From IMG/VR virus record IMGVR_UViG_3300037502_002863, positions 1-38,189 of that record: DNA of 38,189 nucleotides; one strand, 5' to 3'. This stretch comes from a virus. The position numbers and the translations under genes were made by a program. Below, piece by piece: positions 1-38,189 of the stretch. The notes under the pieces are model-generated. The model saw only the letters and a program-made list of their open reading frames with translations. It was not told the DNA's origin and searched no databases. The first letter of the stretch is position 1. Each line of letters starts with the position of its first letter.

Positions 1-328
1 AAGATTGATCCTTTAGGTATGTGTTTTGAATGTAGCTAAATTCTGATTTATCATCGCCACCTTCCTTGTAATACCAATGATATTTTTGAAGTTTTTTATA
101 AAAATTTGATGTACCAGTTAATAGCGGTTCAAAAAATCTTAGGTTACATTCGTTACATTCATATAGATTAATATCAACACCAATATTCATCAAGTCATCA
201 GTAACATCGACCCCGTCCTCACCGTTCTCAGAAAACAACGGATCGTTTTTATAAGCATCAATAATAGTGTTCTTTGTAAAAACATGATGTACATTAACGT
301 CAGTGTTTTTGCATAATGGACAGTTCAT
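1..328 (-). CDS. Partial protein with zinc-ribbon start, methyltransferase-like N-terminus
   Basis: An open frame starts at ATG 328 and runs off the left edge of the window, so only about 109 residues are visible. It begins MNCPLC and has a second Cys pair (YECNEC) about 60 residues on, giving a CxxC...CxxC zinc-ribbon layout. The following stretch (LRFFEPLLTGTSNFY) resembles the lead-in of class I SAM-dependent methyltransferases that carry an N-terminal zinc-binding segment. The methyltransferase core itself would lie outside the window, so the function is inferred. It follows the ParB-like gene by 5 nt and is probably co-transcribed with it. Confidence 0.6.
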   Translation of the reverse strand, partial: MNCPLCKNTDVNVHHVFTKNTIIDAYKNDPLFSENGEDGVDVTDDLMNIGVDINLYECNECNLRFFEPLLTGTSNFYKKLQKYHWYYKEGGDDKSEFSYIQNTYLKDQS

Positions 329-333
329 TTATA

Positions 334-1545
334 TTACCAAAGATCGTTTTTAGCAGGCTTGAACTCATTGAGTGGCTTTGGCAACGTTTGTTTAAATCCA
401 TGTTTCTTCAAAACATAAATCATAAATGTAGTGCCATAAGAGTCTTGATGCTTGCCATTTTTGGTCATGTCTAAACGTTTTGGTCGCAAATCTTCTTCAC
501 CAACTTCTGGCTCTTTATACACTTTGTCATACCAATTGTTATAAGCACGATCTAATTTAAGCCAAAATTTGTTAAGACCTTTTTGTCCAGTGAATTCACA
601 TTCAAATGTATTCCAAAAGATAGTGGTCATGTCTTCAATAAATTTGTCATCAACTATAACGCTGGGGTCTTCGTTACAAGCACGAAAGAAATTGTTGAGC
701 ATAATAAGCTCTTTAGACTCAACATATCGATTTTCAAACTTTTTACGCTCAATCCAATAACTACAAAACTTGTTCACAATTTCAAAATCTTCATCAATAA
801 TTGCGGCTACTTGTGTAATAGCACCATCATCGGTTGTGTTTTGATATGCAGTACTTGTTAGAAACAAATCAGCTGCCTCTAAAAGACGTTGTTTTAATTC
901 TGCACGACGCCAATCAAGATTATTAGAATCGTCCATTCGAACACCAAATACCTTTTGGCTATACAAGTCAAGTGGATCTAAATTTTTCTTGCCGCCGCCT
1001 TTGCTTTCTTCAGTGTTCAAAATAATAAAGTTCTCACGAATTTCTGCTTTGTTATTTGTAGGACTAATAACAACAGGGATTTCCACGGTGCTTGCAGACT
1101 CCTCAAAAATCATGCAATAGATAATATATAATACAATCGTAGTATGTTGACCGTCCCAAGCAATCAAACAATCTGGAAGTTCAGGATCTTGATATACATT
1201 AATTGCTAGTACACGAGTTGCGCTATAATTACGCAAAATATTCAAAACGTGATCCCAGTCTAAAGGACGATTCATAGTGTCATCAATTCGAACACTACTC
1301 AGTTTGGCAGGATAGGCTCTTGCCAACTTCATATTATCTCGAGTGAGATTAGGGTTTGACTTTTTAAAATCTTTAATCACATTAAGTAGTTCAGTCATTG
1401 CGCCCGGGACTGCTTTGCAATATTCGTCAATACGAGCTTTGGCATTGACAAACACGCTGGCATTAGTGTTGTATCGAGCGTTCCAAACTTCTGCTGGAGT
1501 TAGTTTTTTAACGATAGAACCGGGAAGAGAATTTTGAGCACTCAT
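334..1545 (-). CDS. ParB/sulfiredoxin-like domain protein
   Basis: This protein has 403 residues. Around residues 112-140 a hydrophobic strand leads into WDGQHT (D131, H134), the DGxH(R/T) signature of the ParB N-terminal/sulfiredoxin fold found in many phage ParB-like proteins. The C-terminal two thirds are mostly helical and I do not recognise them. ParB-like proteins of this type bind DNA or nucleotides and some are nucleases; the activity here is not evident. The gene starts 1 nt after the GIY-YIG stop codon, so it sits in one operon with that nuclease and the methyltransferase-like fragment. Confidence 0.6.
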   Translation of the reverse strand: MSAQNSLPGSIVKKLTPAEVWNARYNTNASVFVNAKARIDEYCKAVPGAMTELLNVIKDFKKSNPNLTRDNMKLARAYPAKLSSVRIDDTMNRPLDWDHVLNILRNYSATRVLAINVYQDPELPDCLIAWDGQHTTIVLYIIYCMIFEESASTVEIPVVISPTNNKAEIRENFIILNTEESKGGGKKNLDPLDLYSQKVFGVRMDDSNNLDWRRAELKQRLLEAADLFLTSTAYQNTTDDGAITQVAAIIDEDFEIVNKFCSYWIERKKFENRYVESKELIMLNNFFRACNEDPSVIVDDKFIEDMTTIFWNTFECEFTGQKGLNKFWLKLDRAYNNWYDKVYKEPEVGEEDLRPKRLDMTKNGKHQDSYGTTFMIYVLKKHGFKQTLPKPLNEFKPAKNDLW

Positions 1546-1546
1546 A

Positions 1547-1963
1547 TTAATCCTTTAAAGTACGAGCATTGTCATTAAAAGTTTCGTCATTCGCTAGTGG
1601 TTGCAGTCGATGTATCAACGCACCTTCCATAGCAGTCAACTCAGTTTCCTTGTGTAGGATGATGTATTGTACAGTCCAATTTTCAGGAGTTAAATTGTAA
1701 GTTGAGTAATTTTCACGCAACCATTTCCAACCCTTAGTATCGTTAGTACCGTGTTTGAAGTCAGCTAATGCCTTCTCCCAATGCTTGCTTTGTCGAGCCC
1801 TCACCCAACCTTTGCCAACATATACGACTTTATCGCCCTCAGAGACAACATATACCCCGTTGTGTTTGGACGGGATACTTTTATATGTTTTGAATTGCTT
1901 GATAATAATTTCTGCTTGAATTCCAAAATGTGCAAGCTCATTATTGATTATTTGCTCTACCAT
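1547..1963 (-). CDS. GIY-YIG family endonuclease-like protein
   Basis: This protein has 138 residues. It has GVYVV at about 36-40 and YVGKG at 48-52, the two strands of the GIY-YIG core. R55/R57 and H61 follow, then a later Glu (E112, in MEGALIH) and an Asn (N124), matching the order of catalytic residues in the family. The length suits a stand-alone GIY-YIG domain, like phage homing or Seg-type nucleases, without an obvious DNA-binding extension. A consensus promoter (1995-2023) lies just upstream, and AAAGG about 8 nt before the ATG is a clear ribosome binding site. It may be a free-standing homing-type nuclease; the target is unknown. Confidence 0.75.
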   Translation of the reverse strand: MVEQIINNELAHFGIQAEIIIKQFKTYKSIPSKHNGVYVVSEGDKVVYVGKGWVRARQSKHWEKALADFKHGTNDTKGWKWLRENYSTYNLTPENWTVQYIILHKETELTAMEGALIHRLQPLANDETFNDNARTLKD

Positions 1964-1994
1964 TTTACAGCCTTTCTATTAACGCAACACACTT

Positions 1995-2023
1995 ATTATA
2001 AACTCAATTATAATAATTGTCAA
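1995..2023 (-). promoter_or_regulatory. Consensus sigma70-type promoter
   Basis: On the minus strand, TTGACA (2023-2018), a 17-nt spacer and TATAAT (2000-1995) match both consensus hexamers exactly. It points at the GIY-YIG/ParB-like operon, with about 30 nt of leader before the ATG at 1963. Confidence 0.85.
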
Positions 2024-2030
2024 ATGTTAT

Positions 2031-2273
2031 CTAAGACTGTTTTGATGAATATTTTTTCTCTGTTGATTGTTTGGCTAGATTTCTTTTTAATTCATCAATG
2101 TACTCTGGTTCTACAAATGTAAATTCTTTTTCTTGGAATACCTGCCATTTGATAGGTTTCCAATATTTGGAGAATAAATTATTAACTACAACGATCATCA
2201 TTGATACCACGATGATTCCGATTGAAAAAAGAATTGATCCGATTAAAAAGTTTACTGCAGGTTGAATGTCCAA
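2031..2273 (-). CDS. Small single-pass membrane protein, TTG start
   Basis: This protein has 80 residues. The reading frame opens at TTG (2273), preceded by AAAGGA at a good distance, and no ATG in this frame fits better. Residues about 7-31 form one long hydrophobic helix (FLIGSILFSIGIIVV). The rest is a charged cytoplasmic-type tail with several Lys and Glu. It begins 1 nt after the stop of the 44-residue ORF at 2275-2409, suggesting translational coupling. No family is recognised. Confidence 0.6.
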   Translation of the reverse strand: MDIQPAVNFLIGSILFSIGIIVVSMMIVVVNNLFSKYWKPIKWQVFQEKEFTFVEPEYIDELKRNLAKQSTEKKYSSKQS

Positions 2274-2274
2274 T

Positions 2275-2409
2275 TTATGTTTTCCTTTTTTGTTTATTGC
2301 CTATTTGCTGATTTTGAAAATCGCATAATTTATGATAACCCATATTATAACAGGCACAATGCTTACCTAAAATCCATCGAGCTAGACTAAGTCGCAATTT
2401 AGTTATCAT
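2275..2409 (-). CDS. Small basic protein, 44 residues
   Basis: The ATG (2409-2407) overlaps the TGA stop of the upstream 204-residue gene as ATGA, the classic coupled arrangement, and its TAA lies next to the TTG start of the downstream membrane protein. The product starts MITKLRLSLARWILGKH, has three Cys (two as CAC) and a very basic tail. The tight joints on both sides are the main reason to accept it; nothing in its sequence is recognised. Confidence 0.5.
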   Translation of the reverse strand: MITKLRLSLARWILGKHCACYNMGYHKLCDFQNQQIGNKQKRKT

Positions 2410-3020
2410 TTCTTTTTCTTAGCCTTCATGGCTGCTACTGGGCTGCGATATGTCTGTGAAAAATCATATTCATCGCTCACTGAATTATCATCGAACTGAA
2501 TGTCGTCAAGCTCTTTACGAAGTTTAATTTCGTCAATCGCTGCTCGAAGAGCTGTTTCTACAAATTCATTAAATGTCATATCACGCTCATGAGCCATTTT
2601 CATATACTGAAGAAGCTCTTGGTCTGAAAAGTCAACAGGGACTTTGACTCTGTCGTCATATTCTTCACCTGCTATAACAGCAGATATTTTTTCTAAAATA
2701 TCTTCAACTACTTCCAAATCAATAAATTTACTATCATCTAAAGATTCAGTTGGGTCTATTTCTCTGTCACGACTTTCATCTATAAATGCTTCTTTATAAT
2801 CTGGATGTTGCCAACGATATTCTCTGTGATTTTGATAATCCCAAAGTTCGATAGCATAGACAAATTGATTTTGACTATCAAAAATCGCGCTAATTGAATA
2901 GTGGTCTTCCTTGTAAGAATCCAAATACCTAGCGTTGGGTCCGTAACAGTTCCAGCCGTAATCACTACCTTCAGTGATTTTAAATTCGATAGCTTCTAGA
3001 AATTGTTTTAGAGTAATCAT
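2406..3020 (-). CDS. Hypothetical protein with a ribbon-helix-helix-like segment
   Basis: This protein has 204 residues and is acidic overall with a lysine-rich end (AMKAKKKK). The N-terminal half contains several Trp/Tyr-rich strands. Around residues 128-160, KVPVDFSDQELLQYMKMA followed by FNEFVETALRAAI resembles the strand-helix-helix of Arc/CopG-type DNA-binding folds. A near-consensus promoter at 3051-3079 lies directly upstream, so it may be expressed early by host-type polymerase. The DNA-binding role is inferred from pattern only. Confidence 0.55.
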   Translation of the reverse strand: MITLKQFLEAIEFKITEGSDYGWNCYGPNARYLDSYKEDHYSISAIFDSQNQFVYAIELWDYQNHREYRWQHPDYKEAFIDESRDREIDPTESLDDSKFIDLEVVEDILEKISAVIAGEEYDDRVKVPVDFSDQELLQYMKMAHERDMTFNEFVETALRAAIDEIKLRKELDDIQFDDNSVSDEYDFSQTYRSPVAAMKAKKKK

Positions 3021-3050
3021 GATTTGCTTGTTTAAGTTTTAACATCAGTT

Positions 3051-3079
3051 AGTATACACAAATTCAAACATAATGTCAA
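3051..3079 (-). promoter_or_regulatory. Near-consensus sigma70-type promoter
   Basis: Minus strand TTGACA (3079-3074), 17-nt spacer, TATACT (3056-3051). It faces the 204-residue gene. No clear Shine-Dalgarno follows before the ATG at 3020. Confidence 0.8.
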
Positions 3080-3100
3080 AGATATATCAATCAAATTTGA

Positions 3101-3880
3101 TCAATTAGCTTCACAATCCACCCATTTCAAATTATTATATCGATCATAGAGCCAAGTGCCCTTTGGTAAAAAGCATTTACCTAATTCTGGATTGTTTTCA
3201 ACACGTATTTGAACCACGGCCCAAATTAACCAAACTAGATATGATACTACTATGACACTTATGCTCCAACATAATATCTTATACTGTATACGCTTTTTAC
3301 GTCTAGCCTTTGTTTTAGTTTGTTCGGCTTGTCTGCGCATTTCCATAGCAATAGCACCTGCTTGCTCCTTGCCTACCTTTTTCATCATTTCTTCTACATC
3401 AGTCCATAATGCTCCTAGTTCTGGAGGACTTTGATAGACCATGATCTCACGCAGTTCTTGGCTCATGTGTTCTAGCTGTTTTTTCAGTAGCACACGTTGT
3501 AGAGCACGTTTGCCTAGACTATCTTCGCCATGGTAAACTTCGTATTTGCTACGGCGTTCTTCTTCTTCAAATACTGCTAGACATTTGTAGTAGTTGTCAA
3601 AATATGTGCCTAGCTGTTGGCCGATTTCTGTATAGATATTAGTTGTGTCGCCGGATTTTTTGTTCAGTTCAATTACACGATTTCTCTCAGTAACATACTG
3701 ATTTTTTTCAGCGACAGTGGGTGATCGATCTCGAAATTTGTTATTGAACTGGTCGTCAAGGTCTTTGAGAACATCTTTAACGTCCCCTGCCGCTCCTTTG
3801 ATATCCTTGTAAAGTTTGCATCCTTCTTTTACAAGTTTGACTGCCCCGTTGGCTAGGGCAAACAGCGTTAATGGATCCAT
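3101..3880 (-). CDS. Helical protein with C-terminal membrane anchor
   Basis: I chose ATG 3880 (MDPLTLFALANGAVKLV) because GGGAG lies 6 nt upstream; the frame is open further but without a better start. The product has 259 residues. It is mostly charged helix, probably coiled coil across about 90-190, with a KKARRKK-like basic patch before one hydrophobic helix (about residues 202-225). A short C-terminal domain with two Cys follows. This suggests a helical domain on one side of the inner membrane and a small Cys-containing periplasmic tail. The family is unknown to me. The GGGAGCGAA leader is shared with genes at 14743 and 19073. Confidence 0.65.
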   Translation of the reverse strand: MDPLTLFALANGAVKLVKEGCKLYKDIKGAAGDVKDVLKDLDDQFNNKFRDRSPTVAEKNQYVTERNRVIELNKKSGDTTNIYTEIGQQLGTYFDNYYKCLAVFEEEERRSKYEVYHGEDSLGKRALQRVLLKKQLEHMSQELREIMVYQSPPELGALWTDVEEMMKKVGKEQAGAIAMEMRRQAEQTKTKARRKKRIQYKILCWSISVIVVSYLVWLIWAVVQIRVENNPELGKCFLPKGTWLYDRYNNLKWVDCEAN

Positions 3881-3921
3881 CTTCGCTCCCGATCCCACTG
3901 TTGTATTTACAAGTTAGTCAT

Positions 3922-3945
3922 AAAAATGGCTACCGAAGTAGCCAT
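3922..3945 (-). terminator. Rho-independent terminator after the tmRNA coding half
   Basis: On the minus strand, an 8-bp stem ATGGCTAC/GTAGCCAT with a TTCG tetraloop is followed by TTTTT. It lies about 38 nt after the tag stop codon and ends the tmRNA transcript before the 259-residue gene. Confidence 0.85.
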
Positions 3946-4110
3946 TGCTATTTTTGGTTACAAGGCATAACTGCCCCGGAGGTTAGGCTGCTAGAGCGTA
4001 GACCTCGTCATTAGCTGCGTTTGCAGTTATAGATTTGCTTGATTTACGGTCATCGCCTACCGTGCTGTCCACTCTGTTACTCTTTGCCCTGTCGAAACCT
4101 AGTCCGGCCC
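3946..4110 (-). ncRNA. ssrA: tmRNA coding piece (5' half of a permuted ssrA)
   Basis: Starting at 4110 the minus strand reads GGGCCGGACTAGGTTTCGAC, the typical 5' end and D-like region of tmRNA. A pseudoknot-like stem ACGGT/ACCGT (4063-4059 with 4050-4046) follows. The tag frame runs from GCA 4024 to TAA 3983 and encodes ANAANDEVYALAA, ending in the ALAA degron typical of tmRNA tags. The seven acceptor bases (4110-4104) pair fully with CCGGTCC at 4400-4394. Those bases lie upstream in the same transcript, so the gene is circularly permuted. Pair 3 is G:U, the alanyl-tRNA synthetase determinant. The mature 3' end of this piece is not determined. Confidence 0.92.
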
Positions 4111-4122
4111 ATCATAAAAAGA

Positions 4123-4377
4123 CTACTTGATGTATTTGTTAATAATCTTAATGCCAAGATATGTAGTTAGTACAGTGAATATCATTTTATAAACTGTGAT
4201 CCAATCTGTAGCACTATCTATTACTACTTTGATTGGTCCTGCTTCAATAGAATCTGCACTACTAATTCTTACATTACCATTGAAGAAGTGCCAGTTAATT
4301 AAATCAACAGCGTATTCATACATAAATGTTGATACCACTGCGATCAATATTCCTGTAGCAAACCCTCTCCAATACAT
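4123..4377 (-). CDS. Small membrane protein nested between the tmRNA halves
   Basis: This protein has 84 residues. It begins MYWRGFATGILIAVVSTFM, a hydrophobic helix. The middle is polar (about residues 33-58), and a second hydrophobic helix follows near the end (MIFTVLTTYLGI). AAGGGG lies 5 nt before the ATG and begins only 3 nt after the encoded CCA end of the tmRNA acceptor half; the TAG stop is 12 nt before the first base of the coding half. The ORF therefore fills the intervening segment that is normally excised from a permuted tmRNA precursor. No family is recognised. Real translation is likely given the ribosome binding site and the clean membrane topology, but not proven. Confidence 0.7.
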   Translation of the reverse strand: MYWRGFATGILIAVVSTFMYEYAVDLINWHFFNGNVRISSADSIEAGPIKVVIDSATDWITVYKMIFTVLTTYLGIKIINKYIK

Positions 4378-4389
4378 CTAATCCCCTTA

Positions 4390-4450
4390 TGGTGGACCGG
4401 GCGGGAATCGAACCCGCGTCCAGAACACTTTTCTCTTTGCTTCATACAGC
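4390..4450 (-). ncRNA. ssrA: tmRNA acceptor piece (3' half of a permuted ssrA)
   Basis: The minus strand carries GGAC, then a T arm (stem GCGGG/CCCGC, loop TTCGATT), then CCGGTCC and an encoded ACCA ending at 4390. The acceptor strand pairs over 7 bp with the coding piece at 4110-4104. Further pairing with the coding piece is possible at GTTCTG (4426-4421) with CAGAGT (4076-4071), and at GCTGT (4450-4446) with ACAGC (4068-4064), matching helix P2. The 5' boundary near 4450 is estimated from that pairing. Confidence 0.9.
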
Positions 4451-4457
4451 AATACTT

Positions 4458-4532
4458 TTATAGTAAAATAAAAATCATTATTGTTACTATAATAACGAAT
4501 CCGACTAAAAACCTTGTTAAATCATCATTCAT
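4458..4532 (-). CDS. Possible 24-residue membrane peptide ahead of the tmRNA acceptor half
   Basis: ATG 4532 is preceded by AGGA at about 6 nt. The product has the polar start MNDDLTR and then an uninterrupted hydrophobic helix to the C-terminus (FLVGFVIIVTIMIFILL). It lies between the promoter at 4557-4585 and the acceptor piece, so it would be on the same primary transcript as the tmRNA. Very short, hence low confidence; the topology and ribosome binding site are the only support. Confidence 0.4.
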   Translation of the reverse strand: MNDDLTRFLVGFVIIVTIMIFILL

Positions 4533-4556
4533 ATAAATCCTATCATTTATTTACAC

Positions 4557-4585
4557 ACTTTAACATCAAAAAAAGATTTAGTCAA
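4557..4585 (-). promoter_or_regulatory. Promoter for the permuted tmRNA locus
   Basis: Minus strand TTGACT (4585-4580), 17-nt spacer, TAAAGT (4562-4557). With the terminator at 3922-3945 it defines a transcript of about 630 nt holding both tmRNA halves and the two small ORFs. Confidence 0.65.
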
Positions 4586-4591
4586 TAAATA
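4584..4591 (+). promoter_or_regulatory. T4-type late promoter octamer AATAAATA
   Basis: One mismatch to the T4 late consensus TATAAATA. It sits 6 nt before the first helix of the structured leader at 4598, so a transcript would start about where that helix begins. It overlaps the opposite-strand tmRNA promoter. Confidence 0.5.
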
Positions 4592-4597
4592 TTGATA

Positions 4598-4695
4598 ACA
4601 CACCTTAGGACCATTATGTTACGGTGTGTGCCCGGCTGCTGGGCTAGGAATGATAGTAGGAGTCGTGCCCGAGGGCATTCCTTAAAGTGAGCACC
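4598..4695 (+). ncRNA. Structured 5' leader RNA of the amidotransferase-like gene
   Basis: Three helices can be drawn on the plus strand: ACACACC/GGTGTGT (4598-4604 with 4623-4629), a small CCCGG-type hairpin (4631-4643), and AGGAATG/CATTCCT (4646-4652 with 4676-4682). GTGCCC occurs twice (4628-4633 and 4665-4670) next to two GGGC segments, so a pseudoknot or alternative pairing is possible. GGTGT (4623-4627) can also pair with GCACC (4691-4695), which would open the first helix. No Shine-Dalgarno lies before the ATG at 4709. It may be a cis-regulatory element; I cannot assign it to a known class. A minus-strand role is not excluded. Confidence 0.5.
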
Positions 4696-4708
4696 ATTCT
4701 AGTTTATT

Positions 4709-5338
4709 ATGAAAATTGCAATTTTTATTCATCAGCCAGTTTGCGCTGTTGATTCTGCTAATGGTATCATTAAATCTTTATCCCCACAGCATTCTTTTAA
4801 GTTATTTTCCCGAGATGAAGTTGAACCTACATTTTTTGATGATGTAGACTGCGTGTGTTTTCCAGGCGGGTTTGGAGATGCAGACAGGTTTGATAGACTA
4901 CTAAAATGGAATTATAACAGTGTAAAAAACTTTGTTAATAACGGTGGAAAATATTTAGGCATATGCATGGGTGCTTATTGGGCTAGTAGACATTATTTTG
5001 ATATATTAGATAAAGTAGAAGTTGAACAGTATATTAAAAGGCCCAATAGTTGCACACGAAGGCCCCACCCTAAAGCCATGTCTGTACAATGGTTAGATAA
5101 TAATGAAAGGATGTACTTTTATGACGGTTGTGCTTTTGTTGGTGATAATATGGACGTTGTGGCTAGGTATAGCAACAACGATCCTATGGCGATTATACAA
5201 GGCAACATAGGACTAATTGGTTGCCATTTAGAAAGTGAACAATGGTGGTATGATAAAAAATATTTACAGCCACATTGGCATCAAGAGAGACATCATAAGT
5301 TTCTTTTAAATTTCGTTGATAGGTTAGTACAAAGATGA
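4709..5338 (+). CDS. Class I glutamine amidotransferase-like protein (BPL_N type)
   Basis: This protein has 209 residues. It has the class I amidotransferase-like fold: a strand with FPGGFGDADRF (about 51-61), a nucleophile elbow GICMGAY with C86, and CHLESE near the end (H173, E175) as the remaining triad candidates. The pattern fits the small family that resembles the N-terminal domain of biotin-protein ligases. The ammonia acceptor or true substrate is unknown. It is the first gene of the plus-strand block, sits behind a structured leader, and its TGA overlaps the next ATG (5335). Confidence 0.7.
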   Translation: MKIAIFIHQPVCAVDSANGIIKSLSPQHSFKLFSRDEVEPTFFDDVDCVCFPGGFGDADRFDRLLKWNYNSVKNFVNNGGKYLGICMGAYWASRHYFDILDKVEVEQYIKRPNSCTRRPHPKAMSVQWLDNNERMYFYDGCAFVGDNMDVVARYSNNDPMAIIQGNIGLIGCHLESEQWWYDKKYLQPHWHQERHHKFLLNFVDRLVQR

Positions 5339-5466
5339 TAGCTAAAATAATGATATGGTTATATATAATTTTCGTAGTACCACCTCTAGCAGTTATCATG
5401 GCAGGTCTTGCCTATGGCGGAGTCGTGGAAACAATCAAGTTAATTAAGAACGAACAGCCAAAATAA
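5335..5466 (+). CDS. Small membrane protein, 43 residues
   Basis: The ATG overlaps the TGA of the amidotransferase-like gene (ATGA), so it is probably translated by coupling. The product is one hydrophobic segment (about residues 5-33, including WLYIIFVVPPLAVIM) followed by a short charged tail ending NEQPK. No family is recognised. Confidence 0.55.
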   Translation: MIAKIMIWLYIIFVVPPLAVIMAGLAYGGVVETIKLIKNEQPK

Positions 5467-5469
5467 ATA
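5462..5469 (+). promoter_or_regulatory. T4-type late promoter octamer AATAAATA
   Basis: Lies 21 nt before the ATG at 5491, leaving room for a leader that contains the strong ribosome binding site AAGGAGG. Confidence 0.5.
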
Positions 5470-5490
5470 CTTTTCAAGGAGGGGTAAGCC

Positions 5491-5649
5491 ATGAAACAAC
5501 GTAAATTGGTTCAAAAGGTGTATGAGGCTTGCTTCGACCACGATGCCGAGAAACTACAAGAACTTAAATTAAAAGAGTTCAAGAAAATCTTGAAACACAA
5601 GGCCGAAGGTAAACCATTTACACATAAATGGATTGTGGTTCAACTGTAA
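5491..5649 (+). CDS. Small basic protein, 52 residues
   Basis: It has one of the best ribosome binding sites in the window (AAGGAGGGG about 8 nt upstream) and its own late promoter octamer. The product starts MKQRKLVQKVYEACF. It is rich in Lys and Glu, mostly helical, with HKAEGKPFTHKWIVV at the end. No known domain. The strong initiation signals argue that it is made in quantity late in infection. Confidence 0.65.
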   Translation: MKQRKLVQKVYEACFDHDAEKLQELKLKEFKKILKHKAEGKPFTHKWIVVQL

Positions 5650-5681
5650 TCGAATTGTAACTTTTCGATGACACATAGGGC

Positions 5682-5689
5682 GATAAATA
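5682..5689 (+). promoter_or_regulatory. T4-type late promoter octamer GATAAATA
   Basis: Ends 5 nt before the ATG at 5695. T4 late transcripts start only a few nt after the octamer, so the message of the phosphoesterase would be leaderless or nearly so. Confidence 0.6.
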
Positions 5690-5694
5690 TTGCT

Positions 5695-6540
5695 ATGCAA
5701 AAAACTTATCGCTCTATTTTTATTAGCGACGTGCATTTAGGCACACGTGACTGCAAAGCAGAACAGCTCAACAATTTTCTCAAACACAACACATGCGATA
5801 TACTCTACATGGTAGGGGATATAATTGACGCATGGCGTATTCAGCAAAATAAATGGCGATGGAAACAAAGTCATACAAATGTAGTTCGTCGTGTCATGGG
5901 TCACGCTAAACGTGGCACCCGTGTTGTTTATGTAGCAGGTAATCACGACGAGTTTCTAAGACCGCTTATGCCTTACGGTATTAACTTTGGTAATATTGAA
6001 GTAGTTAATCAAATAGAACATATTGGTGTAGACACCAAACACTATCTCGTAGTACACGGTGATCTGTTTGATGGTATTACTAGACTGGCTCCGTGGATTA
6101 GTTTTCTGGGCGACAAGGCCTACGATTTTGTTCTTAATCTTAATAACAAGTTTAATTGGCTACGACATCGCATGGGATTTGGCTATTGGAGTTTAAGCAA
6201 ATACCTTAAAGTCAAAGTCAAGAAGGCTGTAGACTTTATATTTCAATTTGAAAAGAATCTAGTGGCCTATTGTCGCAAGCGTGGCTTCGATGGTGTGATC
6301 TGTGGACACATACATCATGCAGAGATTAAAGATATAGATGGCATCATCTATATGAATGATGGCGATTGGGTTGAATCATGCACAGCACTTGTAGAACATC
6401 ATGACGGTCGTTGGGAAATCGTAACATGGACTAAGGAGCGAGACGATGTGGTTGATGATATTGATAGCGGTACACATAAACAATCTTCAAGACGTACCAG
6501 GAAGAATAATGCTACAGTTTCAAACACAACAGCAATGTGA
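5695..6540 (+). CDS. LpxH-like metallophosphoesterase (UDP-2,3-diacylglucosamine hydrolase family)
   Basis: This protein has 281 residues from ATG 5695, chosen because the late octamer GATAAATA ends 5 nt before it; an ATG at 5668 in the same frame has no ribosome binding site and would precede that promoter. Metal-binding motifs of calcineurin-like phosphoesterases are all present: SDVHLG (D12, H14), GDIIDAW (41-47), GNHDE (82-86), a VVHGDLFD segment and CGHIHH. GDIIDAW and the helical insert resemble LpxH-type enzymes, which remove UMP from UDP-diacylglucosamine in lipid A synthesis. The last 30 residues are low-complexity and polar. A role in altering host lipopolysaccharide is an inference. 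Confidence 0.75.
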   Translation: MQKTYRSIFISDVHLGTRDCKAEQLNNFLKHNTCDILYMVGDIIDAWRIQQNKWRWKQSHTNVVRRVMGHAKRGTRVVYVAGNHDEFLRPLMPYGINFGNIEVVNQIEHIGVDTKHYLVVHGDLFDGITRLAPWISFLGDKAYDFVLNLNNKFNWLRHRMGFGYWSLSKYLKVKVKKAVDFIFQFEKNLVAYCRKRGFDGVICGHIHHAEIKDIDGIIYMNDGDWVESCTALVEHHDGRWEIVTWTKERDDVVDDIDSGTHKQSSRRTRKNNATVSNTTAM

Positions 6541-6600
6541 ACAGATATTACAGACTATGACCTACTGGTTAAAATTTGAAAGTTTTAAGGTAGAAGGAAG

Positions 6601-7320
6601 ATGTCAAAAAATAAATTAAGTGATTTAATAACTATAATTGTTCCTTGTAAGAACGAAGAACAATATATACATCGATTACTAGATGATTTAAGGTTCCAAG
6701 GACTTGTTGGTGCTAAGATCATCATAGCTGACTGTTCTACTGATCGTACTAGAGAAGTTATTCAACAACACGGTGCGGAATTGAATATAGAAATTATTGA
6801 TGGTGGACCTGTAGCAGTAGCAAGAAATAGAGCCGCAAGACTGGTTACTACTCCATATATATTGTTTATAGATGCTGACGTTAAATTTTTCTCACATCAA
6901 ACAATACAAGATGCTGTCGATGAACTAATACAATACGACCTTGATCTAGTAGGATTAAATGCTAGATGCTATGATGACAATGTTAGAGCACAGATAGGAT
7001 TTAAGATTTTCAATATGATCAATCACATACTGAAATATTTCAGCCCATTTGCTGTGGGTGCGTTTATGCTAACCCGCAGAAGCAAGTTTGAAGAGTTTGG
7101 GGGTTTTCCAGAAAAGTTTTCAACCTCAGAAGATTTCTTCTTATCTAGAATGTACGATTCTAAGAAGTTTAAAATAGTCAATCATTATTTTGGACAGGAT
7201 AGTCGTAGATTCAAGAAGATGGGATATTTTGGTATGGCATGGTATTTGGTTAAAAACTTTTTGAATCGTAACAATCAAGTATATTGGAATAAATTAGATC
7301 ACAGTAAATATTGGAATTGA
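6601..7320 (+). CDS. Family 2 glycosyltransferase
   Basis: This protein has 239 residues. It opens with TIIVPCKNEEQYIHRLLDDL, the standard GT-A nucleotide-sugar start, then ADCSTDRT. LFIDADV at about 93-99 is the metal-binding DxD. FGGFPEKFSTSEDFFLS carries the family's (E/D)D-type acceptor-side motif. There are no strong membrane helices apart from a modest hydrophobic C-terminal part (YFGMAWYLVKNFL). It probably adds a sugar to an envelope lipid or surface glycan, and its neighbour is an LpxH-like enzyme. GAAGG lies just upstream of the ATG. Donor and acceptor cannot be read from the sequence. Confidence 0.85.
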   Translation: MSKNKLSDLITIIVPCKNEEQYIHRLLDDLRFQGLVGAKIIIADCSTDRTREVIQQHGAELNIEIIDGGPVAVARNRAARLVTTPYILFIDADVKFFSHQTIQDAVDELIQYDLDLVGLNARCYDDNVRAQIGFKIFNMINHILKYFSPFAVGAFMLTRRSKFEEFGGFPEKFSTSEDFFLSRMYDSKKFKIVNHYFGQDSRRFKKMGYFGMAWYLVKNFLNRNNQVYWNKLDHSKYWN

Positions 7321-7374
7321 AAATGCTCGCCTCGCTGGTGGCGTAGAATAGGACAAATAACCAGTAAACCATTT

Positions 7375-7382
7375 TATAAATA
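7375..7382 (+). promoter_or_regulatory. T4-type late promoter, exact TATAAATA
   Basis: Exact match to the T4 late consensus, 19 nt before the ATG at 7402, with AAGGAA between them as ribosome binding site. Confidence 0.75.
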
Positions 7383-7401
7383 CTATTTTAAGGAATATGC
7401 C

Positions 7402-7698
7402 ATGCGTACAGTTGCATTGGCGGCCCTATTCTGCTTAACTAGCTCTATAGTCCACGCCCAAGCGTTTGAAGCAAGAAAACCCATTCTCTGCGATAATATA
7501 AAAACATTGATAACGGGTCTAACAGAAAATTACAATGAAAAACCGGTATGGACAGCTAGAAATCCTGTAGATGATACTCGGTTTGCTTTATTTGTCAACA
7601 ATAAAGAGGGAACTTGGACACTGTTACAGATGACCCAAGAAATTGCTTGTATCATTGGTGTTGGTCAGGAATCATCATTTATCAGTGATATTATCTAA
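7402..7698 (+). CDS. Exported small protein
   Basis: This protein has 98 residues with a clear signal peptide (MRTVALAALFCLTSSIVHAQA, cleavage likely after HAQ or AQA). The mature part of about 77 residues has two Cys (in ILCDN and IACII) that could form a disulfide in the periplasm. It has its own late promoter and ribosome binding site. No family is recognised; a periplasmic role late in infection is inferred from the export signal and promoter only. Confidence 0.65.
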   Translation: MRTVALAALFCLTSSIVHAQAFEARKPILCDNIKTLITGLTENYNEKPVWTARNPVDDTRFALFVNNKEGTWTLLQMTQEIACIIGVGQESSFISDII

Positions 7699-7779
7699 AT
7701 TGTTTTATTTGTAAAATAGCATATCTCTTACGCTGTGATGCAGTGCGGTAAATACTGTAGTTACAGAAAGGAGATCCAA

Positions 7780-9054
7780 ATGGATAAACGCACACAGAGA
7801 CAGCAAGCACTACAACAGGATTGGACCTTAAATCCTCGTTGGAATGGAGTAAAGAGACCATACACAGCAGAGGAAGTCGTTCGCTTACAAGGCTCAAGGA
7901 CTTTCCCAAATCAGTTTGCTGTTGAACAATCAAAAAAACTATGGCGTATGCTTCTAGAAGAAGATTATGTTCATACACTAGGTGCCCTAACAGGCATGCA
8001 GGCTTTACAACAAGTCAAAGCAGGACTCAAAGCAATTTACTTATCAGGATGGCAGGTAGCCGCAGATGCTAATCTAGCCGGAGATATGTATCCAGATCAA
8101 AGTTTGTATCCAGCAGACTCAGTGCCTGCGGTAGTAAGAAAAATAAACAATACATTCGCTCGTGCAGATCAGATCGCCTGGAGCGAAGGCAAAGAACAAG
8201 ACTTCTATGCACCCATTGTAGCGGATGCTGAAGCAGGTTTTGGTGGTGTATTAAATGCTTATGAACTAATGAAAGGGATGATAAATGCAGGAGCGGCCGG
8301 AGTACACTTCGAGGATCAACTTGCCTCCGCCAAGAAGTGTGGACATATGGGAGGAAAGGTCTTGGTACCTACAAAGGAAGCTGTCAACAAATTGGTTGCC
8401 GCTCGCCTTGCAGCTGACGTTATGGGTGTTCCTACCCTCGTTATTGCTCGCACTGATGCCGAAGCTGGTAATCTACTTACTAGTGATATTGATGATAATG
8501 ATAGGCCTTTTCTCACTGGCGAACGCACTGTGGAAGGCTTCCACAGAACAAGAAACGGAATTGATCAAGCAGTCAGTAGAGCCATCGCCTATGCCAATTA
8601 CGCCGACCTTGTCTGGTGCGAAACAGGAAAGCCTGATCTACAATTCGCAAGGGAATTTGCAGAGCGAGTACACAAGCACCATCCAGGTAAAATGTTAGCC
8701 TACAACTGCTCACCAAGTTTTAACTGGAAAAAGAATTTGGATGATGCCACTATTGCCAAGTTTCAGCGTGAACTAGGTGCTATGGGTTACAAGTTCCAAT
8801 TTATCACTTTAGCTGGATTTCATAATCTCAACAACGGCATGTTTGAATTAGCACACGGATATGCCCGTGAAGGTATGACTGCATTTGTTAAAATGCAGGA
8901 ACAAGAGTTCGCTAATGTTGCCATAGGGTTTGAAGCAGTTAAACATCAACGTGAAGTAGGTACAGGATATTTCGACCTGATTACTACTACTGTTGAAAAA
9001 GAAGCTTCAACACAGGCATTGAAAGGTAGCACAGAGGAAGAACAATTTCATTAA
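7780..9054 (+). CDS. aceA: Isocitrate lyase
   Basis: ATG 7780 has AAAGGAG at the right distance; an upstream in-frame ATG (7735) lacks one. The product has 424 residues and aligns by eye with E. coli AceA along its whole length. Visible landmarks are the catalytic KKCGHMGGK (C187), the Mg-binding [19 protein letters not shown], and the C-terminal GSTEE motif. It splits isocitrate into glyoxylate and succinate, the first step of the glyoxylate shunt. No malate synthase is in the window, so glyoxylate would be handled by the host. An alpha/beta hydrolase starts 1 nt after its stop. A full-length isocitrate lyase is unusual for a phage. GTAAATACT at about 7748 may be a late promoter variant. Confidence 0.95.
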
Positions 9055-9055
9055 A

Positions 9056-9640
9056 ATGATAGTTTATATTCATGGAGCAAGTGCGACGGCAGAAAGTTTT
9101 ACGCACATCAGGCATTATGTTAGGGACGAGTTTGAAGAACCCGACATAATGCTTGAATATAAAAGTGATGATGGGTTCATGCATAACCTATCTTCGATGA
9201 AAGGTCAATTAGATGGTGCTGAACGTTTGTTTTTTATCAGTCACAGTCTAGGCGGAATATATGCTTTATACCTAGCTAATCATTATACAGATACTACGCA
9301 TGGTGGAGTCAGTTTAAGCACTCCATATGGCGGTAGTAGGGAAGCAGATTATGCTCGCTACTTTTTACCTTTTAATCGCTTGATGAAAGACATAGGAACA
9401 GCGAGTTATCCAATGCGTGTAGCAAGAGAGTTGCCAGCACCGCCTAATTGGACTCAAATAGTTTCAACTGTTGGCCAAAGCCCTTGGATACGTGATGACA
9501 ACGATGGTGTTGTGACATTAGAAAGCATGCGGTATCGAAAAGACTTTGAACAAATAGAAGTACCGCTTAATCATTATGAGATTGTTATTAGTGACACTGT
9601 AGTTAAAATAATTTTAGATAGAATAAAACATGCATTATAA
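9056..9640 (+). CDS. Alpha/beta hydrolase (lipase/esterase-like)
   Basis: This protein has 194 residues. It starts directly with the first core strand and an oxyanion-type loop (VYIHGASA), has the nucleophile elbow SHSLGG (S64), an acid candidate in DDNDGVV, and NHYEIV near residue 173 for the catalytic His. The layout resembles small lipases and esterases; no signal peptide is present, so it acts in the cytoplasm. It is spaced 1 nt after aceA and 9 nt before the desaturase, forming a compact lipid/carbon group. The substrate is unknown. Confidence 0.75.
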   Translation: MIVYIHGASATAESFTHIRHYVRDEFEEPDIMLEYKSDDGFMHNLSSMKGQLDGAERLFFISHSLGGIYALYLANHYTDTTHGGVSLSTPYGGSREADYARYFLPFNRLMKDIGTASYPMRVARELPAPPNWTQIVSTVGQSPWIRDDNDGVVTLESMRYRKDFEQIEVPLNHYEIVISDTVVKIILDRIKHAL

Positions 9641-9649
9641 AGGATATTA

Positions 9650-10354
9650 ATGAATATAATTTTATACACCTTAGTGATGGTACAAATCACTATAGCGTGT
9701 GTCACGCTCTATTTGCATAGATCGCAGGCACATAGAGCAGTACAGTTCCATCCAGTGGTTGCACACTTTATGCGATTTTGGTTATGGATGACCACAGGAA
9801 TGAACACTCGTGAGTGGGTAGCTGTGCATCGTAAACATCATCAGGCTGCAGATACTGAACAAGATCCACACAGTCCTAAACAGCACGGAATATGGCGTGT
9901 GTTATTTGGCGGGGCTTTTTTATATGTTAAAGCAAAGAAAAATAAATTAATGGTTCATGATCTAGGGCACGGAACCCCTAACGATTGGATTGAGGAAAAT
10001 GTTTACACTCCCTACCCCCTCACAGGAATTCTTTTGATGTTGGTCATAGACCTATTGCTCTTTGGTCCTGTAGGGATAGTTGTGTGGGGAGTTCAAATGA
10101 TATGGATTCCATTCTGGGCAGCAGGGGTTATTAACGGAGCAGCTCATTGGTGGGGTTATCGTAACTACGACGTTAAAGATACTAGTCGTAATTTATGGCC
10201 TTGGGCGTTTTGGATAGGCGGGGAAGAATTACATAATAACCATCATGGTGATGGAGCTAGTGCTAAGTTTAGTAAAAGGCGTTGGGAGTTTGATATAGGT
10301 TGGTTTTACATCAAGGTTTTATGTAAATTAAGGCTTGCAAAAGTTAGAATCTGA
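9650..10354 (+). CDS. Fatty acid desaturase (acyl-CoA/acyl-lipid delta-9 type)
   Basis: This protein has 234 residues. It has all three histidine boxes of membrane di-iron desaturases: HRSQAH (HX4H, 23-28), HRKHH (60-64) and HNNHH late in the protein. Two hydrophobic hairpins lie in the usual places (about 1-20 and 122-160). It is somewhat shorter than typical acyl-CoA desaturases but complete. It would introduce a double bond into acyl chains at the inner membrane, increasing membrane fluidity. AAGGA precedes the ATG. It is the last gene of the plus-strand block. Confidence 0.9.
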   Translation: MNIILYTLVMVQITIACVTLYLHRSQAHRAVQFHPVVAHFMRFWLWMTTGMNTREWVAVHRKHHQAADTEQDPHSPKQHGIWRVLFGGAFLYVKAKKNKLMVHDLGHGTPNDWIEENVYTPYPLTGILLMLVIDLLLFGPVGIVVWGVQMIWIPFWAAGVINGAAHWWGYRNYDVKDTSRNLWPWAFWIGGEELHNNHHGDGASAKFSKRRWEFDIGWFYIKVLCKLRLAKVRI

Positions 10355-10461
10355 TTGAAATGCCATTATTTGATATGGCGTAAAATACATTTCCAATAAG
10401 ATTTTTATCTGTAGATCAAACCAAAAATTTATCATATTGATATAAAACATTCGGTTCCTTA

Positions 10462-10489
10462 AATAGTTTGGGGTTTCCCCCAAACTATT
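10462..10489. terminator. Bidirectional terminator hairpin between convergent genes
   Basis: Perfect 12-bp stem AATAGTTTGGGG/CCCCAAACTATT with a 4-nt loop (GAAA when read on the minus strand). It lies after the desaturase (ends 10354) and overlaps the stop codon of the minus-strand gene ending at 10488. T runs are weak on both sides. The bases from 10355 to 10461 hold nothing else I can identify. Confidence 0.75.
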
Positions 10490-11072
10490 ATTCGTCTCTT
10501 ACAGGTAGTTCAACATCAGCATCAAATGGTTTTGCTGCTGGTGGTCTATTTACCACTGGTGCTGCATCTGCAGCCATTCCAAATCCTGCAGCTGCCGAAG
10601 GCGCACCAAAAGATGATGATGGTGTTGCTGGTGGTCTGCTAATATTCATTGATGCGCCACCAAATGATCCAGAAGCACTAAATCCCTTGTTGGCACTAAA
10701 ACTGGCGTTAAAGCCACTGCCACCAGGACTACTTGGGCTTGATGGTGGAGCACCTTTATTTGCTGCGTCTAGAGCTTTGGCTTTTAGATCTTTGTCATTG
10801 CCTGCTAACATAATGCCACTTAGTGTACCAGTTAAAAATGTAGCTATAGGAATTATTAGTTCAAAAAACTTTTGATCGATAGGACTGATAGCATTTAACG
10901 GTTGTGTTACAAATATAATAGAATATAACACAACAAATACAATACCTGTAAGTGTCAGTGCTAGACAAATTCCTATAAAGAATTTTAATCTAGCCATTAA
11001 CTGTTCTTCAGTATAGATAAACATTTCGTCTGGATTATCTCCAACTCTCTTAACTTTTTTTAGTAATTCCAT
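10488..11072 (-). CDS. Membrane protein with low-complexity tail
   Basis: This protein has 194 residues. After a polar start (LLKKVKRVGDNPDEMF) there are two hydrophobic helices (about 30-55 and 70-93, the second IIPIATFLTGTLSGIML). A tail of about 85 residues rich in Ala, Ser, Gly and Pro follows. It overlaps the gene upstream by one base (11072). Such a layout suggests an inner-membrane anchor with a disordered cytoplasmic tail. Function unknown. Confidence 0.6.
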   Translation of the reverse strand: MELLKKVKRVGDNPDEMFIYTEEQLMARLKFFIGICLALTLTGIVFVVLYSIIFVTQPLNAISPIDQKFFELIIPIATFLTGTLSGIMLAGNDKDLKAKALDAANKGAPPSSPSSPGGSGFNASFSANKGFSASGSFGGASMNISRPPATPSSSFGAPSAAAGFGMAADAAPVVNRPPAAKPFDADVELPVRDE

Positions 11073-11347
11073 TACTTACATCCCCCTTGAGTTGATTGTG
11101 TTGGTGCAGGCTTCGCTGTAGGAACTTCGTCCTTTGGTGGTCCTAATCTAGGATCTCTTTGTCCTTTGAATATGTGCTCTGGACAAGTACGTGTTACATC
11201 GCAAGTAGGTAATTTACACATTTCTTTATCCCAATTAATTGGATTCTGGCAGGGATATCTGAAACTGTCACCCCCAAATATCGCTAGACCTAAAGGGAGT
11301 GCTAATAAGACTACTACCCATTTAAATAATTTCAAATCACTGTTCAT
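11072..11347 (-). CDS. Small anchored or exported Cys-rich protein
   Basis: This protein has 91 residues. One hydrophobic helix (about 10-25, VVVLLALPLGLAIFGG) is an uncleaved anchor or signal. It is followed by a segment with five Cys (CQNP, CKLP, CDVT, CPEH and the C-terminal CK) and a Pro-rich stretch. The Cys suggest disulfides in the periplasm. The leader reads AGAGCGAAGGGG, a relative of the GGGAGCGAA motif seen at other genes. Function unknown. Confidence 0.55.
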   Translation of the reverse strand: MNSDLKLFKWVVVLLALPLGLAIFGGDSFRYPCQNPINWDKEMCKLPTCDVTRTCPEHIFKGQRDPRLGPPKDEVPTAKPAPTQSTQGGCK

Positions 11348-11393
11348 TGCCGCCCCTTCGCTCTAAAAAATTATTAATGCACACTTATTTAAC

Positions 11394-11421
11394 AAAAAAG
11401 CCCGAAAATTATTCAGGCTTT
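11394..11421 (-). terminator. Rho-independent terminator after the adhesin gene
   Basis: On the minus strand AAAGCCTGAA pairs with TTCGGGCTTT (one G:U) around a 5-nt loop, followed by TTTTTT. It lies about 38 nt after the adhesin stop. Confidence 0.8.
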
Positions 11422-11458
11422 GTTTGTTTATAATACACTACTATTACTAAAATTATAA

Positions 11459-14400
11459 TTAGAAACCTCTAGTAATGTTAATGCCTATCGAATTGATGTT
11501 AGGATTGTCACCTTTCTGTTGTACCCCGACGTTAACTCCAACTCTTGTAGTTTTATCAATAGCATAACTAACGCCAGCACCAATACTTGCATTAGTTGTT
11601 CCGTTGTTGGTTACTGACCCACTAAATGTTGACAGTCCGCCTATTTCACTAGTGCCTCTGTATTCTGCTGGTTTATCATTTATTCTTTGTGTGACTCCAA
11701 CACTAACACTGCCTGTAAGTTTTTCTGTAAATTGTTTTGCTACAGTAACACCTGCTAGTACATCAGTTCTAGTTTCATTTGTTGAATTCAAAGTTAGTGG
11801 AAACACAGCACCAGTTTCAGTATATCCGCCTAATTTAGTTGTAGTGTTACGTACACCTACATAAGGGGCAATGATCACAGTTTCTGTTAATGAAATACTG
11901 TAACTTCCTCTAATTTGATAAGCTGTATTGTCAACAGATGATTTACCTTCTCCAGTTTCTGGTCCAGTACGTGCCACAGTCATTGTTCCTTGATTAGTGG
12001 CTGCGCTGGCTGTAACTGATAGTCTATCTTGACTGTAAGTTACAGATGCACCAACTGCTGGTTGGCCGTTCATTGTTATACCGCCAACATTTGGATTGTT
12101 AGCAAATGAATTAGTGAATACACTAAGTCTCCAGTTATCATTAATTTTCTTGCCCACTGTTAGACCGCCTGTAACAAGATCGCCTGTGCCTGCTTTACTG
12201 CCACCAACGTTCACCGACACACATGCCCCGTCCTTGCCAAACACTGTACAATCATTGCCTAAAGCACCTGTTACTACACTGTTTTGTAGACTGGTCATAT
12301 TTGACACATTTTTCGCTGTTGCATCTATGCTGGCCTGTGTTGCCGCGGCATCAGGAGTAATGTATAATTTTACATCAGTTAGACTATAATGTAGATAGTT
12401 GCTGGTACTGTTGATTGGGTCATATGTACCATTTACACTTCCTGCTGTTAATACAGTATATCTACCATAACTTGTTGGAACATCAGTCATTGTTATGCTG
12501 CCACCTAATGAAGCTAAACCAGTTATCAATATTGGTTGATTAATGCTCATTGTGGTAACACCTGGAGAAGTTTGTGTATATTGGTCTAATGTTCCGCCTG
12601 ATACATTCAATCCACCAGTGTTATTGACACTGGCTGTACCACCCGTGACATTTAATGTCCCAGTATTTGTAATTAATCCTGCTGTACCACTTGTGGTCAT
12701 TGTTCCTATGTTAGCCACTGTGCCAACAGTACCGGTATTAGTATAAGTACCATTGTTTGTTCCATTAGCCATTGTGCCACTATTGTTTATAACACTGTTA
12801 TTAATCCAATCACCTGTTGTACCGGCATTAGTTAATGTACCATTGTTTGTGTAAAGACCTGTTACTACGCCACCAGCATTGTTATTGAATGTGCTGTTTG
12901 TAGTTACAGTACCTGTTACAGTACCAATGTTGTTAAATGTACCGTGTGATTCAGTATTATTGATATTGCCAATTGTTCCTGTGTTTGTTACAGTACCACC
13001 ATTATAAGTCACTGTGGTAATAGTACCAGCATTAGTAACTATATGATTATTGTATGCTAGTTCACTTACAGTTCCACCAGCATTATTATTAAACACACCA
13101 GTGTTAGAAACAGCACCTGTAGAACCCGTGTTATTAAATGTTCCCACGTTTGTGACTGTTCCCACAGTACCACCAGTATTGTTAAAAGTACTGTAATTAG
13201 TGCCGTTACTCAATGTGCCAGTATTAGTTATTGTAGCTGTGTTTCCGTCACCGTTAAATCCGTTCGTCCAAACACCACCAGTACCACTATTGGTGAATGT
13301 ACCTAAGTTTGTAATAGTAGTTACTGTGCCACTATTAGTAAATGTTCCACCTAGGTTATTTGTAACTGTGCCTGTTATACCAGCATTAGTAAACGTACCG
13401 CTGTTGGTCACATTGCCTGTTACACCGGAAGCATTGTTAGTAAATGTACCACTATTAGTAACATCGCCTGTGGTACCGTTATTGGTAAAGTCACCGCTAT
13501 TAGTTACATTACCAGTTGTACCATTGTTTGTATATGTACCAGCATTGTTTACAGTCAATGTAGTTGTTCCTGCTGGATTAGTAGAAGTTGATCCTGCATT
13601 GTTAGTTACTGCTTGTGGACCTGGAGGTGCTAAACTACTGTTAGAACCTGCTGTACCTGGATTGGCAATAGTACCGGTGCCGCCATCTGTTGGTACCGTG
13701 TAACTCGTATAAGTTGTATCATAGATAAAGTTTACATCACCAATTTGTACGCTATCACAGGCCAATGATCCTAATGCGGCTTGACATCCAGATATACTGC
13801 CGTATGTGTCAATTGCTTTGATGCTTGGAAATGTAATGAAGTAATAAAAATAAGCATCGTTATTAGTGATGTCATACTGACTGCTAGTTGTATAACGACT
13901 GTTACTTAAACTAATAGATTCTGCATCAACAATAGTTGTCCAGTTTATACCGTCATTACTACCAAATAAACTGTACTTACTAGGATCTCTTGCTTCAAAG
14001 TCATTGGCAGTAGTAAATGTTATGCCACGGATAACACGCGGTGTATCTAACTTGATAGTAAAGCCAGCATTAGCTCTGTCAAAATTCAAATACTTGGTAT
14101 TGGGGTCGCCGTCAACTGCATTGGCGGCTCCTTCGCCTGCGGGACTGTTATTGCTAGTTGGCGTAACGCTAGTGATCTGTGTAGTTGTTAAAATATTAGA
14201 ATAACTTGGCCCAGAAGATCCTCCACCACTACTACCTCCTCCACCACTAGAACTAGCAGTTTGACCATCTGCTAAAGGTGTTGTGCTGGCCCATGTGTAA
14301 CTAGTTAAATCACTAGTAGTTGGGCTAGTATTCATATTAGTGAACTGAGCACTGTCACCGTAACTATATCCTTCCGCTGTAGAGATTACGTTTCCTAACC

Positions 14401-14743
14401 ATCCACTACCTATATAAAAGATAGCACCATTACCTAACGCAGTAATCTGACCTGTGCTGTGTATAGTTCTATTGAAAGTACCATCACTGTTATATAATGC
14501 TAGACCGTAATCACCACCGCCGTTATCTACAAATTTAAAATATTGTCCAGTCGTAGTAGTAACTGTAGTAAATGTGCTGTCATATGGTGCAATAAAACTC
14601 GAAGCATTTAGTGTTGTGCCGCTCCAGTAATATTGAACATCGAAAATTTGATTGGCGCTAAATGCCCCATCCGTGATTGCTGCGTTTGCTGTTGTCGCTG
14701 ACATCAACACAGCCACAGCGGCTGCTAATTTTTTTAATTTCAT
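11459..14743 (-). CDS. Autotransporter-like surface adhesin
   Basis: This protein has 1094 residues. A signal peptide occupies residues 1-22 (cleavage near ATTANAA). An N-terminal domain of about 150 residues is followed by a Gly/Ser linker, then a discoidin (F5/8 type C)-like domain near 200-310 (ANAVDGDPNTKY and YSLFGSNDGINW). About 340 residues of short Asn/Thr/Gly repeats (GTFTN, GTVTN) then look like a beta-solenoid passenger. The last 230 or so residues alternate polar and hydrophobic positions and end in Phe (ITRGF), as in an outer-membrane autotransporter barrel. The protein should be displayed on the cell surface of the infected host rather than in the virion. The leader contains GGGAGCGAA. 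Confidence 0.75.
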   Translation of the reverse strand: MKLKKLAAAVAVLMSATTANAAITDGAFSANQIFDVQYYWSGTTLNASSFIAPYDSTFTTVTTTTGQYFKFVDNGGGDYGLALYNSDGTFNRTIHSTGQITALGNGAIFYIGSGWLGNVISTAEGYSYGDSAQFTNMNTSPTTSDLTSYTWASTTPLADGQTASSSGGGGSSGGGSSGPSYSNILTTTQITSVTPTSNNSPAGEGAANAVDGDPNTKYLNFDRANAGFTIKLDTPRVIRGITFTTANDFEARDPSKYSLFGSNDGINWTTIVDAESISLSNSRYTTSSQYDITNNDAYFYYFITFPSIKAIDTYGSISGCQAALGSLACDSVQIGDVNFIYDTTYTSYTVPTDGGTGTIANPGTAGSNSSLAPPGPQAVTNNAGSTSTNPAGTTTLTVNNAGTYTNNGTTGNVTNSGDFTNNGTTGDVTNSGTFTNNASGVTGNVTNSGTFTNAGITGTVTNNLGGTFTNSGTVTTITNLGTFTNSGTGGVWTNGFNGDGNTATITNTGTLSNGTNYSTFNNTGGTVGTVTNVGTFNNTGSTGAVSNTGVFNNNAGGTVSELAYNNHIVTNAGTITTVTYNGGTVTNTGTIGNINNTESHGTFNNIGTVTGTVTTNSTFNNNAGGVVTGLYTNNGTLTNAGTTGDWINNSVINNSGTMANGTNNGTYTNTGTVGTVANIGTMTTSGTAGLITNTGTLNVTGGTASVNNTGGLNVSGGTLDQYTQTSPGVTTMSINQPILITGLASLGGSITMTDVPTSYGRYTVLTAGSVNGTYDPINSTSNYLHYSLTDVKLYITPDAAATQASIDATAKNVSNMTSLQNSVVTGALGNDCTVFGKDGACVSVNVGGSKAGTGDLVTGGLTVGKKINDNWRLSVFTNSFANNPNVGGITMNGQPAVGASVTYSQDRLSVTASAATNQGTMTVARTGPETGEGKSSVDNTAYQIRGSYSISLTETVIIAPYVGVRNTTTKLGGYTETGAVFPLTLNSTNETRTDVLAGVTVAKQFTEKLTGSVSVGVTQRINDKPAEYRGTSEIGGLSTFSGSVTNNGTTNASIGAGVSYAIDKTTRVGVNVGVQQKGDNPNINSIGINITRGF
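12590..13600 (-). repeat. Degenerate Asn/Thr/Gly repeat tract inside the adhesin gene
   Basis: About 20-30 imperfect units of 9-14 codons with the core TN-x-GT(F/V/I)-x-N, seen in DNA as recurrent blocks such as GTACCATTGTTTGT on the plus strand. The repeats keep several other frames open, creating spurious plus-strand ORFs. Bounds are approximate. Confidence 0.7.
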
Positions 14744-14772
14744 ACTAATTCGCTCCCAGTTAGGTTAGTATT

Positions 14773-15246
14773 TTATTTGTTTGCTAGTGGATTATCTATT
14801 GCTTCTTTAATCTTGCGATCCATTTCTTTACGCAAATCTCGAACATCTTTTTCAGTTTCGCGTTGGCTTTGTTTTGCTGTGCGCTCAACATCTTCAACAA
14901 CTTTCTCTAATCTGCGAACATCATTTTTAATATCATTTTTGATGTCACGGGTGTAATCGTTGCTTTTTGAAGTAGCTTCTTCTACTACTGTTAGACGTTT
15001 ATCAAACTCTGATAAATCTGGAGCCACATATTTTTCTATTTTCATTTTCATATCTTGATAAGACTTATACACTTCGAACGCTCCGTAAAGTCCTCCAAGT
15101 ACTGACGAAATAATGCCTCCTGCAATCATCAATTTAGCAGGTGTAAATGCATAACCGCCAATGCTGATTACTGTGTTAGCACTAAGGTATTTTTCCTTGG
15201 CTTCTTCTAATTCATCTACTGCCTTGTTTAGGTCTTTTTCGCTCAC
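14773..15246 (-). CDS. Membrane-anchored coiled-coil protein, paralogue 1 (GTG start)
   Basis: This protein has 157 residues. The start is GTG 15246 with AGGAGAG upstream, giving the same N-terminus (SEKDL) as its upstream paralogue. The order is a short charged helix with EAKEKYLSANTVISIGGYAFTP, a hydrophobic helix (about 35-57), then a long coiled coil to the C-terminus ending DNPLANK. It shares most of its first 90 residues and its last 15 with the neighbouring 205-residue protein, so the pair arose by tandem duplication. Function unknown. Confidence 0.65.
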   Translation of the reverse strand: MSEKDLNKAVDELEEAKEKYLSANTVISIGGYAFTPAKLMIAGGIISSVLGGLYGAFEVYKSYQDMKMKIEKYVAPDLSEFDKRLTVVEEATSKSNDYTRDIKNDIKNDVRRLEKVVEDVERTAKQSQRETEKDVRDLRKEMDRKIKEAIDNPLANK

Positions 15247-15257
15247 TTCTTCTCTCC

Positions 15258-15875
15258 TTAGTTAGACAATGGGTTGTCTAACGCTTTTTTAATTTTGTCG
15301 TCCACTTCTTTTCTTAATGCACGAATTTCTGCTTGAGTTTCTTTTTGATTTCTAGCCATTTCCTGATTATTTCGTGTTATTTCTTGATTTATTTCTTTAA
15401 CGGTTTGATCACTATACCTTCGAACTTCTTTAAGAGTGCCGTCAACATCTCTCTTAATTTCTTTGACTGTTTGATCAGTGTCTCGTGAAGTTTGTTTAGA
15501 ACTTCGTTCAACATTCTCAACAACAGCTTCTAGTCTACGAACATCATTTTTTAAATCATTTTTAATATTATCACTATACTCCACTGTTTTATTAGTATTA
15601 GCCTCTAACACTTCAATTTTTTTATAGATTTCTCCGAGATCTGGTGTAACATAATTGGCAATTTTGTCCTTCATGTCCATATAGTCTTTGTATATTTCAA
15701 ATGCCCCATAAAGGCCACCTAGAACTGTACTAACAATAGTGGCTGCAATCATTATTTTTGCTGGGGTAAATGCATAACCGCCAATGCTGATCACCGTATT
15801 CTCACTTAGATATTTTTCTTTTGCGGCTTCTAGCTCGTCAACTTTTTTATCAAGATCTACTTTTTCTTCTGACAT
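15258..15875 (-). CDS. Membrane-anchored coiled-coil protein, paralogue 2
   Basis: This protein has 205 residues. It has the same plan as the gene downstream (KYLSENTVISIGGYAFTPAK, then a hydrophobic helix, then coiled coil, ending DNPLSN). It has about 45 extra residues of heptad-like repeats in the coil (DQTVKEI occurs twice). Start MSEEKVDL at 15875. The two genes are 11 nt apart. A possible role is a membrane-tethered filament or spacer; this is only inference from the coil. Confidence 0.65.
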   Translation of the reverse strand: MSEEKVDLDKKVDELEAAKEKYLSENTVISIGGYAFTPAKIMIAATIVSTVLGGLYGAFEIYKDYMDMKDKIANYVTPDLGEIYKKIEVLEANTNKTVEYSDNIKNDLKNDVRRLEAVVENVERSSKQTSRDTDQTVKEIKRDVDGTLKEVRRYSDQTVKEINQEITRNNQEMARNQKETQAEIRALRKEVDDKIKKALDNPLSN

Positions 15876-15876
15876 C

Positions 15877-16068
15877 TTAGTCTCCTCTCATTCTGCGAAA
15901 GTGCTCCTGTAGTCTTCGCATTTTAATTAAATCGGCTGCTAATGGTCTTTTAGCAGTTGGAGGCATCTGTTTAAACATTACCTGTCGTGGTTCCTTGTAA
16001 TACCAAACCGCTACGGATATTAGTACTAATATTTCTAAAAGATAAAAAACTATAAATGCTTCAAACAT
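15877..16068 (-). CDS. Small single-pass membrane protein
   Basis: This protein has 63 residues. It has an N-terminal hydrophobic helix (FIVFYLLEILVLISVAVWYY) and a basic tail rich in Arg and Lys ending RRMRGD. It sits 1 nt downstream of the 748-residue gene and 1 nt before paralogue 2, so it belongs to the same operon. Function unknown. Confidence 0.6.
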   Translation of the reverse strand: MFEAFIVFYLLEILVLISVAVWYYKEPRQVMFKQMPPTAKRPLAADLIKMRRLQEHFRRMRGD

Positions 16069-16069
16069 A

Positions 16070-18316
16070 TTATTGTCCTATCTGATATTGTTGTTCTACC
16101 ATACGCTGATGCAAAACATCACTAGCACCATTTAGGAAACGTTGGGCCCTAGCGTTGTCCACAGTTCTTTGTCCTCGATAAATTTCTCTACTTTGATAGA
16201 ACTGTGCATCTTTTAATTGTGAATTTAAATATTGATTAAAGTCTAAAGGTGCTCTAGCCAATGCCGCTGGGTCAGGGCCGCCTTCCATGCCTTCAACAGC
16301 GCCCCCTCTTCGTACAGCTGGGCCTGATTTTTGATTAGCTTCTGTAGTTGGTTGTATTGGAGTTACCAAAAGATTGATATTATCACTGGGGCCGCCGCGC
16401 TGGGTGTTTGTTGTTTTCCCTTCATCTTTTTTATCATCTGACTTGTCATCAGATAAACCTTGAGATTTATTGTTTTGCAAAGTCAGACCTGATCCCAATG
16501 CTATGCCAGTGCCATCGTTTGGACCAACACTGGCTTGACTCATGACCACAGCTTGCTCAGCAGTAGCTAATGCCGTGCGTTCTGTTGCAGCAACAGCGGC
16601 TAATGCAATTGATAATGCACGTGGATCAACACGTTTCTTTTCAGATTCTTTACTTACAGTTTCTGTTTTTGTTTCTTCTGATTTAGATGATTCTTTTATG
16701 GCTTCTTTGGTTGATGCTGTTTGACCAGTAGGTACACTGATTTGTCCGGTGGTAGTTAATTCAACTCCGCCCACGTCTGTAGTAACTATACTTTCTGTTC
16801 TGGTGGGATCTACTGTGGCAGCATTAGTGGTTGCTGTTGGGGATGGACTAGTGCTAGATACCGTAGATGAACTGGTAGATGATGGTTCTGTTACAGATTG
16901 TGTCTGTGCTGCTAACTGATCTTGAATATCTTTTTGCAGTTTAGCCTGTGTATATCCCGGACACTGCGTACTATACAAAGGATTAATTTCACATTGTTGT
17001 GTTAGAAGTGCCTGTTGATAATTAGGACAGGCTTTATCATAAAGACCACTTATACTACATTGTTGAGTAAAGTATGCTGCGGCATAACCTGTACATCCTG
17101 AATCATATAACGGATTTATAGAACATTGTTGATCGTAATATGCTTGAGCGTATCCCGGACATTGCGTACTATACAAAGGATTCAAACTGCATTGTTGATC
17201 AAAATAGGCCTGTTGGTAACCAGTGCAACTCGTACTATACAACGGATTTAACACACACTGATCTGGTGTGTATTGTATTCTAGCGTACATATTAGTGATG
17301 GCAGCATAATCACTTGTTTGACCTGTAAAATCAAAACTACCTAAAGTTAAACTGTTTCTGCTGGTAGGCAGTTGATAAGAATAGTTGTAAGAACTCCAAT
17401 ATTCTTTATCATCATATTGACTTTTTCTAGTTACAGAATAAATGCTGTTACCTGAGCTGTCTCGAATATTGACATTGGTAGTAACATCAGGATCTCGCCA
17501 ATCTGTCCAAAATGCTCCGGCATAATAAGGATTGCCTACAAATAAATCGTATCCCCACTGAAACCCATGTACTTTAACTCCCATGCCGCCATGTTGTAAA
17601 GCAGTAGCAATACTAAAGGTTTGATTTAGACTTTGTCCCCAAGATGCGTATCCCCCGGGATTGGGAACTAGATTTCCTGACAAGACTATGTCATTGAATC
17701 CTGGACAATGGCTAGCATACAATGGATTCGCTACACAAGGATCTACAGTATATCTAGCCGCTAGGCTAATATTACTTACTTGTGGTCCATAGTACCCTGC
17801 CCAGAATCCAGCATCATAAGCCTGGAAATTTAATTGAAGATATCTAGCTTCGGCTAGGCTATATGGTTTTGTGAAGTTTTGACTGCCCGAATATGTACCG
17901 CTATACATATTAGGATAATTATATCCTTCAAGAAAGTTGCCGGCGGGCGCATATAACCCTATAGAAGCATTAACGGGATCTAGACCATTTTGCGATTCGC
18001 TTTTGATCGTCCAAGAATAATTGTAACCTATTACTCTTACTCCGGGTTGGGTTAATGCAGCATTAGCATAAAAGTCTACCAGATTAGCTACGTTATAATT
18101 TCCATAAGAAAAATTAATTGTATTATTGCTGGTATCATAGAGAGGCTGTGGACCCCCTGTGCAACAATCGTTCGGATGAGTGCCGTAGGTAACACCGTGC
18201 CAACCATTAGGGCTGATCAGATTTCCAGTAACTGGATCTACAGTCTGGGCGTTAGAATAAGAGGAAAAGCAGAGCGCCAAGAGCAGCGCCGAAGCCAGTC
18301 TTTTTATAGAAATCAT
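16070..18316 (-). CDS. Large exported protein with Cys-containing repeats
   Basis: I chose ATG 18316 because it gives a signal peptide (MISIKRLASALLLALCFSSY, cleavage after SNAQ) and has AAAGGG upstream; the product has 748 residues. Two related N-terminal domains rich in Tyr, Trp and Gly span about 25-330. Five or six repeats of about 22 residues follow, of the type CSLNPLYSTQCPGY then QQAY, each with two Cys that could form a disulfide. The remainder is Ser/Thr/Lys-rich and disordered, ending in a short helical domain. It overlaps the gene upstream by 65 nt. It could be a periplasmic or surface protein of the infected cell, or a virion fibre that keeps its signal. Confidence 0.6.
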   Translation of the reverse strand: MISIKRLASALLLALCFSSYSNAQTVDPVTGNLISPNGWHGVTYGTHPNDCCTGGPQPLYDTSNNTINFSYGNYNVANLVDFYANAALTQPGVRVIGYNYSWTIKSESQNGLDPVNASIGLYAPAGNFLEGYNYPNMYSGTYSGSQNFTKPYSLAEARYLQLNFQAYDAGFWAGYYGPQVSNISLAARYTVDPCVANPLYASHCPGFNDIVLSGNLVPNPGGYASWGQSLNQTFSIATALQHGGMGVKVHGFQWGYDLFVGNPYYAGAFWTDWRDPDVTTNVNIRDSSGNSIYSVTRKSQYDDKEYWSSYNYSYQLPTSRNSLTLGSFDFTGQTSDYAAITNMYARIQYTPDQCVLNPLYSTSCTGYQQAYFDQQCSLNPLYSTQCPGYAQAYYDQQCSINPLYDSGCTGYAAAYFTQQCSISGLYDKACPNYQQALLTQQCEINPLYSTQCPGYTQAKLQKDIQDQLAAQTQSVTEPSSTSSSTVSSTSPSPTATTNAATVDPTRTESIVTTDVGGVELTTTGQISVPTGQTASTKEAIKESSKSEETKTETVSKESEKKRVDPRALSIALAAVAATERTALATAEQAVVMSQASVGPNDGTGIALGSGLTLQNNKSQGLSDDKSDDKKDEGKTTNTQRGGPSDNINLLVTPIQPTTEANQKSGPAVRRGGAVEGMEGGPDPAALARAPLDFNQYLNSQLKDAQFYQSREIYRGQRTVDNARAQRFLNGASDVLHQRMVEQQYQIGQ

Positions 18317-19073
18317 CACCCTTTTGTTCCTCAGGTTTTGGCCATTTATCTGGATTGGCGTTCCATGCCACACGAGCCTGTTCACCTATCACGCCTTCAT
18401 AAGGGCAAGGTGTACCGGCGTGCCACATAGCATCAAATACTCTTCGATCTTGACACATAGTCGCTACAGCAGCCACTTTCATTCCCATGTCATACAATGT
18501 CTTAGCGTTCTTTAATCTTTCACAATTCATGTCACGAACAGTTCCACCACTGCTGATGCCCAGAATCTGTGTTTGTACAGCACCAGATGTTCCAGTAGTA
18601 CAAAGATCGTTATTACCGCCACTCATCATAGCAGGTGCTATGGCAGTTGGTGGCGGCTGTATGACTTTCTGTGTGATATTACTGTCGTTGATATTGCGAT
18701 TAGTCATGTCACCAGTATTGATATTCTGATTAACATTATTGTTTTGATTTGTACTGGTACTAGTACTAGTGTTTACATTAGTATTATTATTAGTGTTAGT
18801 GTTAGCTGAAGTTGTATGTCCAGTGTTTATATTATTGTTGGTATTAGTGCTAGTACTGGTATTTTGATTAATGTTCGTATTGGTGCTGGTACTATTAACC
18901 GTGCTGGTATTGATGTTGTTATTAGTATTCGTGCTTGTGCTATTGACGGTGCTTGTAGATGTGCTATTATTATTTGTATCAACCAACGATTTAGAATCAT
19001 AGGTTGTTTGTGCGAACGAAACACCAGCCGTCATGATGCTCCCCGCTAATGCTACTACTATTATTTTTTTCAT
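18252..19073 (-). CDS. Exported protein with Asn/Ser/Thr low-complexity region
   Basis: ATG 19073 is preferred because CTGGGAGCGAA lies just upstream; the frame upstream of it is merely open. The product has 273 residues. A signal peptide (KKIIVVALAGSIMTAGVSFAQ) is followed by about 110 residues made almost only of N, S and T. A compact domain with four Cys comes next (about 155-240), and a C-terminal hydrophobic helix (GFGAALGALLFLLF) ends the protein. The end overlaps the start of the 748-residue gene by 65 nt in another frame. The layout suggests a secreted linker-plus-domain protein with a membrane anchor. Confidence 0.6.
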   Translation of the reverse strand: MKKIIVVALAGSIMTAGVSFAQTTYDSKSLVDTNNNSTSTSTVNSTSTNTNNNINTSTVNSTSTNTNINQNTSTSTNTNNNINTGHTTSANTNTNNNTNVNTSTSTSTNQNNNVNQNINTGDMTNRNINDSNITQKVIQPPPTAIAPAMMSGGNNDLCTTGTSGAVQTQILGISSGGTVRDMNCERLKNAKTLYDMGMKVAAVATMCQDRRVFDAMWHAGTPCPYEGVIGEQARVAWNANPDKWPKPEEQKGDDFYKKTGFGAALGALLFLLF

Positions 19074-19146
19074 TTTTCGCTCCCAGGACACAAGTGCCTG
19101 TTATTATTATTTACAGGTTAGGAAGCAAGAATATTGTGTGTATATT

Positions 19147-20526
19147 TTAATATGCGATTTCTACGGGATTTACAAAGTAGGCAAGACCGCCTAAACTGTT
19201 AGTTCTAAACTCTATAACACCCTTCTGTTTTAGTGTGCCATTAGAAACAAGCTCAGCAAATGATTCAGGATCTTGTACGTAGAAGTATGTAAATGCATCT
19301 ATGTTAAGCATTAGAACCCCATCATGACCGCTCATTGCTTTGTAGTATTCAAAGTTTAATTTAGATGTTGGGACTAACAATAATTCATAGTCTATGGCTC
19401 CGTTTTCATTTATAGCCATAGAAATTTCTTCTTCGTATTTTTCAACCATTTCTGGTTCATTTTTGTGTATAGCTTTGAGTACACTCATCAGAACCTGTAA
19501 TGTTTTTTCTGCACCCATCTTTTTAAAGTAAGGTTGAAGCGCATTTACAGTTTTATCATTGAGTTGTGCAATGCCGCCATTTTTAACTTCGTTAGAAGCT
19601 TTAAAATTAGCACCTGCGTTATTTAAGTGTGCAACAAGTTCCTTAACGCCAGCCATATGATTGCCAAATCCTGTACCAGCTGTCCCCTTCATATAGAAAT
19701 CACTGGTACCTTGACTAGCTTTTACTTCAACATCTAACTCACCGACTTTAATATCAGTCACTTCTTTGACAGTATCAATACCTGCAAAAGCCATGCCAAT
19801 TTCACCTTTACCTACGGCGGCGCCGCCTGGTAATGTAATTTCTAAAAGAGCTTTGACTATTGGCTCATATTCTGGATTAGACAATGGAATTTTATTATTT
19901 TTTGTTGAAGTGCTTAACATTGATGGTGTATCAATCACACCAGTAGTCATACATTCATTTAAGAAATCTGTCATTAGAGTTACATCAATAGTAGCACCTA
20001 GGTTAGGGATGATAGCTTCAATTGCTCTGTAGGATTCTGCGGCTTTAGATTTGATTTTATTAGCAACTATTTTCTTTGCTAGTTCTTTAAATTTTCTTAC
20101 ATGTATGGAAAATACTAATTCTCTTAAATCCTCATCATTACCAACTTGGCTTAGATGCTGTTCAATCTGTTCTCTAAAAGATGCTGCCTTAACTGTTTTT
20201 TTCTTTTTCACTGTGGCTGTGCGTTCTTGAAGTTCATCTTCCTGTGGAGTTTCTTCTGGAGTATCCACAGGCTCTTCTGTTTCAGGTTCAGCAGTAACTG
20301 GTTGTTCAGGTTCCGTAGGTTCTACAGGAGTTTGTGGCTCAACTGGCTCTAACGGCTCGGTGCCAATATCTTCTTGATCCATAACTACCTGTTCTAAGTC
20401 CTTAGCAATATTAGACAATTCTTCAGGACTCATTCTAACATTGTCTAATAGATAACGCAGAGCTTCTGCGTTTGAATCAGCGGATTGTGAATCAATAGAC
20501 TCTTGAATAATTTCTAATATTTTCAT
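19147..20526 (-). CDS. Hypothetical protein with possible PD-(D/E)XK-like motif
   Basis: This protein has 459 residues. Residues about 1-45 are helical (start MKILEIIQES), then a Pro/Glu-rich linker (about 55-105). A folded domain follows in which GKGEIGMAF and, 25 or so residues later, DVEVKAS could be the E and ExK of a PD-(D/E)XK nuclease fold. The motif is suggestive, not conclusive. The ATG lies 6 nt after a GATAAATA late octamer, with no ribosome binding site, so the message may be leaderless. It is the first gene of a late transcription unit. Confidence 0.55.
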   Translation of the reverse strand: MKILEIIQESIDSQSADSNAEALRYLLDNVRMSPEELSNIAKDLEQVVMDQEDIGTEPLEPVEPQTPVEPTEPEQPVTAEPETEEPVDTPEETPQEDELQERTATVKKKKTVKAASFREQIEQHLSQVGNDEDLRELVFSIHVRKFKELAKKIVANKIKSKAAESYRAIEAIIPNLGATIDVTLMTDFLNECMTTGVIDTPSMLSTSTKNNKIPLSNPEYEPIVKALLEITLPGGAAVGKGEIGMAFAGIDTVKEVTDIKVGELDVEVKASQGTSDFYMKGTAGTGFGNHMAGVKELVAHLNNAGANFKASNEVKNGGIAQLNDKTVNALQPYFKKMGAEKTLQVLMSVLKAIHKNEPEMVEKYEEEISMAINENGAIDYELLLVPTSKLNFEYYKAMSGHDGVLMLNIDAFTYFYVQDPESFAELVSNGTLKQKGVIEFRTNSLGGLAYFVNPVEIAY

Positions 20527-20532
20527 AAACAG

Positions 20533-20540
20533 TATTTATC
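20533..20540 (-). promoter_or_regulatory. T4-type late promoter octamer GATAAATA
   Basis: Minus strand, followed by CTGTTT and the ATG at 20526. It lies within the last codons of the bilin reductase gene. Confidence 0.65.
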
Positions 20541-21222
20541 GGATTTCGGGGAACAGGCAATCCTGAATAAAAATACGCACATCTTCTTCATCTAACCCCA
20601 AACTAGTCATTACTTTAGGTGTGTGCGGATTTTGTTTTTGATTTTGGCAGTAATAATTCTGCGCTTCTAAGCAATTTACTGCGGTTTGATTGGTTTCACC
20701 CACAGTTTCTAAATAATGATCAATTCCTCGTTTAGCTACTGCAAAGATTTGATTTAATTCAGATTCTTCGCTAACGTTTCCTGCAGCCACCATACTGGAA
20801 CTAAAAATACGTTCAGCCCAATCTGGTAATTTGCGAGTTTTATTCCATTCTAATTTTTGTGCTTCATCAGCAAACCAATCAAGCATAGGATGTTCACGAT
20901 CGGCACTGGGACTATAATCATAAAAACATCCTGTAATTTTATTCTTACCTGCTATAACATCAAAACCAAAAATTGGTGCAGGATTGTGTAAATGTGGGAA
21001 AATACAACAATGCATCATCCATAGTCCTTTAGTATCACGGGCATCGACTACATCAATGTGTGCTCTACGATATATACTACTTTGCCAAACTTTGTTTACC
21101 CAACCTGGCTGATTGAATCTTTCCATTCCCGGCTCGAAAATTAAACTGCCAGTTTCATAAAACTTGGATTCAAAATATGATTCAACCTTTATCAAGGTTT
21201 GCCAAACATTACTTTCCGTCAT
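20536..21222 (-). CDS. Ferredoxin-dependent bilin reductase (PcyX/PebS/PcyA family)
   Basis: This protein has 228 residues, typical of the family. The core has HCCIFPHLHNPAPIFGFD at 71-88. D88 is in the position of the conserved proton-donating Asp of PcyA-type enzymes; FYDYSP and SADREHP follow as in the substrate pocket. It reduces biliverdin IXalpha from the adjacent heme oxygenase, using host ferredoxin. Marine phages carry pebS (cyanophages) and pcyX (uncultured viruses); the heme oxygenase plus reductase pairing here matches the pcyX-type cassette, but the exact product (for example phycoerythrobilin) cannot be read by eye. The start overlaps the heme oxygenase end by 14 nt. Confidence 0.9.
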   Translation of the reverse strand: MTESNVWQTLIKVESYFESKFYETGSLIFEPGMERFNQPGWVNKVWQSSIYRRAHIDVVDARDTKGLWMMHCCIFPHLHNPAPIFGFDVIAGKNKITGCFYDYSPSADREHPMLDWFADEAQKLEWNKTRKLPDWAERIFSSSMVAAGNVSEESELNQIFAVAKRGIDHYLETVGETNQTAVNCLEAQNYYCQNQKQNPHTPKVMTSLGLDEEDVRIFIQDCLFPEIR

Positions 21223-21754
21223 AAAGATCCCTCATCATTTTAATTGCAAATTCAAATGCTACCCTGGCTTCATCTCCTAAATCATCAGTTAATGTTTCCC
21301 TAATAGCCAACTTCATGGCATCTGCATTTTCAAAATCATAAAATTTACCTTTGCTTATATGTGCTACCTGTTTTTTAATAATTTGTCCGCCGAATAAATC
21401 TCCCATATGGCGGCAATATAAATGTGCTTTTATCAAATGCTTACGATCTATATCATTTCCAAGTTTATGTAAGTATGTCTGATACTCTAATGTAGATTTA
21501 GTCAAATAATAATACGAACCATCATCAAGTTCTTGAAAATCTGCATGAATGGCTTTTAGCCTAGGCAAGCCGGGCATATTATCAAGAAATCCTTGGCGTT
21601 TGCAATACCATTCTATCGGATCATATATTGCCAACAAATTATAGAGATAGTTTCTATAGTCCTCTTTTCCAATTTTTCCACTGAGTAGCATTTTAGCAAA
21701 AACAGTTGTTTCAGCCTCATGATGCAGGTCTTTTGTAATTTCTTTTAGGCTCAT
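21209..21754 (-). CDS. Heme oxygenase
   Basis: This protein has 181 residues, a compact all-helical type. The proximal heme ligand region DLHHEAE lies at 10-16 (H11 or H12). The distal-helix glycine motif RHMGDLFGGQI lies at 115-125, giving the flexible distal helix of HO enzymes. It opens heme to biliverdin, CO and iron. The overlap with the bilin reductase and the shared order make a two-gene bilin operon. GAGGAG lies upstream, and GTAAATACC a little further up may be a late promoter variant. Confidence 0.93.
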   Translation of the reverse strand: MSLKEITKDLHHEAETTVFAKMLLSGKIGKEDYRNYLYNLLAIYDPIEWYCKRQGFLDNMPGLPRLKAIHADFQELDDGSYYYLTKSTLEYQTYLHKLGNDIDRKHLIKAHLYCRHMGDLFGGQIIKKQVAHISKGKFYDFENADAMKLAIRETLTDDLGDEARVAFEFAIKMMRDLYDGK

Positions 21755-21785
21755 CTATATCTCCTCTAGGTATTTACAAAACAAC

Positions 21786-21806
21786 GAACCGGCGTAATGC
21801 CGGTTC
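21786..21806 (-). terminator. Hairpin after clpS
   Basis: An 8-bp stem GAACCGGC/GCCGGTTC with a 5-nt loop, followed on the minus strand by GTTGTTTTG. It lies between clpS and the bilin operon and probably ends the chaperone transcript. Confidence 0.65.
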
Positions 21807-21830
21807 TGATTATAATTTAAAGATTTTAAT

Positions 21831-22136
21831 TCAATCTTCTTCTAGTTTTATTTGAAGTGGGAAAGCGTTGGCACGAGCAAGTTGCGTGGATTCAACAGCT
21901 TTGACTTCAGCAATTTCAAAACTGTAGACTCCAGCAACGGCGCTACCGGTTTCGTGAATTTGCATAGTAAGTTCCTTAGCAGATTCCATACTATGTTTAA
22001 AAATTTCGTGTAGTACAGTTGCTACAAATTCCATTGGGGTATGATCATCATTTAGAAAAATGACCTTCCATTTTCTAGGTTCTGAGATTTTTTGTTTGAT
22101 CTTTTCATCTAGTTTAACATCGGTATCGATACTCAT
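21831..22136 (-). CDS. clpS: ClpS adaptor protein
   Basis: I chose ATG 22136 (MSIDTDVKL) because GGAG lies before it; an ATG four codons upstream overlaps that site. The product has 101 residues. It shows the ClpS core: WKVIFLNDDHTPMEFV (N-degron pocket residues N, D, D, H, M), a VLHEIF helix, and VAGVYSFEIAEVK. The C-terminal extension (FPLQIKLEED) is normal. ClpS hands N-degron substrates to ClpA; no ClpA or ClpP is in the window, so it would redirect the host protease. It follows hsp20 in the same operon. Confidence 0.92.
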   Translation of the reverse strand: MSIDTDVKLDEKIKQKISEPRKWKVIFLNDDHTPMEFVATVLHEIFKHSMESAKELTMQIHETGSAVAGVYSFEIAEVKAVESTQLARANAFPLQIKLEED

Positions 22137-22152
22137 GATATTCTCCATAGAT

Positions 22153-22170
22153 GGGGGAGTTTCCTCCCCC
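22153..22170 (-). other. GC-rich hairpin between hsp20 and clpS
   Basis: On the minus strand GGGGGAG and CTCCCCC pair over 7 bp around a GAAA tetraloop, with no T run. It may act as an mRNA-stabilising or attenuating hairpin between the two genes. Confidence 0.55.
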
Positions 22171-22178
22171 TGCTTATA

Positions 22179-22619
22179 TTACTTAACCTCTAGAACTTCA
22201 ATTTTGCGTGGTAACAGTGATTCTGGCACTTTACGCTCAATCTGTACTATTAGTAAGCCGTTTTTAATTTCTGCCTTGACGACTTCCATGTGTTCAGCTA
22301 GTGTAAATCTACGCTCGAAATCACGGAAAGCAAGTCCACGATGTAGATACTCAGGAGCAGGTTCTTGATTGGCCGGTTTTTCGCCTCTAATGACCAATTG
22401 ATCTTGATCCACTTCTACGGTGATTTCATGTTTCTCAAAACCAGCCACAGCAATAACAACATCGTAGAGGTTCTCTGCGATTTTTTCAATGTTGTATGGT
22501 GGATAATTTTGATTGATTTGATTTGCGAAGCGTGTTTCGAAATTATCGAAAATACGATCGAAACCTACTAATGCTCTGTTTAGAGCTTGCGTGTCAAAGC
22601 GTGTTATATTTGCGTTCAT
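22179..22619 (-). CDS. Small heat shock protein (Hsp20/IbpA-like)
   Basis: This protein has 146 residues. It starts with a LVGFDRIFDNF segment like IbpA, then the alpha-crystallin domain (about 35-130) with LYDVVIAVAGFEK, LVIRGEK, LAFRDFERRF and the closing GLLIVQIER motif (A/G-x-L). It ends in LLPRKIEV, which holds the I-x-V type anchoring motif. It is a holdase that binds unfolding proteins. The leader carries a hairpin that hides the ribosome binding site (22626-22647) and a promoter at 22686-22714, so it may be temperature controlled. Together with clpS it forms a short operon next to dnaK. Confidence 0.92.
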   Translation of the reverse strand: MNANITRFDTQALNRALVGFDRIFDNFETRFANQINQNYPPYNIEKIAENLYDVVIAVAGFEKHEITVEVDQDQLVIRGEKPANQEPAPEYLHRGLAFRDFERRFTLAEHMEVVKAEIKNGLLIVQIERKVPESLLPRKIEVLEVK

Positions 22620-22625
22620 TTTAAT

Positions 22626-22678
22626 ATCTCCTTATATTAAGCAAGATTAGATGTGCAACCCCACCCGGGCATTGCACA
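22626..22678 (-). promoter_or_regulatory. ROSE-like RNA thermometer candidate in the hsp20 leader
   Basis: Minus strand: an upper hairpin TGTGCAA/TTGCACA (22678-22672 with 22658-22652) and a lower hairpin in which ATCTTGCTT pairs with AAGGAGAT (22647-22626) with a single bulged G. The TTGCT against AGGAG pairing with an unpaired G is the signature of ROSE elements. It hides the ribosome binding site 8 nt before the ATG. Confidence 0.7.
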
Positions 22679-22685
22679 CATATTT

Positions 22686-22714
22686 ATTTTATACTGTCTG
22701 TCTCTGTGTGTCAA
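22686..22714 (-). promoter_or_regulatory. Promoter for hsp20-clpS
   Basis: Minus strand TTGACA (22714-22709), 17-nt spacer, TAAAAT (22691-22686). The -35 box overlaps the dnaK stop codon. AATAAATA follows at once and could serve as a T4-type late octamer, so both promoter types may be stacked. Confidence 0.65.
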
Positions 22715-24594
22715 GCAGCCTTAACTTCAGTAAATTCTGCATCCACAGTTTGGTTATCACTGGTTGACGCAGCCTTTTCTTTGTTTTGCTTTGCTTCTAA
22801 AATTGGTTGAGCAACTGAAAACAAATCCCCAAGTTTCTTATTAATCACTGACACATCGTCGCCTTTAATGGCTTCCTCTAATGCTGTGACTTCAGATTCA
22901 AATTTAGATCTATTTTCATCGGATAGTACATCTTTAACTTCTTCGTAGTCTTTCTTGAAGTTATAGAGTTGTGCTTCCGCACTATTACGTGCTTCAATAA
23001 GTTCACGCTGTTTTTTGTCAGCTTCAGCATTTGCTTCAGCTTCTGCGATCATCTTATCGATTTCTTCTTTGCTCAATCCACTATCACTCTTGATAGTGAT
23101 TTTATTTTCTTTTCCAGTGCCTTTGTCTTTAGCACTGATATTCATAATACCGTTAGCATCAATATCAAAGGTAACTTCGATTTGAGGCATTCCTCTACGT
23201 GCAGGAGGTATTCCTTCTAGATTAAATTCACCCAGTAGTTTGTTGTAATTGAATAGTTCACGCTCGCCTTGCCCAACTTTGATAGTGACTGCTGGCTGAT
23301 TATCTTCGGCTGTACTAAACACTTGACTTGCTTTGGTGGGGATAGTGGTATTCTTCTGAACAAGTTTAGTGAATACACCACCCATAGTTTCAATGCCTAA
23401 ACTCAAAGGTGTGACATCCAAAAGTAACACATCAGTACGGTCACCTGCAAGAACTGCACCTTGTATTGCAGCACCAACTGCCACAGCCTCATCTGGGTTC
23501 ACATCTTTGCGAGGTGCTTTGCCAAACAATTTCTCAACTTCTTCTTGTACCTTAGGCATACGTGTTTGGCCACCAACAAGAATAACTTCGTCAATATCTG
23601 AGGCATCCACACCTGCATCTTTCATAGCAATACGACAAGGTGCTAATGAACGATTAATAAGATCTTCTACAAGTGCTTCAAGTTTAGCACGAGTAAGTTT
23701 TGTGTTCATGTGTTTTGGACCAGTGGCATCTGCGGTTATGTATGGCAAATTAACGTCAGTGCTTGCAGAACTAGATAACTCTATCTTGGCTTTTTCTGCA
23801 CTATCTTTAAGGCGCTGTAATGCCAACATGTCGTTTTTAAGATCGATACCGTTTTCTTTCTTAAACTCGTCAACTAGATAATCCATGATACGTTGGTCAA
23901 AATCTTCACCGCCAAGGAATGTGTCACCATTAGTGCTTAAGACTTCAATTTGTTTGTCGCCGTCAACATTAGCAATTTCAATGATACTGATATCAAAAGT
24001 GCCACCGCCTAGATCATAAACAGCAACTTTGCGATCTTTTTTGTCTTGTTTGTCAACACCATAAGCCAATGCTGCTGCTGTTGGTTCATTGATAATACGT
24101 AGAACTTCAAGCCCAGCAATCTTACCTGCATCCTTAGTGGCCTGCCGTTGACTGTCGTTAAAGTATGCTGGTACTGTGATAACTGCTTGTGTAACATCTG
24201 TGCCAAGATAATCTTCAGCAGTTTTTTTCATTTTACGCAACACTTCTGCACTAATTTGCGGCGGTGCCAGTTCTTTACCTTGAGCACGTACCCATGCATC
24301 GCCATTTTTAGCCTCCATGATTTCGTATGGCATTAGGTCGATGTCTTTTTGTACAGCTTCTTCTTTAAACTTACGTCCAATTAGACGTTTGGATGCATAG
24401 ATTGTATTTTTAGGATTAGTTACTGCTTGGCGCTTAGCCGAAGCTCCAACTAGAATTTCTTCAGATGCATAAGCTACAATACTAGGTGTAGTTCTAGCAC
24501 CTTCAGAATTTTCAATAACCTTGGGATTTCCGTTTTCAATAACGGCTACGCATGAATTGGTGGTACCTAAATCGATACCGATTACTTTACTCAT
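22711..24594 (-). CDS. dnaK: Chaperone DnaK (Hsp70)
   Basis: This protein has 627 residues, full length for the family. ATP-site motifs: [13 protein letters not shown] at 6-18, [10 protein letters not shown] near 192, VGGQTRMP near 340. The substrate-binding domain contains [14 protein letters not shown] and the interdomain linker LLLDV. The helical lid and a C-terminal VDAEFTEV tail like that of bacterial DnaK follow. No dnaJ or grpE is in the window, so host co-chaperones would be used. Its leader repeats the ROSE-like hairpin found at hsp20. Virus-encoded complete DnaK is uncommon and may serve capsid folding or host protection; that role is inferred. Confidence 0.97.
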
Positions 24595-24599
24595 CTTTT

Positions 24600-24662
24600 A
24601 TCTCCTTTAATTAAGCAAGATTTAATTTTGGGCAACTGCCCTTTTGTGGACCCGAAGCGTCC
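24600..24662 (-). promoter_or_regulatory. ROSE-like RNA thermometer candidate in the dnaK leader
   Basis: Minus strand: two small hairpins (GGAC/GTCC at 24662-24648 and GGGC/GCCC at 24641-24630), then ATCTTGCTT pairing with AAGGAGAT (24621-24600) with one bulged G. The last element is the same as in the hsp20 leader and covers the ribosome binding site 7 nt before the ATG. An AATAAATA octamer lies just upstream, near 24670. Confidence 0.7.
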
Positions 24663-24691
24663 TACAAAATTATTTATTCCTGATAATAAAT

Positions 24692-25771
24692 TTATTTTGT
24701 AAAAACATCGTTATACTGCCGGTTAGTCCTAATAAAAGTAGTACATTTTGAAAGTTGTTTTAGGCTGGGAGCACCAACATATGTACAAGCAGATCTGAGT
24801 CCTCCCAAAATATCTAACACAGTATTATTGATTGATCCCCTATAGGGAACTCTTACGGTGCGACCTTCACTGCTACGATATTCTGCTACACCACCATGAT
24901 GTTTGTTCATAGCAGTATCACTGCTCATACCGTAAAATTCCACAAACTTTTTAATTTCATAATCTGGTGCATAACTGTTGCCCTGTCTTTTAGACAGTTC
25001 GTACATTTCCTCAATGACTTTGCCACCACCTTCATCGTGACCGGCTAACATGCCGCCCAGCATTACAAAGTCTGCTCCGGCACCAAACGCCTTAGCAACG
25101 TCACCGGGACACACACAACCACCATCAGCAATAATGTGAGCCCCAAGACCATGAGCAGCGTCAGCGCACTCAATAATAGCACTAAGCTGAGGATAACCGA
25201 CGCCAGTTTGAATCCTAGTCGTGCAAACACTTCCTGGACCAATGCCCACTTTAACAATATCTGCGCCACGTAATATTAACTCCTGTGTCATATCTGCTGT
25301 GACTACGTTACCAGCTATAATTGTTTTGTCTGGCCAAGCATCACGTACATCAGCAACATAGTCACCAAAAATTTCACTGTAACCATTTGCCACATCAATA
25401 CATATAAAATGTATTTCTGGATACTCATTTATAATATTACTTAACCTAACAAAATCTTTAGAGCTTGTGCCTGTGCTTACAGCAAAATAATTACCACCTA
25501 TTTTTTCTACAGTATCAGCTAAACTTTCTGAACCATAGGATTTTACCAAACAAGTAAACATGCGATGATTATACAGAGCTTGAGCCATATCCAATGTGCC
25601 AACCCCATCCATGTTACTAGCCATAATAGGTATTCCATTCCACTCCCACTTACTGTGTTTAAATGTGTATGTACGATTTAAATCAACTTCTTTACGACTA
25701 CTAAGTGTACTACGTTTTGGTCTTATAAGAACATCTTTGAAATCAAGTTTGACTTCATCTTCGATTCTCAT
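24692..25771 (-). CDS. guaC: GMP reductase
   Basis: This protein has 359 residues without CBS domains, which fits GMP reductase better than IMP dehydrogenase. Motifs: [11 protein letters not shown] (49-59), the phosphate/catalytic loop [11 protein letters not shown] with C183, [26 protein letters not shown], and YGMSSDTAM as in GuaC. It converts GMP to IMP with NADPH, so it can balance purine nucleotides from degraded host nucleic acid. Its ATG overlaps the exonuclease stop (ATGA), placing both in one nucleotide-recycling operon. Confidence 0.92.
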
Positions 25772-26298
25772 TCGAACTTCCTTCCTAGTTTTTTAAACAT
25801 GGTCTGCACACCAATTGCTTGTCTACGTGCATCTTCTAAAGCATGGTGTTTATATGCCTGTGGCATTTCTGGATCCATACCAAGATCAAATAGTGTGCGA
25901 GTATCGCGCACTTCCCAGAACTGCCAAGGATATGGTTTTCCTAATTTACGGAAATAGTGTTCTAAAATTACAATATCAAAAGAAGCACCGTGACTCCAAA
26001 ACTTACTGGAGCCCATGCAGAACTTGTAAAAGTCGTCCATGACCTTTTTTACGTTCTGTCTACCTTCGGGATTAAATGCTTCGTCTTGTGCGGCTTGATC
26101 TTGATCGGCCCACCAACGAACTGTGCCTTCATCAATGTATGTGTCTAATGGTTCTATGCTCTCTGTATCTATCCTTGCATAGAACTCATCATATATTTCA
26201 TATCCGTTAGGATTAAATGTTACGGCACCAATAGTCAATATTGCCGCGTTTGGAGTTGTGGCCAGTGTCTCCAAGTCCACCATTAAATGTTTTGCCAT
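25768..26298 (-). CDS. 3'-5' exonuclease (DexA-like, DEDD family)
   Basis: This protein has 176 residues. The DEDD pattern is visible: MVDLET (D8, E10), GASFDIVIL, and [11 protein letters not shown] (H and D of Exo III). This resembles the T4 DexA and RNase T type of stand-alone exonucleases. It probably degrades DNA or RNA ends to recycle nucleotides or repair. AAAGG precedes the ATG. It is transcribed from the promoter at 26322-26350 together with guaC. Confidence 0.88.
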
Positions 26299-26321
26299 TA
26301 TTGCCTTTCATAGTTTCTTAT

Positions 26322-26350
26322 AGTGTAACACGAAATTATTGTAATGTCAA
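26322..26350 (-). promoter_or_regulatory. Promoter for exonuclease-guaC
   Basis: Minus strand TTGACA (26350-26345), 17-nt spacer, TACACT (26327-26322). The -35 box overlaps the last codons of the bS21 gene. Confidence 0.75.
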
Positions 26351-26559
26351 TATAGTTTTGGTGGTAGTTGTTCTTTCTCTAATTTTTTCTTAAATCGATT
26401 TATAGCGGCTGACTTTTTTCTTTTCTTTGCTGTTGTGGGCTTTTCGTAAAACTCTTTCTTTCTTAAGTCATCGAGGATTCCACTTTCTTCAACCTTTTTC
26501 TTAAATCGTCGCAAAGCTCGATTAATATCTTCATGGTCTTTTACGATAATTTTACTCAT
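26347..26559 (-). CDS. rpsU: Ribosomal protein bS21
   Basis: This protein has 70 residues. It has the bS21 pattern: IIVKDHEDINRALRRFKKKVE, then EFYEKPTTAKKRKK and a basic C-terminal helix ending in PPKLY. bS21 binds the 30S platform near the anti-Shine-Dalgarno region and affects initiation. Marine phages are known to carry it, and a phage copy could tune host ribosomes towards phage messages. The start overlaps the upstream gene's stop (26556-26559). Confidence 0.93.
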   Translation of the reverse strand: MSKIIVKDHEDINRALRRFKKKVEESGILDDLRKKEFYEKPTTAKKRKKSAAINRFKKKLEKEQLPPKLY

Positions 26560-26969
26560 TGTTCACCCTCATCATCTTCGTCGTCTTCTCCAATTTTATG
26601 AAAAAATGGTATCGAATCTAAATCATAGATTCTGTTTTTACTTATCAGCCCATAAGGTGTTATTTCATCGTTTGTAATATAATACGTTTCTGGATGAGCT
26701 ATCATGTAAGTAACAAATAATTTAGTTATTGGGTCTGTGTTATCAATATCTATCACAGTAACATCTGCCCTAAAATGAACACTTAGCAACCAGTCTAAAT
26801 CATGTTCTCTATCATCATAGACAAATACATTGACTTCCTCAATACTACAACTGAGGTATTTTTGCATCTGCTGTTTTACAAGCATTGACGGATTTACTAA
26901 TAATAGACTGGGATTTAGGTTAAAAAGTTTGTCTGGTGGTGTTACTATATTAATTTTACCAAGATTCAT
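26556..26969 (-). CDS. Hypothetical protein ahead of bS21
   Basis: This protein has 137 residues, with a soluble alpha/beta pattern. It has NPSLLLVNPSMLVKQQM, then VNVFVYDDREHDLDWLL, then VTVIDIDNTDPIT, and a very acidic end (GEDDEDDEGEQ). The strands with acidic residues could be a Rossmann-like fold, but no catalytic motif is clear. It is coupled to bS21 by overlap. Its ATG overlaps the TGA of the -1 frame extension of the upstream membrane protein, which suggests that the extended form is real. Confidence 0.6.
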   Translation of the reverse strand: MNLGKINIVTPPDKLFNLNPSLLLVNPSMLVKQQMQKYLSCSIEEVNVFVYDDREHDLDWLLSVHFRADVTVIDIDNTDPITKLFVTYMIAHPETYYITNDEITPYGLISKNRIYDLDSIPFFHKIGEDDEDDEGEQ

Positions 26970-27103
26970 GTGTCCTCTTTATTTTTGATTCTTTGCCAAA
27001 TACTGGATGCAGATTGTTCTGCATTTTGTATATATCCTGCTTCTAACCTCGACTCTTCTTGATCTGATGATCGTCCTGTTTCACTATGTAATTCTTTTTT
27101 TTT
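26966..27103 (-). other. -1 frame extension of the membrane/coiled-coil protein
   Basis: At a run of nine A (27103-27095) the zero frame reads CCA AAA AAA AAG, containing the slippery heptamer A AAA AAG. A -1 shift continues as ELHSETGRSSDQEESRLEAG and stays open for about 42 more codons to TGA 26966. That TGA overlaps the next ATG (ATGA). The zero frame instead stops at 27043. Either programmed frameshifting or polymerase slippage, or a miscounted homopolymer in the sequence, would explain it. Confidence 0.65.
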
Positions 27104-28464
27104 GGGTCTTCTTGCTTTGCTTCTTCAATTTTATCTTGAACACGTTCTTGTGCTTGTTTGAGAAAATCGGTTTCAAGATTTTTTTGACTCTCTTCTTTAA
27201 GTTCTGGAAAAATTTGATATGTTGGCTGAGCAGCTTCTTGAGCAACTTCCCATGGTAAGGTTTCAATTAGTCCAACTTCTTTCAAACGTTCTTGGCGTTT
27301 AATAGTATCAGTTGGATGATCTTCTTTCCACTGCTGTCTTGCTATTTTATCCGATGCTTCTTTTTCAACTTCTTCTTCGGCAGCTTCAATCATTCTATTC
27401 CATTCTTCGATTGCGGATTTTTCTGCCAACTCTGAATCAGACTCAGTTACGGTTTCTTTGACTTCCTCTTTGACTTCCTCTTTGACTTCCTCTTCAGGTT
27501 CATTTAATGCGTCTTTGTTCGTAGAGTAATATGGTGATGGGAATGGCCATGGACTGTGAACATATCCAGTATCGACAGGTTCCGGTGTGTTGTTTAACTC
27601 GTGTAAGTCACTAGCCATCTCATCGTCAGTTGGTGGTTCACCAACATCACGGTCTAAATCTGCTATTGTTGGATATTGATCTTCTTGTTCTCTAAACCAA
27701 TTAAAACTATATTGACTAGCAAGTAGCAAAATGACTGCTAATGGATCAAACACCAAAACAATAACTATGATCACCCAGCGTACTGCTTTTTCCAAAAGAT
27801 TTTGATCTGTTTGATCTCCATAAATTAAAGCAGCAATATATTTGATGGGTCCAACTTCAGCTTCAACTTTTCTCAGTTCACTAGCTATAGGTGCTCGTTC
27901 TTCATTTAGTTTAGCGATACGAGCCTGTGCATCAGCAATATCTTTTTGTAGAGCAGATCTCTCTTTGGCTTGATTACGTCTGATTTGAACTGCACGTTCT
28001 GCACCTTTTTCGTCATCGCTACGATTGAGTCTGGCATCAACCTGTGCATCCATCTGCTTTAATGCTGTGCGGGCAGTTTCAATATTATCTCGCTCTGTTT
28101 TTATCTTTTCATCTAGTAAGGCTACTTTGGCTGCAACATCGCCTGTAGGCACTGCTTGATCCAAATGTGCTTTTGATAGATAACCAAAGATACCCATAGA
28201 AGTAAGCAACATTAATGCAGTGATAGCTATTAACAAATAGGCTTTTAGGAATTTTGGTGCTCTGGTCCAGTTTTGTTTTAACCATACAGTGGCGGAAAGT
28301 TTACCTACTTCTAACACAACACCCATAATCATAATAGGTATAACAGCGGCTGCGAAAATTGCCATTAGGCCAGCAACGCTATAATAAATGGCAACGGCAG
28401 ATATGGACAGGCCGCTGAGTAGTGCCAAATAGGCAATAAATTTGTCGCTTGTTTTATAGAGCAT
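27043..28464 (-). CDS. Multi-pass membrane and coiled-coil protein (frameshift near its end)
   Basis: This protein has 473 residues in the zero frame. Three or four hydrophobic helices fill about 8-100 (GLMAIFAAAVIPIMIMGVVL and others). A coiled coil follows (about 112-205, rich in Arg, Gln, Asp), then one more hydrophobic helix (WVIIVIVLVFDPLAVILLL). The tail of about 210 residues is acidic with EEVKEEVKEEVKE repeats. The last zero-frame codons differ in character from the -1 extension described separately. ATG 28464 lies 6 nt after a GATAAATA late octamer with no ribosome binding site. Function unknown; it looks like a membrane-bound scaffold. Confidence 0.7.
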   Translation of the reverse strand: MLYKTSDKFIAYLALLSGLSISAVAIYYSVAGLMAIFAAAVIPIMIMGVVLEVGKLSATVWLKQNWTRAPKFLKAYLLIAITALMLLTSMGIFGYLSKAHLDQAVPTGDVAAKVALLDEKIKTERDNIETARTALKQMDAQVDARLNRSDDEKGAERAVQIRRNQAKERSALQKDIADAQARIAKLNEERAPIASELRKVEAEVGPIKYIAALIYGDQTDQNLLEKAVRWVIIVIVLVFDPLAVILLLASQYSFNWFREQEDQYPTIADLDRDVGEPPTDDEMASDLHELNNTPEPVDTGYVHSPWPFPSPYYSTNKDALNEPEEEVKEEVKEEVKETVTESDSELAEKSAIEEWNRMIEAAEEEVEKEASDKIARQQWKEDHPTDTIKRQERLKEVGLIETLPWEVAQEAAQPTYQIFPELKEESQKNLETDFLKQAQERVQDKIEEAKQEDPKKKNYIVKQDDHQIKKSRG

Positions 28465-28469
28465 AAAAA

Positions 28470-28895
28470 TTATTTATCGCTAAAATTCCAAGTATTACTA
28501 CTGTTTTTATAACAAGCCCATTCTTCAAAGGTACGATGATCAGATCGTAGCATAACTGTACTAAAAAGACGTCGGCAAACTTCGCCGTTTTTTACAGTAG
28601 TTTGAATAACTTCAACAGTGCCCGATCTATATCCATCATCAGAGTACCATACAATATCTTCACCGTTATCTAAATTATTCAAAGCAAAATGAACTGCTTG
28701 CCTGTGCTTCTTAGTATCCTCTGCATTTAACCTACTGAAAATTTTTCTATAGGTATTGAATATAACAGCCCCAGTAGTAGTCGGTTGCACTTCATCTTGA
28801 TAAATTGGTTTGTTCCAACTACCGGATTGTGCCAGACTAATTTGGGGTAATATGAATCCAAGTGCCATCAGGCTTCTGACAAGCATATGCTTCAT
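28470..28895 (-). CDS. Exported small protein
   Basis: This protein has 141 residues with a signal peptide (MLVRSLMALGFILPQISLAQS, from the second Met; the first Met is at 28895). The mature domain has two Cys (VCRRLF and WACYKN) that probably pair. It resembles small periplasmic domains seen in outer-membrane-associated proteins, and SGTVEVIQTTVKNG with a C-terminal WACY pattern is shared in style with the next gene. It overlaps the upstream lipoprotein gene by 59 nt. Function unknown. Confidence 0.6.
   Translation of the reverse strand: MKHMLVRSLMALGFILPQISLAQSGSWNKPIYQDEVQPTTTGAVIFNTYRKIFSRLNAEDTKKHRQAVHFALNNLDNGEDIVWYSDDGYRSGTVEVIQTTVKNGEVCRRLFSTVMLRSDHRTFEEWACYKNSSNTWNFSDK
28471..28478 (-). 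promoter_or_regulatory. T4-type late promoter octamer GATAAATA
   Basis: Minus strand, followed by ATTTTT and the ATG at 28464. It overlaps the stop codon of the upstream 141-residue gene. Confidence 0.65.
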
Positions 28896-29148
28896 TGATA
28901 ATTATCCTTCCGTTAGGCAATTGAATACGTTGTGTATCATTAAAACATTTTTGAGAGATACCAACTTTTTTGATATTAAATTGTGCCACTGGATCATCGT
29001 TACAGGACACAACTGTTTCACTAGAAACGTTTTCGCCATTTCGAACTTTAATTTCTTGGCTAGTGTTACAGTATGGCTTGGCCATTTTTGGTGGGGTACT
29101 ACTACACCCCACCAATCCAATAGCAATTATCGAAAGCAGGATTTTCAT
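28837..29148 (-). CDS. Small lipoprotein
   Basis: This protein has 103 residues. The lipobox LVGC at residues 12-15 follows a short hydrophobic signal (MKILLSIIAIG), so the mature protein would be acylated at C15. The mature part has four Cys and ends CQKPDGTWIHITPN, like the surface-antigen-type domain of small outer-membrane lipoproteins. It overlaps the 153-residue lipoprotein stop by one base and the next gene's start by 59 nt. Confidence 0.6.
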   Translation of the reverse strand: MKILLSIIAIGLVGCSSTPPKMAKPYCNTSQEIKVRNGENVSSETVVSCNDDPVAQFNIKKVGISQKCFNDTQRIQLPNGRIIINEAYACQKPDGTWIHITPN

Positions 29149-29609
29149 TATTGACCCTGTTGCGCTAGTCGATTGTAAGTATCCTCAGTCATTTTTAAAC
29201 GAACAAACGTATGATATTGTCCATTTAACATATACTGATGGCGTTTGGCTTCAACTTGATTTTGAATCAATGTGTTGTTGGTTGAAGTTTCGATTTTGGT
29301 ATGCGTACTTTTGCGTTCGTCGATAAATTCAACTTTGGTTAGAGAATTGACACGGCTACCAATACGTTTGGCAAAACTGTCTAAGGCAAATGCGTCTGCC
29401 TGAGCTTCGCTGGCTTGGGCGTGTTTACTCACACCCATACCACATGAATAAACATAACCTTCTCGAGACCAAAACCAGCCTTCCTTGCCACGCTGTTCGC
29501 ATTCAGCGTACCATTTAGGTTGTGCGGGAGTTTTACGGACTTCAACTTCCTGCATTGAACTACATGCAGCCAAAGTTGCTACGATGGGGATAAGAATAAG
29601 TTTTTTCAT
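29148..29609 (-). CDS. Outer-membrane lipoprotein (LPP20-like)
   Basis: This protein has 153 residues. The lipobox is LAAC at 13-16 (MKKLILIPIVATLAACSS). The mature domain has an EAQADAFALDSFAKRI helix and ends in YMLNGQYHTFVRLKMTEDTYN, the alternating pattern of the LPP20-type lipoprotein family. Residue S17 after the Cys favours sorting to the outer membrane. Its ATG overlaps the stop of the 44-residue ORF (29606-29740). It may act in envelope disruption together with the neighbouring hydrolase, but that is inference from context. Confidence 0.65.
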   Translation of the reverse strand: MKKLILIPIVATLAACSSMQEVEVRKTPAQPKWYAECEQRGKEGWFWSREGYVYSCGMGVSKHAQASEAQADAFALDSFAKRIGSRVNSLTKVEFIDERKSTHTKIETSTNNTLIQNQVEAKRHQYMLNGQYHTFVRLKMTEDTYNRLAQQGQ

Positions 29610-29740
29610 TTACCTGCCTCCTTAATTGCGCCTGTTGTTACAGTGTGTGTAGTATCCACAACACGACCAAAAATGTCTTTAGTCACTGCAGGGTATAACA
29701 CTGCCAAAGTTAAGATTATGCCTAAAATCATGCCTTTCAT
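29606..29740 (-). CDS. Small single-pass membrane protein, 44 residues
   Basis: ATG 29740, preceded by AAAGG. The N-terminal half is one hydrophobic helix (MKGMILGIILTLAVLYPAV); the C-terminal half is polar (FGRVVDTTHTVTTG). The TGA overlaps the next ATG (ATGA). No family is recognised; in this context it could be an accessory of lysis. Confidence 0.55.
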   Translation of the reverse strand: MKGMILGIILTLAVLYPAVTKDIFGRVVDTTHTVTTGAIKEAGK

Positions 29741-29755
29741 ATTTGCCTTTCTTGA

Positions 29756-29878
29756 TTAACGGTTACGAATCCATTCGCCTGCTTTGGATAAGTCTTGTCC
29801 TGCGCCACTCACTGCGCCTCCAAAAGTACCACATCCAACCAAACTTACACTAATCAAAATTGCTAGAACATATTTCAT
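29756..29878 (-). CDS. Entericidin-like small lipoprotein
   Basis: This protein has 40 residues, too short for most ORF callers. The lipobox is LVGC at 13-16, followed by GTFGGAVSGAGQDLSKAG, which matches the entericidin (EcnA/EcnB) pattern of a tiny lipoprotein with a glycine-rich segment and an amphipathic helix. AAAGG lies before the ATG. Entericidin B is linked to bacteriolysis in enteric bacteria; a phage version next to a cell-wall hydrolase suggests a part in lysis. It is transcribed from the promoter with the palindromic spacer (29914-29942). Confidence 0.65.
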   Translation of the reverse strand: MKYVLAILISVSLVGCGTFGGAVSGAGQDLSKAGEWIRNR

Positions 29879-29913
29879 ATGTACCTTTCTGTGTGTGAAT
29901 TACGACAATATAA

Positions 29914-29942
29914 AGTATAACACCACCCGAAGGTGGTGTCAA
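29914..29942 (-). promoter_or_regulatory. Promoter whose 17-nt spacer is a perfect inverted repeat
   Basis: Minus strand TTGACA (29942-29937), 17-nt spacer, TATACT (29919-29914). The 8-bp inverted repeat ACACCACC/GGTGGTGT with a 4-nt loop occupies 29920-29939, almost exactly the spacer. It could be a repressor operator. Read as RNA from upstream it would also form a TTCG hairpin. Confidence 0.7.
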
Positions 29943-29961
29943 TGATTTTGGTTAATCAAAA

Positions 29962-30267
29962 TTATTTGAAAAAGATTAACGCCATCATAACTGCTTGAAT
30001 TACAAAACCAACACCAATTGTAACCAAATTTAGTACGTCCTTTTGAACTGCGGCTTTGACGAACATCAGTGTCAAACCTGACCAAACCAACAGTACCAAA
30101 TCAACTCCGGGGAGTCTATCTGTGAGACCTGCCATTACTGCTAGTAAACTTGGGATTGTCGCGGCATGTAAAATTATGACAGCGAGCCAACCAAGAGTTT
30201 CTGCAGAAATATGGCTAAACTTTTCATTGACAAACGATTTTACTTGTTGAATATCAAATTCCAGCAT
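29962..30267 (-). CDS. Three-helix membrane protein, holin candidate
   Basis: ATG 30267 (MLEFDIQQVKSF) has AGAAAGG upstream and overlaps the end of the hydrolase gene by 14 nt; the frame is open further upstream only as overlap. The product has 101 residues. Three hydrophobic helices are visible (about 26-45, 53-70, 79-99), short loops, and an amphipathic N-terminus. This size and topology, together with the adjacent cell-wall hydrolase and small lipoproteins, fit a holin. No sequence family was recognised. Confidence 0.6.
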   Translation of the reverse strand: MLEFDIQQVKSFVNEKFSHISAETLGWLAVIILHAATIPSLLAVMAGLTDRLPGVDLVLLVWSGLTLMFVKAAVQKDVLNLVTIGVGFVIQAVMMALIFFK

Positions 30268-30823
30268 ACTTAGTGCCTTTCTCTTTGGGTTTATAAAAAA
30301 TGTGATTACCAATTTGTCCAATTTTTTCTAATTGCCATCTCGGATTCACGTAGTTAGCATGATAATATAATGCATCTTTTAATACACTTAATTGAAAACC
30401 TTCTAAAAGAACCTTTTTGGCTACTTCATAGCTTTCTTTATAGGCAGCTTGATTAATGGGACGATTACGATGTGTACTGTCACAGTACCATGAAAATTGG
30501 CATACGACTTTTTCCATAATTACATTTTTTTGGTAAACGACACCGCAAACATCATTTCCAAAATTTCCAGCTTTAACACGGTTCATAACTACCTGTGCTA
30601 CTGCTACCTTTCCTTCAAAAGGCTCATATCCTGCTTCTCTGTAGATGTTAATAGCGAGACAATCTAACTGCTTTTCTCTTGTTTTTATTGTAACAACATC
30701 ATTACTGTAATACCCGTTTTTTTCTCTTAGAGAAGAAAATTTACTAGCAGTAATGGCCTGTACAAAAAATACCACTGCAATTAATCCCGCCATGTAAGCG
30801 AGTAGTCTTAAAGACTTTTCCAT
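30254..30823 (-). CDS. Cell wall hydrolase, SleB family, membrane anchored
   Basis: This protein has 189 residues. One N-terminal membrane helix (about 9-25) acts as an anchor or signal-anchor. The SleB/Hydrolase_2 domain follows: CLAINIYREAGYEP (catalytic Glu), VAVAQVVMNRV, then CQFSWYCD, AALYYHANYV-like ending (LYYHANYVNPRW). The fold cleaves peptidoglycan, probably as a lytic transglycosylase. With the holin-like protein, lipoproteins and entericidin-like peptide it makes a plausible lysis cluster. A signal-anchor form would allow timed release to the periplasm. GGAG lies before the ATG. Confidence 0.85.
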   Translation of the reverse strand: MEKSLRLLAYMAGLIAVVFFVQAITASKFSSLREKNGYYSNDVVTIKTREKQLDCLAINIYREAGYEPFEGKVAVAQVVMNRVKAGNFGNDVCGVVYQKNVIMEKVVCQFSWYCDSTHRNRPINQAAYKESYEVAKKVLLEGFQLSVLKDALYYHANYVNPRWQLEKIGQIGNHIFYKPKEKGTKYAGI

Positions 30824-30866
30824 TCCATATCTCCTTTCATTTGGTGTTAAATCAAAACAATATTAA

Positions 30867-31080
30867 GTTCTTCATTAACATTACATTAAGGGAGTAAACT
30901 TTCACGAGGCTCTAAATGAAGAACCCTGGGTTCGTGTAGTTTGTCTCCATTGGACGCATGATCTCATAACTCATGTGCCTTTGGAGCCTTGACCGCCCGA
31001 ATCTCACGGGTTTCCAATTGGCCAAGACTCGCGGATCCTTTTCTGCTTTTGACATACTTTGGATCTACTATCTCAGTTTC
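30867..31080 (-). ncRNA. Candidate structured RNA (or 47-residue ORF) in a 314-nt gap
   Basis: On the minus strand several helices are possible: GTTTC/GAAAC near the start, CTTGGCC/GGTCAAG (31026-31020 with 30994-30988), CTCCA/TGGAG with an inner CATGA/TCATG, CACGA/TCGTG (30936-30903), and a perfect 10-bp repeat GTTCTTCATT/AATGAAGAAC (30924-30915 with 30876-30867). A TATATATTATAC stretch upstream could be its -10. An ORF of 47 codons (30912-31055, MSKAEKDPRVLANW...) spans the core but has no ribosome binding site and is much richer in G/C at third positions than its neighbours. The helix density favours RNA. I do not recognise the family. Confidence 0.4.
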
Positions 31081-31137
31081 TTTGCGAAACGTATAATATA
31101 TAGTTCATATCTAAAAAATCAATACTAAAATAGGCGA

Positions 31138-31527
31138 TTATCGACGCATTTTGGCAATATCTTTCGCCTGTTCATTACTAAAAATTGGAACTGCATTGCT
31201 TTTATGCATAGTTCCAATACCTTTAATCATTGTACCTGTATAGACTTTATCAGGTGTTTTTAAACATGGACCGCCGGTAAATGGCAAACTATTAATCTTA
31301 GGTGTTTCTCTTCGATATGCACTAACTTTTGGTGGAATATAATTACCTGCAGTCATAGCACGTTTACGTTTTTTTTCTTCAGCTTCAACACCCCAACGTT
31401 TTTGAAGATTTTTCCAAGACTCTTCAAGTTCACGTGCCTTTCGTGCCGCTTCAGCGTTTCGAAATTTTTGTTTGCCTTTTTTCTTTCCAGTAGTGGAGAG
31501 CCAAGGACCTTCTAAGTGCATTGTCAT
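31138..31527 (-). CDS. Basic hypothetical protein
   Basis: This protein has 129 residues from ATG 31527. It begins TMHLEGPWLSTTGKKKGKQKF and is strongly basic through a helical stretch (about 22-60) with a Gly/Pro-rich second half. No domain is recognised. The first ATG follows the -10 hexamer TATACT by exactly 6 nt, which would give a leaderless message; a second ATG (31521) has AAGGA in front of it but that would lie at or before the transcription start. The start is therefore uncertain by two codons. Confidence 0.65.
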   Translation of the reverse strand: MTMHLEGPWLSTTGKKKGKQKFRNAEAARKARELEESWKNLQKRWGVEAEEKKRKRAMTAGNYIPPKVSAYRRETPKINSLPFTGGPCLKTPDKVYTGTMIKGIGTMHKSNAVPIFSNEQAKDIAKMRR

Positions 31528-31533
31528 ATCCTT

Positions 31534-31562
31534 AGTATACGTTCACTAGTAGGATATGTCAA
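31534..31562 (-). promoter_or_regulatory. Near-consensus promoter abutting a start codon
   Basis: Minus strand TTGACA (31562-31557), 17-nt spacer, TATACT (31539-31534), then AAGGAT and the ATG at 31527. Confidence 0.8.
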
Positions 31563-31581
31563 ATTATTTGAGCTAGATAAG

Positions 31582-31920
31582 TTATGTTTTGAAGCTTTTG
31601 GAGACGGAATAAAGTAATTCTTCTAAGTCATAATACTTGTATTTTTCGCCCAATTCAAATTCAACATCGGGAGCTGTTTCCCAATCATTAATGCCCAAAA
31701 GTTCAAAGGCTTCTCGTTTGCTTATAGGCTCATTTCGCATATGACTGACCCAGACCACTGTCATCATCGCACAAATAAAAACTTTTTTGTCTTCGTATAT
31801 ACCGTATAGTTCACACCATTCTACTGTTTGTTTAAGATAATAATCAATATCTTCTACACGGTTTTCTAATTGACTTATCCAGTGTTGTGTATCTTCACGG
31901 GACCAATACTTTGTTGTCAT
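31582..31920 (-). CDS. Hypothetical protein coupled to iscA
   Basis: This protein has 112 residues, acidic, and mostly helical. It begins [19 protein letters not shown] and contains [42 protein letters not shown]. Two Cys lie about 15 residues apart. Its ATG overlaps the iscA stop (31917-31920), so it is co-translated with the Fe-S assembly genes and might be an accessory or a target. No family is recognised. Confidence 0.6.
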
Positions 31921-32237
31921 ACCCTAAAACTTTCACCACAGCCGCAACGATCACGTTCATTTGGATTTATAAAATCAAAACCTTCATTAAGGCCGGTTTT
32001 TACCCAATCCATCTTAACTCCATCTAAATATGCTAAACTTTTTGGATCTACGAATATGTGTATGTTATGACTAACAAAACTCATATCTTCAGATTTTGGT
32101 ATATCAACATACTCAATGGCATAAGCAAGGCCTGAACAACCAGTAGTCTTTACTCCTAACCTTATTCCTAAACCCTTGCCCCTACGTTCTAAATTTTGTT
32201 TAACTTTAGATGCCGCAAGTTCAGTTAATGAGATCAT
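31917..32237 (-). CDS. Iron-sulfur assembly protein, IscA/ErpA (HesB) family
   Basis: This protein has 106 residues, the usual length. The three ligand cysteines are present: TTGCSGLAY (C34) and RCGCGESF (C98, C100). A-type carriers accept a cluster from IscU and pass it to target enzymes. The start overlaps the iscU end by 17 nt in another frame. Candidate phage targets are not obvious in the window; host ferredoxin for the bilin reductase is a possible client. Whether it is IscA or ErpA cannot be told by eye. Confidence 0.92.
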
Positions 32238-32610
32238 GTTTTTCTCTATAATCCTTTATGGCTGCTTGAATTGCATCTTCTGCTAGGATAGAACAATGTA
32301 TTTTAACCGGAGGGAGCGCAAGCTCTGTTGCAATCTCACTATTCTTAATTTGTCCTGCTTGGTCAAGTGTTTTGCCCTTAAGCCACTCAGTGACCAGTGA
32401 ACTGCTCGCAATAGCACTTCCGCAACCATAAGTTTTAAACTTAGCGTCTTCAATAATACCATGGTCATTTACCTTAATTTGTAATTTCATTACGTCGCCG
32501 CAGGCCGGGGCTCCCACCATACCAGTACCAATGTTAGCATCAGTTTTATCAAAGCTACCAACGTTGCGAGGATTTTCGTAATGATCTATAACTTTGTCGC
32601 TATATGCCAT
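32221..32610 (-). CDS. iscU: Iron-sulfur cluster scaffold IscU
   Basis: This protein has 129 residues. All functional residues of IscU are conserved at the E. coli positions: C37 and D39 (GAPACGDV), C63 (YGCGSAIAS), H105 and C106. The HscA-binding LPPVK motif is at 99-103, so the phage scaffold could dock host HscA. It builds 2Fe-2S clusters with sulfur from a cysteine desulfurase; no iscS is in the window. Its ATG shares a base with the stop of the small basic protein upstream (TAATG). Confidence 0.95.
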
Positions 32611-32744
32611 TATTTCTTCCTTCTAACGTGACTGCCCTTTACCTGAACAGTCTTAGTTGTAGTCCCACCCTTGTACTTTTTAGTTACAGTACGAGTGTGG
32701 GGCTTTCGATTGTGTGGTTTAATAGATTTACGTGTAGTTGCCAT
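32610..32744 (-). CDS. Small very basic protein, 44 residues
   Basis: The product is rich in Lys, Arg, Thr and His (MATTRKSIKPHNRKPHTRT... ending HVRRKK), which suggests nucleic acid binding. GAGGGA lies 8 nt before the ATG. That site sits in and beside the loop of an 8-bp inverted repeat (AATTGTTC/GAACAATT, 32747-32754 with 32765-32772). A GATAAATA late octamer lies just upstream (about 32773-32780). Its TAA overlaps the iscU ATG. Confidence 0.6.
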   Translation of the reverse strand: MATTRKSIKPHNRKPHTRTVTKKYKGGTTTKTVQVKGSHVRRKK

Positions 32745-32782
32745 AAAATTGTTCCCTCAAATGTGAACAATTATATTTATCG

Positions 32783-32983
32783 TTATTTTCCAGCAGATTC
32801 TTTACGAGCGTTTTTAACTGCTGTAACGTCGTTACGTACTTCTTTACAGAGTTTGGCTAACTCTTGTAAGTGCTTACGAACACGAGTACCGGCAGCGCCA
32901 ACTTCTTTATCATAAAACTTTTCGAAGTCACCTTCCATTGCTTCTACGATTTTTTGAAAATCTACGATTCTGTTTGTTGTCAT
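32783..32983 (-). CDS. Histone H1-like protein (Hc1 family)
   Basis: This protein has 66 residues. The pattern FEKFYDKEVGAAGTRVRKHLQELAKLCKEVRNDVTAVKNAR matches the N-terminal helical domain of the Hc1 histone-like family (FYxKxxAAGTRxRKxLQ), found in Chlamydia, Bacteroidetes and various phages. The Lys-rich tail of true Hc1 is missing, so DNA compaction is less certain than binding. AAGGAG is a clear ribosome binding site. It may coat phage or host DNA. Confidence 0.8.
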   Translation of the reverse strand: MTTNRIVDFQKIVEAMEGDFEKFYDKEVGAAGTRVRKHLQELAKLCKEVRNDVTAVKNARKESAGK

Positions 32984-33003
32984 AATAAGTCTCCTTGTAT
33001 TTT

Positions 33004-33597
33004 TTAATTATCTGAACCGACTATCAGTTCATAAATTTCTCTCCAGTTTTTTACTCTGGGTATTTTTGGATCTGTAAAATCCATGTTATGTCCGTGTTCC
33101 ATCAGTAAAGGTTTAAGACCCATTTCTAATCCAACCTGACAATTTACAATTTTATCTTCAATCCACCAAAGGTCTTTACCTTCGTATTTTCTAAGTACAT
33201 CATCTTTATCTGCACCAGTGTCTAAAAATATAAATTTTTCAAATGCAGTTTTTCCAAAAAGTTTTTGCAAATTCATTTTGCGTAACTCTTGTGCATTTTC
33301 ATCTTTACTTAGACTTGTAATACAGTGAAAAATATAGCCATGTTCTTCATGTAATCTCTTAACATAAAACATGGCATCACGTAGTGGGGGGAGAAAGCCT
33401 ATGGCAGCACTCTCATTGAATATTTTAATTAATTTTCGTCCTTGTTCTGGATCTATGCCGTATCGTTTTCCAATGTTGTATTTGAATTGTCCACCATCAA
33501 CTTTGCTAAATCCATGAGTCTGGAGATAAACATCAAAAGCATACTCCCAATCCAATAAAACGCCATCTGCATCAGTCAAAATGATTTTTTTCTTCAT
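33004..33597 (-). CDS. HAD-family hydrolase (5'(3')-deoxyribonucleotidase-like)
   Basis: This protein has 197 residues. HAD motif I is at the N-terminus (LTDADGVLLDWE, with the DxDG nucleophile pair); motif II is the Thr/Ser in CITSLS; motif IV is near WWIEDKIVNC. The layout resembles phage nucleotidase-type HADs linked to nucleotide pools, which fits the nearby nrd genes. The substrate is not shown by sequence. The ATG lies 6 nt after TATGCT, so the message may be leaderless. Confidence 0.75.
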   Translation of the reverse strand: MKKKIILTDADGVLLDWEYAFDVYLQTHGFSKVDGGQFKYNIGKRYGIDPEQGRKLIKIFNESAAIGFLPPLRDAMFYVKRLHEEHGYIFHCITSLSKDENAQELRKMNLQKLFGKTAFEKFIFLDTGADKDDVLRKYEGKDLWWIEDKIVNCQVGLEMGLKPLLMEHGHNMDFTDPKIPRVKNWREIYELIVGSDN

Positions 33598-33603
33598 GCT
33601 CTA

Positions 33604-33632
33604 AGCATAACGACATTTTTTTGAAAAGTCAA
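33604..33632 (-). promoter_or_regulatory. Promoter abutting the HAD gene start codon
   Basis: Minus strand TTGACT (33632-33627), 17-nt spacer, TATGCT (33609-33604), then TAGAGC and the ATG at 33597. Confidence 0.7.
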
Positions 33633-33633
33633 C

Positions 33634-33930
33634 TTAATTGGCAAATACGTTTGGGGAGCCGGAAGTGATAGAACCTGCATCGGCAGAATCTCCAACTCTT
33701 CCGATGGCTTTGTTGTTCACAAATACATTACCGGACCCAACATTAACAACAGCAGTATGAGAGACTGAACAGCCACGACCAGTAAGTCTATGGACAACAG
33801 TTGGATCCCCCTGTCGTTCTATTCCTATGTTATTGGCAAAAACATTGGTAGACGGGCCAGTCAAAGTGGTTGTGCCATCACACCCGTGTCCTGTTGCAAT
33901 TGAGTCTCCAATTCTTGCTACTGCTGGCAT
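33634..33930 (-). CDS. PAAR-domain spike-tip protein
   Basis: This protein has 98 residues, the size of a single PAAR domain. It has MPAVARIGDSIATGHGCDG, repeated beta-hairpins with NVFANN and NVFVNNK, VGDSADAG, and His/Cys residues (H14, C16, H46, C53, H57) suited to hold the tip metal ion. In T4 the equivalent protein (gp5.4) sharpens the tip of the tail spike that pierces the outer membrane. It starts on the last base of the preceding gene. It is the clearest virion structural gene in the window. Confidence 0.9.
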   Translation of the reverse strand: MPAVARIGDSIATGHGCDGTTTLTGPSTNVFANNIGIERQGDPTVVHRLTGRGCSVSHTAVVNVGSGNVFVNNKAIGRVGDSADAGSITSGSPNVFAN

Positions 33931-34220
33931 TATGCTAGTTTGATCCCTGTGGTTGCTTGGATAAACTGATCGGCAAAATTTTTGTCAGTTGCTTCTGATA
34001 CAGCTACTACAGATTTGGATATTTTAACCTCCTTATCTGGATTGACTGTAAACAAATATGGCATCAGTGCAGGACCATTTGGGCCCATGCCTACTACCAT
34101 TGGACGATGTATTTTATAAAACAACGGCCCATCTTCTATCAATTTACCAATTAATTCTTCACCGCTTGTAAGTTTGAAAGTGATTACTTCACCTTCTGAT
34201 ACGCCTTTATCAATTAACAT
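33930..34220 (-). CDS. Small beta-rich protein, LSm-like
   Basis: This protein has 96 residues. The N-terminus GEVITFKLTSGEELIGKLIEDGPLFYKIHRP is a run of beta strands resembling the Sm/LSm-type small barrel. A Gly/Pro-rich loop (MGPNGPALMPYLF) and a C-terminal helix (DKNFADQFIQATTGI) follow. This type of protein occurs in T4-like marine phages, but its role is not known to me. It lies between glutaredoxin and PAAR with overlaps or 2-nt gaps. Confidence 0.55.
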   Translation of the reverse strand: MLIDKGVSEGEVITFKLTSGEELIGKLIEDGPLFYKIHRPMVVGMGPNGPALMPYLFTVNPDKEVKISKSVVAVSEATDKNFADQFIQATTGIKLA

Positions 34221-34222
34221 TT

Positions 34223-34447
34223 TTATCCTTTTAAGTGCTGTCTAAGTTCTGTAAAACCGCCTATTAATTTATCGTCTAAAAAAATCTGTGGAACGGTCCT
34301 GGCTGTAGGTACTGCTTCTAGTAAATCTTCTCTAGTGTATCCCTCACCAATTTTACGTTCTTCAAATTCAATTCCTTTTTGTTTTAACAAGGCTTTAGCC
34401 TGGTCACAAAATGGACAATTATACTTACTCCAAACTATTGCTTTCAT
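34223..34447 (-). CDS. Glutaredoxin
   Basis: This protein has 74 residues. The redox site is C11-P-F-C14 (NCPFCDQ), the cis-Pro loop is TVPQIFLDD, and the GG motif (IGGFTEL) closes the glutathione site. It would reduce phage ribonucleotide reductase, whose genes lie directly upstream (nrdB ends 13 nt away). It is coupled to the reductase operon and probably takes electrons from host glutathione. Confidence 0.93.
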   Translation of the reverse strand: MKAIVWSKYNCPFCDQAKALLKQKGIEFEERKIGEGYTREDLLEAVPTARTVPQIFLDDKLIGGFTELRQHLKG

Positions 34448-34460
34448 TTTATTCTCTTTC

Positions 34461-35561
34461 TTAAATGCTAGGAAGTTCGTCGTAGTCTAGTTCATCACTC
34501 ATAACACCAATAACATAATTGGTTGATTCGCTTTCTTGCAACGCAGTTTGTTTCTTACTTGTGTCACTATGTTTATTAAACCAAGGGATAGGTGTAGTTT
34601 TAGGAGCATGTTCCCAATACTTAATACCAATCTGTTTAAGCGCATCAAACGCAGTAAAGTCAACAAAGTCTTTTAGAATGTTGGCGTTAAGACCAATCAC
34701 AGGACCTAATTTAAACAAGTAATCTGCCCAACCCTTTTCTTCTGCAATAACATCTTTATAAATTTGAATGACTTCGTTTTGACACTCTTGTGCAATCTTA
34801 GCAAAACGAGGATCTTCCTTAACTACTTGGTTAATTATATAGGCTGTCCAGCCTTTATGCAATAGTTCATCTTGTAATATTAAACTAATAATGTTACCAT
34901 TTCCAATAAAGATTTTATTTTCAACCATTGCTAATGATGTAGCAAATGAAACCATAAAGCGGAATGCTTCTAATGCATAGCTGGCATGTAAGGCCAGGTA
35001 TATAGCTCTGATGTGTTCTTCTTCAGTAACCTTTTCGCCTAGCTCTTTACGACAATTAATTAAGTGTAGTCGGTCATAGTAACCGCCAACACTTGAGGCC
35101 ATGTCCACAATTTCTTGTGTATCATGTATAGTATTAAACACCTCTTTAGGCACATTGTAGATATTGCGAATGATATGACTGTAACTGCGACTATGGATGT
35201 TTGTTTCAAAAAATGTCCAATTATAAACTAAAGATTCTAACTCAGGTAAACTAACTACAGGCGTAAAAATTTGACTTGGTCCACGACCTTGTAAACTATC
35301 TAAGGCTGTTTGACGTAGTAGGTTACTGGTAAAAATATGTTTAACTGCATCACTTGCATCTTTAAAATCATTTGCGTCTTTACTGAGACTTATTTCTTCA
35401 GGTACCCAATAAAAGCCACGTGCAGTAGTTTCAAAATCTACGATCTTTTTATATTTTACTTCTTCAAAACGTTGTATAGTAACAGGCCCAGCAGGGTCAA
35501 GAAACATTTTACGATTTAGATAGTCTGTCTTTGTTTTTAAATTATATTGTTGTTTACTCAT
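34461..35561 (-). CDS. nrdB: Ribonucleoside-diphosphate reductase small subunit, class Ia
   Basis: This protein has 366 residues. The di-iron ligands and radical Tyr are found in LLRQTALDSLQG (D88), FFETNIHSRSYSH (E119, H123, Y127), and later ALEAFRF and LQDELLH. Relative to E. coli NrdB (E115, H118, Y122) there is one extra residue between the Glu and the His. The C-terminal tail (DELDYDELPSI) is the acidic peptide that docks to NrdA. It provides the Tyr radical for dNTP synthesis. ATG 35561 overlaps the aldolase stop (ATGA). Confidence 0.95.
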   Translation of the reverse strand: MSKQQYNLKTKTDYLNRKMFLDPAGPVTIQRFEEVKYKKIVDFETTARGFYWVPEEISLSKDANDFKDASDAVKHIFTSNLLRQTALDSLQGRGPSQIFTPVVSLPELESLVYNWTFFETNIHSRSYSHIIRNIYNVPKEVFNTIHDTQEIVDMASSVGGYYDRLHLINCRKELGEKVTEEEHIRAIYLALHASYALEAFRFMVSFATSLAMVENKIFIGNGNIISLILQDELLHKGWTAYIINQVVKEDPRFAKIAQECQNEVIQIYKDVIAEEKGWADYLFKLGPVIGLNANILKDFVDFTAFDALKQIGIKYWEHAPKTTPIPWFNKHSDTSKKQTALQESESTNYVIGVMSDELDYDELPSI

Positions 35562-36226
35562 TTATAGTTTCCTGATGCAAGTACAATCTTACAAATGTGT
35601 TCTAATCTTTCTATATGTTCATAGGCACGCCATGGACTGGTATCGATTGCAACAACTCCGTGCCCTTTGATGCCTACTATATCATAAGCAATATTTCCAT
35701 CTCTATCTAATTTTAAATTCTTATGACACTGGTCTGCAAGCTCTTGACTAATTGGTGGTACGTCTCCAACATTGGGTGCTACCTTTGTATAACGATTAAG
35801 TTCTGGAAAGTCATTACTAATCTTACTTAAATCAATACCGGCATGCATGGCAGCAATACAATATGTAGGATGTACATGAACAACTACTCGAACTTCATTT
35901 GCATGTTGCCCCATTTCTTTTTGTAGTCCAAAGTGAAGTGGAATTTCTCCACTTGGTTTTAACCCATCACTAATAGTAGTGTAAGGTAATTCTTTCCAAC
36001 CATATCGATCTGCTAATAACCCTGTACCAGTTTCATTCCATGTTAAGGGAGGCTTAATTAAAATCTTCTTAAACTGATCTGGTTGTAGAGTCTGCTTACG
36101 TACACCACTTGGTGTGATGTAGAAATGATCACGGTCGTGATGACGAATACTAACATTGCCATCACGGCTGGTAATCCAGTTACGCTTATAAGCGTCTACC
36201 ATTATATCACATATAGTTTCTAACAT
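35558..36226 (-). CDS. Class II aldolase/adducin family protein
   Basis: This protein has 222 residues, the usual size. It has SRDGNVSIR (20-28), ITPSGV (37-42), the catalytic Glu in PSGEIPLH (E94), and zinc ligands HVH (H117, H119) with GIKGHG (H189). Family members include L-fuculose-phosphate aldolase, ribulose-5-phosphate 4-epimerase and methylthioribulose dehydratase; which one is not clear by eye. It lies between nrdA and nrdB with overlaps on both sides, so it is made with the reductase. It may draw sugar phosphates into or out of the pentose pool used for nucleotides. Confidence 0.85.
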   Translation of the reverse strand: MLETICDIMVDAYKRNWITSRDGNVSIRHHDRDHFYITPSGVRKQTLQPDQFKKILIKPPLTWNETGTGLLADRYGWKELPYTTISDGLKPSGEIPLHFGLQKEMGQHANEVRVVVHVHPTYCIAAMHAGIDLSKISNDFPELNRYTKVAPNVGDVPPISQELADQCHKNLKLDRDGNIAYDIVGIKGHGVVAIDTSPWRAYEHIERLEHICKIVLASGNYK

Positions 36227-38189
36227 TATAGTTTACATGCCTCGCAGTCTTCATCCTCAAATACAACTTCTTGTACTTTAAATTCAGTTTCTGGATGATG
36301 ACCATTAGTTTTAATTTCTTCCTGTGCTTTAGACCCTTGCTTGTTTATTAAACTATAATAAAAAGTTTTGATTCCCCAGCTGTGTGCTTGCATCAAATTT
36401 TTAGCAATAAGTGTAGTAGGAACTTTGCGGCCTGGATAGTTTGCAGGATTGTAAAACGTATTTGTGCTAATTGATTGATCAACATAGGCTGCTAATACTG
36501 CCGCAGTCTTCAAATACCCGTCACAATCAGTTTGTTCCCACATCAATTGATATTTGTGTTTTAATCTATGGTATTCTGGAACAACCTGTGTAAATGATCC
36601 AGCTTTACTTTCTTTAGTTGAGATTAAACTCATTGGCATTTCTATTCCATTAGTACTATTAATAACAACACTACTAGACTCAACTGGAGCAATAGCCATA
36701 AGAGTAGCATTTCGTACACCATGTTGCTTCATCTCCTTACGTAAAGGTTCCCAGTCTAGCTCTGGTGTAAAATTTGCTAATTCATTTACACCATTAGAAC
36801 GTAGTTCCCATGGGAATATTCCCTGTCCATATCTAGTCTTAGCACTGTCTTTACATGGGCCTCTTTCTTTAGCTAACTCTACTGTGGCTTCTGTTAGGTA
36901 GTATGCTTGATGCTCCATCCAAGATTTAACGTCTGCCAGTGCTTCTTTTTCACCATATTTGAATCCACGTTTAGCATGCCAGTAGGCTAAGTTAGTAACA
37001 CCAATACCTAACGGTTGTATCTCATCGTTACTAAGTTTAGATTGTATTGATAAAAAGTCTTGGTAGTCCAATATATTGCAAAGGCTACGCTGAAGAATAC
37101 GACAAGCGCGACGCATGTCTTCCGGATTACGGAAAGCACCCCAATTGATTGATCCCAACGTGCATAGAGCGATACGACCAGTATCGTCATCCAAACGTTT
37201 AAAGGGCTTAGTAGGTAGTAGAATTTCACAGCAAAGGTTACTCTGATAAATGGTGTGATACTCAGGATCAAATGGTCCTTGGTTCATCACATTGTCAATA
37301 AACACAAGATAGATACGTCCTGTATCTGTTCTTTCTTTTAATATACCGCTTTTGAATACTTCCTCTGCACTCATAGTTTTCTTGCGTAGACCAGATTGCT
37401 TTTCATATTTCACATATAGTTGTTCAAATAATTCTGTGTTGTTGTAGAAGGCTTCGTACAAATCAGGTACTTCGTTAGGATCAAAGAAAGTAATGTTTTC
37501 TTTGTTTTTAAAACGACGCCAAAAGAACGCTGATAATACAACTCCGTAGTCCATGTGTCTAACGCGAGTTTCTTCAGTTCCTTGATTGTTTTTGAGGACA
37601 ATAAGATCGTCAAACTGGTGATGCCAAATAGGATAGAAAACTGTAGCAGATGCGTTTCTGATACCACCTTGTGAACAACTCCTTAAATCTCCAAACCACT
37701 TCTTTAGAAATGGGATCATTCCCGTGTGCATAATTTCACCGCCACGAATAGGTGATCCCAATGGACGTAGACGACCAATCTCTAAGCCAATGCCTGCTCG
37801 TTTGCTGGCATACTTGGCCATCATCTCACCAGAAGCAAATATGCTATCCAGATCGTCGTCACTGCGGATAAGAACACAACTAGAAAACTGTTTAGTAGGA
37901 GTCCCGAGCCCAGCCAGCACAGGTGTAGCAAGAGTAAACAAACCATCTGAAGCACAGTTGTAGTACTCTTTGATGTAACGCATACGGGCCGATCCAGGCT
38001 CTTCTTTATGGAATACAGTCGCGGCAGCAACCATATAACGAACTTGTGGTGTTTCATAAATTTCCTTTGTCGCACGATTGCGTACCAAGTACTTCTCAAT
38101 CAATTGCTCAATGGCCGCATAAGAATACTCTTCATCTTTCTCATGTTCTAACATGTCATTCATTTTATTCCAGTCGTCTTCACTATACC
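36226..38189 (-). CDS. nrdA: Ribonucleoside-diphosphate reductase large subunit (N-terminus outside window)
   Basis: The frame is open to the right edge (residues YSEDDWNKM precede the first internal Met), so about the first 100 residues, including any ATP cone, are missing. The visible 653 residues contain FSSCVLI (C225 of E. coli), SNLCCEI (N437, C439, E441), IALCTLGS (C462), the radical-transfer pair in TFYYSL (Y730/Y731) and a C-terminal C-E-A-C shuttle pair. All catalytic residues are present. It reduces NDPs to dNDPs with NrdB and the nearby glutaredoxin. The C-terminal pair is CxxC, closer together than in E. coli. Confidence 0.96.
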   Translation of the reverse strand, partial: YSEDDWNKMNDMLEHEKDEEYSYAAIEQLIEKYLVRNRATKEIYETPQVRYMVAAATVFHKEEPGSARMRYIKEYYNCASDGLFTLATPVLAGLGTPTKQFSSCVLIRSDDDLDSIFASGEMMAKYASKRAGIGLEIGRLRPLGSPIRGGEIMHTGMIPFLKKWFGDLRSCSQGGIRNASATVFYPIWHHQFDDLIVLKNNQGTEETRVRHMDYGVVLSAFFWRRFKNKENITFFDPNEVPDLYEAFYNNTELFEQLYVKYEKQSGLRKKTMSAEEVFKSGILKERTDTGRIYLVFIDNVMNQGPFDPEYHTIYQSNLCCEILLPTKPFKRLDDDTGRIALCTLGSINWGAFRNPEDMRRACRILQRSLCNILDYQDFLSIQSKLSNDEIQPLGIGVTNLAYWHAKRGFKYGEKEALADVKSWMEHQAYYLTEATVELAKERGPCKDSAKTRYGQGIFPWELRSNGVNELANFTPELDWEPLRKEMKQHGVRNATLMAIAPVESSSVVINSTNGIEMPMSLISTKESKAGSFTQVVPEYHRLKHKYQLMWEQTDCDGYLKTAAVLAAYVDQSISTNTFYNPANYPGRKVPTTLIAKNLMQAHSWGIKTFYYSLINKQGSKAQEEIKTNGHHPETEFKVQEVVFEDEDCEACKL

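Follow-up and report, generated by a model that had tools for sequence, protein, structure and literature searches.

The window, as we call the whole stretch of DNA analysed here, is 38,189 bases long and is a fragment of a large uncultured phage, taken from a virus record. Its minus strand carries a permuted, two-piece gene for tmRNA, the ribosome-rescue RNA, and an 84-codon open reading frame (ORF84) lies in the intervening sequence (IVS) between the two halves of that gene. The features, in the order in which they would be transcribed, are as follows.

4458..4532, minus strand: a 24-codon ORF for a mini membrane protein, just upstream of the acceptor half and belonging to the commonest IVS cargo family (hmmsearch of all window ORFs with the family-0 profile, E 1.7e-5)
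About 4390..4455, minus strand: tmRNA acceptor half, with T arm, 3' acceptor strand CCGGUCC, discriminator A and encoded CCA (RF04321 match; core identical in L076, L077 and L316)
4111..4389, minus strand: IVS, 279 nt, between the encoded CCA and the first acceptor-stem base of the coding half
4379..4389, minus strand: 5' arm of the IVS-end helix, UAAGGGGAUUA, containing the Shine-Dalgarno (SD) sequence and predicted to pair with 4125-4115 (pair probabilities 0.95-1.0; covariation in 21 IVSs)
4123..4377, minus strand: ORF84, gene for an 84-aa protein, probably a two-helix membrane protein (homologues in L316 and L317-L319; pN/pS 0.39 against L128)
4115..4125, minus strand: 3' arm of the IVS-end helix, UAGUCUUUUUA, its first three bases being the stop codon UAG (4125-4123); the conserved UGAU (4114-4111) comes next
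3946..4110, minus strand: tmRNA coding half, with the mature 5' G at 4110 and the tag ANAANDEVYALAA (RF04321 match; ORF 3983..4072 ends in ITANAANDEVYALAA)
3925..3946, minus strand: a hairpin and then a run of T where the coding half ends, possibly a terminator (read from the sequence; the scan placed a terminator on the plus strand, at a frequency near chance)
3101..3898, minus strand: gene for a 265-aa protein downstream of the tmRNA, the syntenic anchor in L076 and L077

The initial annotation had described a two-piece gene with the acceptor half before the coding half, and had called for a covariance search. The search bears the description out: the permuted tmRNA model (tmRNA_permuted, Rfam RF04321) matches positions 4451-3983 of the minus strand at 129.9 bits, the cut-off being 47. 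The encoded CCA ends at 4390. The acceptor stem forms across the two pieces with seven of seven pairs (GGGCCGG/CCGGUCC), followed by ACCA, and the G:U pair that had been seen at the third position is G3:U70, the alanine identity pair. The tag ANAANDEVYALAA, which is also encoded by L142 (ARAGORN), ends in ALAA, its stop codon ends at 3983, and its frame ends in a degradation signal. The interval measures 279 nt and not 275 nt as first claimed; the rest of the proposed anatomy agrees to within a few bases. The nearest clade-specific model, that of betaproteobacterial tmRNA (RF01850), gives 64.6 bits, below its cut-off of 84. ARAGORN reported no tmRNA in the window or in three relatives with long coding IVSs; several shorter relatives were detected. 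A group I intron with a homing endonuclease was considered and rejected, the T arm of the window being uninterrupted and the 84-aa ORF being without a Pfam or PHROG match. The window also encodes a DnaK-like protein (22711-24594), an isocitrate lyase-family protein (7735-9054), and nrdA and nrdB with a class II aldolase between them (34461-38163). The synteny with nrdA that the tmRNA shows in Stenotrophomonas phages was considered for the window and dropped, the two being 32 kb apart there. A megablast comparison of 25 kb of the window with isolate phages gave no matches.

The IVS starts with UAAGGGGAUUAG. Its SD, GGGG, begins 3 nt past the CCA, the ATG is at 4377, and ORF84 ends with a UAG at 4123, 12 nt ahead of the coding half; the ribosome binding site and the stop thus lie where they had been placed at the outset. 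In dinucleotide shuffles the frame stays open this far in 0.08% of cases (p = 0.0008). The dN/dS-type check that had been suggested gave a pN/pS of 0.39 against L128, consistent with purifying selection. The product is probably a two-helix membrane protein, and a low-confidence structure model agrees (helices 3-32 and 59-83; pLDDT 61.6).

A single-protein search with ORF84 against viral contigs and isolate phages found no homologue, and the free-standing homologues were detected only with a two-sequence alignment (window and L128). In a 338-kb contig (L128/L316), an ORF 54% identical to ORF84 lies inside the IVS of that phage's own tmRNA. In L317, L318, and L319 the homologue is a free-standing gene between nrdA and nrdB, and in L320-L322 a shorter relative lies between nrdA and isocitrate lyase. 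ORF84 is 52-57% identical to the IVS copy of L316 and the free-standing copies of L317-L319. The nrdA protein of the window shares 86-88% identity with those of L317-L319; the nrdA-nrdB gap of the window is occupied by the class II aldolase gene and not by an ORF84 homologue. Homologues outside the RNA context, together with purifying selection, qualify ORF84 as a genuine protein-coding gene at the level of sequence. In a five-sequence tree of these short proteins, L316 (IVS) groups with L318 (free-standing) with 93/93 support. Because the IVS copies do not group as one clade, ORF84 appears to have moved between locations, in one direction or the other, at least twice.

ORF84 was found in an IVS in two phages only, the window and L128/L316. 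In L076 and L077 the same permuted tmRNA lies upstream of the same 265-aa gene, but the IVSs are 62 and 72 nt long, non-coding, and free of an SD-led ORF; ORF84 is therefore not a fixed part of this tmRNA. The expectation that relatives keep an ORF between the halves holds in part: L128/L316 keeps the same ORF and many others carry other ORFs, whereas L076 and L077 carry none. A one-piece gene in related genomes, which had been named as evidence against the permuted reading, is not what these syntenic phages have.

The frequency of coding IVSs was estimated in a set of 81 distinct phage IVSs, drawn from a T-arm-type scan and from RF04321 matches in related records, and not selected for coding. 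An IVS was counted as coding, irrespective of its SD, when a start 7-18 nt after the CCA led into a frame of at least 20 codons that was open to the last 15 nt. This holds for 32 of the 81, as against a mean of 6.4 and a maximum of 13 in shuffles and 8 in the reverse-complemented interior, although three of the 32 (L120, L083, and L124) appear to be due to chance. Most IVSs are short and non-coding. An SD rule misses some plainly coding IVSs whose SDs are weaker (L104, L121, L143, L157, L192, and L200), and the fraction given here does without it. The SD-bearing IVSs of the unselected set are all open to the last 15 nt (24 of 24; 3.4 expected), as are 58 of 59 in an SD-selected set (8.6 expected), obtained with a pattern scan that selects the SD and not the open frame. 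That scan gave at least 119 stretches in viral contigs and one match in 84,980 bacterial and archaeal species genomes. The set enlarged with it holds 140 distinct IVSs and, among the matches listed, 82 SD-bearing ORFs, which single linkage sorts into 42 families, two of which are too short to be relied on, leaving about 40 unrelated cargo families.

The one match in the genome collection (L305, DKPS01000154.1) lies on a contig of 7.8 kb from a Saprospiraceae MAG, to which it may have been binned as phage DNA. Ten isolate phages were inspected; all have permuted tmRNAs, and their IVSs, 26-126 nt long, contain no SD-led ORF. L307-L311 and L313-L315 score over the RF04321 cut-off in isolate phage records without a tmRNA annotation: Xanthomonas phages X1, XacN1, and Rb1; Stenotrophomonas phages DLP_6 and QDWS359; Bordetella phage PHB04; Alcaligenes phage QDWS595; and Acinetobacter phage BUCT628. 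In QDWS359 an annotated CDS runs antisense over the permuted tmRNA. The IVS of L173, and also those of L117, L118, and L122, have a tRNA-like look or a T-arm-like hairpin.

The cargo comprises thioredoxin (WCGPC; PF00085, E 4e-21), membrane proteins of 22-27 residues, Cys-rich proteins, and many unknowns. Eleven families have synonymous differences, and their pN/pS values range from 0.15 to 0.68. No endonuclease was found in ten of the larger families searched. Cargo relatives outside IVSs form 39 hit groups in the loci collected, including thioredoxins in L148, L177, and L190 and a Cys-rich protein in Xanthomonas phage X1 (L307). In L076, L100, L162, L249, and L284 a cargo relative immediately precedes the acceptor half; such upstream genes occur where the IVS is empty or holds another gene. 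As far as these comparisons go, the IVS is a recurrently reused slot for small phage genes. On a tree of the tmRNA halves, with strict SD labels, coding status changes 20 times as against 20.8 in shuffles, the support of the tree being too weak for counting gains.

The SD and the stop of ORF84 are in opposite arms of one 11-bp helix that joins the ends of the IVS, a feature absent from the initial annotation. In the predicted ensemble the SD of the window is paired with a probability near 1, and the CCA is partly paired with the UGAU. Whether an IVS is coding or not, its first nucleotides can pair with those before the UGAU at 90-93% of 12 positions, compared with 38-63% in slid registers. For 21 chosen distinct coding arms, 96.5% of the cells are paired and the covariation is 0.529, compared with 0.23 in shuffled and at most 0.14 in slid arrangements. 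The end helix is weaker in coding IVSs (-6.6 kcal/mol, vs -10.2 in non-coding ones) and has twice as many G-U pairs, in a comparison that uses strict SD labels and weights related sequences equally; the weakness may simply follow from the need to hold an SD and sense codons. Most often (45 of the 60 IVSs with a stop near the end) the frame stops at the UGA of the UGAU, which leaves one base to the mature 5' end; the other near-end stops, that of the window included, are 9-13 bases before that end. With the helix arm translated as part of the frame, VSL, VFL, or VLL forms the C-terminus of many unrelated cargo proteins. In 22 of the 82 SD-bearing coding IVSs, about a quarter, the frame reaches the mature 5' end without meeting a stop. 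Stopless ORFs that cross the presumed RNase P site are found in L135, L154, L162, L205, L213, L215, L217, L251, and L293 (the MKYTALCPxCF family), and further ones in the IVSs of L087, L273, L277, and L302, and of L212 and L245.

Phage copies of permuted tmRNA (RF04321/RF01850) are known, for example in phages Melnitz and Mosig (PMC9004378). They share with the window the order of the halves, the tRNA-like domain, the tag, and an IVS between the CCA and the mature 5' end; they differ in that the IVSs of the isolate phages checked are short and without an SD-led ORF, whereas that of the window is a protein gene. Homing endonuclease genes are present in group I introns of tmRNA in 36 of 883 intron-form genes (PMC11915505), and these too are protein genes nested in a removable part of a tmRNA gene. 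However, group I introns are removed by splicing and the IVS by tRNA-type processing, and IVS cargo varies from phage to phage, with no endonuclease in the ten larger families. A tRNA-Ala gene is known in the IVS of a permuted tmRNA in one nominally archaeal MAG (PMC11915505); it is also a gene inside an IVS, but an RNA gene and a single case, while the phage IVSs are a widespread slot for protein genes. The literature also has one repeat in the IVS of a permuted tmRNA. No report of a protein gene in such an IVS was found in the open full-text literature, subscription papers and preprints being outside the scope of the search.

We consider it probable that a protein gene occupies the IVS of the permuted tmRNA and that one transcript serves as both tmRNA precursor and mRNA. 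The processing pathway of two-piece tmRNA is itself stated as probable (PMC3985003). The RNA would fold with the acceptor stem continued by the 11-bp IVS-end helix, and RNase P and 3'-end processing would release the IVS as a minimal message, with the SD at its 5' end and the stop at or near its 3' end. Both arms belong to the IVS, so its release by processing would in itself leave the SD paired; ribosomes would have to load on the nascent RNA, ahead of synthesis of the 3' arm, or else melt the weak helix. When translation terminates in the 3' arm, the ribosome would sit over the mature 5' end, and translation and maturation of one molecule should therefore exclude each other in time. On these geometric grounds competition between the two on a single molecule is likely. 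The coupling or competition of tmRNA maturation and ORF expression that had been proposed at the start is plausible from the anatomy, because the SD is paired in a helix that continues the acceptor stem and this helix is weaker in coding IVSs. It is possible, though we hold it only tentatively, that the IVS is an expression slot where processing and cargo translation control each other, with the SD hidden in the helix, translation delaying or permitting maturation, and a stopless released message becoming a substrate of its own tmRNA.

Two of the alternatives question the nested gene itself. ORF84 could be a frame that stayed open by chance in a long non-coding IVS, as most IVSs are short and non-coding, those of the syntenic L076 and L077 included. 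The free-standing homologues, the shuffle result, purifying selection, and the many parallel cases make this extremely improbable. Alternatively, the tmRNA of the window could be a decaying remnant, so that only the protein gene matters. A tmRNA of its own is dispensable for a phage, and many relatives are without a match, though most of those records are fragments. However, the window gene keeps its full acceptor stem with G3:U70, encoded CCA, T arm, and ALAA tag end, it scores far above the cut-off, and its acceptor-half core is identical in four phages; decay is thus highly unlikely.

The other two accept the nested gene but differ on what it does there. The cargo genes could be tolerated hitch-hikers, a discarded IVS being tolerant of insertions and the captured genes gaining transcription and a ready-made SD without any regulatory coupling. 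This comes close to an even chance in our judgment. Coding status is scattered over the weakly supported tmRNA tree as if at random, the cargo families have nothing obvious in common, and they also occur elsewhere in such phages, at several loci just upstream of the tmRNA. The fixed start and stop positions and the weaker end helix of the coding class suggest tuning instead, although hitch-hiking is still compatible with them. The nonstop message of arfA is cut by RNase III and is controlled by trans-translation. Stopless IVS cargo could follow the same logic, although arfA is not linked to the tmRNA gene: an IVS released by RNase P would be a nonstop mRNA whose product is tagged by the sister tmRNA and accumulates only if trans-translation fails. 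The frames that are open to the mature 5' end include the families around L135 (nine members) and L087 (four members), and their read-through ends are variable and look unconserved. But L134 has a stop where L252, of the same family, lacks one, the ORF of the window has its own stop, and no such cargo is recognisably ArfA. Feedback of this kind is accordingly unlikely.

A spacer regarded as discarded RNA proves to be a recurrent home for small phage genes, and the helix that directs tmRNA maturation itself contains their start and stop signals. An RNA-processing site can then become a gene slot, and dozens of overlooked small phage proteins are added. The spacers of permuted tmRNAs merit scanning for ORFs, ARAGORN being silent on the window and on the three relatives with long coding IVSs. 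The IVS loci also provide concrete constructs for asking whether translation and tmRNA maturation control each other.
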